Assembly (NCBI RefSeq): GCF_003568865.1
Contig: NZ_CP031115.1
Location: 1,178,001 to 1,242,000, forward strand
Reading direction: 5' to 3'
Length of the DNA: 64,000 nucleotides
Source of the DNA: Rubrobacter indicoceani
Lineage (GTDB): Bacteria > Actinomycetota > Rubrobacteria > Rubrobacterales > Rubrobacteraceae
This document shows, piece by piece, positions 1-64,000 of this stretch. The notes beneath the pieces are model-generated. The model was not told the DNA's origin and made no database searches. It saw only the letters and a list, made by a program, of their open reading frames with translations. The stretch's first letter is position 1, and each line of letters starts with the position of its first letter. The translations under genes were made by a program, and so were the position numbers.

Positions 1-833
1 ATCGTGATGACGGTCGGTATGGCGCGCTCCTTCAGCGCGTCCAGCACCAGCCGGTCGCGCCCTGCAAGCCCCTCCCGAGTCACGGACATCCTGCCGAGGC
101 GGTCGCCTTCGAACGGGTCGGCCCCGGCGAGGAATATCGCTACGTCGGCGTCTATGGCGGCAAGGGATTTGTCGAGCCCCCAGGCGAGCGACTCAAGGTA
201 CTCATCGTCGCCCGTACCGTCGTCGAGCGGTATGTCGAGGTCGCTGCGCTCCTTGTTGAACGGGAAGTTCTTCGCCCCGTGGATGGAGAACGTGAACACC
301 GAGCTGTCGCCCTCCAGAATGGCCGCCGTACCGTTCCCCTGATGGACGTCGGTGTCTATAACGACCACCCGCTCGGCGTGACCGTTTCTCTGCAGCAGCT
401 TCGCCGCAAGGGCCGAGTCGTTGAAGACGCAGAAACCCTCGCCCCGGTGCGCAAAGGCGTGGTGGGTGCCGCCCGCAAGGTTTGCGGCCACGCCCCAGCC
501 GGACCTCCGGGCCTCCTCTATCGCCACAAGCGCCCCCCCGAGCGTCCCGCCGCAGGTTCTGCGGCATCGCTCGACCATCTCCGGCGACCATGGAAAGCCG
601 ATGCGCCGGGCCGCCTTGTCCGGGATGCTCCCGCTCACGAGGCTCTCGATGTAGCCTTCGGTGTGCACAAGAAGCAGTTCTTCGTCGGTCAGGGCGCGGG
701 GTTCTCTGAGGTCTCCTCCGGCGCAGATGCCCGCCGCCTCAACACGCTCCCGGAGCATCCGGTATTTCGCCATCGGGAAGCGGTGTCCCTCCGGCAGCGG
801 CAGGACGAAGCGGTCGCTGTAGAAGACCTTCAT
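1..833 (-). CDS. Histone deacetylase/AcuC-family amidohydrolase (3' end beyond window)
   Basis: The reading frame runs from an ATG at 833 to the left edge without a stop, giving 277 visible residues; only the C-terminus is missing. Recognisable motifs are GGTHHAF, the zinc-site signature DTDVHQGNG and AGADPFEGDRLG, which together define the arginase/deacetylase-fold histone deacetylase family (AcuC, acetylpolyamine amidohydrolase and relatives). Such enzymes remove acetyl groups from lysines or polyamines in the cytoplasm; the actual substrate cannot be told here. A strong GGAGGAGG ribosome site lies about 7 bases upstream. It is divergent from the DUF72 gene. Confidence 0.9.
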   Translation of the reverse strand, partial: MKVFYSDRFVLPLPEGHRFPMAKYRMLRERVEAAGICAGGDLREPRALTDEELLLVHTEGYIESLVSGSIPDKAARRIGFPWSPEMVERCRRTCGGTLGGALVAIEEARRSGWGVAANLAGGTHHAFAHRGEGFCVFNDSALAAKLLQRNGHAERVVVIDTDVHQGNGTAAILEGDSSVFTFSIHGAKNFPFNKERSDLDIPLDDGTGDDEYLESLAWGLDKSLAAIDADVAIFLAGADPFEGDRLGRMSVTREGLAGRDRLVLDALKERAIPTVIT

Positions 834-996
834 CGGTTCGCCTCCTCCGCGCGGTCTGTTTCCGCTCTGCATGTGCAATCGTTCGGGATGGACACTTCCT
901 CTCCAGCCGCCGGGCCCGGCCATGGTCCCGGTGATACCCGCTTGCGGCCATCCGTAGCCACCCGTCAAGCATGTTCCATCGGAGGCGGATTTGCTG

Positions 997-1005
997 TGAT
1001 AGCTT
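997..1005 (+). promoter_or_regulatory. Extended -10 element for the DUF72 gene
   Basis: TGA followed by TAGCTT (1000-1005) fits an extended -10 element (TGn plus hexamer). Only 8 bases separate it from the ATG at 1014, so the transcript would begin at or next to the start codon. No -35 match is seen at the expected distance. The GGAGG at 981-985 is too far upstream to serve as a ribosome site. Confidence 0.4.
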
Positions 1006-1013
1006 TTAGCGTT

Positions 1014-1856
1014 ATGAGCGATGGAGATCAGCAACGCATGTTCCTTGAAGAACCGGGTGAGGTCTCACCGCCCAAACCGGGCCTCTACCTGGGTACCTCC
1101 GGCTGGTCCTACGCCGACTGGGAGGGGACGGTCTACACCCCGAAGCTACCCGCCGGGGCACGGCTCTCGGAGTACGTCGGACGCGGGGGTTTCGCTGCGG
1201 TGGAGATAGATTCGACCTTCTACGGAACCCCGAGACCCCGGACGGTCAGCAAGTGGCGCGAGGTCGCACCGGGGGGCTTCCGCTTCGCAGCGAAGTTCCC
1301 GCAGGAGATCACCCACGAAAAACAGCTCGTCGGGTGCCGGGCCGCCGCCGACTACTTTGTCGCCACCATGTCCGAACTCGGCGACAAACTCGGCCCGCTC
1401 CTTATCCAGCTCCCACCCTACTTCGACGCCGCGAACCGCGAAAACCTCGAAGCCTTTCTCGACGAACTCCCCGAAGGCCCGCGCTACGCCGTTGAAGTAC
1501 GTCACAAGAGCTGGACAGAGCCGGACGCCCTCGGCAGCCTGACCGACCTCCTCACCGAGCGCAACGTCGCCCTCACCCTCGTCGACTACCCCTCGATGCC
1601 CCGGCTGGAAGTCGCGACCGCAGACTTCCTCTACATCCGCTGGCTCGGAGACCGCCGCGAGTTCCCGGACAACCACACCGCCCCGAAACGCGACCGCTCC
1701 GACGACCTGAGGTGGTGGTCGAACCTGACGCGTAACTTCCTTGAAGAACGCAACGGGCGCGGCGAGGTCTTTGCTTTTGCCAACAACCACTACCAGAACC
1801 ACAGCCCGTCTACGGTTCAACAGTTTCTGGAGCTTTATCGCGGGGTGGAGGGTTGA
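1014..1856 (+). CDS. DUF72 family protein (YecE-like)
   Basis: This 280-residue protein carries the DUF72 hallmarks: an early LGTSGWSYADW segment, EIDSTFYG, FAAKFPQEITHEK, then VEVRHKSW and a closing FANNHYQNHSPS block. DUF72 proteins are TIM-barrel-like and of unknown biochemical role, often placed near metal or nucleic-acid genes. I chose ATG 1014 because an extended -10 sits just upstream; ATG 1038, with GGAG 11 bases before it, is a possible alternative. The open frame continues far upstream, antisense to the deacetylase gene, but that part is not credible coding sequence. The stop overlaps the next start by four bases. Confidence 0.87.
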   Translation: MSDGDQQRMFLEEPGEVSPPKPGLYLGTSGWSYADWEGTVYTPKLPAGARLSEYVGRGGFAAVEIDSTFYGTPRPRTVSKWREVAPGGFRFAAKFPQEITHEKQLVGCRAAADYFVATMSELGDKLGPLLIQLPPYFDAANRENLEAFLDELPEGPRYAVEVRHKSWTEPDALGSLTDLLTERNVALTLVDYPSMPRLEVATADFLYIRWLGDRREFPDNHTAPKRDRSDDLRWWSNLTRNFLEERNGRGEVFAFANNHYQNHSPSTVQQFLELYRGVEG

Positions 1857-2686
1857 GCACGCCCGTTATCTTCAGCACGGGGTCTCTCTACACCTTTGGT
1901 TTGGACCGGATCTTCACCTGGGCTTCAGCTTCGGGGTTCGACGGGGTGGAGGTGATGATGGACAACCGCTGGGACACGCACCAGGAGGATTACCTCGCGG
2001 AGCTTGTCGGGCGGCACGACATCCCCATTCTTGCGCTGCATCCGCCGATCTACCGGGGCGCATGGCGATTGCCGAAGGACGAGACGCTTGTTCGAGCGGC
2101 AAAGCTCGCCGCCGGGCTCGGAATCCCGACGGTCGTGGCGCATCCGCCGGGGCCGGAGAAGTCGGAGAGGTGGTGCGAAGGACCGCTCCGGGAGGCGCGG
2201 GAGACGGGCGTTGCGGTAGCGGTAGAGAACATGCCCAGGTCGGAGCCGGAGGGCTGGCGCAGGTATCTGGTCGGGCCGGGCGGTTCGTACCTGCCGGAAC
2301 ACCTCGACGGGTTCGAGGAGATCACGCTCGACACCAGCCACGTCGCGGCGAGCAGGCTGGACCTGATGGGCTTCTACTCCCGGGTGGCGTCCCGGCTCCG
2401 GCACGTGCATCTTTCGGACTCGGACCTCACCGGCGGGGACCAGCACCGGCTGCCGGGGAGGGGACGGCTCCCCTTGAAGCCGCTGCTCGGCGCGCTTGCC
2501 GCAGACCGGTTCTCCGGGACGGTCAGCCTTGAACTGAAGCCGTTTCAGGCCGGTGCGCCGCACCCGGAGAAAGTACTGCAGCGCATGGGGGAGGCCCTTG
2601 AGTACGCAAGAAGCGGCCTCGACGAGCCGTACAGACCGTCTGAAACTCCCCCCGAAAAAAGATTATCCGAAAAGCCGGATTCCTGA
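1853..2686 (+). CDS. Sugar phosphate isomerase/epimerase-like TIM barrel protein
   Basis: The 277-residue product resembles the xylose isomerase-like/AP endonuclease 2 barrel family: GFDGVEVMM near the start, an ALHPP strand, VVAHPPG, VAVENMP, a TLDTSHVA strand, HVHLSD and a final SLELKP. These histidine, glutamate and aspartate positions are the usual divalent-metal ligands of the fold. The substrate is unknown. Translation starts at TTG within the preceding stop (TTGA overlap), so it is almost certainly co-translated with the DUF72 gene. The C-terminal tail of about 30 residues is charged and probably disordered. Confidence 0.8.
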   Translation: MSTPVIFSTGSLYTFGLDRIFTWASASGFDGVEVMMDNRWDTHQEDYLAELVGRHDIPILALHPPIYRGAWRLPKDETLVRAAKLAAGLGIPTVVAHPPGPEKSERWCEGPLREARETGVAVAVENMPRSEPEGWRRYLVGPGGSYLPEHLDGFEEITLDTSHVAASRLDLMGFYSRVASRLRHVHLSDSDLTGGDQHRLPGRGRLPLKPLLGALAADRFSGTVSLELKPFQAGAPHPEKVLQRMGEALEYARSGLDEPYRPSETPPEKRLSEKPDS

Positions 2687-2695
2687 GGAGGCACC

Positions 2696-3799
2696 GTGCA
2701 CGATCCACGCCTGGAAAAACTCGCCCGCGTCCTGGTTGACTACTCGCTTGCGGCGGGGGAGGGCGATAACGTGGTCGTCTCCGGGGGCGTCGCTGCGGAG
2801 CCGCTCCTGAAGCGCGTCTACGCGCGGCTTCTGCAGGTCGGGGCGGTGCCCTTCACGCAGGTCGCGCTCTCCGGGATGCAGGAGCTTTACTTCGAGAACG
2901 CCCGGGATTACCACTACGACAGGACCCCGAAGCTGACCCGTGCCGTCTACGACGCGGCGGACGGGTTTATCTCGATCATGGCCCCGACAAACACCCGCGC
3001 CCTCGCCGGCGTGGACCCGGCAATGCAGCAGCGGCTCGGCAAGCGCGACCGGGAGTTGATGGACGCCGTGATCTCGCGGGACCGCTGGATCCTCACGCTC
3101 TTTCCAACGGAGGCGCTTGCGCAGGAATCCGACCTCTCCCTGACCGCCTACGAGGACTTCGCCTTTGCCGCGATGGGCCTCGACGAAAAAGACCCGGTCG
3201 CCTTCTGGCAGAACAAGTCCCGCGAGCAGGAGAAGCTCAAGAAGCGGCTGGAAGAGGCGCGGGAGATACGTCTCGTCGGCCCCGAGACCGATCTCACGCT
3301 CTCGGTCGCGGGCCGCACCTTTATAAACTCCGCCGGTCGCCACAACATGCCCTGCGGCGAGGTCTTTACCGGGCCGGTCGAGGACTCGGCCAGCGGCCAC
3401 GTCTACTTCGGGGTTCCGGCGACCGCCGGTGGCCGCGACGTCTCGGGCGTCCGGCTGACCTTCGAGGCCGGCAAGGTCATGGAGGCGACCGCCGAGAAGG
3501 GGCAGGAGTACCTCGACGCGATGCTCGACGCCGACGCGGGGGCAAGGTATCTCGGGGAGCTTGGCATCGGGACCAACTACCACATCCCGCGCGCCTCCAA
3601 AAGCATTCTCTTTGACGAGAAGCTCGGCGGAACGGTGCATCTGGCCGTCGGGCGGTCCTACGAGACAACGGGCGGCAAAAACGAATCAAGCGTCCACTGG
3701 GACCTTATAACCGACCTGCGCGAAGGCGGCGAGCTCTACGCCGACGGGGAGTTGATCCAGAAAAACGGCCGGTTCGTCGGCTTCGACATCGGCGGATAA
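2696..3799 (+). CDS. M29-family aminopeptidase (thermophilic aminopeptidase type)
   Basis: At 367 residues this matches the M29 metallo-aminopeptidase family (AmpS, aminopeptidase T). Supporting blocks are the N-terminal LARVLVDYSL helix, NMPCGEVFTGP with a metal-binding glutamate, LGELGIGTNY with a second, and the C-terminal VHLAVGRSYETTGG followed by SSVHWD, which supplies the His/Asp metal ligands. These enzymes release N-terminal residues from peptides in the cytoplasm using two Co or Zn ions. The GTG start is preceded by GAGGAGG. It is probably in the same transcript as the two upstream genes (gap 9 bases). Confidence 0.9.
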   Translation: MHDPRLEKLARVLVDYSLAAGEGDNVVVSGGVAAEPLLKRVYARLLQVGAVPFTQVALSGMQELYFENARDYHYDRTPKLTRAVYDAADGFISIMAPTNTRALAGVDPAMQQRLGKRDRELMDAVISRDRWILTLFPTEALAQESDLSLTAYEDFAFAAMGLDEKDPVAFWQNKSREQEKLKKRLEEAREIRLVGPETDLTLSVAGRTFINSAGRHNMPCGEVFTGPVEDSASGHVYFGVPATAGGRDVSGVRLTFEAGKVMEATAEKGQEYLDAMLDADAGARYLGELGIGTNYHIPRASKSILFDEKLGGTVHLAVGRSYETTGGKNESSVHWDLITDLREGGELYADGELIQKNGRFVGFDIGG

Positions 3800-3854
3800 C
3801 CGTCGGGCGGGATGCGAAAGTAGAAGCGTTAACCGAACCGACGGGACCGGTTCC

Positions 3855-3860
3855 TATAAT
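3855..3860 (+). promoter_or_regulatory. Consensus -10 hexamer upstream of the HAD/folE pair
   Basis: TATAAT matches the sigma-70 -10 consensus exactly. No convincing -35 is present at 16-18 bases. The implied leader before the ATG at 3927 is about 60 bases. Confidence 0.5.
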
Positions 3861-3926
3861 AAGAAGGTCCGGTCGAAGAGGCCCTGACTTTATCTCCCGT
3901 GCAAAAACAGGTAATGAGGTGGTGTG

Positions 3927-4634
3927 ATGTCCGGTTTCAACGGCTCCGGCGGTTCAGAGTACGATGCGATCTTCCTTGACGTGGACGGGACCCTGACGTG
4001 GGTCGACCTCGATGTCGAGGGCTACGCCTCCGACCTTGCACCGTACTGCCCGGGCGGCCTGAGCGCCAGCGAGGCTCGCGGGCCGGTCTGGCAGAGCATA
4101 AAGACCCACATCCGGGAGAACATAAACTACCGCACCACCGAGGAGCTCCGGGCCTTCAAACGCAGAAACGCCCTTCAGACGGCGGGCACCCTCGGCATCA
4201 GAGCCCCGGAGAAGCTGCTCGTCGAGGTGGCGGACCGGCGTATGGTCTTCACCCCGTACCCGGAGTCCGAGACCGTCCTTCGGGAGTTGAAGGCAACGGG
4301 GATTCCGCTCTACATCGTCTCCAACTGGGACATCCTTCTTAGAGACGTACTCGACGACCTCGGGTGGCTCGGGTTTTTCGAGGGGATCATCGCCTCGGCC
4401 GTGGTCGGTTTGGAGAAGCCGGACCCCGGCATCTTCCGGGAGGCCCTTCGCCTGAGCGGCACCGAGCCGTCGCGCACCATCCACGTCGGCAACGACAGCA
4501 ACGCCGACGTTCTGGGCGCTTCGGAGGCCGGCCTGGACACGTTTTTCGTGGACCGCAAGGGCGAGGGAGAGGTTCCCGGCGCGACGTTCACGGGGCCGGA
4601 CCTCACGACGCTCGTTGACGCTGTGCGGGGCTGA
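3927..4634 (+). CDS. HAD-superfamily hydrolase
   Basis: The 235-residue protein has the full set of HAD motifs: [10 protein letters not shown] (nucleophile and acid/base aspartates); [12 protein letters not shown], the lysine in [26 protein letters not shown] helical cap lies between motifs I and II, as in phosphatases acting on small metabolites. GTG 3924 in the same frame is an alternative start, but ATG 3927 is better spaced from the GAGGTGG upstream. Only two bases separate its stop from folE, so the two are probably co-expressed and the enzyme may act on a folate or pterin intermediate; that is inference. Confidence 0.87.
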
Positions 4635-4636
4635 GC

Positions 4637-5224
4637 ATGTCCGGACGAGATATCGGAAGCAGAGGGTCGAAAGACCCGGAGCGGGCCGGGCGCGGGGTAT
4701 TTGAGATACTCGCCGCCCTCGGGATAGACCCGGCGTCGCCGGAGTTCAGGGAGACGCCGAAGCGCGTGGCGGAGTCCTACGAATTTCTTTTCTCCGGGCT
4801 CGAGGAGGAGCCGGAGCGCTATCTGGAGGAATCGTTTCCGGGTGAGTACCGCGACCCGGTGATGATCCGCGACATCCCGCTCTACTCGATGTGCGAGCAT
4901 CACCTGATCCCGTTTATCGGGAAGGCCCATGTCGGTTACGCGCCGGACGGCAGGGTTATCGGCCTCTCGGAGATCGCCCGCATCGTCGAGGCTTACGCCC
5001 GCCGCCCGCAGCTTCAGGAACGCCTCACGGCCCAGATAGCGGACCTGCTCTTTGAACCGCTGGGGTCTCGCGGCTCGATGGTCGTTATAGAGGCTGAGCA
5101 GCTCTGCATGACGATGCGCGGCGTCCAGAAGCCCGGCAGCGTCACCGTGACGACCGCCGCGCGGGGCGTCTACGAATCGGACGCGACGCTTCGGAGCGAG
5201 TTCACGGCCCACGCCAGAGGCTGA
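4637..5224 (+). CDS. folE: GTP cyclohydrolase I
   Basis: FolE converts GTP to 7,8-dihydroneopterin triphosphate, the first step of tetrahydrofolate synthesis. The 195-residue length is normal for the single-domain bacterial enzyme. Zinc ligands are visible as C86 and H89 in [10 protein letters not shown] and C157 in EQLCMTMRG; the substrate-binding loops [16 protein letters not shown] and ERLTAQIA are intact. It follows the HAD gene by two bases and converges on the glucokinase gene 16 bases downstream, with no visible terminator between them. Confidence 0.96.
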
Positions 5225-5240
5225 ACCCGAAGGTCACCTA

Positions 5241-5999
5241 TCAGGCGAGTTCTCCGGTGCGCTCGGCCTCGGAGACGCTTGCGAGCGCGGCTCCGGCTAT
5301 CCCGGCCTCGTTGTGCATCTCGGCTATCACGACCCGCGCGCGGACCGAGAGCCGATCCATAAACTTATCGGACTTCTTGCTGATGCCGCCACCGAGGACT
5401 ATGAGATCCGGCCAGAGAAGCGCGTCTATGCGGTTGAGGTACTCGTCGAGCCGCTGCCCGTAAGCCCTCCAGCGGAGGTTCTCGCGTTTGCGGGCGGTGT
5501 CGGAGGCCCGGTGTTCGGCGTCTTCGCCGCGTATCTCTATGTGTCCGAGCTCCGTGTTCGCAACGAGATGACCGCCCGTGAAGAGGGCCGTACCGAGGCC
5601 CGTACCGAGCGTAACCATAAGCACCGTGCCGTACTCCTCGCGGGCGGCTCCCCATTTGATCTCGGCCATCCCGGCGGCGTCTGCGTCGTTGACGAGATGC
5701 ACCTCTTCGCCGAGCGCCTCGCCGAGCGCGCTCTTCAGGTCAAAGCCGATGTTCGATTCGTCGACGTTCGCCGCCGTCCGGAGGATCCCGTCCTTTACCA
5801 CCGCCGGAAAGCCGCACCCGACCGGGCCGCTCCACCCGGCCTTGCGTATCACCTCGACGGAGGTCCTGACTATCGCCTCGGGCGTTGAGGGTTGCGGGGT
5901 TTTTATCCGGATCCTCTCCGAGAGCAGCTCGCCCGTCGCTGTGTCGACGGGTGCGCCCTTGATCCCGGACCCACCTATGTCGAGACCGAATACCTCCAC
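5241..5999 (-). CDS. ppgK: Polyphosphate glucokinase (ROK family)
   Basis: The 252-residue protein begins with the ROK/ASKHA phosphate loop GLDIGGSGIKGAPVD, has the sugar-binding NDADAAGMAE, the second phosphate loop TLGTGLGTALF and the GHIEIRG block typical of actinobacterial polyphosphate/ATP glucokinases. It phosphorylates glucose to glucose 6-phosphate, using polyphosphate and possibly ATP. The zinc-binding cysteine motif of longer ROK repressors is absent. A purine-rich ribosome site precedes the ATG, and a TAAAAT hexamer on the minus strand near 6053-6063 may be its own -10. Confidence 0.9.
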   Translation of the reverse strand: MEVFGLDIGGSGIKGAPVDTATGELLSERIRIKTPQPSTPEAIVRTSVEVIRKAGWSGPVGCGFPAVVKDGILRTAANVDESNIGFDLKSALGEALGEEVHLVNDADAAGMAEIKWGAAREEYGTVLMVTLGTGLGTALFTGGHLVANTELGHIEIRGEDAEHRASDTARKRENLRWRAYGQRLDEYLNRIDALLWPDLIVLGGGISKKSDKFMDRLSVRARVVIAEMHNEAGIAGAALASVSEAERTGELA

Positions 6000-6064
6000 C
6001 TGAAACCCCTCTCCCTTTAGCTCCCTACGTTTGGCTCCTTACGGAAAACAGGGCTATTTTAGCG

Positions 6065-7105
6065 TTACTCGTACGTTCGGGGATTTTCGGGGAACACGAC
6101 CCCGCGTTCGGCACCGGCCCTGACCCGGCCCTCCAGCCCCCGGTCGCCGTTGGTGCGGGCCGTGATCTCAGCCCCATCGTCGAGCTTCAGCCGGATAAAC
6201 TGACCGTAGCCGAAGAACTCCCGCTCCACCACCTTAGCGTTTCCGCCCCGCTCCGCATCGAGTGACACGTCCTCCGGCCTGACCATGACCTCCACCGGGC
6301 CGTCCGGGTATTCGTGGGCCGGAACCCCCCCCAGAGCGCACCGGGCCATCCCGCCGGAGACCGTCCCCGGAAGGAAGTTCGCCTCGCCGACAAACGCCGC
6401 GACCTCGCGGCTCGCCGGGTTCTGGTAGAGCGTCTCGGGCGAGGCCACCTGCGCGACCCTGCCGTCAAAGATAACGGCCACGCGGTCAGCGAGGCTCAGG
6501 GCTTCCTCCTGATCGTGGGTAACAAAAACCGTTGTCGCCCCGGCTTCGGAGAGGATCGCCCGCATCTCCCGGCGAACGCGTGTCCTGAGCGCGGCGTCGA
6601 GGTTGCTGAACGGCTCGTCGAGAAGGATAAGGTCCGGCCCCGGCGCGATGGCCCGCGCGAGCGCGACCCGCTGCTGCTGTCCTCCCGAAAGCTCGTGGGG
6701 CATGCGCTCGCCGAGCCCCTCGAGCCGGGTCAGCGCCAGCACCTCCCTGACCCGGGCCGCCGGGGGCTTGCCGGAACCCCCGAGGCCGTAGGCGATGTTT
6801 CTGGCGACCGTGAGGTGGGGGAAAAGCGCGTAGTCCTGAAAGACCATCCCGATGCGCCGCTTCTCCGGCTGGACAAACGACTTGCCTGAGGCGACCACCA
6901 CCCCGGAGACCTCTACCTCCCCGGCATCGGGGCGTTCGAAGCCTGCTATCACCCTCAAGGTCGTTGTCTTGCCGCAGCCCGACGGCCCGAGCAGCGCTAG
7001 CACTTCGCCGCGCCGGGCCGCGAGGTCGAGCCTGTCTATAGCCCGTACGCCACCGTAGTCCCGCACTACTCCGGAGAGCCTTACCACCGTATCCAGACCC
7101 GTCAT
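6065..7105 (-). CDS. Iron(III) ABC transporter ATP-binding protein (FbpC-like)
   Basis: The 346-residue protein carries Walker A LLGPSGCGKTTT, a Q-loop, the signature LSGGQQQRVALARA, Walker B LILLDEPFSNLD and the switch histidine in VFVTHDQEEAL. A C-terminal extension of about 110 residues, starting near EVMVRPEDVSL, is a TOBE-type regulatory domain seen in FbpC and spermidine/Fe importers. The ATG overlaps the permease stop (ATGA). The open frame extends upstream, but that part lies over the permease and is not credible. It would energise the import of ferric iron together with the two genes upstream of it. Confidence 0.92.
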   Translation of the reverse strand: MTGLDTVVRLSGVVRDYGGVRAIDRLDLAARRGEVLALLGPSGCGKTTTLRVIAGFERPDAGEVEVSGVVVASGKSFVQPEKRRIGMVFQDYALFPHLTVARNIAYGLGGSGKPPAARVREVLALTRLEGLGERMPHELSGGQQQRVALARAIAPGPDLILLDEPFSNLDAALRTRVRREMRAILSEAGATTVFVTHDQEEALSLADRVAVIFDGRVAQVASPETLYQNPASREVAAFVGEANFLPGTVSGGMARCALGGVPAHEYPDGPVEVMVRPEDVSLDAERGGNAKVVEREFFGYGQFIRLKLDDGAEITARTNGDRGLEGRVRAGAERGVVFPENPRTYE

Positions 7106-8763
7106 TCGGACCCCCGTTCCTTCTTTTCGTCTGCGGTTCCGTCCCTGATGGTCAGCAGGTACATCGGAATCGCCGAGATCACGATAAGCAGCAGCGCCGG
7201 GGCCGCCGCCCGCGCAAAGAATGCCTCGCCCGTCGCGCTCCACACCCTTGTCGCCAGCGTCTCGAACCCGGTCGGGCTGAGCAGAAGCGTCGCGGGAAGC
7301 TCTTTCATCGTCGTCAGAAAAACAAGCGCCGCACCGGCCATGATGCCCGGGCTTGCAAGCGGGGCCGTTACCGAAGCAAGCACCCCGAGCGGCCCTTTAC
7401 CGAGCCCCCTCGCGGCCTCTTCCACGCTCGGCCTGACCTGCAAAAGCCCCGCCCGCGTCGCACCGAGCGCCTGTGGAAGAAAATGTATAACGTACGCAAA
7501 GACGAGCAGCCCCGTAGTTTGGTACGCCCACGGAGCGTAGTTCGCCCCGAAGAACACCAGCGCGAGCGCGAGCGCGATTCCCGGCAGCGCGTATCCCAGA
7601 TACGCGAGCTTCTCGACCGCCGAAGACATCCGCCCCCGAAACCTGACCGCCAGCACCGCGACCGGTATCGCGCACGCCGCCGCCACCAGAGCCGCAAGCC
7701 CCGAAACGTACGCCGAGTTCAGGGCCGCAGTCCACAGCGGGTTCAGCGACTCCCCGCCCAGAAGACCCCGAACCAGCCAGAAGACCAGCACCCCGACCGG
7801 AAGAAGCAGCGCAAGCGAAACAACCCCGAAGCAGAAGCCCGCAGCTACCCACCGCCACCCGCCGAGCCTCACCGTAACGTGCCGCCTCGCTGCCCCGGCG
7901 GAACTCCGATGGTACGCCGCCCGCCCGCGACTCCTGCCCTCGACGAGCAGGATCGCAATCGTCAGGCATACGAGCATCAACCCCAGAATGGCCGCCGGAG
8001 TCCGGTCGAACGCCGAACGGTACTGTATGTAGATCTCCCGCGAAAACGTGCCGTATTGCAACAATGAAACAACCCCGAAATCGCTTAAAGTGTAGAGTGT
8101 AACGAGCAGGCCGCCCGCGACGATTCCGGGTCTGAGGTTCGGGAGGGTTACGTGGAAAAAGGTTTTCCACGCTCCGACGCCGAGGATGCGGGAGGCCTCT
8201 TCCAGCGAGGGGTCGAGGTTCTTCAGGGAGCTTCGGGTGGTCAGAAGAACGTAGGGGTAGGTAAAGAGCGTCAGGGCGAGGGCGGCTCCGGGGAAGCCGT
8301 AGATCTCGGGCAGTCGTTCGACCCCGAAGCGTTCCAGCGAACCCTGCAGCATCCCTCGCGGGCCGAGCGCGCTGATCAGCACGAACCCTCCGACGTAGGA
8401 GGGTATAACGAGCGGCAGCGCGGCCAGAACGGCCCAGGCCCGGCTAAACGGCAGGTCCGTTCTGACCGTAAGCCAGGCTATCGGCACCGCGATGCAGATC
8501 GTCGCGAGGGTCACCGTCAGGGCGAGCAGCAGGCTTCTTGCCAGGACGAGCAGCGTATCCGCGTCGAGAACGGTCTCTGCGAACTCCCCGAAACCGCCGT
8601 CCAGCGAGCGAACCGCGAGGTAGACCGGAGGCAGGAGCAGCGCGACCGAGATAAAGAGCGCGGGAACCCAGACGACGAGCGGGGGACGGTGGCGTTTGCC
8701 GCCCGTCCCCCCGAACTCAGCGGGTTCTCTGCGCCTGGTCGTTGTTTTGGAGCCTGAGGTCAC
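7102..8763 (-). CDS. Iron(III) ABC transporter permease, two fused membrane halves (FbpB-like)
   Basis: The 553-residue permease contains two homologous binding-protein-dependent transport domains in one chain, as usual for FbpB/SfuB proteins. Each half ends with an EAA loop, seen as EEASRILGVGAWKTFFHVTLPNLRPGI in the first half (shown in parts: LEEASRILG, FFHVTLP) and VEEAARGLGKGPLGVL in the second. I estimate about twelve membrane helices. It sits 23 bases after the binding protein gene and overlaps the ATPase start, so the three form one operon. Confidence 0.92.
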   Translation of the reverse strand: MTSGSKTTTRRREPAEFGGTGGKRHRPPLVVWVPALFISVALLLPPVYLAVRSLDGGFGEFAETVLDADTLLVLARSLLLALTVTLATICIAVPIAWLTVRTDLPFSRAWAVLAALPLVIPSYVGGFVLISALGPRGMLQGSLERFGVERLPEIYGFPGAALALTLFTYPYVLLTTRSSLKNLDPSLEEASRILGVGAWKTFFHVTLPNLRPGIVAGGLLVTLYTLSDFGVVSLLQYGTFSREIYIQYRSAFDRTPAAILGLMLVCLTIAILLVEGRSRGRAAYHRSSAGAARRHVTVRLGGWRWVAAGFCFGVVSLALLLPVGVLVFWLVRGLLGGESLNPLWTAALNSAYVSGLAALVAAACAIPVAVLAVRFRGRMSSAVEKLAYLGYALPGIALALALVFFGANYAPWAYQTTGLLVFAYVIHFLPQALGATRAGLLQVRPSVEEAARGLGKGPLGVLASVTAPLASPGIMAGAALVFLTTMKELPATLLLSPTGFETLATRVWSATGEAFFARAAAPALLLIVISAIPMYLLTIRDGTADEKKERGSE

Positions 8764-8786
8764 CGGCCTCGCTCTCGGGTGGTTTT

Positions 8787-9911
8787 TTACAGTACGTTTG
8801 TGCCCTGGAGCAGCTCCAGCGTGCCTTCGAGGTCGTCAAGGTTGGAGAGGTCTATGTCCGGGGTGTCTATCTCTTCGAGCGGCACGAGTTCTTCGTTGGT
8901 CTCGATGCCCTCGATGACCGGGTACTCGTACGTCTCGTCGGCGAAGTACTGCTGCGCCTCTTCCGAGACCATGTACTCGAGAAACGCCTGAGCTTCTTCC
9001 TGATTGTCCGAGCTGTTCAGGATGCCCGCGCCCGCGACGTTGACGAGTGCGCCCGGGTCTCCGCCGGTCGGGTAGTAGTTTCTGGCCCCGAAGTCCTCGC
9101 CCTGCTCCTCGAGCGCGCGGAAGAGGTAGTAGTGGTTGACGAAGCCGACGTCGACCTCGCCCGCCGCTACCGCTTCAAGCGTGGTCGTGTTGTCCTCGTA
9201 GACGGTCGGGTTGTTGGCCTGAACACCTTCGAGCCACTCGCGGGCCACGTCTTCGCCCTCTATCTCCCTGAGAGCTGTGACGAACGCCTGAAAAGAACCG
9301 TTTGTCGGCGCCCAGCCGATCCTGCCATCCCACTCGGGGTCGGTGAAGTCGAGGATGGACTCCGGAAGGTCCTCTTCCGTGAGGTTCTCCGTGTTGTAGG
9401 CAACGACCCGCGCCCGACCGGAGATGCCGACCCACTCGCCCTCTTCGGAGACAAGCCGCTCGTCCACCGGGGAGAGGATGGAGTCCGGCAGCTCGGTGAG
9501 AAGGTCCTCCTCGGATACGGCCCCGAGCGCTCCGGCGTCCTGGGCGAAGTAGATGTCCGCCGGGCTGTTCTGGCCCTCTTCGAGCAGCGTCGCGGCAAGC
9601 TCCGCCGTATCCCCGTAGCGAACCTGAACGTCCACGCCGCTCTCTTCGATATAGGTGTCGATGATCGGCCCTACAAGCTCGGCGCTGCGACCGGAATATA
9701 TGACCAGCGTATCGTCGCCCGTCGCCGAACCACCCCCGGAGGCAGCCGCGCCGGTGCTCTCCTCCGTACCCGATGAGCCCGTGCTCCCGGAATCACCCGA
9801 TGAACCGGCCCCGCCGGACTCCGTAGACGACTGACCGCACGACGCGAGAAGCATGGAACCCGCAAGCGCGCACACGGTCAGAGACAGCCTTGTGTTCGTG
9901 ATCAAAGACAA
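8787..9911 (-). CDS. Iron(III) ABC transporter substrate-binding lipoprotein (FbpA-like)
   Basis: The 374-residue product has a short lipoprotein signal ending in the lipobox LLASC, a Ser/Gly/Thr-rich linker, then a periplasmic-binding fold beginning LVIYSGRSAELV. The NHYYLFR segment provides the adjacent tyrosines that coordinate Fe(III) in FbpA-type proteins. I chose the TTG at 9911 because GGAGGAG lies five bases upstream; an in-frame ATG at 9947 would place this ribosome site inside the gene. It is the first gene of the iron importer operon and is divergent from the PAS gene. Confidence 0.92.
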   Translation of the reverse strand: MSLITNTRLSLTVCALAGSMLLASCGQSSTESGGAGSSGDSGSTGSSGTEESTGAAASGGGSATGDDTLVIYSGRSAELVGPIIDTYIEESGVDVQVRYGDTAELAATLLEEGQNSPADIYFAQDAGALGAVSEEDLLTELPDSILSPVDERLVSEEGEWVGISGRARVVAYNTENLTEEDLPESILDFTDPEWDGRIGWAPTNGSFQAFVTALREIEGEDVAREWLEGVQANNPTVYEDNTTTLEAVAAGEVDVGFVNHYYLFRALEEQGEDFGARNYYPTGGDPGALVNVAGAGILNSSDNQEEAQAFLEYMVSEEAQQYFADETYEYPVIEGIETNEELVPLEEIDTPDIDLSNLDDLEGTLELLQGTNVL

Positions 9912-9956
9912 ACCGTTCTCCTCCAGACCTAAAGACGATACTGACAACTATTTGCA

Positions 9957-9972
9957 ACAGACTGTCTGTCAA
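9957..9972 (-). promoter_or_regulatory. Palindrome overlapping a TTGACA box upstream of the iron operon
   Basis: ACAGAC-T-GTCTGT at 9957-9969 is a perfect 6+1+6 inverted repeat. On the minus strand it overlaps a consensus -35, TTGACA, at 9972-9967, about 60 bases before the iron lipoprotein start. The corresponding -10 region is poor. An operator over the -35 would suit repression; it does not resemble the usual Fur or DtxR/IdeR boxes. Confidence 0.4.
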
Positions 9973-9980
9973 GGTAGTGT

Positions 9981-10036
9981 ACCGCTGATCGAAAATCAAG
10001 CGGTGCCTGGGGCCGGGGTGATCTGGATCATCCCGG
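9981..10036. promoter_or_regulatory. Two tandem hairpins in the iron operon/PAS divergent region
   Basis: The first dyad has arms ACCGCT (9981-9986) and AGCGGT (9999-10004), extended by GAT/ATC around a small loop. The second has CCGGGGTGAT (10013-10022) and ATCATCCCGG (10027-10036), pairing over ten positions with one G-T, around the loop CTGG. No transcript from a known gene ends here, so terminators are unlikely. They could be operators or part of a leader. The 292-base gap otherwise holds a possible PAS-gene -10 (TATAAG, 10129-10134). Confidence 0.3.
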
Positions 10037-10203
10037 GGTCGCCGGTCCGGGGTTTCGTTGTCGGGGACGGGGACCGCAGACGTTCTGGAAAGCGGCGGAA
10101 CGTCGGGGCAATCGCCCGGGGTTTCAGGTATAAGTAGGCTGGCTACCGGGGATAGCCTGCACATGATATTGTTCGTGTTGGCCGGGATCACTGGAGGTAG
10201 CGC

Positions 10204-10593
10204 ATGACGATTAACGGGCGAACCGATAAAGAGTTGGATTTCAGGAAGATGGTGGAGTACAGCGGTCATATAGTGGCCCTGTGTTCTACGGATGGAACGC
10301 TTCTCTACGCGAACCCGGCTTTCGAGCGGGCGTACGGCTATCCCCTCAGAGAGGTCGTCGGGAAGATGAACGTCAACGACTACGTCCATCCCGAAGACGT
10401 CGAAGGTGTTGCAAACGAGACGCTTCGGGCCATCGCCGAGACCGGGCCGAACGAAACCGTCCGCAGCTGGGCGGTCTTCCGCTTCCGGTGCGCCGACGGG
10501 GAGTACAAAAAAGTCTGGGTTGTAGGGACCTACCTGCTCGAAGAACCGGGGATAGAGGGTGTGATCATCAACGCCACGGAGTTTGTCGAGTAG
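10204..10593 (+). CDS. Stand-alone PAS domain protein
   Basis: The 129-residue protein is essentially one PAS domain: an N-terminal FRKMVEYSGHIVALCSTDGTLLYANPAFERAYGY-type core (seen in pieces DGTLLYANPAF and YGYPLREVVGK), the VHPEDVEGV block, and a C-terminal PAC-like half with GEYKKVWVVGTYL. There is no output domain, so it may sense a ligand or redox state and act by pairing with a partner. A GGAGG ribosome site lies six bases before ATG. It overlaps the Nudix start by 11 bases, which suggests co-translation; the partner is unknown. Confidence 0.87.
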   Translation: MTINGRTDKELDFRKMVEYSGHIVALCSTDGTLLYANPAFERAYGYPLREVVGKMNVNDYVHPEDVEGVANETLRAIAETGPNETVRSWAVFRFRCADGEYKKVWVVGTYLLEEPGIEGVIINATEFVE

Positions 10594-11287
10594 TGAGGCT
10601 TCAACCCTGAACCCGAACGATCTGGTCTATGGGGACGCTTTTGCAGCCGGCCTTCGCAGTCGTCTCTTATCGCCGCTCGACGGCTGGCGCGAGTTGCAGA
10701 GCAGCTTCGCCCCGACCGACGCCGAAACCGGCGAACGACTCCGGCGTTTCCCCGACGACCCGGATACCGCGCGCCGCGCCGCCGTTCTTGTGCCCGTGAT
10801 CCTCGAAGACGCCGGACCGGAACTCGTCTACACGCTCAGGAAGGACCACCTCAGCGACCACGCCGGACAGATATCTTTCCCCGGCGGCGGTCGTGATCCC
10901 TCAGATAACTCCCTTCTCGAAACGGCCCTTCGCGAAGCGAGCGAGGAGATAGATTTGCCCCGGCACGCCGTCGAAGTCGCCGGGACGCTTGAGAACATGT
11001 ACATCCCGCCCTCCAATTTTCTTGTAACGCCGTTTGTCGGCCTCCTGAACCCCGGCGCGAAGTTCACCCTCGCCCCCGAAGAGGTGGAGAGGGTCTTCAC
11101 CGTCCCGATCCGGACCCTCCTTCACCCGAAGACCTACGACCGCCGACTCTGGAGCCACGAGGGACGCAGGCTCGACGTACCCGTCTTCGCCGTCGAAGCC
11201 GAAGGCAAACCGTATGAAATCTGGGGCGCGACCGCCGCCATTACCGCCCTGCTCCTCGCCCGCCTCGGCTGGCGAATCCCAACCTGA
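10583..11287 (+). CDS. Nudix hydrolase, CoA pyrophosphatase type
   Basis: The 234-residue protein has the segment SDHAGQISFPGGGRD immediately before the Nudix box, the UPF0035 signature of CoA pyrophosphatases (NudL/YeaB). The box itself reads LLETALREASEEIDL, with the catalytic REASEE glutamates intact but the usual final glycine replaced. These enzymes split CoA or oxidised CoA into 3',5'-ADP and phosphopantetheine. The TTG start at 10583 lies inside the PAS gene and has no clear ribosome site, so it may rely on translational coupling. Confidence 0.83.
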   Translation: MSSSEASTLNPNDLVYGDAFAAGLRSRLLSPLDGWRELQSSFAPTDAETGERLRRFPDDPDTARRAAVLVPVILEDAGPELVYTLRKDHLSDHAGQISFPGGGRDPSDNSLLETALREASEEIDLPRHAVEVAGTLENMYIPPSNFLVTPFVGLLNPGAKFTLAPEEVERVFTVPIRTLLHPKTYDRRLWSHEGRRLDVPVFAVEAEGKPYEIWGATAAITALLLARLGWRIPT

Positions 11288-11348
11288 ACCCGCTCCCAAC
11301 CTGCCCGCCCCGCCCGAACCAGAGCCTCCAGGTGAATAGTAACCGCCC

Positions 11349-11388
11349 TTGCATAAGACCCCGCGTTGCCCTAGACTTACATTGTAAG
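11349..11388 (+). promoter_or_regulatory. Promoter and overlapping palindrome for the DUF2339 gene
   Basis: TTGCAT (11349-11354), a 17-base spacer and TAGACT (11372-11377) form a plausible sigma-70 promoter. A perfect inverted repeat CTTACA-T-TGTAAG (11376-11388) starts in the -10 and covers the predicted transcription start, a classic repressor-operator position. The gene start is about 40 bases further on. Confidence 0.5.
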
Positions 11389-11426
11389 TAAATCATTTTC
11401 TCCGGTATGGGGAAGGGGGTTTCGGG

Positions 11427-13175
11427 ATGAGGGGTCTGGTGGATCGCGAGGAGGTTCTTGCCCGGTTGGACCGGCTCGAGGCCGAGGTTGCCGGGCAGCG
11501 GGAGGCTCTGTTGCGCCTGGCCCGTGGCTCGGGGGTTTCCGGTGTAGACGGGGTGGTCGAAAAAGAAGTCGGCGGGGTTCGGGACCGGCCGGGGGTTTTC
11601 GGGGGGTTTGCCCGGATCGGGGAGCGGTACGGGGACTTGCTTCGGGCAGAGTGGTGGTTTACCCGGGGCGGCGTCGTCCTGCTGCTTTTAGGCCTGGCGT
11701 TTCTGTTCAAGCTCTCGGTGGATGAGGGTTGGATCACGCCCGCGGTCAGGGTGCTTTTCGGGGTGGGGCTTGGCGGGGGTCTGATCCTCGGCGGGCGGCG
11801 GGTCTCCGGCAGGCGGTTGGTGGTGGGGCAGGCGATGATGGGGGGTGGCGTCGCCGCTCTCTACGCAAGCGGTTTCGCGGCTCACTCTCTGTACTCGCTC
11901 GTGCCGTTCGCGGTTGCGTTCCTGTCGATGGTCGGTGTTACCGGGGCCGCGTTCTGGCTTGCCGTGCGTCAGGATGTGGCTTCTCTGGCCGTTATCGGGG
12001 TTACGGGCGGGCTTGCCACGCCGTTCCTGCTCTATAACGGCGACGGTTCCATCGTCGGGGCGGTTGTATACACCTGCGTCGTACTCGGCGGTGCGGCGGC
12101 GATATACCTCTACCGGGGATGGACGACGCTGCTCGTCCCGGCCTGCCTCGGGGCCGTGGTCTCGCTCACCGCCGTCGAGACTCTGGCCTGGGTGCCGGAC
12201 CGCGGTCAGACCGTCACGGCGGCGCTTCTGGCGGGCGTGGTCTTCTGCTGGATAGCATCCTCCGGCGTCCCGGTTCTCAGGAGCGTGATGCTCCGGGTGC
12301 GGCGCACGGCACAGCCGTCGCCGGTTGCGTACCTCGTCGGTGCGTTTCTTTTTACGATTCTCTGCGGCTCGCTCTTCGGCATCATCGCACGGTTCGGTGC
12401 AACAGAGGCGTTCGGCCTGACCTTTCTCGGGGCGGCTGTCCTGCATGCTGCGGTTGCGTACCTGCTGCATCGCTCGGACCGGTTCCGGGACAGTAGAACG
12501 GTCTACGCTCAGGGCGCCGCCGGGATCTGCCTCGCAAACATCGGCCTCGCGCTGACCCTGGCCCCGTGGACGTTCTTCGCCGTTATCACCGTCGAGGCGG
12601 TGCTGCTGCTCTACTGGGGGCGACGCTCCGCAGACGACCCTGCCCTCCTGACGGCGCACGGCCTCTTTGCAGCGCTCGCCGTCCGGGCGGCGTTCGGCCT
12701 GATCTCCGCCCCCGCGCTCACCGGAGATCAGGCCCCATGGGCGATGCCGGTCGCGACGCTTTTCGGGACGCTCGTCGCTTTCTCCGTCGGTCGGAGGATG
12801 CTCTCGGGCGTGCCGGCCTTCGTCTACATGCTCGCGGCTCACGTCGTGTTTCTGGCCTGGCTTCTGAATGTGATTTCGCCCCTGCCGAACGGTGGCATGC
12901 TCGTTACAACAGCGTGGGGGGTCTACGGCGCGGGGCTGCTCGTCGCGTCGCTCCGGCTCGACGGCGGCCTCGCCTTCAAGGTCGCCGTTGCGACGCTCCT
13001 GTTCTCCGTCGCAAAACTCTTCGCCGTGGACCTCTTCTGGGTCGAGGCGGCTTACAGGATCTCCCTCTTCCTCGGCTTCGGCGCGCTCTTCCTTTCGCTC
13101 GGCTACTACCTCCGAAGCCTCTGGAGACCCACCCTCCAGCAGAAAGCCCTGAAAGAGAGTCCCGGCACGACATAA
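11427..13175 (+). CDS. DUF2339 polytopic membrane protein
   Basis: The 582-residue protein begins with a short coiled region (residues 5-35, REEVLARLDRLEAEV) and then crosses the membrane roughly fourteen to sixteen times, starting with RGGVVLLLLGLAFLFKLSVDEGWI. The conserved SVDEGWITPAVRV and VTGGLATPFLLYNGDGS segments match the DUF2339 family, whose role is unknown. It is preceded by its own promoter and operator-like palindrome, so it is probably monocistronic. Confidence 0.85.
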   Translation: MRGLVDREEVLARLDRLEAEVAGQREALLRLARGSGVSGVDGVVEKEVGGVRDRPGVFGGFARIGERYGDLLRAEWWFTRGGVVLLLLGLAFLFKLSVDEGWITPAVRVLFGVGLGGGLILGGRRVSGRRLVVGQAMMGGGVAALYASGFAAHSLYSLVPFAVAFLSMVGVTGAAFWLAVRQDVASLAVIGVTGGLATPFLLYNGDGSIVGAVVYTCVVLGGAAAIYLYRGWTTLLVPACLGAVVSLTAVETLAWVPDRGQTVTAALLAGVVFCWIASSGVPVLRSVMLRVRRTAQPSPVAYLVGAFLFTILCGSLFGIIARFGATEAFGLTFLGAAVLHAAVAYLLHRSDRFRDSRTVYAQGAAGICLANIGLALTLAPWTFFAVITVEAVLLLYWGRRSADDPALLTAHGLFAALAVRAAFGLISAPALTGDQAPWAMPVATLFGTLVAFSVGRRMLSGVPAFVYMLAAHVVFLAWLLNVISPLPNGGMLVTTAWGVYGAGLLVASLRLDGGLAFKVAVATLLFSVAKLFAVDLFWVEAAYRISLFLGFGALFLSLGYYLRSLWRPTLQQKALKESPGTT

Positions 13176-13200
13176 AGTGCCTGAACTTGAAAAAGGTAAG

Positions 13201-13245
13201 TTATCCACAATATGTTGTGGATATATACCGGAGATCGGGGGATAA
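13201..13245. promoter_or_regulatory. Inverted pair of DnaA-box-like sequences
   Basis: TTATCCACA at 13201-13209 is an exact DnaA-box consensus. Arms TATCCACAA (13202-13210) and TTGTGGATA (13215-13223) form a perfect 9+4+9 palindrome, so an 8/9 box points the other way. A third, weaker match (TTATCCCCC, 7/9) reads on the minus strand at 13245-13237. The intergenic region 13176-13415 also holds a TACAAT hexamer near 13345 that may drive the next gene. Confidence 0.5.
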
Positions 13246-13415
13246 GTGCCTCGTATGTAACAAGCAGGCAACGTAGAAAAGAAACACCGACGGTCTTGCG
13301 GGGGCATCGTGAACGGTTTTTGTGAAAAACGTACCGCCTGACATTACAATCAGAAGGGTAAGAAACAACAGGGAATCAGCGATGGTTCCGAACTGCGACA
13401 CCAACGGAGGAAAGC

Positions 13416-13718
13416 ATGTTGACCGAGGAGCGCGTAAGGGATCAGCTCAGGAACGTCATCGACCCGGAGATCGGGATGGACCTTGTGGAGCTGGGTCTGA
13501 TCTACGACGTCGGCGTCCACGACGACGGTCGCCACATAGACGTTACTTTCAGCCTCACCAGCCCGATGTGTCCGGTAGGGGATCTTATCCAGGAGCAGGT
13601 CGAGACGGAATCCCTCGCCATCGAGGGCGTCGAGACGGTTAACGCTCAGCTCTCCTTTGACCCGATGTGGAGCCCGGAGATGATGAGCCCCGCCGCCAAG
13701 CTTTTCTTCGGCAGGTAG
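13416..13718 (+). CDS. MIP18/SufT-like (DUF59) iron-sulfur assembly factor
   Basis: The 100-residue protein is a single MIP18/DUF59 domain: VIDPEIGMDLVELGLIYDV, a TFSLTSPMCPVGDLI block with the conserved cysteine, and the C-terminal LSFDPMWSPEMMS. Relatives (SufT, PaaD) help mature iron-sulfur proteins, so a role in Fe-S cluster assembly is likely but not shown by neighbours; no suf genes are nearby. GGAGG sits six bases before the ATG. It is followed by the glycosylase in the same direction. Confidence 0.85.
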   Translation: MLTEERVRDQLRNVIDPEIGMDLVELGLIYDVGVHDDGRHIDVTFSLTSPMCPVGDLIQEQVETESLAIEGVETVNAQLSFDPMWSPEMMSPAAKLFFGR

Positions 13719-13763
13719 AAGATAACGACCGGAACCGAACACCTCCTCGCCTGCCCCGACGGG

Positions 13764-14342
13764 GTGATGGCCGGGATTGTTCGGCGTCTCGGGCCGCTTG
13801 ACCGGGAGGCCCGCAGGCGCGGCAGGCCGGAGGACGGCTACGGCGCGCTTCTTCGCACCATCGTCGGACAGCAGCTCTCCGTGAAGGCCGCCGCGAGCAT
13901 CTACGCAAAGGTAACCGCGCTCTACGGCGGCGCGCCGCCCGCACCGGAGCAGCTCCTCTCCACCGGCGAAGAGGAACTCCGGGCCTGCGGTCTCTCCCGG
14001 CCGAAGATCTCGTACCTTCGGGATCTCGCGCGTCGCACCACGGAGGGTGAGATGCGATTCAGCGAGATGGACGGGATGCCCGACGCAGAAGTCATAGCAC
14101 GGCTGACGGCGGTAAAGGGCCTCGGACGCTGGAGCGCCGATATGTTCCTTATGTTCCACCTCAGAAGACCGGACGTGCTCCCCGTGGGAGACCTCGGCGT
14201 CCGGCGGGCGATCGAGCGGGCCTACAACCTCCCCGAACTCCCCGGCCCCGGGGAGATGGAGCAGATCGCCGGACCCTGGCGACCGCATCGTACCCTTGCG
14301 AGCCTCTATCTGTGGGAGTCGCTCGACAACGTACCGGCCTGA
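13764..14342 (+). CDS. DNA-3-methyladenine glycosylase (AlkA-like HhH-GPD)
   Basis: The 192-residue protein is the HhH-GPD core of alkylbase DNA glycosylases: LRTIVGQQLSVKAA, the helix-hairpin-helix VKGLGRWSADMFLMF and the catalytic aspartate in LPVGDLGVRRA. It would excise 3-methyladenine and related lesions in base-excision repair. No N-terminal Ada/TBP-like domain is present, as in short actinobacterial forms. GTG 13764 and ATG 13767 are adjacent candidates; neither has an obvious ribosome site. The frame is open back to the previous stop but has no other start. Confidence 0.88.
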   Translation: MMAGIVRRLGPLDREARRRGRPEDGYGALLRTIVGQQLSVKAAASIYAKVTALYGGAPPAPEQLLSTGEEELRACGLSRPKISYLRDLARRTTEGEMRFSEMDGMPDAEVIARLTAVKGLGRWSADMFLMFHLRRPDVLPVGDLGVRRAIERAYNLPELPGPGEMEQIAGPWRPHRTLASLYLWESLDNVPA

Positions 14343-14359
14343 ACCTTCAGGGAGCGAGG

Positions 14360-15127
14360 ATGACCGCAGCACTTCTTATAGACATAAACGGCACGCTCAC
14401 CGCCGCAGACGAGCCGCTCGCCGGGGCGATCGAGACGATGGCGCGGATCAGAGAAGCCGGAATACCGTATCGCTACACCTCCAACATAGACAGCCGCCCG
14501 AGAGCCGAGGTGGCGGGCTGGCTGGCCTCGCTCGGCTTTCCGGTCGGGGAGGGGGAGGTCTTCACCCCGGTTGTTGCGGCGGCGCGGGGTCTTCGGGGTC
14601 TTGGATGTCATCCGCTTGTAAACAAGGGCGTATTGTCGGACCTTGGCGGCGTGGAGTTCGAACACGGACAGGCCAGCGACGGTAGGAGCGCCGAGGCGGT
14701 GCTTGTCGGGGACGTAAGAGAGGGCTTCACCTACGAAAACCTGGACCGGGCGTTCGGGCATCTCGCGGCGGGGGCCGGTCTGTACGCCCTGCAGAAAAAC
14801 CGCTTTCGTCAGAGCGGGGCTCCGGGCGGCGTCTCGCTCGATACGGGGGCCTTCGTCGCCGCGCTGGAGTACGCCAGCGGAAAAACCGCGACCGTCTTCG
14901 GCAAGCCCGAAGCGGCGTTCTTCGATCTCGCCGTCAAAGACCTCGCCGTGGAACGCCGGTCGGTCTTCGTGGTCGGGGACGATCCCGCCTCCGACGTAGC
15001 CGGTGCGCAGGCTGCGGGCCTCTTGGCCGTGCAGGTCAAGACCGGGAAGTACGACCCCGACGTAGACCCCGGCGCGGACTACACCCTGAACGCTTTCTCC
15101 GACCTCCCGGAGTTGATCGGTCTGTAA
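14360..15127 (+). CDS. LHPP-like HAD phosphatase (HAD subfamily IIA)
   Basis: The 255-residue protein aligns by eye with phospholysine phosphohistidine inorganic pyrophosphate phosphatase (LHPP): LIDINGTLT, YTSNIDSRPRAEV, VGDVREGFTYENLDRAF, ALEYASGKTATVFGKP, and VFVVGDDPASDVAGAQAAGLLAVQVKTGKY (present in pieces). The nucleophile D8 is followed by Asn at position 10 in place of the usual second aspartate; LHPP itself has serine there. A GGAG-N-GAGG ribosome site decides ATG 14360. Its substrate may be a phosphoamino acid or pyrophosphate, by family resemblance only. Confidence 0.82.
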   Translation: MTAALLIDINGTLTAADEPLAGAIETMARIREAGIPYRYTSNIDSRPRAEVAGWLASLGFPVGEGEVFTPVVAAARGLRGLGCHPLVNKGVLSDLGGVEFEHGQASDGRSAEAVLVGDVREGFTYENLDRAFGHLAAGAGLYALQKNRFRQSGAPGGVSLDTGAFVAALEYASGKTATVFGKPEAAFFDLAVKDLAVERRSVFVVGDDPASDVAGAQAAGLLAVQVKTGKYDPDVDPGADYTLNAFSDLPELIGL

Positions 15128-15195
15128 CCCCGGTTCGGCGGCGGGCTCTGCGGGTAGCATCCCGTACAAAAGAGAACCCGAAACCGGGAGGCAGC

Positions 15196-15600
15196 ATGAA
15201 GACCGTCGAAATAGAGGTAAGGACCAGCGACCGCTACGAGTTCGTCTCGATCACGGACAGAGTAAAGGAAGCCGTGCGCGACCTCGGACCGCAGAACGGC
15301 CTCTGCGTTATAGCCTCGACCCACACGACCGCCGGGATCACCGTAAACGAGGACTTCGACCCGGATGTCCGCCGCGACCTGAGGACGGCGAGCGAAGCCC
15401 TTATAAACTCCCTCGACGTTACTTTCCGCCACGCCGAGGGCAACAGCGACTCGCATCTCCTTACAAGCTTCTTCGGCCCCTCCGAGACCCTCACCGTAAC
15501 CGACGGGTCTCTCGACCTCGGACGCTGGCAGGGCGTCTACCTCTGCGAGTTCGACGGTCCGAGAAACCGCACCGTCCGGCTCTCGGTCCTGGAAGGCTGA
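15196..15600 (+). CDS. YjbQ/UPF0047 family protein
   Basis: At 134 residues this has the full UPF0047 pattern: ASTHTTAGITVNEDFDPDV, HAEGNSDSHLLTSFFG with the histidine cluster, and the C-terminal LGRWQGVYLCEFDGPR. YjbQ proteins have been linked to weak thiamin-phosphate synthase activity, but their physiological role is unsettled. A GGGAGG ribosome site lies before the ATG. It converges on the phosphatidyltransferase gene with only four bases between the ends. Confidence 0.9.
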   Translation: MKTVEIEVRTSDRYEFVSITDRVKEAVRDLGPQNGLCVIASTHTTAGITVNEDFDPDVRRDLRTASEALINSLDVTFRHAEGNSDSHLLTSFFGPSETLTVTDGSLDLGRWQGVYLCEFDGPRNRTVRLSVLEG

Positions 15601-15604
15601 GCCG

Positions 15605-16201
15605 TTACCGGAGCATCCGGCGGGCGTCCGCGAGCCGCTGCCCGGCGGAGACAAAGACCATCGCGGCAAACGCCCAGCTCAAGAGCGGGACGTGCTGCGG
15701 CAGGAGCAGCACCAGCACGCCGTAGGCTACCGTCTCGAAGCCCTCCGCAAGCGACCTCCTGAAGTGCAAACCGCGCTCCGTGCCTCGCTCCGCCTTCAGG
15801 CGTTCCAGGACGCTCGACAGCGCAAGAAACGCCGAGCCGTTCAGGTAGTAGGCGAAAAACAGAACGACAAGGGCGAGCCGGGCGTCCGGGTGCTGAACGG
15901 CTAGCGCGACGAGCAGGCCGCCGTAGAGGGCGAAATCCGCCGTTATGTCAAGGTAGGAGCCAAGCTCGGAGTCTTCGCCGCGCAGCCGGGCGACCTCGCC
16001 GTCGAGGCCGTCGAGCAGGCGGTTCACGAGCCAGAGGCCGAGCGCGAGCCCGTTCGTCCCGGCCGCCACGCAGACAAGGCAGACAAGACCTACGCCGAAA
16101 CCCAGACCGGTAACGGCGTTTGCCGACAGACGGCCGGCGAGCGGCCCTGCAAGCGGCCGGTAGAAGGGCTTCGCACCCCTGCGCAGTTCTTCATCGAGCA
16201 T
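15605..16201 (-). CDS. CDP-alcohol phosphatidyltransferase family membrane protein
   Basis: The 198-residue membrane protein contains the family motif DG-x2-AR-x8-G-x3-D-x3-D in the stretch LDGEVARLRGEDSELG followed by SYLDITAD, which binds CDP-alcohol and divalent metal. I count about five to six hydrophobic segments. It transfers a phosphatidyl or phospho-alcohol group during phospholipid synthesis, but the acceptor cannot be inferred. It is divergent from the NADH dehydrogenase and distinct from PgsA at 17.9 kb. Confidence 0.83.
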   Translation of the reverse strand: MLDEELRRGAKPFYRPLAGPLAGRLSANAVTGLGFGVGLVCLVCVAAGTNGLALGLWLVNRLLDGLDGEVARLRGEDSELGSYLDITADFALYGGLLVALAVQHPDARLALVVLFFAYYLNGSAFLALSSVLERLKAERGTERGLHFRRSLAEGFETVAYGVLVLLLPQHVPLLSWAFAAMVFVSAGQRLADARRMLR

Positions 16202-16284
16202 GGTGCGGATAATAGCCCCCGCGCCGGAGCCGCGCCGCGACGTGGGAGGTGCTGCGGCGGAGCGACAGAAGAGAGTATCCGGCT

Positions 16285-16312
16285 TTGGAGTAGCGGATAA
16301 TTCCTATAGAAT
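16285..16312 (+). promoter_or_regulatory. Promoter for the NADH dehydrogenase gene
   Basis: TTGGAG (16285-16290), a 16-base spacer and TAGAAT (16307-16312) resemble a sigma-70 promoter and leave a leader of about 60 bases before the ATG. Confidence 0.45.
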
Positions 16313-16378
16313 AAGAGGACGAAACGCAACAGACGACGTACAGGCTGGTAGAGGTAAAGGCACCGGGAGGTAGCTGAG

Positions 16379-17785
16379 ATGGGCAAGCTTACAAAGGGAG
16401 GGCTCGCGCTGGGAGGTGCGGTTCTCGGGGCCGCGGCCCTGAGGAGGGTCTTGAACCCGCCGCCGCGCTACGCGCCGTGGGAGAAGCCCCGCTACCGCGA
16501 CTTCGAAAAGAAAGTCCTTGTTATCGGGGGCGGTTTCGGCGGCTACACGGCGGCGAAGAAGCTGTGTGAGATCACGCGTGGCCGCGAGGACGTGGGGACG
16601 CTCGTGTTGTCGAGGGACAACTTCTTTACCTTCTGGCCGATGGTGCCGGGCATCGTGTCGAGCGACATAGACGCAAGAAACGTCGCGCAGCCCCTCCGGC
16701 GCGCGCTGATCCGCAGCGGCGCGAGCTTTCGGCGGGCGGCGGTCAGGGAAGTGGACTTCGAAAACAAGAAAGTCATCGCCGCCGACGGCATAGACTTCCC
16801 CTACGACCAGCTTCTCATCTCCGTCGGGGCCCAGCCGAACTTCTTCGGCATCCCGGGCGTCGAGGAGCACGCTATGAGCATGCGCGGCGTCTCGGACGCG
16901 GAGAAGATAAGGAACCGCGTCATCGAACGCTTCGAGGAAGTCTCTCTGACAAGGGGCGACGTACCGGACAGCAAGCTCGCGTTCGTCGTTATCGGGGCCG
17001 GGGCGACGGGGGTTGAGATAGCGACCGAGATCCACCACCTGGTCCACGCGAACCTCGCGCCCGACTACCCGAACATAGACCCGAACCGCGTACGGGTCTA
17101 TCTGGTCGAGGGGCTGCCCCAGATCCTCCCGGAACTCGACCCGGTTCTGCAGCGGACGGCCCGCACGAGGCTCCACAGCCAGAACATCGAGGTCCGGTGC
17201 TCGACGATGGCCGAAGAAGTCACCGGCGACCGGGTGAGGATCAAAGGCGGCGGTGAGATCCTCTCCGAGAACATCATCTGGACCGCCGGGGCGCGCCCGA
17301 ACTCGCTTGTTGAAGAACTCGGCCTCCCGCTCGACGGTCGAAACGGGGTGAAGGTGGACGAGTACCTCAAGGTAGACGGCATGGAGGACGTGTGGGTTAT
17401 AGGCGACTGCGCCTCCATCCCGGACATTCGCCCGAAGGAGGCCGGCGGCACCGACCGTCCCATCCCGCCGAACGCTCAGGCCGCCATCCAGGAGGGTTAC
17501 GTCGCCGCAAACAACATCCTCGCCGCAATAGACAACGACGAGGCCCGGATGCAGAGGTTCGAGTACAAGCCGATAGGTCAGCTTGTAGAACTCGGGAGCG
17601 ACTTCGCCGTAAACGAAGTCATGGGCGTGAAGTTCAGCGGCATACTCGCCGCGCTCTTCTGGCGGGCTGCTTACCTTGTGCGGCTCAACAGCCCGCAGAG
17701 CAAGGCCCGGATCGCTGCCGACTGGCTGCTCGGGTACTTCCTGAAGCCAGCCGTTACGCAGGTGCGAGGCTCCAACCAGGACTAG
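16379..17785 (+). CDS. Type II NADH dehydrogenase-like FAD oxidoreductase with N-terminal membrane segment
   Basis: The 468-residue protein has the FAD-binding VLVIGGGFGGYTAA, the NAD(P)-binding VVIGAGATGVEIATEI and the second FAD motif DVWVIGDCASIP, in NDH-2 order. It would pass electrons from NADH to quinone without pumping protons. Unusually, residues 8-24 form a hydrophobic Ala/Leu/Gly segment before a proline-rich linker and the dehydrogenase core, suggesting an N-terminal anchor or targeting helix. The GGGAGG ribosome site precedes the ATG. It is monocistronic or leads into pgsA, which has its own promoter. Confidence 0.87.
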   Translation: MGKLTKGGLALGGAVLGAAALRRVLNPPPRYAPWEKPRYRDFEKKVLVIGGGFGGYTAAKKLCEITRGREDVGTLVLSRDNFFTFWPMVPGIVSSDIDARNVAQPLRRALIRSGASFRRAAVREVDFENKKVIAADGIDFPYDQLLISVGAQPNFFGIPGVEEHAMSMRGVSDAEKIRNRVIERFEEVSLTRGDVPDSKLAFVVIGAGATGVEIATEIHHLVHANLAPDYPNIDPNRVRVYLVEGLPQILPELDPVLQRTARTRLHSQNIEVRCSTMAEEVTGDRVRIKGGGEILSENIIWTAGARPNSLVEELGLPLDGRNGVKVDEYLKVDGMEDVWVIGDCASIPDIRPKEAGGTDRPIPPNAQAAIQEGYVAANNILAAIDNDEARMQRFEYKPIGQLVELGSDFAVNEVMGVKFSGILAALFWRAAYLVRLNSPQSKARIAADWLLGYFLKPAVTQVRGSNQD

Positions 17786-17814
17786 GGCGTTTGCCGGGTC
17801 GCCGGGTCCCCTGC

Positions 17815-17843
17815 TTGAGAGGCGGGGGTTCCCGTGCTAAGTT
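17815..17843 (+). promoter_or_regulatory. Promoter for pgsA
   Basis: TTGAGA (17815-17820, five of six to consensus), a 17-base spacer and TAAGTT (17838-17843), preceded by TGC as an extended -10, lie about 47 bases before the pgsA start. Confidence 0.5.
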
Positions 17844-17890
17844 CTTCGGCGGCACGACGGACCGTAAACCCGGGGAAGAAGGGAGGAAAG

Positions 17891-18457
17891 ATGACGCTCG
17901 CGAACCAGCTTACGCTGGCGCGGATAGTGGCCATAGTGCCGCTCATGCTCGCGCTCTACCTCCCGTTCCCCGGACACAACTTCGTCGTGCTTGCGATCTA
18001 CCTTCTCGCCCTTCTGACCGACTACCTCGACGGGGTCTTTGCCCGCCGCCAGAACAAGGTGACCGGCTTCGGCAAGCTGATGGATTCCATAGCCGACAAG
18101 GCCCTTATCGTCTCGCTTTTCTTTGTGCTGGTCGAGTTCGGGCTGATGGCCTCGTGGATGGCCGCCGTCATGGTCATCCGGGAGTTTGCCGTCACGGGCC
18201 TCAGGATGGTCGCCCTTGAAACCGGAGAGGTCATCGCGGCGAACGGCTGGGGCAAGGCGAAGATGAACGCCCAGAGCCTCGCGGTCTTTATCCTGCTGCT
18301 GGCGAACACGGGGGCGTTCGTGCCGGCCTTCCTCGCAGGGTTCGGCTGGTGGGTGATGTTCGTGGCCGTGATCCTGACCCTTGTCTCCGGCTGGTCGTAC
18401 CTGAAGGACACGCCAAGGATACTCTCGGCCCAGTCCCAAAGAGATCAGCGGCTCTAG
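17891..18457 (+). CDS. pgsA: CDP-diacylglycerol-glycerol-3-phosphate 3-phosphatidyltransferase
   Basis: PgsA makes phosphatidylglycerophosphate, the precursor of phosphatidylglycerol and cardiolipin. The 188-residue protein starts NQLTLARIVAIVP, carries the CDP-alcohol motif in DYLDGVFARRQNKVTGFG followed by KLMDSIADK, and has AVMVIREFAVTGLRM, typical of PgsA rather than other family members. GGGAGG six bases before ATG 17891 decides the start; upstream in-frame codons at 17834 have no ribosome site. Four to five membrane segments are visible. Confidence 0.92.
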   Translation: MTLANQLTLARIVAIVPLMLALYLPFPGHNFVVLAIYLLALLTDYLDGVFARRQNKVTGFGKLMDSIADKALIVSLFFVLVEFGLMASWMAAVMVIREFAVTGLRMVALETGEVIAANGWGKAKMNAQSLAVFILLLANTGAFVPAFLAGFGWWVMFVAVILTLVSGWSYLKDTPRILSAQSQRDQRL

Positions 18458-18514
18458 CGCAACGACGAGTAGTACAGGAACCCCGACCGCAGACGGTCGG
18501 GTGAGATCGAGAGT

Positions 18515-19432
18515 GTGCGACCTTTGGAACCTCCAGAATTCTCCGAAGAGATGAAGCTCGCCCCGCCGGGCCGCAGCCCGGAGCGAAAGCTCAGGCCCTC
18601 GGAACTAGAGGCCGTCCTCAGGCGTTCGTCCCAGTTGAACTCCCTCCGCTGGAGTCGGACCCGCAAGGATGGCCCGGTGATCTCCCCGCAGGTTGCGGCT
18701 CAGGTGGCCGCCGCAGCGGGGATACCGGAGGAGGATGTTCGCCGTGCCCTCGGAGAACTCTTTACCCGCAAGGCCGCCGACCCGCCCAGCCTGCACCGGA
18801 CGCTGCTCGGTCCGGCGCGGGTCCGGGCGGTGCGGGACATCCCGCATCCGGCCTGGCAGACAAACGAGTTTCTGGAGGAACTGCTTCACAGGGACGCCGA
18901 GCTCAAGCTTCGCTACCGCTCCGGGGGTGCCTCCGTCTGGGAGCCGGGGAGCGCGGGGAGCGTTATGCGCCGGACCCTCGATATCTCCGCCGACCGGCCG
19001 CTGCTCAAGACCCGGAACGTGGAGCTGATGATAGAGGAGACCGATGAGGGGCGATGTGCGGTTGACTTTATAGCCGACCTCTCAAACCAGCGTTCGGAGC
19101 AGGCCTCGCTCGCGGTGCTGCTCGGCGTTACCTTTGCGGTGATGTTTCTGCTCGCCGGGATACAGAACCCCCTTTTCCTGCTCGGCATCGTGCCGGCCCT
19201 GCTTGCCCCGGCGGGTGGCTTCCGGCTTGCCTACGCCAAGTCCCGCCACGACACCCTGCGCGTCCTCGACGCGCTCCAGGACGCCGCAGAGGCCGGGATG
19301 CCCAGAGAACCGCGCCCCTCCGAGCGCGGCCCGAGGCGGCCCGGTGAGATCCAGGGCCTCAAGCCCATCCCGCGCTTCGTCCCCCAGAACCCCGGCGAAG
19401 CCGCAGACCCGAAGAAAGACCCGAAAACGTAA
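18515..19432 (+). CDS. Unrecognised protein with N-terminal helical domain and two membrane helices
   Basis: I cannot name this 305-residue protein. Residues 27-85 look like a small helical domain (LRPSELEAVLRRSSQL, then ISPQVAAQVAAAAGIPEEDVRRAL), a pattern shared with some membrane-associated hypothetical proteins. A middle domain of mixed strands (about 95-190) follows, then two membrane helices (about 196-235) and a Pro/Arg/Lys-rich tail of about 55 residues. The GTG start at 18515 has no clear ribosome site. It lies between pgsA and recQ with a 48-base gap to recQ. Confidence 0.68.
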   Translation: MRPLEPPEFSEEMKLAPPGRSPERKLRPSELEAVLRRSSQLNSLRWSRTRKDGPVISPQVAAQVAAAAGIPEEDVRRALGELFTRKAADPPSLHRTLLGPARVRAVRDIPHPAWQTNEFLEELLHRDAELKLRYRSGGASVWEPGSAGSVMRRTLDISADRPLLKTRNVELMIEETDEGRCAVDFIADLSNQRSEQASLAVLLGVTFAVMFLLAGIQNPLFLLGIVPALLAPAGGFRLAYAKSRHDTLRVLDALQDAAEAGMPREPRPSERGPRRPGEIQGLKPIPRFVPQNPGEAADPKKDPKT

Positions 19433-19468
19433 TCCCCTGAAGCCCCGGGTAAGAAGCCGCTCAGGGCT

Positions 19469-19474
19469 TATAGT
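19469..19474 (+). promoter_or_regulatory. -10 element immediately before recQ
   Basis: TATAGT ends six bases before the recQ ATG. There is no Shine-Dalgarno sequence, so the mRNA is probably leaderless. A -35 match is not evident. Confidence 0.45.
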
Positions 19475-19480
19475 AGAGGC

Positions 19481-21655
19481 ATGCCAGAGAACGTCCTGAA
19501 AGAGATCTTCGGCTTCGACGCCTTCCGTCCGGGACAGGAAGAGGTCGTCCGCTCGGTGCTGGAAGACCGCGACACCCTTGCGGTCATGCCGACCGGCGGC
19601 GGTAAAAGCCTGTGCTACCAGGTTCCGGCCCTTATGCGCGACAGCCTCACGGTCATAGTCTCCCCGCTTATCTCGCTTATGAAGGATCAGGTGGACTCCC
19701 TTGTGCAGAACGAGGTCGCCGGGGCCGCAGCCCTGAACTCGGGGCTCTCGCCGGAGGAACGCTGGGATGTAGAACGGCGGGTTCGGAGCGGGGAGATCAA
19801 AATGCTCTACGTCGCTCCCGAACGGCTGCGTTCCCTTGAGTTCGTTCTCTCCCTTAAACGCGCCGGCGTCGGCCTCTTTGTCGTGGACGAGGCCCACTGC
19901 GTCTCGGAGTGGGGCCACGACTTCCGGCCCGACTACCTTTTCCTGCCGCGCGTCGTGCGTGACCTCGGGCGTCCCCCCGTTCTGGCCCTCACGGCGACGG
20001 CGACCCCGAAGGTGCGCAGGGACATAGCCCGCTCGATGGAGATGCGCGATCCGAAGGTCGTTGTGACGAGCTTTGACCGTCCGAACCTCACGTACCGCGT
20101 CGTTCCGGTCGGCAAAAAAACCGAGAAGATAGCGCGCATCGTACCCGAAGTGCGGCGGCTCAGGCCGCCGGGCATCGTCTACGCCCTTTCTCGCAAGGAG
20201 TGCGAGGAGATAGCCTCCGGGCTGCGACGCTACGGCATCGAGGCCGCCCCATACCACGCCGGACTACCCGCTGCCGAGCGGGCGGAGATCCAGGAAAAAT
20301 TCATGACCGACGAGGTTCCGGTCGTGGTCGCCACGGTGGCGTTCGGGATGGGTGTGGACAAGCCGAACGTCCGGTTCGTTATCCACGCAACGGTCCCCGG
20401 GAGCCTGCCGGCGTACATCCAGGAGGCCGGACGGGCCGGTCGCGACGGCGAGGCAAGCGAGTGCGTAATGCTGAGCCGTCCGGCGGACTTCGGGCGGCGC
20501 AAGCGGCTTATCTCCCTCTCGGCCACCGACGAGGAGTCATCGGTCCGGCTCTACGGCTCGCTTGCCCGCTTCGCCCGCGAGGGGCGGGTCAACGCCCCGG
20601 CCCAGATGCTGGCGTCCGGCGCCGGGCTGGACCCGGACGCCGCCGGGGTTCTTCTGCGCGCGCTTGAAGAGGCCGGTGCGCTTGTGCGGGGCTACGACCT
20701 CTGGAATTCCCTGGAGGTGCGGCGGCTCGACGAGAGACCGGACGGGCTTAAAGACGGCGTTGACCGGGTTCACGCCGCGCTTCCGGGCGTCGGTGAAATC
20801 TCGCTCGTCGAGCTTGCAGGCAAGGCCGGGGTGCGCCCGGCGGTCGCTCAGGGGGCCGTTTATTCCATGATGGTGGACGGGACCGTCGAGGCCGTCCCGA
20901 GGGGCGCGGTCGTTGATATCCGGCTCGGCTCCGACTCGCTCGGGGGCGGTGTGAGGTACGCCATATCCTCCCGCCTCCGGCGCCTGAACTCCGCGGCTTA
21001 CGACCAGGTCGGCAACATGGAGGGCTACGCCGACCTTTCCACCTGCCGCCGGGAATACCTTCTCGGACACTTCGGAGAGAACGCGACGCTCGCTCCGTGC
21101 GGCGGCTGTGATATCTGCCTCGGGGACTCGGAGAGGGCCGCCCCGGCCGCAGGACCCCCTCGGGGCTTCGAGCCGGAGCGTCCCCCGGCGGATGTTGAAC
21201 TCCTTGAAAAGCTCAAAGCCTGGCGCAAGGAACAGGCGAAGGCTCAGAGCGTTCCGGCCTACGTTGTCTTTAGAAACTCCCACTTGGAGGAGATATCGGC
21301 GGTCAAGCCAACCGATTCCCGGCAGCTCGGCGAGGTCTCCGGCGTAGGACTCCGCCGCGCGGCCCGCTACGGCGACGAACTGCTCGCCATCATCGCCGCC
21401 CACCAGGCCGGAGGGGAAGCGGGTGACGCGTCGCGCTCGCCGGACCAACCGAATCGTCTGTCCCCCGGCTACGAGCATCACCTCGAAAAAGCCCGCGGGC
21501 TGGCCCGGACCGGGCGCGGTTCGGAGGCGGTCACGGAGCTGGTCCGCGCCATCGAAGTCGGAGGGGCGGCAGCGAGGGAGAAGATAGACCGGGCGTTGTC
21601 GCTCGGGGAAATTTCAGCTGGCAAAGAGAGCGAAAACGAACAGGAGGCCGGATGA
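19481..21655 (+). CDS. recQ: RecQ-family ATP-dependent DNA helicase
   Basis: The 724-residue helicase has Walker A MPTGGGKS (K42), DEAH in VVDEAHCVSEWGHDFRP and motif VI QEAGRAGRDG. Next come a RecQ-C-terminal region with the four-cysteine zinc site (STCRREYLLGHFGE, then CGGCDICLGD) and an HRDC domain near 575-640. A C-terminal extension of about 75 residues rich in Ala/Gly/Glu follows. RecQ unwinds 3'-5' and acts in recombination repair and fork restart. Its stop overlaps the DJ-1/PfpI start (ATGA), so the two are co-translated. Confidence 0.95.
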   Translation: MPENVLKEIFGFDAFRPGQEEVVRSVLEDRDTLAVMPTGGGKSLCYQVPALMRDSLTVIVSPLISLMKDQVDSLVQNEVAGAAALNSGLSPEERWDVERRVRSGEIKMLYVAPERLRSLEFVLSLKRAGVGLFVVDEAHCVSEWGHDFRPDYLFLPRVVRDLGRPPVLALTATATPKVRRDIARSMEMRDPKVVVTSFDRPNLTYRVVPVGKKTEKIARIVPEVRRLRPPGIVYALSRKECEEIASGLRRYGIEAAPYHAGLPAAERAEIQEKFMTDEVPVVVATVAFGMGVDKPNVRFVIHATVPGSLPAYIQEAGRAGRDGEASECVMLSRPADFGRRKRLISLSATDEESSVRLYGSLARFAREGRVNAPAQMLASGAGLDPDAAGVLLRALEEAGALVRGYDLWNSLEVRRLDERPDGLKDGVDRVHAALPGVGEISLVELAGKAGVRPAVAQGAVYSMMVDGTVEAVPRGAVVDIRLGSDSLGGGVRYAISSRLRRLNSAAYDQVGNMEGYADLSTCRREYLLGHFGENATLAPCGGCDICLGDSERAAPAAGPPRGFEPERPPADVELLEKLKAWRKEQAKAQSVPAYVVFRNSHLEEISAVKPTDSRQLGEVSGVGLRRAARYGDELLAIIAAHQAGGEAGDASRSPDQPNRLSPGYEHHLEKARGLARTGRGSEAVTELVRAIEVGGAAAREKIDRALSLGEISAGKESENEQEAG

Positions 21656-22167
21656 GGCTCGGAGAAAAGAAAGTCGCGGTGCTTATAGCGGAGGGTTTCG
21701 AGGATCTCGAATACTGGGTTACGGTGATGCGACTCCGGGAGGAGGGCGCGGAGGTCGTAACGGTCGGGATGAGCCTTGAGCCCGTGAAGGGTAAGAACGC
21801 GCTCGAAGGCTCGGCGGACGCGCTCGCCGCGGACGTGAGCGCGTCGGAGTTCGACGGGCTGGTCGTGCCCGGGGGCTGGGCGCCGGATAAGCTCCGGCGT
21901 TATCCGGAGGTGCTGGACCTGGTGCGCGGCGTTCATGCAGGGGGTGGGATCATCGGCGTTATCTGTCACGGCGGGTTGGTCCCTATCTCCGCCGGGATAG
22001 TCGGCGGCGTCCGGGCGACGGGTTCGCTCGGCATCAAGGACGACCTCGTGAACGCCGGAGCCGAGTGGGCCGATGAGGCCGCCTTCCGCGACGGGAACTT
22101 TGTCTGGGGGCGGGTCGTCCCGGACATCCCGGACTTCTGCCGGGAACTCGTCGAGGCGCTTGCGTGA
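21652..22167 (+). CDS. DJ-1/PfpI family protein
   Basis: The 171-residue protein has the fold markers VAVLIAEGFEDLEYW, LVVPGGWAPDKLRR and the nucleophile elbow GVICHGGLVPISAG with the catalytic Cys-His pair. Members include intracellular proteases, chaperones and deglycases of the YajL/PfpI type; the exact activity is unresolved. Placement directly behind recQ hints at a stress or DNA-damage role, by inference only. Confidence 0.9.
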   Translation: MRLGEKKVAVLIAEGFEDLEYWVTVMRLREEGAEVVTVGMSLEPVKGKNALEGSADALAADVSASEFDGLVVPGGWAPDKLRRYPEVLDLVRGVHAGGGIIGVICHGGLVPISAGIVGGVRATGSLGIKDDLVNAGAEWADEAAFRDGNFVWGRVVPDIPDFCRELVEALA

Positions 22168-22202
22168 GAAAAGCCACACCGACGATAACGGCCTCCAAGG
22201 TT

Positions 22203-22208
22203 TAGACT
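22203..22208 (+). promoter_or_regulatory. -10 element before the small membrane protein gene
   Basis: TAGACT ends six bases before the ATG at 22215, with no ribosome site. The same hexamer is used upstream of the DUF2339 and second Fur genes. Confidence 0.4.
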
Positions 22209-22214
22209 CGGATT

Positions 22215-22733
22215 ATGAAAAGCGTAGCTGCGGTCGGGCTCGGGATTCTTATAGCGACGGTGATAGGCTTTCTGCTGGTCTTCGGCGCGCTGGCTCCGGT
22301 TCTAAGCGTTGTCTTCGGCCTCGGCACGGTCTCCCCGGCGGGTCTTCTGCCCTCTCTGCTCCTTGTTCTGTCGATCGGGTTCGCGTTCTACTTCGGGGGG
22401 ATGGCGGCTTCGTACTACGCCGGACGCCGCCGGAGGCTGCACGGCACGCTGGTCGGGATCATCCCCTGCGTTATCTCACCCCTCGTCAACGTTCTCTCGG
22501 GTAACGGCCCTTTCCCGAACGTTGACAGCGGCGGTCTCGTGGTCGTCCTGCTTCTCGCCCTCCTTGCCGCCGTCGGAGCTTCCTATATAGGATCAAAGCG
22601 GGGCGAGGCTCTCTACGCCTTCAACAGCAGTTTCCCGGCCCCCAAAGCCCAGAAATCCAAGGGGCGCAGGCTGCGAGAACAGGCCAGAAAAGAGCGTGAG
22701 AGCGGGCAATCCGCGCCCGAAGATAAAGACTAG
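22215..22733 (+). CDS. Small polytopic membrane protein, unrecognised
   Basis: This 172-residue protein has four hydrophobic segments (about residues 3-30, 45-65, 75-95 and 105-125) and a basic, Lys/Arg/Glu-rich cytoplasmic tail of about 45 residues. I see no enzymatic motif. Glycine-rich YYAGRRRRLHGTLVGIIPC between the second and third helices is the most conserved-looking part. Its end overlaps the end of the convergent coiled-coil gene by four bases. Confidence 0.72.
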   Translation: MKSVAAVGLGILIATVIGFLLVFGALAPVLSVVFGLGTVSPAGLLPSLLLVLSIGFAFYFGGMAASYYAGRRRRLHGTLVGIIPCVISPLVNVLSGNGPFPNVDSGGLVVVLLLALLAAVGASYIGSKRGEALYAFNSSFPAPKAQKSKGRRLREQARKERESGQSAPEDKD

Positions 22734-24685
22734 CGGGCCTGGATGCCGAGCGTCAGGCGGCCCCGGGAGTCCATGCGGGCGTTCGGGCGCAACTCGGGGC
22801 CGGAGAGGTCTTCCGGATCATCCCCGGTGCCCGAGAGGTACACCCTCGGTTCCTCCACACCCTCGGTCGGGTCCGCAACGTAGCGGCGCCAGGCCATACC
22901 CTCCCAGACAAAGGTCAGGACGGGCTTCCCGGGGGCGTCCTCGTCGCCGATGCGGGCGTGCACTCGCGGCAGGCCCAGCGCCTTGGAGATGGAAGAGGCA
23001 GCACGGGCGTGTTCGCTCTCGTTGAAGAGCGCGATGCCGTCGCGGAGCCTGCGTTCGGGATCGGAGAGCTTCGCGAGGTCCCGCCTCGCCCGGGCGAGCT
23101 CGTCGCTCCGGCGCCGGTTCTCCTCCTCGACGGCCCGGAGCCGTTTCTCAAGCGATTCGGCCCGCTCTTCGGCGAGGATTCTCCGGGCGTCCAGCTCTTT
23201 TATCCGCACCGCTTCCAGCGAGGGATGGCCGTGGGCTTCGCCGGACCGGTCGGCCTGAAGCGGCACCTCCGCAGTCGAGTCGCCGACTGAAGCCGGCCTG
23301 CGGTTTGCGGCCTGACGGTCTCTTAGACCTCGGGTTTCGCGCTCGATCCTCTCCCCCAGAACCATCGAGGTTCGGAGCGCATCGTCCGCCGTCGAGACCT
23401 TCAACTCAAGGTTCTGCACCCTGCGTTCAAAGCCGGAGACGACGCGCCCGATGTTCTCCTCGGAGGCCGTTTCCAGAGCCCGCCGGGTGGCGGTGAGCTC
23501 CGTGATCCTGGCGTTGTAGGCGCTCATCTCCGCGTCGCGCTGGATGCGGAGGTCCTCCAGTCGCTCCTCCAGAGCCCACGTCTCCTGCCTTCGGCGCTCG
23601 TCCTCGGCGAGCAGCCGCTCCTCGTACTCGCGGCTTCTGCGGGCCATCTCCTCCTCGTGCCGGGCGGCCAGAGCGCGAAGGTCCGCCTCCCGCTGGGACT
23701 TCAGCGAGGCCAGCTTGCGCTCGTGCTCCCGCTCGGACTCCGCGAAACGGGCCGTGTGGCTTTTCTTGATCTCTCGCTCGCGCTTCTCGGCAAGGTTCTT
23801 GACCTCGCGGGCGGTTTCCCGACGAGCCTCGTCGAACTCCCGGTTTCTGGCCTGGATCTCGACCCGAAGCGACTCTATCTCGGCCTGCTGGCTCTCCGTT
23901 ACGGAGCGGTAGTTTTTCTCCAGGTCGGCCTCCCGGCCTTCGGAAGCCCCGTTGAGCGCGGCGATGGTCTTCTCCTGCCGCTCGTTGGCCGCAACGCGCT
24001 CGGAGTTGAGCCGCTCCTCGAACTCCGCCCGCAGCCTACCTTCAAGCTCCCGGCGCGTTCGTTCCTGCTCCAGCAGCAGCTCGTCCAGCTCCAGTCGATG
24101 CCTCTGCTCCTGCTCGCGGTAGCCGTCGCGAAGCTTCTCCTCCCACCTTTCCGAGGAAGATTCAAGTGCTCTGAGGTCGGCCCGGTGCCGGTCCTCAAGG
24201 GCTTCTTTCTCCCGAGAGAGTTCCTCCTTGAGCGCCTCGACGCGCTCGTCCGAGGAGGCCGACGCCACGTCGGCCCGCCGCTGGTCCTCCAGCGTGCGCC
24301 GCAGTTCGGCCAACTCGTTGATGTGTTCGTTTCGGAGCTGCACTTCGTTCTCGGTCCGGGCGAGCCGGACTTCCTGCAACTCCTCCCGGAGCAACCCGAC
24401 TTCATCCGAGGCGTCGCGCTGCACCTGCTCCAGAGCCGTGCCCCGCGTCTCGACCTCCGCCCGCGCCGCCCGCAGGGTCGTGTTCGCGGCGTCGAGGTCC
24501 GACCTGAGCTGGACGACCTCGCTCTCCAGACTCTCTATCAGGCTTCCGGCGGTCTCGAGGTGGTCGAGCAACTCAAAGATGCGCTCGCCCTCCTGCTGAC
24601 CTAAAGGATGATCTGATGAATCCGGCAATGAACTCCCGCCCCCTGAGATTAAACCCTGCCGACCAAAGCCCGAACCCCCCGACAA
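22730..24685 (-). CDS. Large coiled-coil protein with C-terminal globular domain
   Basis: The 651-residue product has about 35 low-complexity residues, then roughly 380 residues of nearly unbroken charged heptads (for example LIESLESEVVQLRSDLDAA, EREHERKLASLKSQREADL). A spacer, a second coil near 500-545 and a compact C-terminal domain of about 95 residues (DGIALFNESEHARAAS to the end) follow. No ATPase motif is present, so this is not an SMC protein; it may be a scaffold or polar-growth/septal factor, by analogy only. The start is uncertain: TTG 24685, or a TTG about 25 residues downstream that has GGGAG four bases before it. Confidence 0.72.
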   Translation of the reverse strand: MSGGSGFGRQGLISGGGSSLPDSSDHPLGQQEGERIFELLDHLETAGSLIESLESEVVQLRSDLDAANTTLRAARAEVETRGTALEQVQRDASDEVGLLREELQEVRLARTENEVQLRNEHINELAELRRTLEDQRRADVASASSDERVEALKEELSREKEALEDRHRADLRALESSSERWEEKLRDGYREQEQRHRLELDELLLEQERTRRELEGRLRAEFEERLNSERVAANERQEKTIAALNGASEGREADLEKNYRSVTESQQAEIESLRVEIQARNREFDEARRETAREVKNLAEKREREIKKSHTARFAESEREHERKLASLKSQREADLRALAARHEEEMARRSREYEERLLAEDERRRQETWALEERLEDLRIQRDAEMSAYNARITELTATRRALETASEENIGRVVSGFERRVQNLELKVSTADDALRTSMVLGERIERETRGLRDRQAANRRPASVGDSTAEVPLQADRSGEAHGHPSLEAVRIKELDARRILAEERAESLEKRLRAVEEENRRRSDELARARRDLAKLSDPERRLRDGIALFNESEHARAASSISKALGLPRVHARIGDEDAPGKPVLTFVWEGMAWRRYVADPTEGVEEPRVYLSGTGDDPEDLSGPELRPNARMDSRGRLTLGIQAR

Positions 24686-24702
24686 GGCTAGATTAAACCT
24701 TA

Positions 24703-24718
24703 TTTACCGCCCGGTAAA
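24703..24718. promoter_or_regulatory. 16-bp palindrome between a Fur-type gene and the coiled-coil gene
   Basis: TTTACCG (24703-24709), CC, CGGTAAA (24712-24718) is a perfect 7+2+7 inverted repeat, 18 bases upstream of the coiled-coil gene. The shape is that of a dimeric repressor site and differs from a Fur box. Confidence 0.45.
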
Positions 24719-24770
24719 GGCCGGATGTGATCCCGGCACCAGGACAAAACACAAACGGACTGCCCCGGGA

Positions 24771-25280
24771 CTATGCCTTCTGGCAGATAGGACAGAGACC
24801 TTCTATCAGGACGGCGGTGCGCCTTACGGCGTACGGTGTATTGTTTCGGATGCCGGCCTCAAGACCGCCGAGTTCGACGCCGGGGACCTCATCGACCCTT
24901 CCGCAACGCACGCACCGGATGTCGAGGTGCGGGTCGAGGTTCAGGTCGTAGCGCACCGGGGAATCGGCCCAGTGCTTGGACTCCACTATCCCGACCTCTT
25001 CCAGAACCGAAAGCGCCTGGTAAACGGTCCCGAGCGCGACCCGGGGGTTTCTGCGCTTGACGGCCAGGTAAACCTCCTCCGCCGAGGGGTGACCGTCCGA
25101 CTCATCGAGGGCCTCTAGCACGGCCCGCCGCTGGGAGGTGAGCGTATACCCCGACCTCTTCAGCTGATCCCGTACTTCGCTGTCCAGATTACCGCTCAAG
25201 TCTCTGTACCGATCCTTGCTCTCTCGATGTCTCTGCGGCCCGCCCGAAACGCTCTGACGGGACCCGCGATCAATAACCAT
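24771..25280 (-). CDS. Fur/PerR-family metal-dependent regulator
   Basis: The 169-residue protein has the Fur winged helix (LKRSGYTLTSQRRAVLEAL, GTVYQALSVLEEVGIV) and metal sites DIRCVRCGRVDEV and C-terminal LCPICQKA, which form the structural zinc site. The HxH regulatory region reads LDPHLDIRC, closer to PerR-like or FurA-like variants than to classic Fur. I chose ATG 25280; ATG 25301 or further upstream would add an odd basic extension. A TATGAT hexamer at 25302-25297 is a candidate -10. It is divergent from sppA. Confidence 0.85.
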   Translation of the reverse strand: MVIDRGSRQSVSGGPQRHRESKDRYRDLSGNLDSEVRDQLKRSGYTLTSQRRAVLEALDESDGHPSAEEVYLAVKRRNPRVALGTVYQALSVLEEVGIVESKHWADSPVRYDLNLDPHLDIRCVRCGRVDEVPGVELGGLEAGIRNNTPYAVRRTAVLIEGLCPICQKA

Positions 25281-25364
25281 TCCTGATACGAAGTCTATCA
25301 TACGGGCCGGATTCTTCGCCTCACGTCCGGCGGTTCGGGCGTTTTGAGGGTGTATCATCTCGCC

Positions 25365-27077
25365 ATGCAATACATCGTGGTTTTCCTGACGAACGTTTAT
25401 CTTCTTCTTCGGAATCTGCTTGTCGGTCTGTTCCGGTCGTCACCGGACTACGTGTGGCTGGATATCGGGGGTGAGTTGCCCGAGTTCGAGCGCAAGGTCG
25501 GCTTTCTGAGGAAGCGTCTCTCGCCGCCGCGCGAGGTCCAGAGCCTTGAGGGGCTTCGCCTGAAGCTGCGGCTCGCGGCGGCCGACGGGCGGGTCTCGGG
25601 GGTTGTGCTCAGGATACGCGCCCTGAGCGCGGGCTGGGCCGCCCTCGAAGAACTTAGAACGGAGCTTTCGGACTACCGCAGGCGCGGCGGGCGGGTTGTA
25701 GCGTACCTTATCGAGTGTGGAATGGGACCTTACTACCTTGCCACCGCGGCGGATGAGATCGTTGCCGCTCCGCTTGCGACGGTTGACGTGCGCGGCCTCA
25801 GGACAAACGTCAACTTTATCCGCGACGCGCTGGAGCGACTCGGGGTGGAGGCCGAGGTCGTCGCGGTCTCGCCGTACAAATCGGCCTTCGACCGTTTTAC
25901 GCGGCGTGACTTCTCAGAAGAATCCCGCGAGCAGGTCGAGCGTCTTCTGACGGCGCGGTTTTCGGAGTTTGTGTCGACGGTGTCGGCGGCGCGGGGCTTC
26001 ACCGTCGGGGAGGTCGAGCGTCTGGTGGACGACGCGCCGTACCCGGCGAGGGCCGCGCTCGCCGTCGGTCTGATAGACGGCGTCTGCTACGAAGACGAGC
26101 TCCCGGCGAGGCTCGCCGGTCGGGAGGACGCTCGGGACCCGGTACGGCTCGCGGAGTGGGGGGCGGCCCGCACCTCGCTTAAACGATCGTATCTTCGGCG
26201 CGCCGAGAAAAAGGTCGGGGTCGTAACGCTCTCGGGCGGCATCGTGCGCGGCAGGAGCCGAAACGTCCCGATCCCCGTACCGCTCATCGGCGGCGAGCAG
26301 GCCGGGGACGAGACCATCGTCGCGGCCCTGAGAAGCGCGGAGAGAAACCCGCGGGTCGGGGCCGTCGTGTTCCACGTCGAGTCGGGCGGGGGTGACGCGC
26401 TGGCCTCGGACCTTGTGTGGCGCGAGGTTGAGCGCATGAAAAAGAAGAAGCCCGTCGTGGTCCTGATGGGGAACGTTGCGGCTTCGGGGGGGTACTATGT
26501 CGGGGCGGCGGCGAACCGCATCGTTGTCAGAGGCAACTCCGTTACCGGCTCCATCGGGGTGATAACCCTCCGACCCGTCGCTACAAAGCTCTACGAAAAG
26601 CTCGGGGTGAACCCCGTCTCCGTCGAGCGCGGGGCTCACGCCGGTCTCCTGGACGTGAGCCGTCCCCCCACGGAGGAGGAGCTCTCGGTGATAGAGGGCC
26701 AGATACGGGCGATCTACGACGAGTTCATCTCTCGGGTCGCGTCCGGGCGCGGGATGGATGAAGCCCGACTGCGGGAGATGGCCGGCGGGCGGGTCTGGAC
26801 GGGCCGCGAGGCCGTGAAGCTCGGCCTCGCGGACGAGGTCGGGGGGTTCTCGCTCGCCGTCCGCCGGGCCGCCGAGCTCGCGGATATCAGCCTGGTGGGG
26901 CCGGAATCGGTTGAGATCGTTCCCCCCCCGAAGGGCGTGAGGCCGCAGCCGGGCGAAGCCGCCGCAAGCGTCTTCGAGGGGGGGTTCGGTCCCGTCTACC
27001 GCGAGTTGGCGGACGAACTGCTGAAAACAAGGACGCTCGCGGCGATGCCGTACAAGCTCACGGACCAGAGCCGTTGA
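25365..27077 (+). CDS. sppA: Signal peptide peptidase SppA, long (67K-like) form
   Basis: The 570-residue protein begins with a hydrophobic N-terminal anchor, then two tandem ClpP/crotonase-like halves. The catalytic dyad of the long SppA class is present as K172 in VSPYKSAFDRF and S374 in NVAASGGYYVGAAA. It digests cleaved signal peptides in the membrane. TTG 25344 or GTG 25350 in the same frame may be the true start, since GAGGG lies near them. Its stop overlaps the start of the MFS gene (TTGA). Confidence 0.91.
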   Translation: MQYIVVFLTNVYLLLRNLLVGLFRSSPDYVWLDIGGELPEFERKVGFLRKRLSPPREVQSLEGLRLKLRLAAADGRVSGVVLRIRALSAGWAALEELRTELSDYRRRGGRVVAYLIECGMGPYYLATAADEIVAAPLATVDVRGLRTNVNFIRDALERLGVEAEVVAVSPYKSAFDRFTRRDFSEESREQVERLLTARFSEFVSTVSAARGFTVGEVERLVDDAPYPARAALAVGLIDGVCYEDELPARLAGREDARDPVRLAEWGAARTSLKRSYLRRAEKKVGVVTLSGGIVRGRSRNVPIPVPLIGGEQAGDETIVAALRSAERNPRVGAVVFHVESGGGDALASDLVWREVERMKKKKPVVVLMGNVAASGGYYVGAAANRIVVRGNSVTGSIGVITLRPVATKLYEKLGVNPVSVERGAHAGLLDVSRPPTEEELSVIEGQIRAIYDEFISRVASGRGMDEARLREMAGGRVWTGREAVKLGLADEVGGFSLAVRRAAELADISLVGPESVEIVPPPKGVRPQPGEAAASVFEGGFGPVYRELADELLKTRTLAAMPYKLTDQSR

Positions 27078-28273
27078 ACGTAGCGACCGGCGGAAGAGCG
27101 GGGACCGGAAGCGGGGTGGACCGCCGGGGGATGGCGGGGCTGTCGTTCGGTCATCTCTTCACCGACCTGAACCAGGGGGCGGTCGCCGCGCTTATACCGT
27201 TCCTTATCGCCGAGCGGGGCATCTCCCTGACGGCGGCGGGCGCGCTTGTCCTTGCGGCGACCCTTTCTTCGTCGGTGGTACAGCCGCTGTTCGGGATTTT
27301 CTCGGACAGGCGTTCGCTCTCGGTCCTTATGCCGCTCGGGCTTCTGCTCGGTGGCGTCGGCATCGCGCTTGTCGGGGTCGCCCCGAACTACACCACTATC
27401 TTTCTGTGTATCGTTCTGAGCGGTATCGGGGTCGCGGCCTTTCACCCGGAGGGCGCACGCTTTGCAAACTACGTCTCCGACGGGCGCGGACGCGCTCGCG
27501 GGATGAGTTACTTCTCGGTCGGGGGGAACGCCGGGTTCGCGCTCGGCCCAGCGCTGACCACCCCGCTCGTCCTTGCCTTCGGCCTTCCGGGGACGCTGTT
27601 TCTCGTTGTCCCCGCCGCGCTGATGGCCGCCGTGCTGTTCGCGGAGCTCCCGCGCCTCTCGACCTTCCGTCCCGAAAAAGCCAGCCGGAGCGCCAGCCCC
27701 GGAGTCGCAAAGCCCGGCGTGGTGCCGGGCCGGTGGTTTCCGTTCGTGCGGATGGTGACGGTCGTCGTGATCCGCTCTTTTGTCTACTTCGGGCTAGTCG
27801 CGTTCGTGGCGTCCTACTACGTGCAGAACCTCGGGACATCGGCGGCGTTCGGGAACACCGCGCTCACGGTGATGCTTGCAAGCGGGGCGGTCGGCACCCT
27901 CGCGCTCGGCGGGGTCGCCGACAGGTTCGGACGGCGAACGGTACTCGCCGGGACGATGCTCGTCGCCGCGCCGCTTATCTACGCCTTCACCCTCTCCGGG
28001 CCGGTCTTCGGGGCGGTCCTGCTCGGCCTCGTCGGGGCGTGCCTCATCGGAACTTTCGGCGTGACGGTCGTGATGGGGCAGGAGTACCTGCCGCACCGGA
28101 TAGGACTCGCCGCCGGTATCTCGCTCGGCCTCTCCATCGGCATCGGGGGCGTCGGAGCGACCTCGCTCGGGGCGTTCGCCGACGCCTTCGGGCTCGAGAA
28201 CATGATCCTCCTCCTCGCCGTTCTTCCGGTCCTCGGGTTTCTTCTGACCCTGACCCTTCCGAAGAAAGTCTGA
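27074..28273 (+). CDS. MFS transporter, fosmidomycin-resistance (Fsr)-like
   Basis: The 399-residue protein has about twelve membrane helices and MFS loop motifs, GIFSDRRSLSVLMP between helices 2 and 3 and GGVADRFGRRTVLAG in the second half. The opening GHLFTDLNQGAVAALIPFL and FHPEGARFAN resemble the Fsr family of drug efflux proteins. The substrate is unknown. The TTG start within the sppA stop implies translational coupling, an unusual pairing with no obvious functional link. Confidence 0.87.
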   Translation: MNVATGGRAGTGSGVDRRGMAGLSFGHLFTDLNQGAVAALIPFLIAERGISLTAAGALVLAATLSSSVVQPLFGIFSDRRSLSVLMPLGLLLGGVGIALVGVAPNYTTIFLCIVLSGIGVAAFHPEGARFANYVSDGRGRARGMSYFSVGGNAGFALGPALTTPLVLAFGLPGTLFLVVPAALMAAVLFAELPRLSTFRPEKASRSASPGVAKPGVVPGRWFPFVRMVTVVVIRSFVYFGLVAFVASYYVQNLGTSAAFGNTALTVMLASGAVGTLALGGVADRFGRRTVLAGTMLVAAPLIYAFTLSGPVFGAVLLGLVGACLIGTFGVTVVMGQEYLPHRIGLAAGISLGLSIGIGGVGATSLGAFADAFGLENMILLLAVLPVLGFLLTLTLPKKV

Positions 28274-28381
28274 ACCCGATACCGTGTAAGAGAAACCCGC
28301 ATCCGGTTCTTCGGGTTCGGGTAACATTCAGCGTGTGAAAGTGCCTTGTTCATCCGATTTTCCAGCGAGCAGTAAACCGGC

Positions 28382-30835
28382 GTGAGCTTCTACGGGCTGG
28401 GCAGCTTTGTCTACCGCTACAGGTGGTTCGTTCTGGGCGGGTGGGCGCTTATCCTTATCGTTGGAGCGTTCTTCGCCCCGCGCCTCGGCAGCGAGCTGAA
28501 AGGCGGTGGCTTCGACGGCGCGAACACCGAGGCCGAAAGGGTGCAGCAGATCATGGTAGACGACTTCGGCGTCTCCCCGGCGACCCTGACGGTCGTCTTT
28601 GACGGCGAAGGAACGCAGGCCGCAAGCGAAGAGTTCCGCCGGGCCGAGAACGAAACGCTCGAGCCGCTTCGCGAGCTCGACGAGGTCCGCTACATCGCAA
28701 CCTACGAGAACACGGACGACAGGCGATTCATCTCCGAAGACGGCGAGAAATCCTACGCCGTGGTCGGATTCAACGTCTCGATAGACGAGACGCAGGACCT
28801 TGTCGGCGAGGTGCGCGACCGGGTACGCTCCGACACGCTCACAACCTACGTAACGGGCGCGCCCGCCGTCTACCTGGACATCCAGGACGCATCGAACGAG
28901 GACATCCGAAACGCCGAGAAGTATGCCTTTCCGTTCGCCATCGTTATCCTTATCGTAGCCTTCGGGACGCTCGTCGCCGCCGGAATCCCGATAATCATCG
29001 GCGGGGCCAGCGTCGTGGCGACGCTCGGGGCGCTCTACTTCGTCGCGAGCGTCTACGACATGTCCATCTTCGTCCTGACCATCTCGACGATGCTCGGCCT
29101 TGGCCTCGGCATAGACTACGCCCTCTTTGCCGTGAGCCGCTTCCGCGAAGAGCTTGAGGACCACTCCATTCACGAGTCCGTGGCGAAGACCGTCGCGACC
29201 TCGGGGAGATCCATCTTCTTCAGCGGGCTTGCGGTCCTGATCGGCCTCTCCGGCCTGCTGTTTTTCCCGTTTATGTTTCTGCGGTCTATAGGCGTTGCGG
29301 GGGCGCTTGTCGTCGGCATCTCGGTCTTTGCGGCCCTGACCCTGCTGCCTGCGGTTCTCTCCGTCCTCGGACACCGGGTGAATTCCCTGCGCATCCGGCG
29401 CGGCAACGAGGCCCCCGGCACCTACTTCTTCGGACGGGCGGCGGAGATCGTCATGCGGCGTCCGGTCGTCGTGATCATCCTTGTCGGGGCCATTCTCGGT
29501 GCGCTGGTCTACCCGGTATTTCACATGAAGCTCGCTATCGTTGAAGCGACCGCTCTTCCGACGCGCTACGAGTCCCGTGCCGGAGACGACATCCTCAAGG
29601 AGGATTTCGACTACGCTTCACTCACCCCGATGGATATAGTGACCACCCTCCCCGACGATCCGCTCTCCCCCGAAGGCCTTACGGATATCCGCGACTTCTC
29701 CGAGAACATAGACGCGACCGGAGAAGTCGCAGACATCGAGAGCATCTACACCGTCGGACGCTCCGTCTCACAGGGCTACCTGGATGAAATCGCAAACGCC
29801 GAAACCGAAGGACGCGCCGAGGCCGAACGCCAGACCGAAGCCGCCGTGCAGAATGAACTGGACAACCTGCGTGAACAGTTCGGGGGAAACCTCCCGCCCG
29901 GGGCCGAGGAGCAGGTCCGCGAAGAAGCCGAATCCCGCGCCGATCGGGAACTCGCCGAAAGGCTCCCGACCTTCCCCGAAGGCGTCAACAACGAGGGGGA
30001 ACTCACGCCCGCCGAGATCTCCGCCATCCTCGCCGTACCGGAAGTCCGGGGCTCCGAGGAAGTCCGGCAAGCGATAGATTCCTATGTCTCCGGCGACACC
30101 GCGCTCATACAGGCCTCATCGAAGGTCAACCCGTACACCGAGGCCGCCTACGCGACGGTGAGTACAGTTCGGACCGTCGAACCGCCCGCGGACGTGAGCT
30201 TTCTTGTCGGGGGGCTGTCGGCGGGGCAGAGCGACTTTATCTCGACACTCTACGGGAAGGCCCCGCTTGCGGTCGGTTTCGTTGTCGCGGTTACCTACCT
30301 TGTCCTGCTCGCGACGTTCCGCTCGGTTCTGCTCCCGCTCAAGGCGGTCTTCGTGAACGTTCTGAGCCTGTCCGCGAGCTTCGGGGCGATGGTCTTTGTT
30401 TTTCAGGACGGCAACCTGTCCGGTCTACTGAACTTCACGCCCCTCGGTTTCGTGGACGCGACCCTGCCCGTTTTGATGTTCTGCACCATCTTCGGGGTCT
30501 CTATGGACTACGAGGTCTTTCTGCTCTCGCGCATCCGCGAAGCCTACGAAAACGGCGAATCCAACACCGCAAGCGTCGCCAAGGGTCTGACCGCGACAGC
30601 CGGAATAATCACCTCCGCCGCGCTTATCATCATCGTGGTTACCGGGGCGTTCGCGTTTACGGGCATTGTCATAACAAAGGCCATCGGGCTCGGGCTGGCG
30701 GTCGCGGTCTTTGTTGACGCGACCATAATCCGCGTCCTTCTCGTCCCGGCGACCATGCGTATCCTCGGCGACTGGAACTGGTGGCCCGGCGGCAGGAAAA
30801 AGACTTTCCGCACCGGGAAGTACAGCGAAGAATAG
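28382..30835 (+). CDS. MMPL/RND-family transporter
   Basis: The 817-residue protein has two MMPL halves, each starting with one helix, a large extracytoplasmic loop and a five-helix bundle. MMPL signatures GLGLGIDYALFAVSRFREEL and FGVSMDYEVFLLSRIREAYE carry the membrane aspartate/tyrosine pairs used for proton coupling. The second extracytoplasmic loop holds a Glu/Ala-rich coiled segment (about 465-530). Actinobacterial relatives export lipids or hydrophobic compounds; the cargo is unknown. A GTG start is used without a clear ribosome site. Confidence 0.92.
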   Translation: MSFYGLGSFVYRYRWFVLGGWALILIVGAFFAPRLGSELKGGGFDGANTEAERVQQIMVDDFGVSPATLTVVFDGEGTQAASEEFRRAENETLEPLRELDEVRYIATYENTDDRRFISEDGEKSYAVVGFNVSIDETQDLVGEVRDRVRSDTLTTYVTGAPAVYLDIQDASNEDIRNAEKYAFPFAIVILIVAFGTLVAAGIPIIIGGASVVATLGALYFVASVYDMSIFVLTISTMLGLGLGIDYALFAVSRFREELEDHSIHESVAKTVATSGRSIFFSGLAVLIGLSGLLFFPFMFLRSIGVAGALVVGISVFAALTLLPAVLSVLGHRVNSLRIRRGNEAPGTYFFGRAAEIVMRRPVVVIILVGAILGALVYPVFHMKLAIVEATALPTRYESRAGDDILKEDFDYASLTPMDIVTTLPDDPLSPEGLTDIRDFSENIDATGEVADIESIYTVGRSVSQGYLDEIANAETEGRAEAERQTEAAVQNELDNLREQFGGNLPPGAEEQVREEAESRADRELAERLPTFPEGVNNEGELTPAEISAILAVPEVRGSEEVRQAIDSYVSGDTALIQASSKVNPYTEAAYATVSTVRTVEPPADVSFLVGGLSAGQSDFISTLYGKAPLAVGFVVAVTYLVLLATFRSVLLPLKAVFVNVLSLSASFGAMVFVFQDGNLSGLLNFTPLGFVDATLPVLMFCTIFGVSMDYEVFLLSRIREAYENGESNTASVAKGLTATAGIITSAALIIIVVTGAFAFTGIVITKAIGLGLAVAVFVDATIIRVLLVPATMRILGDWNWWPGGRKKTFRTGKYSEE

Positions 30836-31003
30836 CCCGTACCACCGAGGCTCGATGTTTGTATAACCGACGATCGTATGCCCGCCAGGCGCCGGGCTGT
30901 CCGTCTTCAGGATTGCTTCTTCTGCAGCGACACCGAACGCCCGGCAGCGACCGATGATGCGACCCCACAACCCCGGCCCGATTTTCTCATTTAGGACTGG
31001 TTC

Positions 31004-31032
31004 TTGATCTTGTCTGAAAGCGGGGTTAGACT
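31004..31032 (+). promoter_or_regulatory. Promoter directly abutting the second Fur gene
   Basis: TTGATC (31004-31009), a 17-base spacer and TAGACT (31027-31032) form a good promoter. The hexamer ends six bases before the ATG and there is no ribosome site, so a leaderless mRNA is likely. The rest of 30836-31038 shows nothing I recognise. Confidence 0.5.
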
Positions 31033-31038
31033 GGTCTC

Positions 31039-31452
31039 ATGGTCGAATTCGAGAGTTTACTCAGGGGCAAGGGATACAGGCTGACAAACCAGCGGCGGGT
31101 GATCGTCGAAGAGCTTGAGCACGCGCGGCACGTCTCCGCTGAGGAGTTGCACGACCGGGTCAAGGGAGATCACCCCGAGCTCGGGCTCTCCACCGTCTAC
31201 CGGACGCTGGACCTTCTGAACGAACTCGGGGTCGTCCGCAAAGACGATTTCGGTGAGGGATACTCGCGCTACGAGCTCGAGACGGAGACGGTGCATCATC
31301 ATGCCCGGTGCAAGAACTGCGGGACCGTTATCGAGTTCAACGAAGAGCTGATGGAGTACCTCGTGCTGCAGGTCGAGCGGGAAACCGGCTTTGTCTCCGA
31401 GGGGTATGAGATCACGCTCCAGGGACTTTGCCGCGAGTGCGTCGCTTCCTGA
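31039..31452 (+). CDS. Fur-family ferric/zinc uptake regulator
   Basis: The 137-residue protein is a typical Fur: winged helix LLRGKGYRLTNQRRVIVEEL and STVYRTLDLLNELGVVRK, the regulatory-site region ETVHHHARCKNCG, and the C-terminal CRECVAS pair completing the zinc Cys4 site. Length and the triple histidine fit Fur or Zur. With an iron importer and a possible heme oxygenase in the same window, iron control is plausible but not proven. It converges on the MBL gene. Confidence 0.88.
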   Translation: MVEFESLLRGKGYRLTNQRRVIVEELEHARHVSAEELHDRVKGDHPELGLSTVYRTLDLLNELGVVRKDDFGEGYSRYELETETVHHHARCKNCGTVIEFNEELMEYLVLQVERETGFVSEGYEITLQGLCRECVAS

Positions 31453-31464
31453 GGGACCCTGCCG

Positions 31465-32229
31465 TTACGCCCTGAAGCTCAGGCCGTCTGCGGCGAGGAT
31501 TACTTCGCCCCCGAAGGATCGCCTGACCGCTGCGCCCGGGTCCCGGTCCAGGGCTTTCGGGAATACGTGCGTCAGGACGACGCGCCGCACCCCGGCTTCG
31601 GAGGCGATGCGGGCGACCCCGGAGGGCGTGAGGTGGCCGGGGATGGGGGAATCGTCCGGAGCGGAACACTCTACAAGAAGCGTGTCTGCACCCTCTGCAA
31701 GCGCAACGACCGATTCGCAGTATTCCGTATCCCCCGTGTAGACAAAAGAGCCCCCGTCGGAGGCGTCCAGCCGGTAGGCGATGCTCTCCGGCCTGTGCTC
31801 CGTCTTTGCCCAGGAGAGCGTCGCGCCGGGGAGATGGAGCGGTTCGCGGCACACAGGCGGGAGCTCTTCAGTTGTAAGGTTGAAGCCCTCCGGCGACATC
31901 CACTCGCCCCACGACAGCAGAACGGAGTTCCAGAACCGCAAAAACGGCTCCGGCCCGGCGAGTTGCAGCGGCTTGCCGCGCGGTTTGTCCAGCCCGTAAT
32001 TTGCGCTGAACAGCAGCGGTACGATGTCTGAGGTGTGATCCGGGTGGAAGTGGGTGAAGAAGATGCGGTCCACAGCGAAAGGGTCGAGGCCACCGTCGAG
32101 CATCCCGTGCACCGCGCCGTAGCCGAGGTCGAAGACAAGGGTCTCACCACCGACCTCCACCACCACGCAACTCTGAACCCTCCTCGGAAATGGGTGCACC
32201 GTGCCGGAACCGACCACCGTAACCCTCAC
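31465..32229 (-). CDS. Metallo-beta-lactamase-fold hydrolase, RNase Z-like
   Basis: The 254-residue protein opens VTVVGSGTVHPFPRRV and has the metal-binding HFHPDHTSD motif, a TGDTEYCE strand with the bridging aspartate, and VLTHVFP near the C-terminus. This arrangement belongs to the RNase Z/arylsulfatase-like group, but the exosite arm of true RNase Z is not obvious, so the substrate is uncertain. GTG 32229 overlaps the PAP2 stop (GTGA). The much longer open frame upstream only reads through the PAP2 gene in another frame. Confidence 0.85.
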   Translation of the reverse strand: MRVTVVGSGTVHPFPRRVQSCVVVEVGGETLVFDLGYGAVHGMLDGGLDPFAVDRIFFTHFHPDHTSDIVPLLFSANYGLDKPRGKPLQLAGPEPFLRFWNSVLLSWGEWMSPEGFNLTTEELPPVCREPLHLPGATLSWAKTEHRPESIAYRLDASDGGSFVYTGDTEYCESVVALAEGADTLLVECSAPDDSPIPGHLTPSGVARIASEAGVRRVVLTHVFPKALDRDPGAAVRRSFGGEVILAADGLSFRA

Positions 32230-32846
32230 GAAAGCACCTTCTTCGGTCTGTAAGTCCTGAAAGCCCAGGCGAGGCCCGCCAGGCCGATAAGGAGGCCGCC
32301 GATCATATCCGAGAGCCAGTGAACGCCGAGGTAGACTCGCGTTGCGGCCATAAGGATCAGGAAAACGACTATGGCGGCGCGTCCCGCCCGGTTCGGCCAG
32401 AGGATGTAGACGGCCCCGAGAAAGAACACCGCCCGCAGCATGTGACCGCTCGGGTACGGGTAGCTGTACGCCACGTCTACGGTTGGGGAGTAGTCGCTCG
32501 TCCGGCCAAGCTCCGACGGTATCGGCGGTACGGGAACAAAGAGCTTCATCAACAACTCCACAAAGCCCGCAACCGTATAGCCGACGACGAGCCGCACCGC
32601 CAGCCACCGATCCAGGAAAAAGAAAAGCCCGATACAGAAAAACCCGAACGCAAAACTTATTACCCACGCGCCCCCCGCATCGGAGAACAGGTTCCCGACG
32701 GCGTCGAAGAGGCCGTTTGCAAAGGTCTGCGAGGCGACGATCAGAGCATAATCCAGGCCGTACAGAACCCCGGTACCCGCGACGGCAGTGTAGACGGCAC
32801 ACGCCGCAAGCGAGGACCAGAGTACTATGTCGGACGTGCGCTTCAC
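32226..32846 (-). CDS. PAP2-family membrane phosphatase
   Basis: The 206-residue protein has five to six membrane segments and the acid phosphatase motifs KLFVPVPPIPSELGR, YPYPSGHMLRAV and RVYLGVHWLSDMIGG, with the two catalytic histidines present. Such enzymes dephosphorylate lipid phosphates or undecaprenyl pyrophosphate on the outer membrane face. It is co-translated with the downstream MBL gene. A separate UppP is encoded at 35.6 kb, so it need not be the main undecaprenyl phosphatase. Confidence 0.88.
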   Translation of the reverse strand: MKRTSDIVLWSSLAACAVYTAVAGTGVLYGLDYALIVASQTFANGLFDAVGNLFSDAGGAWVISFAFGFFCIGLFFFLDRWLAVRLVVGYTVAGFVELLMKLFVPVPPIPSELGRTSDYSPTVDVAYSYPYPSGHMLRAVFFLGAVYILWPNRAGRAAIVVFLILMAATRVYLGVHWLSDMIGGLLIGLAGLAWAFRTYRPKKVLS

Positions 32847-32886
32847 CGAAGAGAGGCTATCAGAGTCGGGTCGGGAAACCGACAGG

Positions 32887-32913
32887 AAAACGGAACCCCT
32901 CCCGGGGCTCCGT
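32887..32913 (-). terminator. Rho-independent terminator of the sigma factor gene
   Basis: On the minus strand, arms ACGGAGCCCC (32913-32904) and GGGGTTCCGT (32899-32890) pair over ten positions with one G-U, around loop GGGA, and are followed by TTTT. It lies 30 bases after the sigma factor stop. Confidence 0.7.
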
Positions 32914-32942
32914 TGAGTTCAGGCGTCGGGATAAGGCTGGTC

Positions 32943-33824
32943 TCAGGCGACGGCATCCCGAAGGACCCGACCATACTCACCGCTTTTCAGGATACGCTCC
33001 GCTTCGCGCTGGAGTTGCCGGACCCTTTCGCGGGAGATGTCGAGTTCCGCCCCAAGCTCCGCCAGCGTGGCGGGTTCGCGGTCGTCAAGACCGTAGCGGC
33101 GCACGAGCACGTACTTCGCCCGCTCCGGCAGACGCTCTATCGCCTCCTTGAGCTGCACCGTCTCCATCTCCTTCATCACCGTATCCGGGGTGTCGGAGAC
33201 CTTCTCGTCCTCGATGAAATCCCCGAGCTGTGAAGAGGCATCGTCGGTCGAGACCGGCTGGTCCAGGCTTGTAGCGTCCGGCATCGCGCTCATGGTGAGC
33301 TGAACGTCCGCTATCTCCCATTCAAGCTTCCCGGCGATCTCCTCCAGCGTCGGGTCGCGCTCGAGACCCTGAGCAAGCTCGTTGTAGGTGCGGCTGACCT
33401 TGCGGATCTTCTCGGTCATGTGGACGGGGACGCGGATCGTCCGGCCCTTGTCCGCCACCGCCCGCTGTACCGCCTGACGGATCCACCACGTAGCGTACGT
33501 CGAAAAGCGAAAGCCCCGGTCCGGATCGAACTTCTCGACCGCCTTCATGAGACCTATGTTGCCTTCCTGGATAAGGTCCTCGAAGGGCAGACCGTATCCG
33601 CGGTACTTCTTTGCGACGGAGACCACGAGCCGGAGGTTTTTCTCGATAAGCCTCTGGCGCGCCCGGCGGTCGCCCTGCTTGGCACGGTTAGAGAGGTCTA
33701 TCTCCTCGGCGTGCGTGAGCAGCTGGCCCTGACCTATATATGCGAGGTATTTCGCCAGAAGCTCCGGCGTATCGGCGTCTCTTAAGGTCTTGGCCTCTGG
33801 TTTTCTGAGCGGGTTACTCGCCAT
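32943..33824 (-). CDS. RNA polymerase sigma-70 factor, group 1/2 type without region 1.1
   Basis: The 293-residue sigma factor has region 1.2 ([20 protein letters not shown]), 2.1-2.4 ending [20 protein letters not shown], the 3.0 segment [10 protein letters not shown], and 4.2 as [20 protein letters not shown]. This complete set and the missing N-terminal 1.1 domain indicate a primary-like or group 2 factor (HrdB/SigB-like), recognising TTGACA/TATAAT-type promoters. Whether it is the essential sigma cannot be told without the genome. GGAGG lies nine bases upstream of the ATG, and a terminator follows. Confidence 0.9.
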
Positions 33825-34237
33825 TTCGCATATCCTCCCCGTCGAACTTCTCGAACCTCTCAGGCTCTCAACGAAGACGCCTTGCAGGACATCAGAGGTT
33901 CTCCTGCGTCGTTTCGTTTGTTACCTGATTGTCGGCTCCTCAAACAGATCCCTCTAGTCGTTACCTGTCTGCTGTCAGGAGGATCACCCCCGATACCGCT
34001 CGGAGCGTACCCTCCACCTGACTCTTCCTTACCCGTTTCAGACCGGTTTGGTACCTGTAATTCATACCTATAAAGGCGTATACGCCTCCCGTAGAGAAAA
34101 AGTTTCCCGACGGGTGGCTTTTCTTTCGGGAAACCGGTGGTTCGACGGACGTTCTTTTACGGCGGGACGGAGACCGGTTAGGGTATCTTCACGAAAGCCA
34201 GAGAATTGCCTGTCGAGAATTGGAAGAGGGGTTACAA
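33825..34237. promoter_or_regulatory. 413-base divergent regulatory gap between the sigma factor and heme oxygenase-like genes
   Basis: No protein gene is credible here. It contains the palindrome AGGCGTA/TACGCCT (34074-34087, perfect 14 bp) and an octamer repeated three times: GTTACCTG at 33920-33927 and 33960-33967 (exactly 40 bases apart) and GGTACCTG at 34050-34057. GAGAATTG occurs twice, near 34201 and 34214. I see no clear -35/-10 pair on either strand. Confidence 0.45.
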
Positions 34238-34546
34238 ATGATTGCGATCTTCAACAGCCTCCCGGTTAAGACCGGGGCCGAAGACCAGGTCGTCGGACGG
34301 TTTGCCGAGAGTCGGGGGAACGTCCGGGGGTTTCCCGGGTTTGTCTCGATGGAGGTGCTCAAGGATGAGGGGGAGGTTCTTGTGGTAACGCGCTGGGAGA
34401 CCCGCGAAGCCTTCGACGCCTGGGTGGCGAGCGATGACTTCAAGGCCGCCCACAGCGGTCCGAGCGCGGCCGAGTTCATGACCGGACGACCGAAGATGAC
34501 AACCTACGAGGTCGCCGTCGAGCGCATTGGGGCTGACGGAAGCTAG
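34238..34546 (+). CDS. IsdG/MhuD-like heme-degrading monooxygenase (antibiotic biosynthesis monooxygenase fold)
   Basis: The 102-residue ferredoxin-like ABM-domain protein keeps the residues used by IsdG and MhuD to bind and ruffle heme: N6 in AIFNSLPV, W62 in FDAWV and H72 in AAHSG, with VVTRWETREAF in between. It would open heme to release iron in the cytoplasm. GAGGGG stands before ATG 34238; an in-frame TTG at 34220 is less likely. The family also includes quinol monooxygenases, so heme activity is an inference from those residues. Confidence 0.78.
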   Translation: MIAIFNSLPVKTGAEDQVVGRFAESRGNVRGFPGFVSMEVLKDEGEVLVVTRWETREAFDAWVASDDFKAAHSGPSAAEFMTGRPKMTTYEVAVERIGADGS

Positions 34547-34567
34547 CCCGGAACCTGATGCTGTGGC

Positions 34568-34714
34568 TCAGGCGTTTACGGTGACGACCGGAACGACGAA
34601 GCCGCCTTCTTCTTCGCTGGAGGGTTCGTAGTGTCCCTTGCCGAGAACGGCGAACGTGAAAGCGAAGAGGAAGATCATGACCGAAATAAGTAGTACGAAT
34701 GCTATGCCCTGCAA
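34568..34714 (-). CDS. Small single-pass membrane protein
   Basis: From the TTG at 34714, preceded by GGAG with a five-base gap, the frame encodes 48 residues: one hydrophobic helix (about residues 4-24, IAFVLLISVMIFLFAFTFAVL) that I give only as a range, then a short acidic tail ending VVPVVTVNA. A longer version upstream would add a cysteine-rich, unlikely N-terminus. A TAGAAT hexamer lies on the minus strand at 34755-34750. It is divergent from the Crp/Fnr gene; the role is unknown. Confidence 0.6.
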   Translation of the reverse strand: MQGIAFVLLISVMIFLFAFTFAVLGKGHYEPSSEEEGGFVVPVVTVNA

Positions 34715-34749
34715 GATAGCTCCTCTCTCGCTGAAACTGCTACAACCAT

Positions 34750-34788
34750 ATTCTATCTCAGTTCGCGCTCCCGGGCTTGCGGTACAAT
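34750..34788. promoter_or_regulatory. Divergent -10 elements for the small membrane protein and Crp/Fnr gene
   Basis: TAGAAT on the minus strand (34755-34750) faces the small membrane gene; TACAAT on the plus strand (34783-34788) faces the regulator gene. -35 matches are weak for both. Confidence 0.4.
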
Positions 34789-34833
34789 CGGACGGCAAGG
34801 AAAGGCAGAGAAGGCAGCAAGGGAGCAACAGGG

Positions 34834-35532
34834 GTGGAGCTAGACCAGTCTCTTAGTGAATACTCGCGTCTGCGCGAGCAGGAGTGCCGCGAGCTTCTGC
34901 GCCTCTTCGAAGAGCTCGGAATCGCTACCGCAGAGCGCGTCTACGCGCCGGGGGACGTTGTATACCGCGAAGGCGAATACGGCGATGGTCTCTATATCCT
35001 CACCTCCGGGGTCCTGAAGCTCTTCCGGCCGTACTCCGCCACCAAAGAGGCGACGCTGCGCTTACTGAACAACTGGGATATCTTCGGTCACCTCGCCTTC
35101 GAGGGGGAGACCAAGCAGCGGGCCTACGCCGAAGCCGTTACCGAGTGCCGGGTTACAAAGGCGCCCAAGATATTCGTCGAGCGGGCCATCAAACGCGACT
35201 CAAGGGTCGCGTTCAAGATCCTGACCCTCTCCGAGCTGCGCCTCGTGCAGTATGAGGAGCTTGTAAAGTGTCTGCTCCCTCGCGAGACGGAGGTGCGCGT
35301 CGCAAACCTTCTGCCGCTTCTGGCCAACAAGTTCGGTCAGCCGGACGGTGGCGGTGGCATGACGATAGCCCTGCGCCTGACGCACCAGGATCTCGCGGCG
35401 ATGGTGGCCTCGACCCGCGAGTCGGTGACGAAGGTGCTCAACGACTTCCGAAGCCGGGACCTGATAGCCATTCAATCCGGGAGGATCACCCTCAAAGACC
35501 AGCCCGCGCTGGAGATCCTCAGCCGCGACTAG
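34834..35532 (+). CDS. Crp/Fnr-family transcriptional regulator
   Basis: The 232-residue protein has a cyclic-nucleotide-binding-like domain (YAPGDVVYREGEYGDGLYILTSG-type strand-loop, seen in pieces) and a C-terminal winged helix with LTHQDLAAMVASTRESVTKVLNDF and the wing. The N-terminal cysteine cluster of oxygen-sensing Fnr is absent; only one cysteine lies near the start. The effector is not evident; the phosphate-binding cassette is only partly conserved. GTG 34834 follows GGGAGCAACAGG; the longer open frame has no ribosome site. Confidence 0.88.
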   Translation: MELDQSLSEYSRLREQECRELLRLFEELGIATAERVYAPGDVVYREGEYGDGLYILTSGVLKLFRPYSATKEATLRLLNNWDIFGHLAFEGETKQRAYAEAVTECRVTKAPKIFVERAIKRDSRVAFKILTLSELRLVQYEELVKCLLPRETEVRVANLLPLLANKFGQPDGGGGMTIALRLTHQDLAAMVASTRESVTKVLNDFRSRDLIAIQSGRITLKDQPALEILSRD

Positions 35533-35636
35533 CACCGAGCGGGCTGGTTTTGCAACGCTCCTGATGTATATTCACGTGCCGGAACTGACCTGACCGGGCG
35601 GCACCCGGTGACGAAACGGATTTCGGGAGTGATGCG

Positions 35637-36464
35637 TTGAGAGAGTTCATCGAGGCGTTTTTACTCGGGATAGTGCAGGGGCTCACCGAGTTTCTGCCGG
35701 TGTCGAGTTCCGGGCATCTTTTGCTCGGGCAGTATTTTCTCGGCGTAAGCCAGGAGCGTTTCGGCCTTGCTTTCGATGTAGCCCTGCACATGGGGACGTT
35801 GACGGCGGTCGTGGCTTTTTTCTGGAACGACCTCTGGCGGATGGTCTACGCTTTCATGCGCTCCCTGACGCGCAGACGCAACCTCACCACGGACAACGAC
35901 CAGCGTCTTGCCTACCTCGTTATCGCCTCGGTGTTTCCGGCGGCGGTTATAGGGTTGCTCTTCGAGGACATCATCTCGACGATACTCAGAAACCCGTGGA
36001 TAGTCGTCGTGAACCTCGTGCTTGTCGGGATACTCTTTATAGTGGCCGAGCGGATGGGCCGAAAGACGGAGCGCATGACCAAGCTCACCTTCCCGCAGGC
36101 CCTCGGTATCGGCTTCGCCCAGGCCGCCGCGCTCGTGCCGGGCGTGTCGCGCTCCGGGGCGACGATCACCCTCGGCCTTTTTCTGGGGCTTCGCCGCGAG
36201 GAGGCGGCGAGGTTCTCGTTTCTGATGAGCGTCCCGATAATCGCCGGGGCAGGCGCGATGCAGCTTCTGGAAGTCATATCCACCGGGATGGACGCCGCTC
36301 AGGTGCGGATCTTTGTTATCGGGTTTGTCTCGTCCGGCATCGTCGGCTACCTCGCCATCCGCTTCTTTATCGGCTTTGTCGCCAACCACAGCCTCCGGGC
36401 CTTCGCCTACTATCGATTCGCGCTCGCCGCCGTCGTGACCGTTCTGCTCCTGACGTTCTTCTAG
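35637..36464 (+). CDS. uppP: Undecaprenyl-diphosphatase
   Basis: UppP recycles undecaprenyl pyrophosphate to the monophosphate carrier used for peptidoglycan. The 275-residue protein has about eight membrane segments and the two signature regions: TEFLPVSSSGHLLLG with E18 and H27, and PGVSRSGATITLGLFLG. Length is normal. The start is TTG following a GGGAG that is about nine bases upstream. A TATATT near 35570 may be the -10. Confidence 0.94.
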   Translation: MREFIEAFLLGIVQGLTEFLPVSSSGHLLLGQYFLGVSQERFGLAFDVALHMGTLTAVVAFFWNDLWRMVYAFMRSLTRRRNLTTDNDQRLAYLVIASVFPAAVIGLLFEDIISTILRNPWIVVVNLVLVGILFIVAERMGRKTERMTKLTFPQALGIGFAQAAALVPGVSRSGATITLGLFLGLRREEAARFSFLMSVPIIAGAGAMQLLEVISTGMDAAQVRIFVIGFVSSGIVGYLAIRFFIGFVANHSLRAFAYYRFALAAVVTVLLLTFF

Positions 36465-36506
36465 CCCCGTTCAGCCCTGGATCACCGGGCAGCCGCCCGC
36501 ACCATC

Positions 36507-36515
36507 TGCTAACTT
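36507..36515 (+). promoter_or_regulatory. Extended -10 element upstream of pheA
   Basis: TGC followed by TAACTT (36510-36515) is an extended -10 ending six bases before an ATG at 36522. It would give a pheA leader of about 160 bases. Confidence 0.4.
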
Positions 36516-36521
36516 TGGACC

Positions 36522-36599
36522 ATGCAGACCGCAGCCGACACGCGCTCCGGGACAGACCGAAACGGACGATTTACCCGGGCGGCGGGCAAGAGCCGCTGA
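36522..36599 (+). CDS. Putative 25-residue leader ORF ahead of pheA
   Basis: ATG 36522 to TGA 36599 encodes 25 residues, MQTAADTRSGTDRNG then a basic end FTRAAGKSR. Its only support is the start position, six bases after an extended -10, the geometry of leaderless genes elsewhere in the window. It has one phenylalanine, so classic Phe attenuation is not indicated. GC-rich segments at 36579-36587 and 36609-36618 could fold together in the leader. Confidence 0.25.
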   Translation: MQTAADTRSGTDRNGRFTRAAGKSR

Positions 36600-36680
36600 G
36601 CGGAAGACGCCCCGCCGGGCCCGCAACACCCCGAACACGTTACCGGAATCGAAAGACCATCACAAAAGGATGCGACGGAC

Positions 36681-37808
36681 ATGAGCCAGGATCCCCGAAA
36701 AACCAGCGACGTTCAGGAAGAGCCGGACATGGATCACTTCCGGGCAGGCATAGACGAGGTGGACTCGGAGATAGTGCGCCTGCTAGACCGTCGGGCGCGG
36801 CTGGCGCGGGGGATAGGTGAGATCAAGAAATCAAAGGGTCTCGACACCTACGTGCCGTCGCGCGAAAGAAAAGTCCTTGACCGCGTCCGGGAGATAAGCA
36901 AAGGCGATTTCCCGAAGGGCGGCCTCGAATCGGTGTTTCGGGAGATTATCTCAAGCTCCATCTCCCTGGAGGAGCGGATGAAGGTCGCCTACCTCGGTCC
37001 GGAGACGACCTTCACCCACGAGGCGGCGATGCGGGCCTTCGGCAACAGCCTCGAGCTAGTGCCGCAGGCCACCGTTGCGGACGTGTTCGCCCTTGTGGAG
37101 CGCGGCGAGGCAAGCCAGGGGGTCGTCCCGGTCGAGAACTCCATGGAAGGCGCGGTAACGCACACACTCGATGAACTCACGACCAGCCCGCTGAAGATCT
37201 GCGGCGAGGTCTACCTGCCCGTCTCGCAGAACCTTCTCTCCGGCGAGAGAACCATCGAAGACGTGCGGATGGTCTGCTCGCACCCGATGGCGCTGGCCCA
37301 GACAACGGTGTGGCTCCGGCGGGAACTCCCGGCCGTGGAGATCCAGGAAGTCACCTCGACCGCCGAGGCCGCAAGAAGGGCCGCCGTCGAGCCGGGCGTC
37401 GCCGCCGTCGGAAGCGTGCTGGCCGCCGACGCGCACGGCCTCTCCATCCTTGCGCGGAACATCCAGGAAGCCCGCACCAACACCACCCGCTTTATCGTTA
37501 TCGGCAGGAAATGGGCCGGAAGGACCGGACGCGACAAGACCTCCATAGTCCTTGACCCGTCGCTCCGGGACCGGCCCGGCATGCTGCGCGATACGCTCGC
37601 CATCCTTGCGGACGAGGGGATAAATATGATCCGCATCGAGAGCCGCCCGAACCGGGGACGGGCGTGGACCTATATCTTCTTTATAGACGTTCAGGGACAC
37701 CCCGAAGACGACAACGTCCGGCGCGCCCTAGAAACCCTTGAAGAGAAGTGTCACCACCTCGCCGTGATCGGGGCCTACCCCGAGACCTCGCCCGTACCGG
37801 TCGACTAG
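36681..37808 (+). CDS. pheA: Bifunctional chorismate mutase/prephenate dehydratase
   Basis: The 375-residue protein combines an AroQ-type chorismate mutase (residues about 17-98: RAGIDEVDSEIVRLLDRRARLA, IKKSKG, VPSRERKV), a prephenate dehydratase (about 99-280: VAYLGPETTFTHEAA, GVVPVENSMEGAV, the catalytic NTTRFIVIG) and a C-terminal ACT domain with GMLRDTLAILADEGI and ESRPNRGRAWTY, which senses phenylalanine. It converts chorismate to phenylpyruvate in two steps. The fused form is less usual in actinobacteria than separate enzymes. It is followed after 18 bases by a small HTH gene. Confidence 0.93.
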   Translation: MSQDPRKTSDVQEEPDMDHFRAGIDEVDSEIVRLLDRRARLARGIGEIKKSKGLDTYVPSRERKVLDRVREISKGDFPKGGLESVFREIISSSISLEERMKVAYLGPETTFTHEAAMRAFGNSLELVPQATVADVFALVERGEASQGVVPVENSMEGAVTHTLDELTTSPLKICGEVYLPVSQNLLSGERTIEDVRMVCSHPMALAQTTVWLRRELPAVEIQEVTSTAEAARRAAVEPGVAAVGSVLAADAHGLSILARNIQEARTNTTRFIVIGRKWAGRTGRDKTSIVLDPSLRDRPGMLRDTLAILADEGINMIRIESRPNRGRAWTYIFFIDVQGHPEDDNVRRALETLEEKCHHLAVIGAYPETSPVPVD

Positions 37809-37826
37809 GTTTTCCGAAAGCCCTTC

Positions 37827-38054
37827 GTGGACTTCAAGCGTGCGGCCCGGCAGGTGCTCGCGGAGGTCGGCAGGCCGCTGCACTACACCGACATAACCGA
37901 GCTTGCCCTGAAAGACGGCTACCTCAGAAGCGCGGGCCGGACGCCCCAGAACACCATGCGCGCCCGCCTCTCGGTGGACGTTCGCGACAACTCCGACTCG
38001 CCGTTCGCGCAGACCGCGCCGGGCGTCTACGGCCTGTCGGAGTGGGAAAAGTGA
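37827..38054 (+). CDS. HARE-HTH (winged helix) domain protein
   Basis: The 75-residue protein is nearly all one HARE-HTH domain: FKRAARQVLAEVGRPLHYTDITELA (in pieces), GRTPQNTMRARLSVDVR and a final GVYGLSEWEK. The fold appears in RNA polymerase delta subunit, ASXL and restriction-linked proteins. Here it stands alone and has no partner domain. GTG 37827 has no ribosome site; it follows pheA by 18 bases. DNA binding is likely, but targets are unknown. Confidence 0.75.
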   Translation: MDFKRAARQVLAEVGRPLHYTDITELALKDGYLRSAGRTPQNTMRARLSVDVRDNSDSPFAQTAPGVYGLSEWEK

Positions 38055-38142
38055 GCCGAAAACCCGCCAAGAGCCGGGGGCTTTAGGGTATATTCTTCCC
38101 CGGAAAGCAGATAGACGCCAGCTACAAGAAGGAGAGGCAAGA

Positions 38143-38907
38143 GTGGTCGAGGTCGAGGATCTCACGGTCGAGGCGGCCTGGAAGGTCGGGAACCTCGGCG
38201 ACTTCGCAGAACGGGTCGAGCGGGCCGCAAGGACCGTTGACGCGCTCGTCGGCGAGCGGGAGGCTGCGGCGGTGATCTACGAAGCCGCTCTTATGAAGAG
38301 CGGTCGCCGGCAGCCCGAGGTGCGCGAGCTCGTGGACCGCTTTCGCGAGCGGTTTGAGGATGAGGAGGAAGACTTGACCATCCCCCGGATGAGCGGCATC
38401 ATGGGCGTCGAGTCCGACGAGTGGTTTTTCGGAGACGACTCCCTGCGCCTGCTGGCCGGGATGCTCCTCGGGCAGTTTCAGCACCGCGTCGCCCAGTACA
38501 GTTACCTCTCGGAGCGCGACGTTCTGCGCCGCTGGGCCGACGCTTACGACACCCGCCTGTTTATCCGACGCCGAATCTACGACACCGAGCCGGTCGTCGG
38601 CGTGGTCGCCGGGTTCGACCTCGCCCTGCTCCAGAACCTCCGCGTCCTCTGCGGGGGGAACACCCTTGTCCCGACCGCCGGGGTCGCCCGAACCCTCTCC
38701 AACCTCGGGTTCTCCGGCGAGGACGATGCCTACGAAACCCTTGCCCGCGCCGAAGGGCTCGCCCTGCATCTGGAACTACCGGCCCCGATGGTCGGGGCGA
38801 TGCTGGAAGACCTCTACGGCGAAGACTTCACCGATTTCTCCGAACCCCCCGAGAAAGCAGCGCAAAAGGAAAACCCGGACGATATGGAGGTAGACGAGCA
38901 AGAATAG
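38143..38907 (+). CDS. Unrecognised acidic protein
   Basis: I cannot name this 254-residue protein. It is largely helical, with no membrane segment or catalytic motif. The N-terminal half is rich in Glu/Arg (REAAAVIYEAALMKSGRRQ, ELVDRFRERFEDEEEDL), the middle has SDEWFFGDDSLRLLAGML and a tryptophan/arginine-rich patch (RRWADAYDTRLFIRRRIYD), and the C-terminus is strongly acidic. GTG follows AAGGAG with a good spacing, and a TATATT hexamer near 38090 may be its -10. Confidence 0.65.
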   Translation: MVEVEDLTVEAAWKVGNLGDFAERVERAARTVDALVGEREAAAVIYEAALMKSGRRQPEVRELVDRFRERFEDEEEDLTIPRMSGIMGVESDEWFFGDDSLRLLAGMLLGQFQHRVAQYSYLSERDVLRRWADAYDTRLFIRRRIYDTEPVVGVVAGFDLALLQNLRVLCGGNTLVPTAGVARTLSNLGFSGEDDAYETLARAEGLALHLELPAPMVGAMLEDLYGEDFTDFSEPPEKAAQKENPDDMEVDEQE

Positions 38908-38957
38908 GAAAAATCCTTTCTATACCTCTCACGGAAGGGCAAGCAAGAAACAAGGCA

Positions 38958-38985
38958 TTGTCTCCGGAAGCCACGATGCTAGAAT
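38958..38985 (+). promoter_or_regulatory. Promoter upstream of the HTH/cold-shock gene
   Basis: TTGTCT (38958-38963), a 16-base spacer and TGC-TAGAAT (38980-38985) form an extended promoter. The next start is at 39113, so the leader would be about 120 bases, long enough for the temperature-responsive leaders common in cold-shock genes. GATGCTAGAATGCC is repeated exactly at 42080-42093. Confidence 0.45.
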
Positions 38986-39112
38986 GCCCGTCAACAAAAA
39001 GACGTGATAGACGCGAGTGCATACATCAGGATAACGCAAGAGCCACAGATCCAGACCGGGGAGAGGTTTAAAGAGTCTGTAGCATGGACGTAGTAAATAA
39101 GGAAGGCTAGAG

Positions 39113-39829
39113 ATGACCGACTCCAAGAAGCGCATAGCCTTAAAGCCGCACATGGCACAAATAAGAGAATGGGTAGAGGACGGCAAAAGCGATGACTGGA
39201 TCGCGGACGCCCTGGGAACGAGCGCCTCTTCCGTGCAGTCCTTCCGTTCGCGCAACGACATCTACCGCAGAGAGCGGCTCTACCGCGAACCGGAGAGCGT
39301 CTTCGAGGGGGTGCTCGACAAAGGGGAGAGCGACGGCTGGGGTCTGTGGCTCGACCCGGCGGTGTCGGACGACCCTATCTGGCGCGAACACTGGGCCAAC
39401 GTGGACGCGGTGGTGGTGAAGGTGGCGGAGGATGTCATCGTCCTTGAAGCCGACCGCGAGGGCGGCTCCCCCGAAGAGGCCGATTTTTCCTTTATCCCCG
39501 CCGGAGCTACCGCAGGCCAACCGGCGGCAAACGGAACCGCTGAACCGGCGGGTTCCGAACCGGCGGGTTCCGAACCGGCGGTTTCAGAACCCGCGGTTTC
39601 GGAACCCGCTGTGTCCGGCGCCGAGAACACCGAGCAGGGCCGGGTGAAGTGGTTCGATCCGGACAAGGGCTACGGCTTTATCGTGCGGCCTACCGGGGAA
39701 GACCTCTTCGTGCATCACTCCGAAGTGGAGGGCGATGCTTCGACCCTCGGGCCGAACGAGGATGTCGAGTACGTGGTGGGTCGCAATGATCGGGGGCCGA
39801 ACGCCCGCAGTGTCCGCCTTCTCGACTGA
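39113..39829 (+). CDS. HTH-linker-cold-shock domain fusion protein
   Basis: The 238-residue protein ends in a complete cold-shock domain (176-238) with RNP1 KGYGFI and RNP2 DLFVHHS, which bind single-stranded RNA or DNA. The first 50 residues look like a helix-turn-helix (AQIREWVEDGKSDDWIADALGTSASS), and residues 70-135 are an acidic middle part. A repeat EPAGS (two copies) then EPAVS (three copies), residues 144-168, links the domains. Classic cold-shock proteins are only about 67 residues. The DUF2723 gene overlaps its end by 44 bases, though that start is uncertain. Confidence 0.8.
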   Translation: MTDSKKRIALKPHMAQIREWVEDGKSDDWIADALGTSASSVQSFRSRNDIYRRERLYREPESVFEGVLDKGESDGWGLWLDPAVSDDPIWREHWANVDAVVVKVAEDVIVLEADREGGSPEEADFSFIPAGATAGQPAANGTAEPAGSEPAGSEPAVSEPAVSEPAVSGAENTEQGRVKWFDPDKGYGFIVRPTGEDLFVHHSEVEGDASTLGPNEDVEYVVGRNDRGPNARSVRLLD

Positions 39830-41270
39830 GCGGTCCGGGCTTCTGCGCGAGGCGGTCCCGGCGGCTCTTGTCGGCCTGGCCTCGCTCGGTGGTTATCTCT
39901 TCACCCTTGCTCCGACGGTGGCCTCAAACGATGCGGGGCGTTTTCAGGTGGCGGCCCCGCTGCTGGGCACGGGCCACCCGACCGGATACCCGACCTTTAT
40001 TCTTGCGGGGAAGCTGTTTACCTCTCTCCCCGTCGGGGACGTTGCCTACCGCGTGAACCTGATGGCGGCGGTCTTCGGGGCCGCCGCCGTTGTCCTGCTC
40101 TTTCTTGTCGCTCGCGGCCTCGGTGCGGGACGCGCTCCGGCGGCGGGGGCGGCGCTGCTCTTTGCCTTCTCCGGGACGTTCTGGTCTCAGGCGACGCTCG
40201 GCGAGGTCTACACGATGCATGCTTTCTTTGTTCTGCTTGTCACCCTGCTTCTGCTGCGGTGGCGCAGGCGGGGTGGGTTTGCGGGTGTTGTGGCGGCGGC
40301 TCTTATCTACGGGTTGTCGTTCGGGAACAACGCCGGGGTGGTGCTGTTCGGGCTGATGTTCGCGGTGTTGCTGCTCTTCGGCGGTCAGGGACGGGTTACG
40401 CTCCGGGTGCTCGTCTCCGGGGCGGCGGCGTTTCTTGTCGGGTTGTCGGTCTATGCTTACCTGCCGATCCGGGGCTTCGCCGGGGCCTGGCACAACTTCG
40501 GAGACCCGGTGAACAACTGGACCGACGTCTGGAACCTTGCCTCCGGGGCGCGGTTTCAGGGCCTGATGGACCCGTCGCCGGGGAGCGTCTTCGGGGAAAT
40601 CAGGGTGTTCCTTGCGGAGGTTTTCTCCCAGGCTCCGGCGCCCTTCGGGTACGCCCTGCCGGTGCTGGTCGCCTTCGGAGCTGTCTTCGGCCTTGTCAGG
40701 CTCGTTGTCCGGGGTGAGGCGGCGGTCGCGGTCGCCGTTGGGGCGGGGCTTGTGATCCCCCTGTTCTACGCCCTCTCCTACGGGATAGACGACGTGGCGG
40801 TCTACTATCTGCCGGTGTATCTCGTGGCGGCTCTGCTGTTTGCGGTCGGGATAACGGGGGCGGCGGGGCTTCTCGGGGCGGCGGGCGGCGGGATTGCGTT
40901 TGCGCCCCTGCTGCTCGGTGCGCTGCTGCTGGGTCTGAACTTCGCGCCCTCCGACCGGAGCGAGGACTATGAGGAGCGGGAGCTTTCGGAAAAGACCCTC
41001 GCCTCCCTGCCGGACGACGCCATACTGTACGGGAAGGTCCAGATCGTCCCGATGGCCTACCTGATAGAGATCGAGGGAGAGAGACCCGACGTGGTCCTCC
41101 GGTGGCTTGACGGACGCACGCTCGACGAGAACTTCGAGCGCGACGTAGCGAGCGGTCGGGCGGTCTACTTTATCTCCGACGAAAGCTACACAGGCGAGTA
41201 CCTGCCCGCCGCCGAGGAGATCGCCACCTCCAGCCGGGAGGGCGACCTTATCTCCTTTACACCGCGCTAG
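39786..41270 (+). CDS. DUF2723 polytopic membrane protein (PMT-like)
   Basis: The 494-residue protein has about ten to twelve membrane helices and the DUF2723 opening LAPTVASNDAGRFQVAAPLLG with HPTGYPTF, and a later SQATLGEVYTMHAFF. The conserved acidic/His positions and topology resemble protein O-mannosyltransferases. A C-terminal soluble part of about 100 residues follows. The start is uncertain: ATG 39786 overlaps the previous gene by 44 bases; GTG near 39810 is an alternative. A role in envelope glycosylation is plausible but not proven. Confidence 0.78.
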   Translation: MIGGRTPAVSAFSTERSGLLREAVPAALVGLASLGGYLFTLAPTVASNDAGRFQVAAPLLGTGHPTGYPTFILAGKLFTSLPVGDVAYRVNLMAAVFGAAAVVLLFLVARGLGAGRAPAAGAALLFAFSGTFWSQATLGEVYTMHAFFVLLVTLLLLRWRRRGGFAGVVAAALIYGLSFGNNAGVVLFGLMFAVLLLFGGQGRVTLRVLVSGAAAFLVGLSVYAYLPIRGFAGAWHNFGDPVNNWTDVWNLASGARFQGLMDPSPGSVFGEIRVFLAEVFSQAPAPFGYALPVLVAFGAVFGLVRLVVRGEAAVAVAVGAGLVIPLFYALSYGIDDVAVYYLPVYLVAALLFAVGITGAAGLLGAAGGGIAFAPLLLGALLLGLNFAPSDRSEDYEERELSEKTLASLPDDAILYGKVQIVPMAYLIEIEGERPDVVLRWLDGRTLDENFERDVASGRAVYFISDESYTGEYLPAAEEIATSSREGDLISFTPR

Positions 41271-41285
41271 CTTTGCGGCGCCGCC

Positions 41286-41951
41286 TTACTCCGAAACCGG
41301 CTCGTCTTTCGGAACGACGGGTTCTCCGGCCTTCGGGATGTGCGAGGTATCCGCAAGGGACGCGAGCTCCCAGGCGCCGTCGGCGCCGACCAGAACCCGG
41401 GTGATGGAGGCGTTCCCCGCCCGCTCCCCGTCCGCCAGAACGTCCGGGCCGAAGATGTCCCTGAGGTACGCGCGCATCACGCCGCCGTGGGAGACGATAA
41501 CCGTGCGCTCACCGGTCGTGAGCCTGCTCAGTATCTCGTGGATGGCCGGGGCAAAGCGGGCGAGTATCTCCGGGTCGGTCTCGGCCCCGATGATGCTCCA
41601 GCCTTCTTCTTCGGAGGCTTCCCTGAAACGGGCGACTATGTCCGGCATCTCGCGCTCGCGCTCGGGCCAGGTGTTCCCCTCGAACAGGCCGCCGCCCCGC
41701 TCCGTCAGCTCCGCAACCGGGACCACCGCGCCCTCGTACCCGCACGACCGGGCTACAATCTGCGCCGTCTCGAACGCCCGCACGAGGGGGCTTGCGTAGA
41801 ACGAGTGGACCGCTACGCCCCGAAGAGCCTCCCCGGCGTAGCGGGCCTGCTCCCGCCCGAGCTTCGAAAGCGGGTAATCAAGCTGACCCTGCCAGACCCC
41901 CTCCGCGTTCGCCGTTGACTGACCGTGGCGGATCAGGATGATCTCCCTCAA
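41286..41951 (-). CDS. Histidine phosphatase (phosphoglycerate mutase-like)
   Basis: The 221-residue protein has the phosphohistidine motif LIRHGQSTANAEGVWQGQLDYPLS and the second catalytic block VIVSHGGVMRAYL. These mark the histidine phosphatase superfamily, cofactor-dependent phosphoglycerate mutase-like branch; many members act on sugar phosphates or other small phosphates rather than in glycolysis. The TTG start is preceded by GGAGAG about eight bases upstream. It is divergent from the 42157 gene. Confidence 0.88.
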   Translation of the reverse strand: MREIILIRHGQSTANAEGVWQGQLDYPLSKLGREQARYAGEALRGVAVHSFYASPLVRAFETAQIVARSCGYEGAVVPVAELTERGGGLFEGNTWPEREREMPDIVARFREASEEEGWSIIGAETDPEILARFAPAIHEILSRLTTGERTVIVSHGGVMRAYLRDIFGPDVLADGERAGNASITRVLVGADGAWELASLADTSHIPKAGEPVVPKDEPVSE

Positions 41952-42079
41952 ACCCGACTCTCCTTTTCTGTTTCTGACTCTGGTGGGTTCTTCTGCGGTT
42001 CCGGCATCTTCCGGAGCCTTCGCAAAGACCTAGTAGTATCACATGCAGAAAGCGGCTTCGGAACGCCGGGGGCCGGGCT

Positions 42080-42093
42080 GATGCTAGAATGCC
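42080..42093 (+). promoter_or_regulatory. Extended -10, duplicate of the one before the cold-shock gene
   Basis: GATGCTAGAATGCC is identical over 14 bases to 38975-38988; TAGAAT (42085-42090) with TGC before it is an extended -10. No -35 is evident at the expected spacing. Confidence 0.4.
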
Positions 42094-42100
42094 GATGCTC

Positions 42101-42175
42101 ATGGCCCAGCAGACGCCCGAAAAAACAGCGACGCAGAAAACCCCGCCCCGCCGGAAGTGTCCGGCGTGTCGGTAG
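42101..42175 (+). CDS. Putative 24-residue upstream ORF ending CPAC-Arg
   Basis: ATG 42101 (or ATG 42095) to TAG 42175 encodes a basic peptide ending RRKCPACR. It begins 10 bases after a -10 hexamer, close to the expected transcript start, and its last codons overlap the GTG of the following gene in another frame. It may be a leader peptide, or the true N-terminus of the next protein if the sequence has a frameshift; I cannot decide. Confidence 0.25.
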   Translation: MAQQTPEKTATQKTPPRRKCPACR

Positions 42176-42975
42176 CGCGGGGCGGCTCGGGCGGACATGT
42201 CGGCGGAGCGAACGAACTCTGGCCCGGCCTTGAAGCCCCGAGCATCGTCCGGGACGCCCCCCGACCCGCCACCATACTGCGCGTCGCGGACGCTCTGGAG
42301 TTTCAGGGGGGAGAAGTCCTGGAACTGTTCCGGGAAGTCTCGTCGCCCATCGGGCAGGCGGTGTACCCCATACACCTCAAGAGATCCGGCAGTGAATTCT
42401 TTATAGAGGTCGAGACGGGTCGCTGGACGGACCAGGTCGCGAGAAGCATTGTTCGCCGGGTCGCGGTGCTCCGAGACTCCGATGACGGCGAACGGGAGGT
42501 TCTGATCCTCAGCGCGTACCCCGTCCCCGATAAAGTCTCGTTCTTTACCGGGGTGAGCATCGAGGCCGGGGTCCAGCTCTCCGTGCTCGGCGCTGAGAAC
42601 GACGACCCCGAAGCGGGGGCCGGGGCTTTCCTGAGGTCGGCCCGCCGCTACTGGATGGACGACCTTGACTACGGTACCCAGTACCTGCCGGTCGCCGAGG
42701 AACTCGTACTGGACCTCGCCGAAGGTTTCGTTCTGAGCGAGTTCGTCCGCTCGTTCGGCTTCTACCTCGGAGAGACCATCCGACGCGCCGCGCCCGGCGA
42801 AGAGGCCCGCTGGAGCCGGGAGGGGATGCGCGAACCGGTGCTCGTGATCTCCAACCTTGAGCTGGATCCCATCGGCAAGGCGCGGGCCTTTATAGAGAAC
42901 GGCGAGCGGGACTCGGTGGCCTTCTACGCCGGCTACGTGCTCAGAGAACTCGGCCTCGACGCGCCGGCCCGGTGA
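42157..42975 (+). CDS. Unrecognised soluble protein
   Basis: I do not recognise this 272-residue protein. It is a mixed alpha/beta chain without membrane segments or known motifs. Distinct blocks are FQGGEVLELFREVSSPIG, SEFFIEVETGRWTDQVA, REVLILSAYPVPDKVSFFTGVS and a helical C-terminus ending ENGERDSVAFYAGYVLRELG. GTG 42157 is the earliest plausible start in frame; the frame is open for another 23 codons upstream, without a start codon. It converges on glutaredoxin. Confidence 0.65.
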   Translation: MSGVSVARGGSGGHVGGANELWPGLEAPSIVRDAPRPATILRVADALEFQGGEVLELFREVSSPIGQAVYPIHLKRSGSEFFIEVETGRWTDQVARSIVRRVAVLRDSDDGEREVLILSAYPVPDKVSFFTGVSIEAGVQLSVLGAENDDPEAGAGAFLRSARRYWMDDLDYGTQYLPVAEELVLDLAEGFVLSEFVRSFGFYLGETIRRAAPGEEARWSREGMREPVLVISNLELDPIGKARAFIENGERDSVAFYAGYVLRELGLDAPAR

Positions 42976-42978
42976 GGC

Positions 42979-43224
42979 TCAGGAGTATCGGCGACGAAGC
43001 TCGCGGATAATGTTCTTTGAATCCACCAGCACCTCGTCGCCTATGGTGAGGATGGGTATGGCCCGCTGTCCGGAGAGGCGAATCACCGACTCCCGACCGT
43101 CCTCATCGGCGTTCACGACCTCGTAATCGAGGTTCAGCCGCTCCAGCTCGCTCTTCACGCGCATGCAGAACGGGCAGTAGTTGCCGGTGTAGAGCTTGAT
43201 CTTTTCTTTTGTCTCAATTGCCAT
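42979..43224 (-). CDS. Glutaredoxin-like protein
   Basis: The 81-residue thioredoxin-fold protein has the redox CPFC in YTGNYCPFCMRVKSEL, the cis-proline loop RAIPILTIGDEV and a normal glutaredoxin length. It would reduce disulfides or shuttle electrons in the cytoplasm; CPFC rather than CPYC resembles NrdH-like and mycoredoxin-like relatives. ATG 43224 gives the compact form; an upstream ATG at 43254 would add ten basic residues. It is divergent from the VanW gene. Confidence 0.9.
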   Translation of the reverse strand: MAIETKEKIKLYTGNYCPFCMRVKSELERLNLDYEVVNADEDGRESVIRLSGQRAIPILTIGDEVLVDSKNIIRELRRRYS

Positions 43225-43424
43225 GGTGTTTTTGGTTCCTTTCCTGAAATCCATCGCTTGCTTTGTTCGAATACGACCGGACAGTCCTGCGGCCTATCTT
43301 GTGTCCAGACTGTATTCCGTATTCTACTCCAAAGACCTCGAAAACAGGTGAAAGCACCATCTTTTCGGCTGTTTCAGACCGCCGGGTCAGATCGGCGGCA
43401 CACACGAAAAATCCGTTCGAGCGT

Positions 43425-43453
43425 TGGCTAAAGGGGTTCGGGCGTGCTAGGGT
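43425..43453 (+). promoter_or_regulatory. Promoter abutting the VanW gene
   Basis: TTGGCT and TAGGGT (43448-43453) are separated by about 18 bases, with TGC before the second hexamer. TAGGGT ends six bases before GTG 43460, again leaderless-like. The 235-base divergent gap also has a TAGAAT on the minus strand near 43321-43326 that could serve glutaredoxin. Confidence 0.4.
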
Positions 43454-43459
43454 TTTAAG

Positions 43460-45304
43460 GTGAGACGGGGGACTCCCAGGAGGCTCGTTTTACAAGGACA
43501 GGACAGCAAGAAAACCAGACGTTTCCCAGGCCCGGAGCGGGCCTTTCGGCTCTCGGAGGTTAGTGAGATTCTTAAGCGACAGCGTAGAACGGGAAGGGCA
43601 GAGCGACGGGGCAAGGCGGAGACGACCGGGCCTTCTTTGGGCGGTTCTTCGGGCAGAAGTCGCCGGACCGGGGCGAAGATAGCGGGTCCGATCATCATAG
43701 TCTGTGCCGTGGTTGCGTTTCTGTTTCTCGCCGATTACTGGATGAATTCGGGCGAGGTATACGGCGGTGTAGAGGTCGGCGGGGTGTCTCTCGGCGGTCT
43801 TACAAAGGCCGAGGCCCGGGAGGCCGTTCAGGAGCGGGCGACCGGCGCACTCGGGGAGATCCGGGTGGTCAACCCCACCGGCGAGGAGGACTTCACCTTC
43901 GAGCCGGAGTCCGTCGGGGTGGACTACAGCGTTGATACGACCATAGACCGGGCCTACGCCGTCGGGCGCGAGGGCGGTATCGGGGAGCGGATCTCCGACC
44001 GGCTCCAGAGCGCCTACGGTACGATAGAGGTCCAGCCGGAATTCGACTACGACCCGGCGCGAGCCGAAGAACAGGTCGCCCGGATAGCAAACGACCTCGA
44101 CGCCGAGCGGCGCGAAGCGGGGGTCGAGATCGTCGGCTCCGCCGTGGAGGTCTCCGAGTCTCAGACGGGTTACCGCACCGACCGGACGGCGACGCTCGAA
44201 GCGATAAACGCCTCGGTCAGGGACATGAGCGGCGTTTCGGAGGCCAGCGGCGAGGTTCTCCGGCCGCAGCTTACAACCGCGGAGGCCGAACGGGCCGCCA
44301 CGCAGGCCCGGAGCGCGATGGACGGAGAACTCCGGCTTGCGGGCGGTGGTGAGAACTGGACGGTCTCTCCGGCGGCTATCGGGGCTTCGCTTGTCGTTGC
44401 GGAAGGGGGCGGAGACTTCCGGGTCTCTCTTGACCGGGAGGCTCTCAGGCAGAACCTGGAACCCGTCTACGCGGCCCTTCAGCGGCCGGCCGTCGAGGCC
44501 GAGTACAGGGTCGAGGGGACGAATGTCAGCGTGACGCCGAGCCAGCAGGGACAGCAGATTCAGAGCGACCAGTTGCTCTCGGAGATAGAAGCGAACATCT
44601 TCGCCGGCAAGCGGGAGTACGAGATCCCGGTAACAATAGACCGCCCGGAGCTTACGACCGAGCGAGCCGAGGCGATGAAGCCGACGGAGGTTATCGGCGA
44701 GTACTCGACCAACTACCTGACCTACGATGACAGCCCCGGGCGGGTGAAGAACCTTGAGATCGGCTCCGACGCGGTCAACGGGCAGCTTATCGCGCCCGGC
44801 GAGGTCTTCTCCTTCAACGCGCTGGCTTCGCAGTACGACTACGAGGCCGGATCTGTCATAGTGAACGGTCAGGTTGACGAGGCCGATGGCGGCGGTCTGT
44901 GCCAGGTCTCCTCGACGCTCTACATGGCCGCGAACTACGCCGGTCTGGACGTTGTCGAGCGACACCCGCATTTCGCGGAACTCCCCTACATCCGGCCCGG
45001 CTTCGACGCGACGGTCTGGTTCGGCGCGCTCGACATGCAGTTCCGGAACTCCACCGACGGTTACATCCTTATCGAGGAGACCGTTGACACCAGGACCGGC
45101 GAGGTCTACTCGGCCATTCACGGCGTGCCGCAGGACGTACAGGTCGAGATGGAGTCCGAGAAGGTCGCCGAGCGTAAAAACCCGCAGGGGGAGGCCACTA
45201 CGGAATGGGTCACCTACCAGACCGTAACCCGCAACGGGAAGGTCGAATACGACGGCGTTCTCCACGAGGACACTTACGACTACCTCGAGCCGGCCGATTC
45301 CTAG
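43460..45304 (+). CDS. VanW-family cell-wall-associated protein with N-terminal membrane anchor
   Basis: The 614-residue protein has a basic cytoplasmic tail (1-72), one membrane helix (about 75-92, KIAGPIIIVCAVVAFLFL), then extracytoplasmic YoaR-like repeats (VEVGGVSLGGLTKAEAREAV and a second set near 250-330) and a VanW domain near 410-560 with VNGQVDEADGGGLCQVSSTLYMAA (in pieces). VanW-type proteins occur in glycopeptide-resistance clusters and as wall-binding proteins; the biochemical role is unknown. The GTG start seems leaderless. A strong terminator follows. Confidence 0.87.
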   Translation: MRRGTPRRLVLQGQDSKKTRRFPGPERAFRLSEVSEILKRQRRTGRAERRGKAETTGPSLGGSSGRSRRTGAKIAGPIIIVCAVVAFLFLADYWMNSGEVYGGVEVGGVSLGGLTKAEAREAVQERATGALGEIRVVNPTGEEDFTFEPESVGVDYSVDTTIDRAYAVGREGGIGERISDRLQSAYGTIEVQPEFDYDPARAEEQVARIANDLDAERREAGVEIVGSAVEVSESQTGYRTDRTATLEAINASVRDMSGVSEASGEVLRPQLTTAEAERAATQARSAMDGELRLAGGGENWTVSPAAIGASLVVAEGGGDFRVSLDREALRQNLEPVYAALQRPAVEAEYRVEGTNVSVTPSQQGQQIQSDQLLSEIEANIFAGKREYEIPVTIDRPELTTERAEAMKPTEVIGEYSTNYLTYDDSPGRVKNLEIGSDAVNGQLIAPGEVFSFNALASQYDYEAGSVIVNGQVDEADGGGLCQVSSTLYMAANYAGLDVVERHPHFAELPYIRPGFDATVWFGALDMQFRNSTDGYILIEETVDTRTGEVYSAIHGVPQDVQVEMESEKVAERKNPQGEATTEWVTYQTVTRNGKVEYDGVLHEDTYDYLEPADS

Positions 45305-45336
45305 ACCCGAACGGCGCGGGCAGCGCCCTGCAGCAC

Positions 45337-45382
45337 ACCGAAGCCCCGAACCGGGTAACGGTTCGGGGCTTCGGTGGTTTTT
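45337..45382 (+). terminator. Strong intrinsic terminator after the VanW gene
   Basis: Arms ACCGAAGCCCCGAACC (45337-45352) and GGTTCGGGGCTTCGGT (45360-45375) form a perfect 16-bp stem around a seven-base loop, followed by GGTTTTTC. The U-tract serves the plus strand; on the minus strand, past the RidA stop, the tail is not T-rich. Confidence 0.9.
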
Positions 45383-45390
45383 CGGGTGGT

Positions 45391-45852
45391 TCAGTTTGAG
45401 GCTTCGAAGATGACCTCTACTTCGACGGGGGAGTTCAGGGGAAGTTCGGCGACGCCGACCGCGCTTCTTGCGTGATGCCCGGCTTCACCGAAGACCTCGC
45501 CCAGCAGTCTGGATGCGCCGTTTATCACCTGCGGCTGACCGTTGAAACCCCCGGCCGAGGCTACGAACCCGACAACCTTTACAACCGAAGCAAGGTTCTC
45601 CGGGCCGCCGGAGACGCTCGCGGCGGCAGAGAGCGCGTTCAGGGCGCAGAGCCAAGCGAGGCGGGTCGCTTCTTCGGGGGAGACCTCCGAGCCGACCTTT
45701 CCGGTGGCGGGGAGCTCACCGTCCACAAAGGGGAGTTGCCCGGCGGTGAAGATCAGGTCTCCGGTCCGTTTGGCCGGGATGTAGGAGGCCGCCGGGGCCG
45801 GGACGCCTGGGAGTTCGAGGCCGAGTTCCGCGAGCCTCTCGGTTACGTTCAC
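45391..45852 (-). CDS. RidA-family (YjgF) protein
   Basis: The 153-residue protein carries the Rid pattern IFTAGQLPFVDGELPATGKVG, LNALSAAASVSGGPENLASVVKVVGFV (in pieces), GHHARSAVGVAELPLNSPVEVEV. The arginine before SAVG is the residue used by imine deaminases. RidA clears reactive enamines and imines formed by PLP enzymes. GTG 45852 overlaps the flavin reductase stop (GTGA), so they are co-translated, a pairing also seen in some pyrimidine and aromatic catabolic systems. Confidence 0.88.
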   Translation of the reverse strand: MNVTERLAELGLELPGVPAPAASYIPAKRTGDLIFTAGQLPFVDGELPATGKVGSEVSPEEATRLAWLCALNALSAAASVSGGPENLASVVKVVGFVASAGGFNGQPQVINGASRLLGEVFGEAGHHARSAVGVAELPLNSPVEVEVIFEASN

Positions 45853-46352
45853 GAAAGGGCCTGTTCGTATTCCGAGGGGTCGTAGGTCAGGGGAACGTCG
45901 TGTGTGAGGGTGTCGGCGGCGGTGATCTCGGCGACCATCACCGTGTGGTCCCCGGCGCGAGCGGTGTCGAGGATGCGGCAGTCGAGATAGGCGAGGCAGT
46001 CGAGCAGGTACGGCGAGCCGGACGGTGTGAGGCCGAACGGGACCCCGACGAACTTCTCGTGGTACTCGCCGCTCGTCTCCGCAAAATAGGTGGCGGCGTT
46101 TACCTGATCCTCTCCGAGTACGCTCAGGGAGAACGTCCCGGTCTCGAGGGCGAGGTCGTGGGTGTAGCGGTCGTTCTTTATGGCGACGGCCACCGCCGGC
46201 GGTCGTTCGCTTGTCTGCATCACCCATGATGCGGTCATGGCGTTGTGCTGTCGGCCCCGGCGCGTACCGACGATGTAGACACCGTGGGTGAAATAGCCGA
46301 GCGCGCCGAGTATGCTGCTGCGGTCTTGAAGGTCGTGCGAATCCCTGTCCAA
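45849..46352 (-). CDS. Flavin reductase domain protein
   Basis: The 167-residue split-barrel protein has GALGYFTHGVYIVGTRR, NAMTASWVMQTSERPPAVAVAI (in pieces) and the FMN-binding ETGTFSLSVLGED strand. Such proteins supply reduced FMN to a monooxygenase or bind flavin themselves. A candidate partner oxygenase is not in the window. The TTG start is preceded by GGAGAACGGAG, well spaced. Confidence 0.88.
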   Translation of the reverse strand: MDRDSHDLQDRSSILGALGYFTHGVYIVGTRRGRQHNAMTASWVMQTSERPPAVAVAIKNDRYTHDLALETGTFSLSVLGEDQVNAATYFAETSGEYHEKFVGVPFGLTPSGSPYLLDCLAYLDCRILDTARAGDHTVMVAEITAADTLTHDVPLTYDPSEYEQALS

Positions 46353-46468
46353 GATTCTCCGTTCTCCTGAATGATAAGCGGGTACCTTACCCGGAAGATA
46401 CCCCGCAGGGCACCTTCGTACTCCCGTGTATTCTACTAGCCGCAGGGACCGTGCAAACCGCAGAAAGC

Positions 46469-46474
46469 TATACT
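46469..46474 (+). promoter_or_regulatory. -10 element before mobA
   Basis: TATACT ends seven bases before GTG 46482; no ribosome site is present, so a leaderless transcript is likely. No -35 is evident. Confidence 0.4.
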
Positions 46475-46481
46475 CTCCGTC

Positions 46482-47135
46482 GTGCCTGACAGAGCTTTAT
46501 CAGCGGCTTTTTCCTCCCGGCTTACCGGTGATACGAACCCGGAGGTCGGCGGGATCATCCTTGCCGGAGGTCGCAGCAGCCGCATGGGCTTCGATAAGCT
46601 CCGGGCCGAGGTGGACGGGGCCCCGATGCTGGCGCGGGTAGTTCGTGCGCTGGACGGGGTCTGCAAGGAGGTCGTGGTCGTCGGCGACGGCGGGCCGGAG
46701 CTGCCGGGTGTGCGGCGCGTTTCGGACGTCCGGTCCGGGTACGAAGGGCCGCTCGCGGGCTTCGAGGCCGGGCTGGCGGCGACAAGGGAACGGTTTCTTA
46801 TCCTGTGCGCCGGAGATATGCCATTTGTCAGCGTGGAGCTTGCCGGGGCCTTGATCCAGCACCTCCGAAACGGGGCGCGGGCCGTCGTGCCGGAGTATCC
46901 GGCGGGGAGGCTTCATCCGCTTTTCGCCGCCTACGGGCGCGGGGTGGAGCGTGAAGTCGGGGCCGCGCTCGGTTCGGGGGTACGCTCGATGCGCGGTATG
47001 CTGGACCTGATCGCCGGGGGCGGCGAGCCGGGTGGGGTACGGTACGTCCGGGAGGGCATCGACCGGCCGGAACTCTCCCTGATGAACGTCAACTCGCCGG
47101 GGGATCTCGCGCTCGCCCGGAAGTCTCTGGCTTGA
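46482..47135 (+). CDS. mobA: Molybdenum cofactor guanylyltransferase-like protein
   Basis: The 217-residue nucleotidyltransferase has the signature GIILAGGRSSRMGFDKL, the DxD-like CAGDMPFVS and LMNVNSPGDL at the end, matching MobA, which attaches GMP to molybdopterin. The MobA/MocA/IspD-like superfamily also includes CTP-using enzymes; the RSSRMG-D-K form favours MobA. No other molybdenum genes are nearby. Its stop overlaps the YdcF start (TTGA). Confidence 0.85.
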   Translation: MPDRALSAAFSSRLTGDTNPEVGGIILAGGRSSRMGFDKLRAEVDGAPMLARVVRALDGVCKEVVVVGDGGPELPGVRRVSDVRSGYEGPLAGFEAGLAATRERFLILCAGDMPFVSVELAGALIQHLRNGARAVVPEYPAGRLHPLFAAYGRGVEREVGAALGSGVRSMRGMLDLIAGGGEPGGVRYVREGIDRPELSLMNVNSPGDLALARKSLA

Positions 47136-47743
47136 GGCTTCTGCGGGCGGTGGTTCAGGCTCTCGGGGATTGTTCGGGGATCATCCGGGTCTTTGCCGGG
47201 CGCCCGGCGGGGACGCCGGGGAGTCCCGGCGACGGCAGGCGCGGCTTGTCGGTGGCGGTGGTGCTCGGAGCGCAGGTCCTGCCCGGCGGCAGGCCGAGCG
47301 GGACGCTCCGGGCGCGCACGCTCCACGCCGCCGGGATGTATTTTTCGGGAGAGGTCAAGCGGCTGGTCGTAACCGGCGGGCTCGGGGAGCATCCCCCCTC
47401 CGAGGCCGAGGTGATGGCCGGGATACTTCACGCGGCGGGCGTCCCGGCTGAGGCCGTCATCGAGGAACGGGAAGCCCGGACCACCTGGGAATCCGCAAGG
47501 CACGTCTCGCGGATGATGAAGAGCCGGAGAATCTCAGAGGCGTACATCGTTACGGACCCGCTACACTGCGTAAGGACGGCGGCTGCGTTCGGGGAGTGCG
47601 GGCTTCGGACCCGGCCGGAGCCGGTCTACGGCAGCCCGTCGTGGCGGGTGAACCGGTTGCGCCGCGAGCAGTTCGTGCGAGAGATGGGGGCCTCTTTCTG
47701 GTACAGGATTCGTCACGGGGTAGGTTCGCGTACCCGGCGCTAG
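47132..47743 (+). CDS. YdcF/DUF218 family protein
   Basis: The 203-residue protein has VVLGAQVLPGGRPSGTLRAR, LVVTGG, EEREARTTWESARHV and SEAYIVTDPLHCVRTAAAF, the DUF218 pattern (YdcF, SanA). Members bind S-adenosylmethionine or act in envelope integrity, but no catalytic role is settled. No N-terminal membrane helix precedes the domain, unlike SanA. It is translated with mobA through a TTG start. Confidence 0.82.
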   Translation: MRLLRAVVQALGDCSGIIRVFAGRPAGTPGSPGDGRRGLSVAVVLGAQVLPGGRPSGTLRARTLHAAGMYFSGEVKRLVVTGGLGEHPPSEAEVMAGILHAAGVPAEAVIEEREARTTWESARHVSRMMKSRRISEAYIVTDPLHCVRTAAAFGECGLRTRPEPVYGSPSWRVNRLRREQFVREMGASFWYRIRHGVGSRTRR

Positions 47744-48603
47744 TGCTCGGGGTGCTCGCGGTCGGTTCGGCGGCGGTCCTGATCCGGCTCGCCGACGCTC
47801 CGGCTGTAACGGTGGCGTTCTGGCGGTGTGCGCTCGGGGTTGGGCTGCTCCTGCCGGTCGCGCTCTGGCGGCGGGAGGCTTTCCCGAGGGGAAGGGTTCT
47901 TGGCGTCGGGCTGCTCTCCGGGGTCGCGCTCGGGGCGCACTTCGGGTTCTGGGTGTCCTCGCTGGACCACACGAGCGTCGCGGCGAGCGTCGTGCTTGTC
48001 TCGTCTTCCCCGGTCTTTGTCGCCGCGCTGGCGTTTGTCGCGTTCGGGGAGCGCACCTCGCCGCTCTCCGTGATCGGGATGCTCGTCTCCCTCGTCGGGA
48101 CGGTGGTTATCACCCTTGATGACTCGGTTGGCTCGGCGGCGGTTTACGGAAACGTGCTCGCCATAATCGGAGCGCTGACGTTTGCGGTCTACGTCGTGAT
48201 CGGCCGCTCCGCGAGAACCTCGGGTGGGGTGGGGGCGATCTCCTACTCCATCGTTACTTATTCATCGGCGGCGGCGAGCCTGCTTCTGTACGGGATGCTC
48301 TCGGGTACGCGCCTGTGGGGCTTTGACGGTGAGACGTGGTTCTGGCTTTTTGCGATCGCGCTCGGGCCGCAGATTCTCGGCCACACGGTCTTCAACTGGA
48401 CGCTCGGGTTCTTCGAGGCTTCGGTTATCGCGGGTGTAACGCTTGCGGAACCCGTAGTCTCCACCCTGCTTGCGTGGCTGGTACTCGCCGAGCGTCCGGG
48501 TTCCGCGACCCTTATCGGCGGCGCGGTCGTACTCTTCGGGCTGTACCTTCTGCTGGCCGGAAGGCGCAACACGTCGGCCGAAACCGGACCGCCGCCGGGC
48601 TGA
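47743..48603 (+). CDS. EamA/DMT-family transporter
   Basis: The 286-residue protein has ten hydrophobic segments in two EamA repeats; conserved points are VTVAFWRCALGVGLLLPVAL (in pieces), SSSPVFVAALAF, the glutamate-rich AFGERTSP, and LAEPVVSTLLAWLVLAERP in the second repeat. It would export or import amino acids or metabolites. GTG 47743 leaves the first helix slightly short; GTG 47641, within the YdcF gene, would lengthen it. Neither has a clear ribosome site. Confidence 0.82.
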   Translation: MLGVLAVGSAAVLIRLADAPAVTVAFWRCALGVGLLLPVALWRREAFPRGRVLGVGLLSGVALGAHFGFWVSSLDHTSVAASVVLVSSSPVFVAALAFVAFGERTSPLSVIGMLVSLVGTVVITLDDSVGSAAVYGNVLAIIGALTFAVYVVIGRSARTSGGVGAISYSIVTYSSAAASLLLYGMLSGTRLWGFDGETWFWLFAIALGPQILGHTVFNWTLGFFEASVIAGVTLAEPVVSTLLAWLVLAERPGSATLIGGAVVLFGLYLLLAGRRNTSAETGPPPG

Positions 48604-48724
48604 CGGAACGCCCGAACGGGACGCGGGCGAAGCTTTCGTTCACAGAAGGCAGGGTCGCGGTGGTGTATGCTCGCCACTAACGGTATCAAGAGTCTCTGGA
48701 GTAGATTACGGAAGGCATTCAGGC

Positions 48725-49354
48725 ATGAAGGATAAACCCAGGTCTGGTCCGGGGCCGCTGAGAGTCGGTCTGTTCTACGGCTTTCTGGCGGGGGCGGTAT
48801 CGGTGTTCTCGCACTTCTTTTTCTTTCTGCTGGACCCGGAGACCATGACGGACTGGGTTCTGGCAGCGATCACGAACTTTATCCCGCTCGCCTCCATCGC
48901 GGCGTATATCTTTCTCGGCATCCTCGCCGCCGTCCGGGCCCGCCCGACCTACCTCGACTCCGGCGTACCGTACCGCTCGCTGCTTCTGCGCGATGCGGCC
49001 CTGGCCGCCGCCCTCGTCGCGCTTGTTGCGGGCCTGATCAACATAGTCTCAACCGGCCTTCAGGCGACGGTCTTTGCCGACGATATCCGCAACTTCGCCA
49101 CCGAAGCCGCCCCGAAGATAGTCTCCTACGTAAACGAGGTGCGTGCCGACCTGAGCGACCCGCCGCCTCCGGCGAACATCGAACAGATGGAGCGCATCCT
49201 CCAGCCCCCGGCTCTCTCCGACCTCGGGCAGACCATCGGCAACACCGCCATCGGGACGATGCTCCTCGGCGCGCTCGGGGGCGTTATCGGCGGCCTGCGC
49301 GGCCTCGGCCACAGAAAAAGCGAAACCCCGAATCCCGACGAGGATGAAAACTAG
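48725..49354 (+). CDS. Unrecognised four-helix membrane protein
   Basis: This 209-residue protein has hydrophobic segments at about 13-33, 45-67, 84-106 and 175-195. The extracytoplasmic part between helices three and four (about 107-172) is polar and Asp/Pro-rich. I see no known motif. ATG 48725 follows GGAAGG at a rather long spacing; the open frame upstream overlaps the EamA end and is unlikely. Its C-terminus is acidic and Pro-rich. Confidence 0.68.
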   Translation: MKDKPRSGPGPLRVGLFYGFLAGAVSVFSHFFFFLLDPETMTDWVLAAITNFIPLASIAAYIFLGILAAVRARPTYLDSGVPYRSLLLRDAALAAALVALVAGLINIVSTGLQATVFADDIRNFATEAAPKIVSYVNEVRADLSDPPPPANIEQMERILQPPALSDLGQTIGNTAIGTMLLGALGGVIGGLRGLGHRKSETPNPDEDEN

Positions 49355-49429
49355 CCGGAGGAAAGGCCCCGGCCGAAATAACCGGAGCCACGTTCAGCAG
49401 GCTGTCTGCTTCGGTTTTCGGGGGGATCC

Positions 49430-50161
49430 CTAGGAGGAGAGGCGGTCTCCGGGCTGCATGGTGTGGACTTCGGCGGAGTGGCCGACCTCGGCGAGCCGTT
49501 CCTTGAGCTTCTCCGGGGTTCCGGTGAAGAATGGCAGCACGTTCGGGTCGTAGTGAGCGGGGATAACGTGCGAGACGCCGAGTAGCCTTGCGGCGTGGGC
49601 GGCTTCGAGCGGCCCCATCGTCAGGCGGTCGCCTATCGGGAGGATGGCGATGTCCGGCGAATAGAGCTGGCCGATAAGGGACATGTCCCCGAAGAGGTTG
49701 GTGTCGCCCGCGTGGTAGAGCTTCAGGCCGCTCTCGAACTCGATAACGTAGCCCATAGGCTCGCCGCCGTAGATGGAGGAACCGTCTGCGGTCTGGATGG
49801 ATGAGGAGTGGAAGGCGTTGGTCGCCGTTACCCGGACGCCGCCCACCTGAGCCGTACCGCCCTTCTGCAGCGGCTCGGCGTTCTCCACGCCCTGACTCTG
49901 GAGGTAGGAGAAGATCTCGAAGTTGGCGATGACCTTCGCCCCGGTGTCTTTGGAGAGCTGCGCTGCGTCCCCCAGATGGTCGAAGTGGCCGTGCGTCACA
50001 AGGATGGTGTCGAGTTCCCCGACCTCCTTCAACTCAGCGGGGATAACCGGGTTGTCGTTTATAAAGGGGTCTATGATGATCTGCTCGTCGCCCGGCGTCG
50101 TGAAGCGAAACGTAGCGTGCCCGAGGTAGGTGATCCTGACCCCGCCGAGTAGCTGCTCCAT
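49430..50161 (-). CDS. UPF0173 metal-dependent hydrolase (MBL fold)
   Basis: The 243-residue protein fits UPF0173: ITYLGHATFRFT at the start, the metal motif LVTHGHFDHLGDA, AFHSSS, HAGDTNLFGDM and VIPAHYDPN. These enzymes are small metallo-hydrolases of unknown substrate. AAGGAG with a six-base spacer before ATG 50161 decides the start; upstream in-frame codons are spurious. It is divergent from the YdcZ-like gene. Confidence 0.9.
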   Translation of the reverse strand: MEQLLGGVRITYLGHATFRFTTPGDEQIIIDPFINDNPVIPAELKEVGELDTILVTHGHFDHLGDAAQLSKDTGAKVIANFEIFSYLQSQGVENAEPLQKGGTAQVGGVRVTATNAFHSSSIQTADGSSIYGGEPMGYVIEFESGLKLYHAGDTNLFGDMSLIGQLYSPDIAILPIGDRLTMGPLEAAHAARLLGVSHVIPAHYDPNVLPFFTGTPEKLKERLAEVGHSAEVHTMQPGDRLSS

Positions 50162-50339
50162 GTAGGTCTCCTTTTCTTCTGTCTCTGACGCGGGATACGC
50201 TGTAGTGCCCCGCAGGATGCCAAACGACCTTACGTATACCCGGCATACCAGACCGAGAAACGAACGCCCCGCTCCGCGCTTCGGATATACTGTCGGGCTT
50301 CGCAAAGATTTCAGCACCGAGCACCGGAGGTAGAGCGGC

Positions 50340-50759
50340 GTGAAACTGGTAGTCCTGATCGCCCTTCTCGGCGGCGTCTGCATCGCAACCCAGGCCACCA
50401 TGAACGCTAGCGCCGGCCGGACGCTCGGCCTCCCGACGCTTATCGCCTTCTCCGGCTTTGCAACGGGCATCGGCGGCCTCGTCGTCGCCCTGACCTCCCC
50501 CGAGAAGCCGGAGTTCACCCTTAAAGCCGTCGCGCTTGGGATCGGCTCCGGGCTTGTCGGGTGCATAATACTCGCCTGTGTAACCTACGCCGTAACCCAG
50601 GGCGGCATCGCCCGCGCGCTCTCGCTGGTTTTGGGGGCGCAGCTTATCGCCGGGCTCGTTATCGAGAGGCTCGGCTTTTTCGGGGATGGCCTGAGCTTCC
50701 TGAAGGTCGCGGGGGTTATGCTTATCGTGGTCGGAGGGATACTGGTGGTGAGGTTCTGA
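50340..50759 (+). CDS. DMT-family small membrane transporter (YdcZ/DUF606)
   Basis: The 139-residue protein is one four-to-five-helix DUF606 repeat: GGVCIATQATMNASAGRTLGL with the conserved Gln and Asn, and VTQGGIARALSLVLGAQLIAGLVIERLGFFG. Two such chains may pair to make a ten-helix transporter. GGAGG lies six bases before GTG 50340. A TATACT hexamer near 50286 may be the -10. The substrate is unknown. Confidence 0.83.
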   Translation: MKLVVLIALLGGVCIATQATMNASAGRTLGLPTLIAFSGFATGIGGLVVALTSPEKPEFTLKAVALGIGSGLVGCIILACVTYAVTQGGIARALSLVLGAQLIAGLVIERLGFFGDGLSFLKVAGVMLIVVGGILVVRF

Positions 50760-50866
50760 CCCGCTCCGCCCGGGATATTTCGAGGGCGGTATGATGCGGT
50801 CCGTCTGCGTCTGCGGCTAGAATACGGAGGCGCAGATACGGACCCCGACTCACGGCTAGGAGTTGC

Positions 50867-52705
50867 ATGGCATATCTCCCGATCGAAGACCACGGCGTAA
50901 TCGGCGATCTCCACACCGCGGCCCTTGTAGGCACGGACGGAACAATAGACTGGCTGTGCCTACCGGCCTTCGACTCGCCCTCGGTCTTCTGCTCCATCCT
51001 CGACGACGAGAAGGGGGGCCATTTCAAACTCCACCCGTCGAACAAGAGCCGCAGCCAGCAGCTTTACCTCCCCGAGACCAACGTCCTTATGACCCGCTTT
51101 CTCTCCAGCGAGGGCGTCGCCGAGGTGCTGGACTTCATGCCCATAATCCACGACGGGGACGAGCCGCACCGCCTAGTCCGAAACGTCCGGGTCGTGCGCG
51201 GGGAGATGTCCCTCGACGTTGAGTGCAGGCCCGCCTTCGACTACGCTCGCCGGCCCCACACCGTTGAACCCTGCACCGGGGGCTTCGCCTTCTTGCCGGA
51301 GAAAGACCGGGACTTCAAAGGCCCGGAAGGCTCCGACGGAAAACCCGGCCGGCCACTCGGCCTTGTTTCGCAGGTTCCGCTCGAAGTTATGGACGGCGGT
51401 GCGGTCGGAGCGACCTTCACCCTCAAAGAAGGCGAGGCGGTTACCTTCGTGCTCTCCGAGCGGCCCGAGGACGAACCGACGCACCTGCTCTCCGAGGCGG
51501 CCTTTCAGAACCTTCTCGACCGGACGGTTCACTACTGGAGAAACTGGGTCTCGCGCTGCACCTACACCGGGCGCTGGCGCGAGACGGTCGTAAGGTCGGC
51601 CCTCGCCCTGAAGCTGATGGTCTACGACCCGACGGGCGCTCTGGTCGCCGCCCCGACGATGGGCCTGCCCGAAGAGGTCGGCGGCGAGAGAAACTGGGAC
51701 TACCGCTACACCTGGCTCCGGGACGCGGCCTTCACCCTCTATGCGCTTATGGCCATAGGCTTCGAGGAGGAGGCCGGGAGGTTCATGGACTGGCTGCGCG
51801 ACCGCTTTCAGGAAGACGAAGACGGCCTGCTTCAGCCGCTCTACGGCCTCGACGGTCGAAAGGAGATCTCCGAATCAGAGCTCTCGCACCTCTCCGGGTA
51901 CCGGGATTCCGCCCCGGTCCGGCTCGGAAACGCCGCCCACGAGCAGGTGCAGCTGGATATCTACGGGGCGGTTATGGACGCTGCGTACTTGTACAACAAG
52001 CACGGCGAACCCCTCGACTACGACCTGTGGCAGAACGTCCGGCGCATACTGGACTGGCTCTGCGATAACTGGCAAAGGCCCGACGACGGCATCTGGGAGG
52101 TGCGCGGTGGTCGGCAGCAGTTCGTCTCATCCAAAGTGATGTGCTGGGTGGCCCTGGAACGCGCGATCCGCATAGCGCGGCAGCGCGGCCTCCCCGCCGG
52201 AGACAGCCGCTGGTTCCGGGTACGCGATGAGATCTACGAAGAGATCATGGAGCGCGGCTGGAACGAGGAGAAACAGGCCTTTGTCCAGCACTACAACTCC
52301 GAAGCCCTGGACGCCTCCATCCTGCTCATGCCGCTCGTGAAGTTCGTCGGCCCGACCGACCCACGCTGGAAGTCGACCCTGAAGGCCATCCAGAAAGAAC
52401 TTGCCCACGATACCCTCGTTGACCGCTACCGTATCGGCGAGGCCGCCACCGACGGCCTCGATGGCGACGAAGGCTCGTTCTCTATCTGCTCTTTCTGGCT
52501 TGTCGAGTGCCTGACCCGCGCCGGAGACGTGGAGGACGCCCGGCTCGCCTTCGACAAGATGCTCTCTTACTCAAACCACCTGGGCCTCTACGCCGAAGAG
52601 ATAGGAAGCTCCGGCGAACACCTCGGAAACTTTCCGCAGGCCTTTACCCACCTCTCGCTTATAAGCGCGGCGATCCATCTCGACCGCGCCCTCGGTTCAC
52701 GATAG
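50867..52705 (+). CDS. Glycoside hydrolase family 15 (glucoamylase/trehalase-like)
   Basis: The 612-residue protein has an N-terminal beta domain (IEDHGVIGDLHTAALVGTDGTIDWL in pieces, FDSPSVF) and an alpha/alpha toroid with GERNWDYRYTWLRDAAF. Catalytic glutamates are E411 in DDGIWEVRGG and the E577/E578 pair in GLYAEEIG. No signal peptide is present, so it works in the cytoplasm, probably on trehalose or maltooligosaccharides, as actinobacterial GH15 trehalases do. A TAGAAT hexamer lies near 50819. The nitrilase follows by 37 bases. Confidence 0.93.
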   Translation: MAYLPIEDHGVIGDLHTAALVGTDGTIDWLCLPAFDSPSVFCSILDDEKGGHFKLHPSNKSRSQQLYLPETNVLMTRFLSSEGVAEVLDFMPIIHDGDEPHRLVRNVRVVRGEMSLDVECRPAFDYARRPHTVEPCTGGFAFLPEKDRDFKGPEGSDGKPGRPLGLVSQVPLEVMDGGAVGATFTLKEGEAVTFVLSERPEDEPTHLLSEAAFQNLLDRTVHYWRNWVSRCTYTGRWRETVVRSALALKLMVYDPTGALVAAPTMGLPEEVGGERNWDYRYTWLRDAAFTLYALMAIGFEEEAGRFMDWLRDRFQEDEDGLLQPLYGLDGRKEISESELSHLSGYRDSAPVRLGNAAHEQVQLDIYGAVMDAAYLYNKHGEPLDYDLWQNVRRILDWLCDNWQRPDDGIWEVRGGRQQFVSSKVMCWVALERAIRIARQRGLPAGDSRWFRVRDEIYEEIMERGWNEEKQAFVQHYNSEALDASILLMPLVKFVGPTDPRWKSTLKAIQKELAHDTLVDRYRIGEAATDGLDGDEGSFSICSFWLVECLTRAGDVEDARLAFDKMLSYSNHLGLYAEEIGSSGEHLGNFPQAFTHLSLISAAIHLDRALGSR

Positions 52706-52742
52706 TGTCGATCAAGCAACACAAAGAAACGGAGTTTGAAAG

Positions 52743-53582
52743 ATGCTTGCAGCCGTCGTACAGATGTCGTCCACGCCGGAGAAATCCGGGAACTTCGAGG
52801 TCGCGGAGAAACTCATCCGCGCCGCAGCGAGCCGGGGGGCGGAGCTAATCTCGTTGCCGGAGCTCTGGAGTTGTCACGGGCGCGACACCGTTTACCGCGA
52901 GAACTCGGAGCCCGTTCCCGGCCCGACCACGGACTTTCTCGCGGGGCTTGCAGAGAAGCTCGGGGTCTACATAATCGGTGGCTCCATTCTGGAGGATGCA
53001 CCCGGGAGCGGGAAGTTGTACAACACCTCGACCGTTCTCTCGCCGGAGGGGGAGCTTGTCGCGGTGTACCGGAAGATCCACCTCTTCGACGTCAAGGCCC
53101 CCGACCGCGAGTATCTGGAGAGTCGGACGATCTCCCCCGGAGACAGAGTCGTCACCGCAGAGACCGGGCCTTTTACGCTCGGCCTCTCGGTCTGCTACGA
53201 CGTTCGCTTCCCGGAGCTGTATCGGCTGCTCGCGGAGCGCGGGGCGGACGTGATGAGCATTCCGGCGGCGTTCACCCTGCAGACGGGCAAGGATCACTGG
53301 GAGCTTCTTCTGCGCGCCCGCGCCGTCGAAAACCAGTCGTTTGTACTCGCCCCGGCGCAGTGGGGGCAGAAGGCCGACGGACGCTGGACCTACGGACGCT
53401 CGATGATCATAGACGGATGGGGGACGGTCCTTGCCGTCTGCCCCGACACCGACGGCTTCGCACTCGCCGACCTCGACCTCGACCGTCTCGGGCGGTTCCG
53501 CAGGGAGTTCCCGTCCCTTGAGAACCGCCGGATCGGCAGAAGCGACGCCCTCTCCGGCTCCGGAGGCTTGCGGAACCTCTGA
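52743..53582 (+). CDS. Nitrilase-superfamily carbon-nitrogen hydrolase (Nit1/Nit2-like)
   Basis: The 279-residue protein has the catalytic triad of the family: E40 in ISLPELW, K111 in VYRKIHLFD and C151 in GLSVCYDVRFPELY. VKAPDREYLESRTISPG and the AAFTLQTGKDHW blocks resemble Nit1/Nit2 omega-amidase or deaminated glutathione amidase. It would hydrolyse an amide such as deaminated glutathione or alpha-ketoglutaramate. It ends 28 bases from the convergent permease gene. Confidence 0.9.
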   Translation: MLAAVVQMSSTPEKSGNFEVAEKLIRAAASRGAELISLPELWSCHGRDTVYRENSEPVPGPTTDFLAGLAEKLGVYIIGGSILEDAPGSGKLYNTSTVLSPEGELVAVYRKIHLFDVKAPDREYLESRTISPGDRVVTAETGPFTLGLSVCYDVRFPELYRLLAERGADVMSIPAAFTLQTGKDHWELLLRARAVENQSFVLAPAQWGQKADGRWTYGRSMIIDGWGTVLAVCPDTDGFALADLDLDRLGRFRREFPSLENRRIGRSDALSGSGGLRNL

Positions 53583-53610
53583 ACCGTCTCTGCTCAGCTT
53601 ACCGAAGACT

Positions 53611-55032
53611 TCAAGGGGAGAAAAGCAGCGCGACCCCGGCCAGGATAAAGATAGAGATCGCGACCGGCGGCAGCGCCCGACGGATAAGCTCGCCCTCGCT
53701 TCCGGTGAGGCCGACCGCCGCCGCAGCGAGGACTATCCGCTGCGGGGCGAGCATGCTCGCGTGGCTTCCGCTGACGTTCTGAACGGCGGCTATCAACCCG
53801 GCCCCATCCCCGAGGTTTCGCGCCGCCTCGGACTGAAACGGCATGAACAGGGCGTTCGAGGCGGCGTTCGAGCCGGTGAGCGCACCCCCGACGCCGCCGA
53901 CAAGCGAGGCCGCCACCGGGTAAAACGCCCCCGACTTGGCGGCGAACCCGGCCAGCACCGCCGCACCACCGCATACCGCGACCACCTGACCCGCCGCAAC
54001 AAAGACAACGATGGAACCCGCCGTCGGGAGCCACTGCGCGACGGTCTTCCTGAGGGCCGCCTCGACATCGTCCGGCCTGAGGCCGAGCAACGCCACCGCA
54101 AAAGCCGAAGTCGCGAAAAGCGGCAACCCCGGACCGGATATGACCCCTGCGATTCGCTCGGGCAACGCGCCGGAGAGCGTCGAGACCGCGATGATCCCGG
54201 CCACTAGAAACCCGTACGGCACCACGGCCCGCACCGGAACCCCGACCTCCCGGAGCCGGACCCGGCGGCGCAAAAGGAAAACCCCGAGCGCGACCGCTCC
54301 TCCGACCGCCCCCGAAAGCTCCGGCGCAACGAACAGGCTCGTTGCAAGCGTCCCAAACCCCGCCGCAAGCCCGAGCATCAGCGCCTCGACGCCGTGCCTG
54401 CGAAGCGCCTCCAGACCACCCGCCAGAAGAAGCGACGCACCGGCGTAGACGGGGAAGAGCGGCAGGTTCAAAAGCGCGCTCAGGTCCGAGAGCCGGGCAA
54501 AGGTCAGCCCCGACAGATCGGCCCCGATCACCGTCCCGACCCCGAGCGCGCCCCACGGAACGGCGCACTGGCTCCACATCGCAAGAACCGCCGCCTTGAT
54601 CGGAGAAAACCCCGCAGCGAGCAGGATCGGGGCGCATATAACCACCGCCACCCCGAAGCCCGTCACCGACTCGAAGAACGCCCCCGCTCCGACCACGACC
54701 GCCACCGCGAGGATAGCCCGCTCCGGCTCGACCGAGCCCAGAAACCGCGATACCGCCCCGACCTGACCATCCCCCGGACCGGACGCGAGCAGCCGATAGA
54801 GAAGCAGCCCCCCGAACAGTACGAACACAACGTCCCACGATGTCCCGACCGAACCGAGAACCGCCGGTAAAACCCCCGAACCAGAGAGCGGCGGCCAGAG
54901 GACCGCCCCTAGAATCGCCGCCGAAAGCGCGGCCAGACCCGTCCGAAACGCCGACCATCCGAAGCCGAGTAGCGCCACCCCCGCTACGAGAAAAGGACTC
55001 CCCGCCACCAGAACCCCCGCCAATTCCACCAT
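53611..55032 (-). CDS. L-lactate permease family transporter (LctP)
   Basis: The 473-residue membrane protein has about thirteen helices and the LctP hallmarks AGAFFESVTGFGVAVV, MWSQCAVPWGALGVGT, LTGSNAASNALFMPFQ and VSGSHASMLAPQRIVLAAA. It probably takes up L-lactate, glycolate or a related hydroxyacid. The ATG is only 20 bases from the divergent XRE-cupin gene. No ribosome site exists; TATAGT ends six bases before the ATG, so the mRNA is likely leaderless. Its frame-shifted GC-rich shadow frame of similar length is not a gene. Confidence 0.88.
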   Translation of the reverse strand: MVELAGVLVAGSPFLVAGVALLGFGWSAFRTGLAALSAAILGAVLWPPLSGSGVLPAVLGSVGTSWDVVFVLFGGLLLYRLLASGPGDGQVGAVSRFLGSVEPERAILAVAVVVGAGAFFESVTGFGVAVVICAPILLAAGFSPIKAAVLAMWSQCAVPWGALGVGTVIGADLSGLTFARLSDLSALLNLPLFPVYAGASLLLAGGLEALRRHGVEALMLGLAAGFGTLATSLFVAPELSGAVGGAVALGVFLLRRRVRLREVGVPVRAVVPYGFLVAGIIAVSTLSGALPERIAGVISGPGLPLFATSAFAVALLGLRPDDVEAALRKTVAQWLPTAGSIVVFVAAGQVVAVCGGAAVLAGFAAKSGAFYPVAASLVGGVGGALTGSNAASNALFMPFQSEAARNLGDGAGLIAAVQNVSGSHASMLAPQRIVLAAAAVGLTGSEGELIRRALPPVAISIFILAGVALLFSP

Positions 55033-55052
55033 GATAGAACTATATCTACTAA
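55033..55052. promoter_or_regulatory. Compact divergent leaderless promoter for lctP and its XRE regulator
   Basis: The 20-base gap holds, on the minus strand, TATAGT (55044-55039) six bases from the lctP ATG and, on the plus strand, TATATC (55041-55046) six bases from the regulator ATG. The two hexamers share 55041-55044. The -35 regions must lie in the opposite coding sequence. TAGA/TCTA arms around the core may be part of an operator. Confidence 0.5.
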
Positions 55053-55607
55053 ATGAGAGAGAAAGGAACAGTTGCCTCGGAGACGCTCGGGAGCCGGGTT
55101 CGGGCCCTGCGGCGGGAGCGGGGGATGACGCTCGAGGGCTTCTCCGAGGCGGCGGGGGTGAGTCGGGCCATGATCTCGAAGGTCGAGCGCGGGGAGAAAA
55201 GCCCGACCGTCTCCGTCGCCGGGCGGCTGGCGGCGGGGCTCGGGGTGAGCGTCGGGCGGCTTCTCGGCGAGGAGGAGCCGGAGCGTCGTCGCGGGGTTGT
55301 GTTGCGTCGGGAGGGTCAGATGGTCATGCGCGACCCGGAGAGCGGCTTCGAGCGACGGTTGCTGTCCGGGGCCGTGGAGTTTGTCGGAGCCGCGCTGCCG
55401 GAGGGGTCTACGACGGGGGAGTTTCCGGCGCGCCGGACGGGGGTGGTCGGATACCTCGCGGTCGAGAGAGGCCGGTTGCTGGCCCTCCTCGGGGAGGAAG
55501 AGCACCTGCTGGAGAGAGGCGATGCCCTGACCTTCAAGGCCGACGTCCCGCACGAGTTCGGGAACATTGGGGTGGGGGAGGCCGTTTACTATCTGGTGAT
55601 CCCTTAA
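55053..55607 (+). CDS. XRE-family regulator with C-terminal cupin domain
   Basis: The 184-residue protein has an N-terminal HTH (LGSRVRALRRERGMTLEGFSEAAGVSRAMISKVERGEKSP in pieces) and a C-terminal cupin (about 105-184: EFPARRTGVVGYLAVERGRL, LERGDALTFKADVPHEFGN). XRE-cupin proteins sense small ligands and often repress or activate adjacent permease genes. Its location 20 bases from lctP and the shared promoter make LctP its likely target. It may also autoregulate. Confidence 0.9.
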   Translation: MREKGTVASETLGSRVRALRRERGMTLEGFSEAAGVSRAMISKVERGEKSPTVSVAGRLAAGLGVSVGRLLGEEEPERRRGVVLRREGQMVMRDPESGFERRLLSGAVEFVGAALPEGSTTGEFPARRTGVVGYLAVERGRLLALLGEEEHLLERGDALTFKADVPHEFGNIGVGEAVYYLVIP

Positions 55608-55639
55608 CGGTTCAGTTCTTCAGGTTCAGTTTTTCGGGT

Positions 55640-55930
55640 TCAGTCTTCGGGACTCTGGCGGGGGTCGAGAAGCCTGCGGTACTGGGTCAGGTAGAAGTCC
55701 AGCCAGCCGGAGCGTCCGTCCCCGGTAAGTTGCGGGGGGCTGGCATCGTTTGCGGACGGCGTGCCGACTTCGGGGAGGCTTACGATGTCGAGGAGAGTGC
55801 GGAGTACCGGACCGGCCAGGACCCCGTCGCAGGCCTCGCAGCGCATCGAGAGCCGTCCGAAAGGGTAGAGGTCTCCACGCTCACAGGACGGGCAGGCGAC
55901 GGGCGGCTGGCTGTTGCGGTTTTCCTGCAT
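55640..55930 (-). CDS. Small zinc-ribbon-like protein
   Basis: The 96-residue protein begins with a four-cysteine ribbon, CPSCERGDLYPFGRLSMRCEAC, CxxC pairs 15-20 residues apart, likely one zinc ion. The rest is helical with LRTLLDIVSLPE and a closing FYLTQYRRLLDPR. I do not know a function. It is 81 bases downstream of the nicotinate phosphoribosyltransferase and could be in the same transcript. Confidence 0.65.
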   Translation of the reverse strand: MQENRNSQPPVACPSCERGDLYPFGRLSMRCEACDGVLAGPVLRTLLDIVSLPEVGTPSANDASPPQLTGDGRSGWLDFYLTQYRRLLDPRQSPED

Positions 55931-56011
55931 GGACGATCCTCCCCGAAAAATGGGCTTCTCCCGATAACATTCGATGGGGATGTTCTCGGACGGGGGAGGT
56001 GGAATCTTAAA

Positions 56012-57172
56012 TCACAGCGAGAAACGCCCCGTCGCAAGCTGTTGGAGGACGCGATCCCGGATGGAGGCCGGGTCGACCGGTTCGGCGGAGATCGGGGCAA
56101 GAAGGTCTTCCGCGCCGTCGGGGTACTTCGAGTCGTCCACCGCGACCACGTGCGAGCCGTCCGAAAGAGCGAACAGGCGTTTCCTGCCGCCGCGTTTGCC
56201 GCGCTTTGAGCGGTCTTCGCCGTTCACTTCGACGACGTCGAGGGAGTAGTCGATCATCGGGGCGTCGGCGATGGCTCCGCCGACCCCGAAGGCGTCGCAG
56301 ACCGGGTCGAGGTGCTGGATGTACTCTACGTCTATGCCGCCCGAGGCGAACATCCTGACGTGTGAGAAGCCCTTCCGGTCGAGTTCCCAGCGAACCTCGC
56401 GCATAAGGTCGAGGAAGTTCCCGCGCCGGTTGCCGGGCGTGTCGAGCCGGATAGACTCGATGGAGTCCGGGATGGCGGTGCAGGCGATGAGCGCGCCGAA
56501 CTTCTCATCGTCGAAGGTGTCTATAAGGATCGTACGCGGAACTTCCGGAGGCATCGTCGCGTCGAACGCCCGGGTCGCTTCTTCCGTCGAGCCGATAAGG
56601 AGGATCAGGGTGTGGGGGATGGTCCCGGTCGAGGGAATACCGAACCGTTCGGTAGCGAGGGCGACGGCGACCCGGTCGCAGCCCCCGATATACGAGGAGC
56701 GTTCGATCATCGGCGCGATCGCCGGGTGCATCCGCCGCGCCCCGAACGAGATTACCGGCTTCTCACCCGCCGCCAGCCGACACCGCGCGGCCCCGGTCGC
56801 GATGCCCGAGGCCTGACACAGAAACCCCAGGATGGCCGTCTCGTGCTCCGCGAATGCTCCGTACGGTCCGGACAGGGTGAGGACGGGTTCGTTGGGGTGG
56901 CAGATGGTCCCCTCCGCGACCGCTTTCACCTCCACTTCGGGGAACTCCTCGGCCAGCGTGGCGACCTCGTCCATCCCGGCCACGACAAACCAGGCGTCCG
57001 GGTCGGAGGTCTTGTAGGCGACTTCGGCATGAACGGGCGTGTTCTCCAGACCCTGCGCCCGCAGAACCTCCATCGTGCGGTGGAAGTACGAATCGGCGAC
57101 CTTCGCCTGTCGGATCTCCTCGTCCGAAGCGGAGTTGAACCGTCTTTTCGGGCCGTCGCTGCCTCTGCTCAT
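56012..57172 (-). CDS. pncB: Nicotinate phosphoribosyltransferase-like protein
   Basis: The 386-residue protein fits the NAPRTase family: KVADSYFHRTMEVL near the start, VAEGTICHPNEPVLTLSGPY, SFGARRMHPAIAPMIERSSYIGGCDRVA (in pieces), GTIPHTL, ILIDTFDDEK, and MFASGGIDVEYIQHL with the phosphate loop. It joins nicotinate to phosphoribosyl pyrophosphate in NAD salvage. GGAGGGG lies about seven bases before ATG 57172. The long frame upstream overlaps the divergent GGT gene and is spurious. It is divergent from GGT. Confidence 0.87.
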   Translation of the reverse strand: MSRGSDGPKRRFNSASDEEIRQAKVADSYFHRTMEVLRAQGLENTPVHAEVAYKTSDPDAWFVVAGMDEVATLAEEFPEVEVKAVAEGTICHPNEPVLTLSGPYGAFAEHETAILGFLCQASGIATGAARCRLAAGEKPVISFGARRMHPAIAPMIERSSYIGGCDRVAVALATERFGIPSTGTIPHTLILLIGSTEEATRAFDATMPPEVPRTILIDTFDDEKFGALIACTAIPDSIESIRLDTPGNRRGNFLDLMREVRWELDRKGFSHVRMFASGGIDVEYIQHLDPVCDAFGVGGAIADAPMIDYSLDVVEVNGEDRSKRGKRGGRKRLFALSDGSHVVAVDDSKYPDGAEDLLAPISAEPVDPASIRDRVLQQLATGRFSL

Positions 57173-57229
57173 ATGCAAACCCCTCCGGATCTTTCGTAAT
57201 TCCCCATCTGCGCGTATGATAGCCAACTT

Positions 57230-58801
57230 ATGGAGACGGAGAAGAGGGTCGGACATACCTTTGCGGCATCCGCCGGAACGCCGTACGCCGCCGAGGCGGC
57301 GGCGGAGGTCTACCGCGCCGGGGGCAACGCTGCCGATGCCGCCGTAGCAGCCGCCGCAGCCGTCAGCGTTACCGAGCCCCTCATGAGCAGCATCGGGGGC
57401 GGCGGCTTCGCGCTCGTCCGCACGCCCTCCGGCGACCCGGAGCTGATCGACTACTTCGACGTGATGCCCGGCAAGGACATGCCCGAAAGCCTTATCGGCG
57501 CGGGGGGCAGACCGCAGACAATCCGCATCAAGCTCGGCGCGGGCGTTGACTCCATAATCGGCGGGCCGTCCGTCGCCGTCCCCGGCTCCGTCAAAGGCTG
57601 GGAGATGCTTCTCGAGCGGCACGGCAGGCTCAGCTTAAAAGAAGTCCTCAAGCCCGCGGCGAGGCTCGCCAGAGACGGCTTTCTGCTCTGCAAAAACTCA
57701 GCCGATTATTTCCTTGTCGCCGACGAAGCGCTGTCGCTGACCGGGGAGACGCGCAGGAACTTCTTTAAATCCACCTCCGAAGGTGAGCGGGTCTACCACG
57801 AAAACGAAGAGATGCGCTTCCCCGACCTTGCGGACACGTTCGACGCCGTCGGAGAAGGCGGCTCGGAGCTTTTTTACAGGGGCGACCTTTCGCGGAGGAT
57901 CACCGCCTACATCCAGGAGATGGGCGGCCTGGTCTCCGAACGCGACATGGCCGAGTACCAACCGACGATCCGCGAGCCGCTCGTCGTCGAGTACGGTTCG
58001 GGCCTGATGTTCACGAACGCGCCGCCGTCCGCCGGGGGGGCGACGCTCGCGCAGATGCTCAAGGTAGTCTCCGACTACGACCTCGACTCGCTGTCGCCGG
58101 AGGAATACGGAAAGATAGTCGGCGGGGCGATGCGCTACGCCCTCAGGGACCGCGAGGTCGAGTACGGCGACGAGGAGCGCAACCTCGAAGTCGCCCGGCG
58201 GCTCACGACCGAGGAGTACGCAAGGGCGCAGCGCAGAAAGATATTCGGCTCGTCGCACACCTCACACCTCTCGTGCGTGGACTCGGACGGGCTGGCGGTC
58301 GCCATAACGGCGAGCATGGGCTACGGCTCCGGCCTCGTCGTGCCGGGCACGGGGATACCGCTCGGGAACACGCTCGGAGAGCCGGAGTTGAACCCGCGCG
58401 GCTTTCACGCGCTCAAGCCGGGCGAGAAGCTTATATCGAGCATGAGCCCGACCGTTGTTTCCTCAGAGAAAGGCGGCCTCATCTGTCTCGGGTCGCCTGG
58501 TGCCACCCGGATACCCTCGGCGATCCTGCAGGCCATCATAAACGTCATAGACTTCGGGATGCCGCTTGAGTCCGCGGTTCTGTTCCCGCGCATCCACTCG
58601 GAGTTCCGTCCCGGCGGAAAGACGCTGTTCGCGTACGAAGCGGGGGCGAGAAAGTCCGAACTGGACGGTTTCGATCAGGTTCTCAACTACGAAGGCCCGA
58701 ACATGTACTTCGGGGGCGTGAACGCCGTGCGCCTGACGCCGGAGGGTACGTTTGAAGCCGCCGCAGACCCGCGCCGGAGCGGGGGTTCGGCCTTTGTCTG
58801 A
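57230..58801 (+). CDS. Gamma-glutamyltransferase, apparently without a signal peptide
   Basis: The 523-residue Ntn-hydrolase precursor has AGGNAADAAVAAAAAVSVTEP, the autoprocessing/nucleophile region SSHTSHLSCVDSDG, and the small-subunit LISSMSPTVV and PGATRIPSAILQ. It hydrolyses or transfers gamma-glutamyl groups, for example from glutathione. No signal peptide precedes the fold, so it may act in the cytoplasm. TATGAT (57215-57220) ends nine bases before the ATG. Its stop overlaps the arginase start by 8 bases. Confidence 0.92.
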   Translation: METEKRVGHTFAASAGTPYAAEAAAEVYRAGGNAADAAVAAAAAVSVTEPLMSSIGGGGFALVRTPSGDPELIDYFDVMPGKDMPESLIGAGGRPQTIRIKLGAGVDSIIGGPSVAVPGSVKGWEMLLERHGRLSLKEVLKPAARLARDGFLLCKNSADYFLVADEALSLTGETRRNFFKSTSEGERVYHENEEMRFPDLADTFDAVGEGGSELFYRGDLSRRITAYIQEMGGLVSERDMAEYQPTIREPLVVEYGSGLMFTNAPPSAGGATLAQMLKVVSDYDLDSLSPEEYGKIVGGAMRYALRDREVEYGDEERNLEVARRLTTEEYARAQRRKIFGSSHTSHLSCVDSDGLAVAITASMGYGSGLVVPGTGIPLGNTLGEPELNPRGFHALKPGEKLISSMSPTVVSSEKGGLICLGSPGATRIPSAILQAIINVIDFGMPLESAVLFPRIHSEFRPGGKTLFAYEAGARKSELDGFDQVLNYEGPNMYFGGVNAVRLTPEGTFEAAADPRRSGGSAFV

Positions 58802-59735
58802 GCCGCTCCCGAGGGAGGACCGCAGGGTCGGGCTACTCGGGGTCCCGATGGATCTCGGGCAGGGACGGCGCGGGGTGGATATGGGGCCGTCGGCGGCCCG
58901 TTACGCGGGTTTCCAGAGCATGCTCGAAGAACTCGGCTTCAGCGTGGAGGACTCGGGGAACGTCGGTGTTCCGCTGCCGGAGCTTGCCGGGTCCGAAGAC
59001 GAACCCCTCTGGCGGCTCGGGGCGGTCCGGGATGTCTGCACGGACGTCTGCGGGCAAGTCCGGGAGACGGTCTCCGGCGGGACGTTCCCGGTCGTGCTGG
59101 GCGGCGACCATTCCATCTCCATCGGGACCGTCTCCGGGGTCGCGGCGGCGAACCGGGTCGCGGGGGAGAAGACCGGGGTGATCTGGCTCGATGCCCACGC
59201 CGATTTCAACACGCCAGAGTCATCCCCGTCCGGCAACATCCACGGGATGCCGCTCGCCACGCTCGCCGGACGCGGCCACCCGGAGCTTGTGGACATCGGC
59301 GGTGAAGGGGCGAGCATCCGGGCGGAGGACGTTGTTCTGATCGGCCTCAGAAGCGTCGATCTGCAGGAGCAGCGCCTCCTGACCGAAGCCGGAGCCACCG
59401 CCTACACGATGAAGGAGATAGACGCTTACGGCATCGCCCGCGTCGTCAGAAAAGCGATAGAAAACCTCTCGCACCTCGACCGGGTCCACCTCTCCTTTGA
59501 CCTCGACGCTCTAGACCCGGAGACGGCCCCCGGTGTCGGGACGCCCGTTCGCGGCGGTCTCACCTACCGCGAAGCGCACCTCGTCATGGAGATGCTCAAC
59601 GAGTCGAACATCGTAACCTCGCTGGACGTGGTGGAGATCAACCCGATACTGGACGCAAAGAACACCACCGCAGAGCTGGCCGTCGAACTCGTTGCAAGCC
59701 TGATGGGACGGAGGATCATCGCCCTTCCGAGGTAG
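58794..59735 (+). CDS. Arginase-family ureohydrolase
   Basis: The 313-residue protein has all Mn-binding blocks: VLGGDHSISIG, WLDAHADFNTPESSPSGNIHGMP and LSFDLDALDPETAPG. The SGNIHGMPLA loop favours true arginase over agmatinase. It would cleave arginine to ornithine and urea. TTG 58794 starts within the GGT stop, so the two are co-translated; a TTG at 58752 in the same frame is less likely. The pairing suggests nitrogen turnover from gamma-glutamyl and arginine pools. It converges on trkH seven bases later. Confidence 0.91.
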   Translation: MSEPLPREDRRVGLLGVPMDLGQGRRGVDMGPSAARYAGFQSMLEELGFSVEDSGNVGVPLPELAGSEDEPLWRLGAVRDVCTDVCGQVRETVSGGTFPVVLGGDHSISIGTVSGVAAANRVAGEKTGVIWLDAHADFNTPESSPSGNIHGMPLATLAGRGHPELVDIGGEGASIRAEDVVLIGLRSVDLQEQRLLTEAGATAYTMKEIDAYGIARVVRKAIENLSHLDRVHLSFDLDALDPETAPGVGTPVRGGLTYREAHLVMEMLNESNIVTSLDVVEINPILDAKNTTAELAVELVASLMGRRIIALPR

Positions 59736-59742
59736 CGAGAGG

Positions 59743-61194
59743 CTAACCCCGCCGCCAGAACGCCGGTGTGAGCAGGATCAGGACCGACAGCAGCTCCAGC
59801 CTGCCGAGCAGCATGAAAAAGGTCAAAGACAGCTTGGCGGTGGACGGGAGCCCGTCGTAGAAGGTCGGGTCGCCGACGGGGCCGAGGGCGGTCCCTGTTA
59901 TGTTGAGGCAGGCAAAGACCGAGCCGAAGGCGGAGCCGAGCGGAACCTGATGCGCGGCGATGATGAGCGTCCCGATGACAAGGGTCGTTACGTATATGAA
60001 AACAAAGCCGAGAACGGTCTGCCGGAGCCTCTCGGGGATGGTGCGGTCGCCGAGCCGGAGCGTCGTCACGGCGCGGGGATGGAGCAGGCGCACCGAGTCC
60101 TGCGCGGCGTTCTTCACCAGCACGACCGCCCGCACGACCTTGATGCCGCCGCTTGTCGAGCCGGCGCAGCCCCCGATCAGCATGAGCAGCATCAGCAGGC
60201 CGGTGGAGAGCGGGTCCCAGGCGTTCCAGTCAGCCGTCTGAAAGGCGGTCCCGGTCGAGAGGCTCGCGCTCTGAAAAGACGCCTCACGAAACGCCGTAGA
60301 AAGCGAACCCCGGTAGCCGGAGAGGTATAGCGAGGTGGTTATGACGACCGTAGCCGTTGCGATGATCCCGAGATAAGCCAGCAGTTCCGGGCTCCGAAAA
60401 GCCCGCCCGAGCCGCCCCTGCACCGCAAGGAAATACAGGCCGAAGTTGGCGCCGGAGAGGATCATACCGACGATGATAACGACCTCGACGGCCCACGAAT
60501 CGAAGGCGGCGATGGAGTCGGAGCGGGTCGAGTATCCCCCGGTGGAGACGGTGGTGAGGGCGTGGTTCACCGCGTCGAAAGGGGCCATGCCGGAGACAAG
60601 GAGCATGAAGATCCCCCCGATGGTGAGGCCGAAGTAGATGGTCGTCAGGACCTTGGCGGTGTCCTGGATGCGCGGGGTGAGGCGTTCCTGAGTCGGGTTC
60701 GGCATCTCGGCGGCGTAGAGCTGGGTCGCCCCGAAACCGACAAGCGGCGCTATGGCCACGAAGAGAACGATTATCCCGATCCCCCCGGCCCACTGCGTCA
60801 TGCTGCGCCAGAGCAGGAGGGAAGGCGCTACCTCTTCTGGGACCTCGATCGTAGAAGCCCCCGTCGTCGTAAAACCGGCCATCGAATCAAAGAAGGCGTT
60901 GACCGGGCCGAGCGTACCGGAGATCACGAACGGAGCCGCTCCGACAAGGGTTACAAGAATCCAGCCGGAGAACACGATAAGGAAAACGTCCCTGATGGAG
61001 ATGTAGCCGCGCTCCTCACGGCGGGTCAGAAAAAAGACCGCCCCGCCGCCCGCGACGGCTGCAAGCGTCGGGAAAAGAAAGGCAAAGACCATGTCCCGCT
61101 CGGTGACGAGCGAGAAAACGGCCGGGACCATCATTACCCCGCCGACCGCCGCGACCACGAGGCCGAGGGCGTTCGCTATAACCCTAGGGTGCAA
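59743..61194 (-). CDS. trkH: Potassium uptake protein TrkH-family
   Basis: The 483-residue membrane protein has four K-channel-like repeats with filters recognisable around FTTTGAST, TVSTGGYSTRSDS, STGTAF and NITGTAL, and the TrkH intramembrane features MLIGGCAGSTSGGIK. It conducts K+ with TrkA as its gating subunit. The TTG start lies inside the trkA 3' end (11-base overlap). Confidence 0.92.
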   Translation of the reverse strand: MHPRVIANALGLVVAAVGGVMMVPAVFSLVTERDMVFAFLFPTLAAVAGGGAVFFLTRREERGYISIRDVFLIVFSGWILVTLVGAAPFVISGTLGPVNAFFDSMAGFTTTGASTIEVPEEVAPSLLLWRSMTQWAGGIGIIVLFVAIAPLVGFGATQLYAAEMPNPTQERLTPRIQDTAKVLTTIYFGLTIGGIFMLLVSGMAPFDAVNHALTTVSTGGYSTRSDSIAAFDSWAVEVVIIVGMILSGANFGLYFLAVQGRLGRAFRSPELLAYLGIIATATVVITTSLYLSGYRGSLSTAFREASFQSASLSTGTAFQTADWNAWDPLSTGLLMLLMLIGGCAGSTSGGIKVVRAVVLVKNAAQDSVRLLHPRAVTTLRLGDRTIPERLRQTVLGFVFIYVTTLVIGTLIIAAHQVPLGSAFGSVFACLNITGTALGPVGDPTFYDGLPSTAKLSLTFFMLLGRLELLSVLILLTPAFWRRG

Positions 61195-62521
61195 AGAGGT
61201 TCTCTACCTCGTCCACCGCCGACTCGATGGTGAAGATCACGGCATCGTCGCCGGGGCGCAGGGAGTCGGCGCCGCGCGGTATCACCACCTCGTCGTCGCG
61301 AAGAAGCGCCCCGACTATGGCCCCCTTCGGGAAGCTCACCTCGGAGAGCGGCCTTCCGGTTACGCGACAGCCGTTCTGCGGGACCCTCAGCTCGATCATC
61401 TCGGCGTTGCTCTGGAGCAGCGCGACGTTAACGACCTCGCCGCGCCGGACAAAGCGCAAAATAGCCTCCGAGGCCAGCACGCGGGGCGAGATCGTAACAT
61501 CAACCCCCAGGGCGTCCGAGAGCGGTGCGAACTCCCCGCTTGACAGCCCCGCGATGGTACTCCGCGCCCCAAGACGCCCGGCGTACATCGCGGCGAGCAT
61601 GTTCGCCCGGTCGTCGCCCGTAACCGCAACGAAGGCGTCCGTTTTATCCACTCGTTCCTGCAGGAGAAAGTCCTCCGAGAGAGCGTCGGAGTTCAGGACC
61701 AGCCCCCGCCGAAGCTCGGAGGCCACGACGCGCGCCCGGTCCGGGTCGCGTTCTATGACCTTCACGCTCATGCGTTCTCTCTCAAGGGCCAGGGCGAGGC
61801 TCAGGCCGACGCGGCCGCCGCCGTAGATGATCACGTCCCGAACCGGAGCGGTGTCCGTCGCAACGGCCCGAACCACCCGCGAAAGGCTCTCCCGGCCGCT
61901 GACCAGCAGAACATGGTCCTGGACCTCGATCCTCGTATCCCCACCCGGCACCAGCGCCTCGCCGTTCCGCACCACCCCGACCATCAGGCTGTGCTCCGGC
62001 AGCTCTATCTCCTTGAGGGTCTTGCCGACGGCGGGGGAACTCCTGTCAAGAATAACCTCCGCCACCCCGATGCGACCGTCGGCGAAGGAGTCTATGTTCG
62101 CCGCGCCCGGAACGAGGAGCGCGTCCCGGATGTTGCGCGTCGCCATCTCCTCGGTGTGGATAACGTGGTCTATGCCGAGCATCTCCTGCCTGCCCTCATC
62201 CCTCGGGTCGTAGTAGTCTGAGTTGTGCAGCCGGGCGACCGTCTGCTTCACCCCGCGAGACTTCGCCGAGAGGCACGCAATGATGTTCACTTCGTCAGAG
62301 TTGGACGCCGCAACAAGCAAATCCGAATGGTCCACCCCGGCCTCCGAGAGCAGGCGCGGGCTTGCGCCGTTGCCGTGGATGACGAGCGCGTCGAGGTTCT
62401 CGGAGGCGTGCTCGACCCTTGCCCCGTCCGTCTCTACAAGGACGACCTGATGCCCCTCGTTGGAGAGCAGCTTCGCCGCCGTGAACCCGACTTCCCCGGC
62501 CCCGATAACGACCGTTCTCAA
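61184..62521 (-). CDS. trkA: Trk system regulatory subunit TrkA
   Basis: The 445-residue soluble protein has two RCK_N/RCK_C pairs: an N-terminal Rossmann VIGAGEVGFTAAKLL and a second IIYGGGRVGLSLALALERERM near 230, each followed by a TrkA-C domain. It binds NAD(H)/ATP and opens TrkH. No ribosome site is clear before ATG 62521, but the gap to the sucD terminator holds it. It overlaps trkH, an operon. Confidence 0.93.
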   Translation of the reverse strand: MRTVVIGAGEVGFTAAKLLSNEGHQVVLVETDGARVEHASENLDALVIHGNGASPRLLSEAGVDHSDLLVAASNSDEVNIIACLSAKSRGVKQTVARLHNSDYYDPRDEGRQEMLGIDHVIHTEEMATRNIRDALLVPGAANIDSFADGRIGVAEVILDRSSPAVGKTLKEIELPEHSLMVGVVRNGEALVPGGDTRIEVQDHVLLVSGRESLSRVVRAVATDTAPVRDVIIYGGGRVGLSLALALERERMSVKVIERDPDRARVVASELRRGLVLNSDALSEDFLLQERVDKTDAFVAVTGDDRANMLAAMYAGRLGARSTIAGLSSGEFAPLSDALGVDVTISPRVLASEAILRFVRRGEVVNVALLQSNAEMIELRVPQNGCRVTGRPLSEVSFPKGAIVGALLRDDEVVIPRGADSLRPGDDAVIFTIESAVDEVENLFAP

Positions 62522-62587
62522 AGCCCCAAAACCTCCCCGGTGGAGATCACGAAAAACATCCGCCCATGTTATACGACCCGGCGCACG

Positions 62588-62611
62588 AAAAAAGGAGGGC
62601 CGGAGCCCTCC
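62588..62611 (-). terminator. Intrinsic terminator after sucCD
   Basis: On the minus strand GGAGGGC/GCCCTCC (62611-62605 and 62600-62594) pairs over seven bases around a tetraloop and is followed by TTTTTT (62593-62588). It lies 24 bases after the sucD stop. A 10-bp palindrome CGAACGTTCG (62619-62628) sits between them. Confidence 0.85.
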
Positions 62612-62634
62612 GGTAAAACGAACGTTCGCCCTTG

Positions 62635-63507
62635 TTACCTGCCCAAAGCGTCCGCGATAAGCTGCGCAACCTCCGACGGGTTCTCGGCGGCGGCGATGCC
62701 GGCCTTCCGAAGCGCGTTCGACTTCGCCTCGGCGGTCGTGTCGCCGCCGGAGACGATCGCTCCGGCATGGCCCATCGTCTTGCCCTCGGGGGCGGTGAAG
62801 CCCGCGATGTAGGCGACCACCGGGGTCTTCATGTTCGCCTGGATGTACTCGGCGGCCTGCTGCTCGGCGTTACCGCCTATCTCGCCGATCATGGCCACCG
62901 CGTGGGTGTCCGGGTCGTTCTCGAACTTCTCCAGGATCTCGATAAAGTTCGTCCCGATGATCGGGTCCCCGCCGATGCCGACCGCCGTACTCTGCCCTAT
63001 GCCCATCTGCGTAAGCTCGTTGACGACCTGATAGGTCAGCGTCCCGCTCCGGGAAACAACGCCGACGTTCCCCTCGCTGAAGATGCTCTGCGGCATGATG
63101 GAGACGTTCGCCTTGCCCGGGCTGAGCATCCCCGGACAGTTCGGCCCGATCAGGGTCGCGTCGGATGATTTTATGTAGTTCGCCACGCGGAGCATGTCGT
63201 GGACCGGGACGCCCTCGGCGATGCAGCAGATGGTCTTCATGCCGGATTCCATGGACTCGAAGATCGCGTCGGCGGCGAACGGCGGCGGGACGAAGATGAC
63301 GCTCGCGTTCGCGCCGGTCTCCTTTACGGCCTCGCGGATGGTGTTGAAGACCGGGACGCCCCGGAAGTCCTGACCGCCCTTGCCCGGCGTAACCCCGGCC
63401 ACGACGTCCGTGCCGGAGTCGATCATGCGCCCGGTGTGGAAGCCGCCCTCCTTGCCGGTGATGCCCTGTACGAGCAGCTTCGTGTTTTCGTCTACAAGGA
63501 TCGCCAC
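62635..63507 (-). CDS. sucD: Succinate-CoA ligase alpha subunit
   Basis: SucD of the TCA cycle forms succinate and ATP/GTP from succinyl-CoA. The 290-residue protein has the CoA-binding [43 protein letters not shown] and the phosphohistidine loop [13 protein letters not shown] 63507 follows GGGAGG with an eight-base spacer; the longer open frame would overlap sucC. It begins 1 base after the sucC stop and ends at the terminator. Confidence 0.95.
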
Positions 63508-63508
63508 T

Positions 63509-64000
63509 CTAGTTTCCTCCCTTGCCCGAAAGCTCCACGGCCTTGCTCGCCGCCTCAAGCATCGTCTCTGCGGTGTGTACGTTCTGAGGGGTGTTCCGCG
63601 AGAGTATCTCTCGGCCTTCCTCGGCGTTTGTACCGTCGAGCCGCACGACTATCGGGAGCTCGATGTTCGTCTTCTCGATGGCGGAGAGAAGCCCCTTCGC
63701 CACCTCGTCGCCGCGCGTGATGCCGCCGAAGATGTTGAAGAAGACGCCCGTTACCTTTTCGTTGGAGGTGACGATGTTGAGGGCGGTTGCGATCTTCTCG
63801 GCGTCCGCCCCTCCGCCAACGTCGCAGAAGTTCGCCGGTTCGCCGCCGGCCTGAGCAACAACGTCGAGCGTAGACATAACGAGCCCCGCACCGTTGCCGA
63901 GGATGCCTACGTTCCCGTCGAGCTTGACGTACTGAAGGCCGGCCTCCTGCGCCTCCTGCTCCTGCGGGTCGGCGGACTCGACATCGTGGAGCTCCGCGAT
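63509..64000 (-). CDS. sucC: Succinate-CoA ligase beta subunit, C-terminal part (start beyond window)
   Basis: The frame is open from the right edge to the TAG at 63509-63511, giving 163 residues. [19 protein letters not shown], the [15 protein letters not shown] strand and [17 protein letters not shown] match the C-terminal ligase domain of SucC. Its N-terminal ATP-grasp domain lies outside. It pairs with SucD; the TAG lies one base before the SucD GTG. Confidence 0.95.

What the first reader, a model, noticed from the sequence alone, without database searches (positions are those of the whole stretch)
55033..55052. Twenty-base divergent promoter in which two leaderless -10 elements overlap
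lctP (minus) and the XRE-cupin gene (plus) are separated by 20 bases. TATAGT faces lctP and TATATC faces the regulator; each ends six bases from its ATG, and they share four bases (55041-55044). If both are real, polymerase cannot occupy both at once, and the -35 regions must lie in the opposite genes. This would make a very compact switch for a transporter and its likely regulator, with a regulator site inside coding DNA.
Basis: partly seen in the sequence, partly recalled or inferred. Interest (0 to 1): 0.6.

Follow-up and report, generated by a model that had tools for sequence, protein, structure and literature searches.

The report
Shared operator between permease and regulator

Summary
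The letters and coordinates are right, but in this sequence alone the two hexamers are no better than chance: 22% of shuffled gaps do as well. They are kept in 0 of 26 non-redundant relatives in the family (Rubrobacteraceae). What is kept is a dyad filling the gap, TGRTAGAA-N4-TTCTACCA, plus a third half-site, TTCTACCA, over the first codons of lctP. Arm columns are 90% identical between genomes, against 45% at comparable silent sites. The dyad follows the XRE-cupin gene rather than lctP. It is kept in two genomes that have the regulator but no lctP, and is absent in the one genome with lctP but no regulator. The best reading is a single-target operator of the XRE-cupin protein, overlapping the promoter(s) of both genes. 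In 25 of 27 genomes the left half-site is TAGAAT or a TANNNT variant, matching this lineage's -10 consensus and pointing at the regulator gene. In the window it has decayed to TAGAAC, and TATATC also lacks the T that leaderless -10s need here. Overlapping leaderless divergent promoters do occur elsewhere in this genome. Binding and transcription starts are inferred, not shown.

The parts
53611..55032 (-). lctP-like permease, 473 aa (Pfam PF02652, Lactate_perm)
   Evidence: E=1.1e-45; TIGR00795 lctP 143.6 bits, below its cut-off of 341, so the substrate is uncertain; family orthologs
55053..55607 (+). XRE-cupin regulator, 184 aa (HTH_3 at residues 16-68, Cupin_2 at 134-182)
   Evidence: orthologs at 54-67% identity across the family; recognition-helix region SRAM.SK.ERGEK.PT identical in 25 of 25 relatives
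55032..55051 (.). conserved dyad (operator) TGATAGAA-CTAT-ATCTACTA; family consensus TGRTAGAA-TNNY-TTCTACCA
55032..55039 (+). left half-site R (TGATAGAA); its first base is the complement of the A of the lctP start codon
   Evidence: T, A and A at columns 0, 1, 3 invariant, G at column 2 in 26 of 27
55044..55051 (-). right half-site F2 (reads ATCTACTA on the + strand here; TTCTACCA in relatives)
   Evidence: columns 10-12 invariant in 27 of 27
55024..55031 (-). third half-site F1 (reads TTCCACCA on the + strand here; TTCTACCA in relatives) over lctP codons 1-3, 20 bp from F2
   Evidence: kept where no lctP starts there (G001, G033) and where lctP has ATA at the usual ATG (L017, L035)
55035..55040 (+). 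slot of the conserved -10-like hexamer facing the regulator: TAGAAT or a TANNNT variant in 25 of 27 genomes, decayed to TAGAAC in the window
   Evidence: the genome's own leaderless -10 consensus is (tGn)TAGAAT
55039..55044 (-). TATAGT, -10-like hexamer at -12 of lctP; at this place only in the window genome
   Evidence: TANNNT peak at -12 (81 against about 19); not kept in relatives
55041..55046 (+).

Best explanation
The gap is a single-target operator for the adjacent XRE-cupin regulator. A regulator dimer binds TGRTAGAA-N4-TTCTACCA, and a third half-site over the first lctP codons, 20 bp away and so on about the same DNA face, gives a place for a second dimer or extended binding. The left half-site doubles as the -10 element (TAGAAT, with an upstream TGn) of the regulator's own promoter in nearly all relatives. 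Bound protein would therefore block RNA polymerase from its own gene and from lctP: shared repression plus autorepression, probably relieved when the cupin domain binds a metabolite. Both mRNAs would be leaderless or carry a leader of a few bases. Shown: conservation of the dyad, its fixed spacing, its linkage to the regulator gene, and the match to the lineage's -10 consensus. Inferred: that the XRE-cupin protein is the binder, that it represses, where transcription starts, and what the ligand is.
For: The dyad has N4 spacing in 27 of 27 anchored non-redundant loci and in two further genomes with partial regulator genes (G012, G037), and N3 spacing in G033. Arm columns are 90% identical pairwise, F1 is 85%, N4 is 51%, silent sites are 45%, and the adjacent lctP start is 42%. 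Linkage: G001 and G033 have the regulator but no lctP and keep R, F2 and F1; G015 has lctP but no regulator ortholog and has no dyad with two or fewer substitutions in 4.4 kb. The dyad is kept where the usual regulator ATG is lost (L015, L020, L023, L028, L036) and where lctP has ATA at the usual ATG (L009, L011, L017, L035). Asymmetry: column 5 is T in 25 of 27 while its mirror column 8 is A in only 2 of 27, and hexamer position 5 varies more than position 6, as in a -10 element. The genome's leaderless -10 consensus is TAGAAT with TGn enriched. There is no excess of second sites in any genome, as expected for a local regulator. Pseudomonas XRE-cupin factors are local inhibitors with palindromic sites, proposed to occlude promoters, some autoregulated (PMC7901475).
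Against: No binding or expression data. The window's own site is among the most degenerate of the set (changes at columns 5, 9 and 15, and in F1), and its arms alone are not beyond chance (49% of shuffles). No TANNNT is conserved for lctP at a leaderless position in the relatives, so the lctP promoter is not located. Because half-sites resemble -10 elements, some of the conservation could come from polymerase rather than from a regulator.
Confidence: 0.72

Rival explanations
1. The dyad is not a regulator site but a bidirectional promoter: two extended -10 elements (TGGTAGAAN) facing each other, conserved because RNA polymerase uses both.
For: TGnTAGAAT is the genome's own -10 consensus. Bidirectional promoters with opposed start sites 7-25 bp apart are common in bacteria (PMC12825309, PMC10268837). 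Three other short divergent gaps in this genome carry TANNNT on both strands.
Against: The lctP-facing copy lacks T6 in 25 of 27 genomes yet is as conserved as the other arm, and T6 is required here. F1 is a third copy with no gene to serve. Inner positions, such as G at hexamer position 3, are conserved far beyond the roughly 45% seen in this genome's -10s. G001 and G033 keep the right arm without lctP.
Confidence: 0.15
2. One reading: two overlapping leaderless -10s, TATAGT and TATATC, give mutually exclusive polymerase binding in this genome.
For: TATAGT fits the leaderless peak at -12. The predicted start distance, 21 bp, falls within the 7-25 bp range used to define bidirectional promoters (PMC10268837). 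Similar overlapping pairs exist elsewhere in the genome.
Against: TATATC lacks T6 and TANNNC is not enriched. The pair is reached in 22% of shuffles. Neither hexamer is in any relative, including the same-genus relative L033, which has no TANNNT at a start-compatible position facing either gene.
Confidence: 0.1
3. The conservation is a by-product of coding and start-site constraint: lctP codons 1-3, start codons, and AT-rich initiation regions.
For: F1 overlaps lctP codons 1-3; starts tend to be AT-rich.
Against: The dyad is kept where lctP is absent (G001, G033) or has ATA at the usual ATG, and where the regulator ATG is lost. GTA is 10% of Val codons and 12 of 113 Val codon-2 cases in this genome, yet most relatives carry GTAGA over codons 2-3, which only 3 of 2239 genes of the window genome do. 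The non-coding right arm is equally conserved.
Confidence: 0.03

Closest known systems
XRE-cupin neighbour-gene repressors of Pseudomonas (ErfA, PsdR, PauR family; PMC7901475)
   Same: Same domain architecture; palindromic site beside the regulator's own gene; transporter or enzyme neighbour; apparently a single local target.
   Different: Here the operator fills a 20-bp divergent gap, overlaps the neighbour's start codon and the regulator's -10, and carries a third half-site in coding DNA. No binding or expression evidence here.
Bacterial bidirectional promoters with shared -10 elements, e.g. acrR/acrAB, where the autorepressor AcrR represses both RNAs (PMC12825309)
   Same: Divergent regulator and transporter genes with polymerase sites too close for simultaneous use; local repressor over both.
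   Different: The conserved elements here are two opposed TAGAA half-sites, only one of which has T6; starts would be leaderless or nearly so; not experimentally mapped.
TA-led leaderless genes of Actinobacteria (TANNNT about 12 bp upstream of the start; PMC3160421)
   Same: This genome shows the same TANNNT peak at -13/-12, and lctP carries such a hexamer.
   Different: The regulator gene does not carry TANNNT in the window, and in relatives its hexamer sits at -18, implying a leader of about 6 bases.

Membership tests
XRE-cupin transcription regulators | N-terminal XRE/HTH_3 DNA-binding domain | tested here: met
   PF01381, E=2e-14, residues 16-68
XRE-cupin transcription regulators | C-terminal cupin domain | tested here: met
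   PF07883, 30.9 bits against cut-off 27.2, residues 134-182
XRE-cupin transcription regulators | Palindromic binding site next to own gene and neighbours | tested here: inconclusive
   A conserved dyad is there by comparison across the family; that this protein binds it was not tested
XRE-cupin transcription regulators | Inhibition of neighbouring gene(s) | not testable with these tools
   Needs expression data in a regulator deletion
Bidirectional promoter | Two start sites 7-25 bp apart on opposite strands | not testable with these tools
Bidirectional promoter | -11A and -7T present for both directions in the shared -10 region | tested here: not met
   The + hexamer TATATC ends in C; the lctP-facing TAGAAR copy in relatives lacks T6 in 25 of 27
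Leaderless (TA-led) genes | TANNNT starting about 12-13 bases upstream of the start, for lctP | tested here: met
   TATAGT at -12, in the window only
Leaderless (TA-led) genes | Same feature for the XRE-cupin gene | tested here: not met
   No TANNNT facing the regulator in the searched upstream stretch of the window
LctP lactate permease, TIGR00795 | Score above the curated cut-off | tested here: not met
   143.6 bits against 341.15; member of PF02652, substrate open

The most novel reading that the evidence does not exclude
A regulator half-site has evolved to be identical to the lineage's extended -10 consensus (TGnTAGAAT), so that one operator is both the core promoter of the regulator and, through three half-sites reaching over the neighbour's start codon, a block on a divergent transporter, all within about 28 bp and with almost no untranslated leader on either side. 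In the window genome the promoter side has shifted by a few bases (TAGAAT lost, TATAGT gained for lctP) while the operator is kept.
Probability: 0.3. Interest if true: 0.5.

Novelty: new member of a known kind. Interest (0 to 1): 0.33.

Why it matters
It gives a specific, testable operator for a regulator-transporter module kept across a whole bacterial family, and shows how small such a switch can be: start codons, -10 element and operator share about 28 bp. It also shows that -10 hexamers picked from one sequence can be decayed or shifted parts of a conserved operator. The TANNNT peak and the other short divergent gaps suggest that leaderless, overlapping divergent promoters are frequent in very short gaps of this lineage, for which the library searches found no leaderless-promoter study.

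Tried and rejected
Sigma-70-type promoter scan of 54900-55250: none found. -35 elements: none visible at 16-18 bp upstream of either hexamer; L033 has a TTGACA, but at 13 bp from TAGAAA. lctP promoter in relatives: no TANNNT at a conserved leaderless position; TATTCT at -9 in about half is too close to the ATG, and TA[TC]CAT at -4 overlaps the ATG itself. Regulon search for further operator copies: counts do not exceed reversed-pattern controls. Motif near distant XRE-cupin homologs outside the family: not found, and no lctP beside them. Class-level search: only the same 39 genomes are held. The genome-wide counts rest on my own simple gene caller, which chooses starts without upstream signals but is not curated. 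Two literature queries failed on syntax; searches for Rubrobacter leaderless or promoter studies, and for XRE-cupin with lactate permease, gave nothing on point.

Full report
WHAT IS THERE. The coordinates and letters of the finding are correct. lctP starts at 55032 on the minus strand, the XRE-cupin gene at 55053 on the plus strand, and the 20 bases between them read GATAGAACTATATCTACTAA. The window lies in a 3.08-Mb genome of Rubrobacteraceae, about 64% GC. The regulator has HTH_3 and Cupin_2 domains; its closest solved relative by sequence is 1y9q, an HTH_3-family regulator. The permease belongs to PF02652 but scores well below the curated cut-off of the lctP model TIGR00795, so 'lactate' is a family name, not a shown substrate.

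IS THE HEXAMER PAIR MORE THAN CHANCE? Not from this sequence alone. Shuffling the gap gives an equally good pair of -10-like hexamers in 21.8% of trials, and an equally long dyad in 49%. A promoter scan found no -35 plus -10 combination. Comparison is needed.

LEADERLESS PROMOTERS IN THIS GENOME. I called 2240 genes on 2.46 Mb of the main contig without using upstream signals. TANNNT shows a sharp peak starting at -13 and -12 (65 and 81 genes, background about 19). The consensus is TAGAAT, with a TG two bases before it enriched. So leaderless transcription is very likely real here, in line with the TA-led genes described for Actinobacteria (PMC3160421). TATAGT in front of lctP fits this class. 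TATATC in front of the regulator does not: it lacks T6, and TANNNC is not enriched at those positions (13 and 13 against 17.9).

WHAT IS CONSERVED. Thirty-one of 39 family genomes have a regulator match at E <= 1e-25; all but one or two of these are clear orthologs. In all 27 non-redundant loci that could be anchored, the gap holds TAGA-type arms with fixed spacing: TGRTAGAA-N4-TTCTACCA (alignment A1). G012 and G037, with partial regulator genes at contig ends, also have it, and G033 has it with N3. A third half-site, TTCTACCA, lies exactly 20 bp from the right arm, over lctP codons 1-3. Pairwise identity is 90% in the arms, 85% in the third half-site, 51% in the N4 spacer, 45% at comparable silent sites of the regulator gene, and 42% in the adjacent lctP stretch. 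In window coordinates the half-sites are 55024-55031 (F1), 55032-55039 (R) and 55044-55051 (F2). The window's copy is among the most degenerate of the set.

WHICH GENE DOES THE SITE BELONG TO? Three natural experiments point to the regulator. G001 and G033 have the regulator but no lctP, and both keep F1, R and F2. G015 has lctP without a regulator ortholog, and no dyad with two or fewer substitutions occurs in the 4.4 kb around it. The site is also kept where the usual lctP ATG reads ATA (L009, L011, L017, L035) and where the usual regulator ATG is lost (L015, L020, L023, L028, L036). This rules out coding or start-codon constraint as the main cause. The stretch around the recognition helix (SRAM.SK.ERGEK.PT) is identical in all 25 relatives compared, as expected if they read the same site. 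No genome has an excess of further sites, so the regulator looks local.

OPERATOR OR PROMOTER? Probably both at once. The left arm is TAGAAT, or a TANNNT variant, in 25 of 27 genomes, nearly always preceded by TGn. This is the lineage's own extended -10 consensus, pointing at the regulator gene with a predicted leader of about 6 bases. The T at the sixth position is conserved on this side only; its mirror position is not. The fifth position varies more than the sixth, which is the signature of a -10 element. The right arm and the third half-site lack that T and yet are just as conserved, which polymerase alone would not explain. The two exceptions on the left arm are exactly the window genome and its same-genus relative, so the promoter for the regulator seems to have changed in this genus. 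The lctP promoter in relatives remains unlocated.

MECHANISM. Most likely the XRE-cupin dimer binds the dyad and, with the third half-site, covers the region over the regulator's -10 and the lctP start, repressing both. This matches XRE-cupin factors of Pseudomonas, which inhibit neighbouring genes, bind palindromes, are proposed to occlude promoters, and are in part autoregulated (PMC7901475). It also resembles acrR/acrAB, where the autorepressor AcrR represses both RNAs of a bidirectional promoter (PMC12825309). Binding, repression and ligand are inferences.

Overlapping leaderless divergent promoters do seem to exist in this genome. Of eight divergent pairs with a gap of 11-30 bases, three others have TANNNT at -12 to -15 on both strands (758384-758400, 1243763-1243783 and 2239063-2239082 of contig C1). 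In the first two the hexamers overlap by five bases. The 758384 pair implies start sites 18 bp apart, the commonest spacing reported for bidirectional promoters (PMC12825309).

VERDICT. A real, strongly conserved regulatory element, but of a known kind. The stated pair of overlapping -10s is half plausible (lctP side) and half unsupported (regulator side).

Noticed in passing
G000:C1:758384-758400 (L190:18384-18400): 17-bp gap GTTGGTATATTAGCAGC between divergent genes (a UbiA-like prenyltransferase and a multi-span membrane protein, possibly carotenoid enzymes; read by eye). TANNNT sits at -12 on both strands, overlapping by five bases, with implied start sites 18 bp apart.
   Followed up: partly
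G000:C1:1243763-1243783, 1.8 kb beyond the window's end: 21-bp gap GCATGAAATATTATCAAATTA between a CDF-type metal transporter and an ArsR-like regulator (read by eye); overlapping TANNNT at -13 on both strands.
   Followed up: partly
G000:C1:2239063-2239082 (L261:19063-19082): 20-bp gap CCCGATATAATCCTATTTTC between a methyltransferase-like gene and an ABC-F-like ATPase gene (read by eye); TANNNT at -15 on both strands.
   Followed up: partly
G000 main contig, 2.46 Mb examined: Sharp TANNNT peak at -13/-12 upstream of called starts, consensus (tGn)TAGAAT, indicating many leaderless genes in a Rubrobacteraceae genome.
   Followed up: yes
L022 (G024:C1:1922469-1922502): Two perfect dyads in tandem, 20 bp apart: TAGAAAAGCTTCTA inside the lctP start region and TAGAATCTCTTCTA in the gap, so the third half-site is completed to a second operator here.
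   Followed up: no
L009, L011, L017, L035, L127: The usual lctP ATG reads ATA in these genomes; in L017 and L035 an ATG lies 9 bases further into the gene.
   Followed up: partly
window 55643-55930, minus strand: 96-aa ORF with CPSC...CEAC zinc-ribbon-like spacing, just downstream of the regulator gene; no Pfam or NCBIfam match at E <= 0.001.
   Followed up: no
G016, G023, G025, G027, G029, G038: In several relatives an lctP fragment lies within a few bases of a contig end, so lctP/regulator linkage could not be read there.
   Followed up: no
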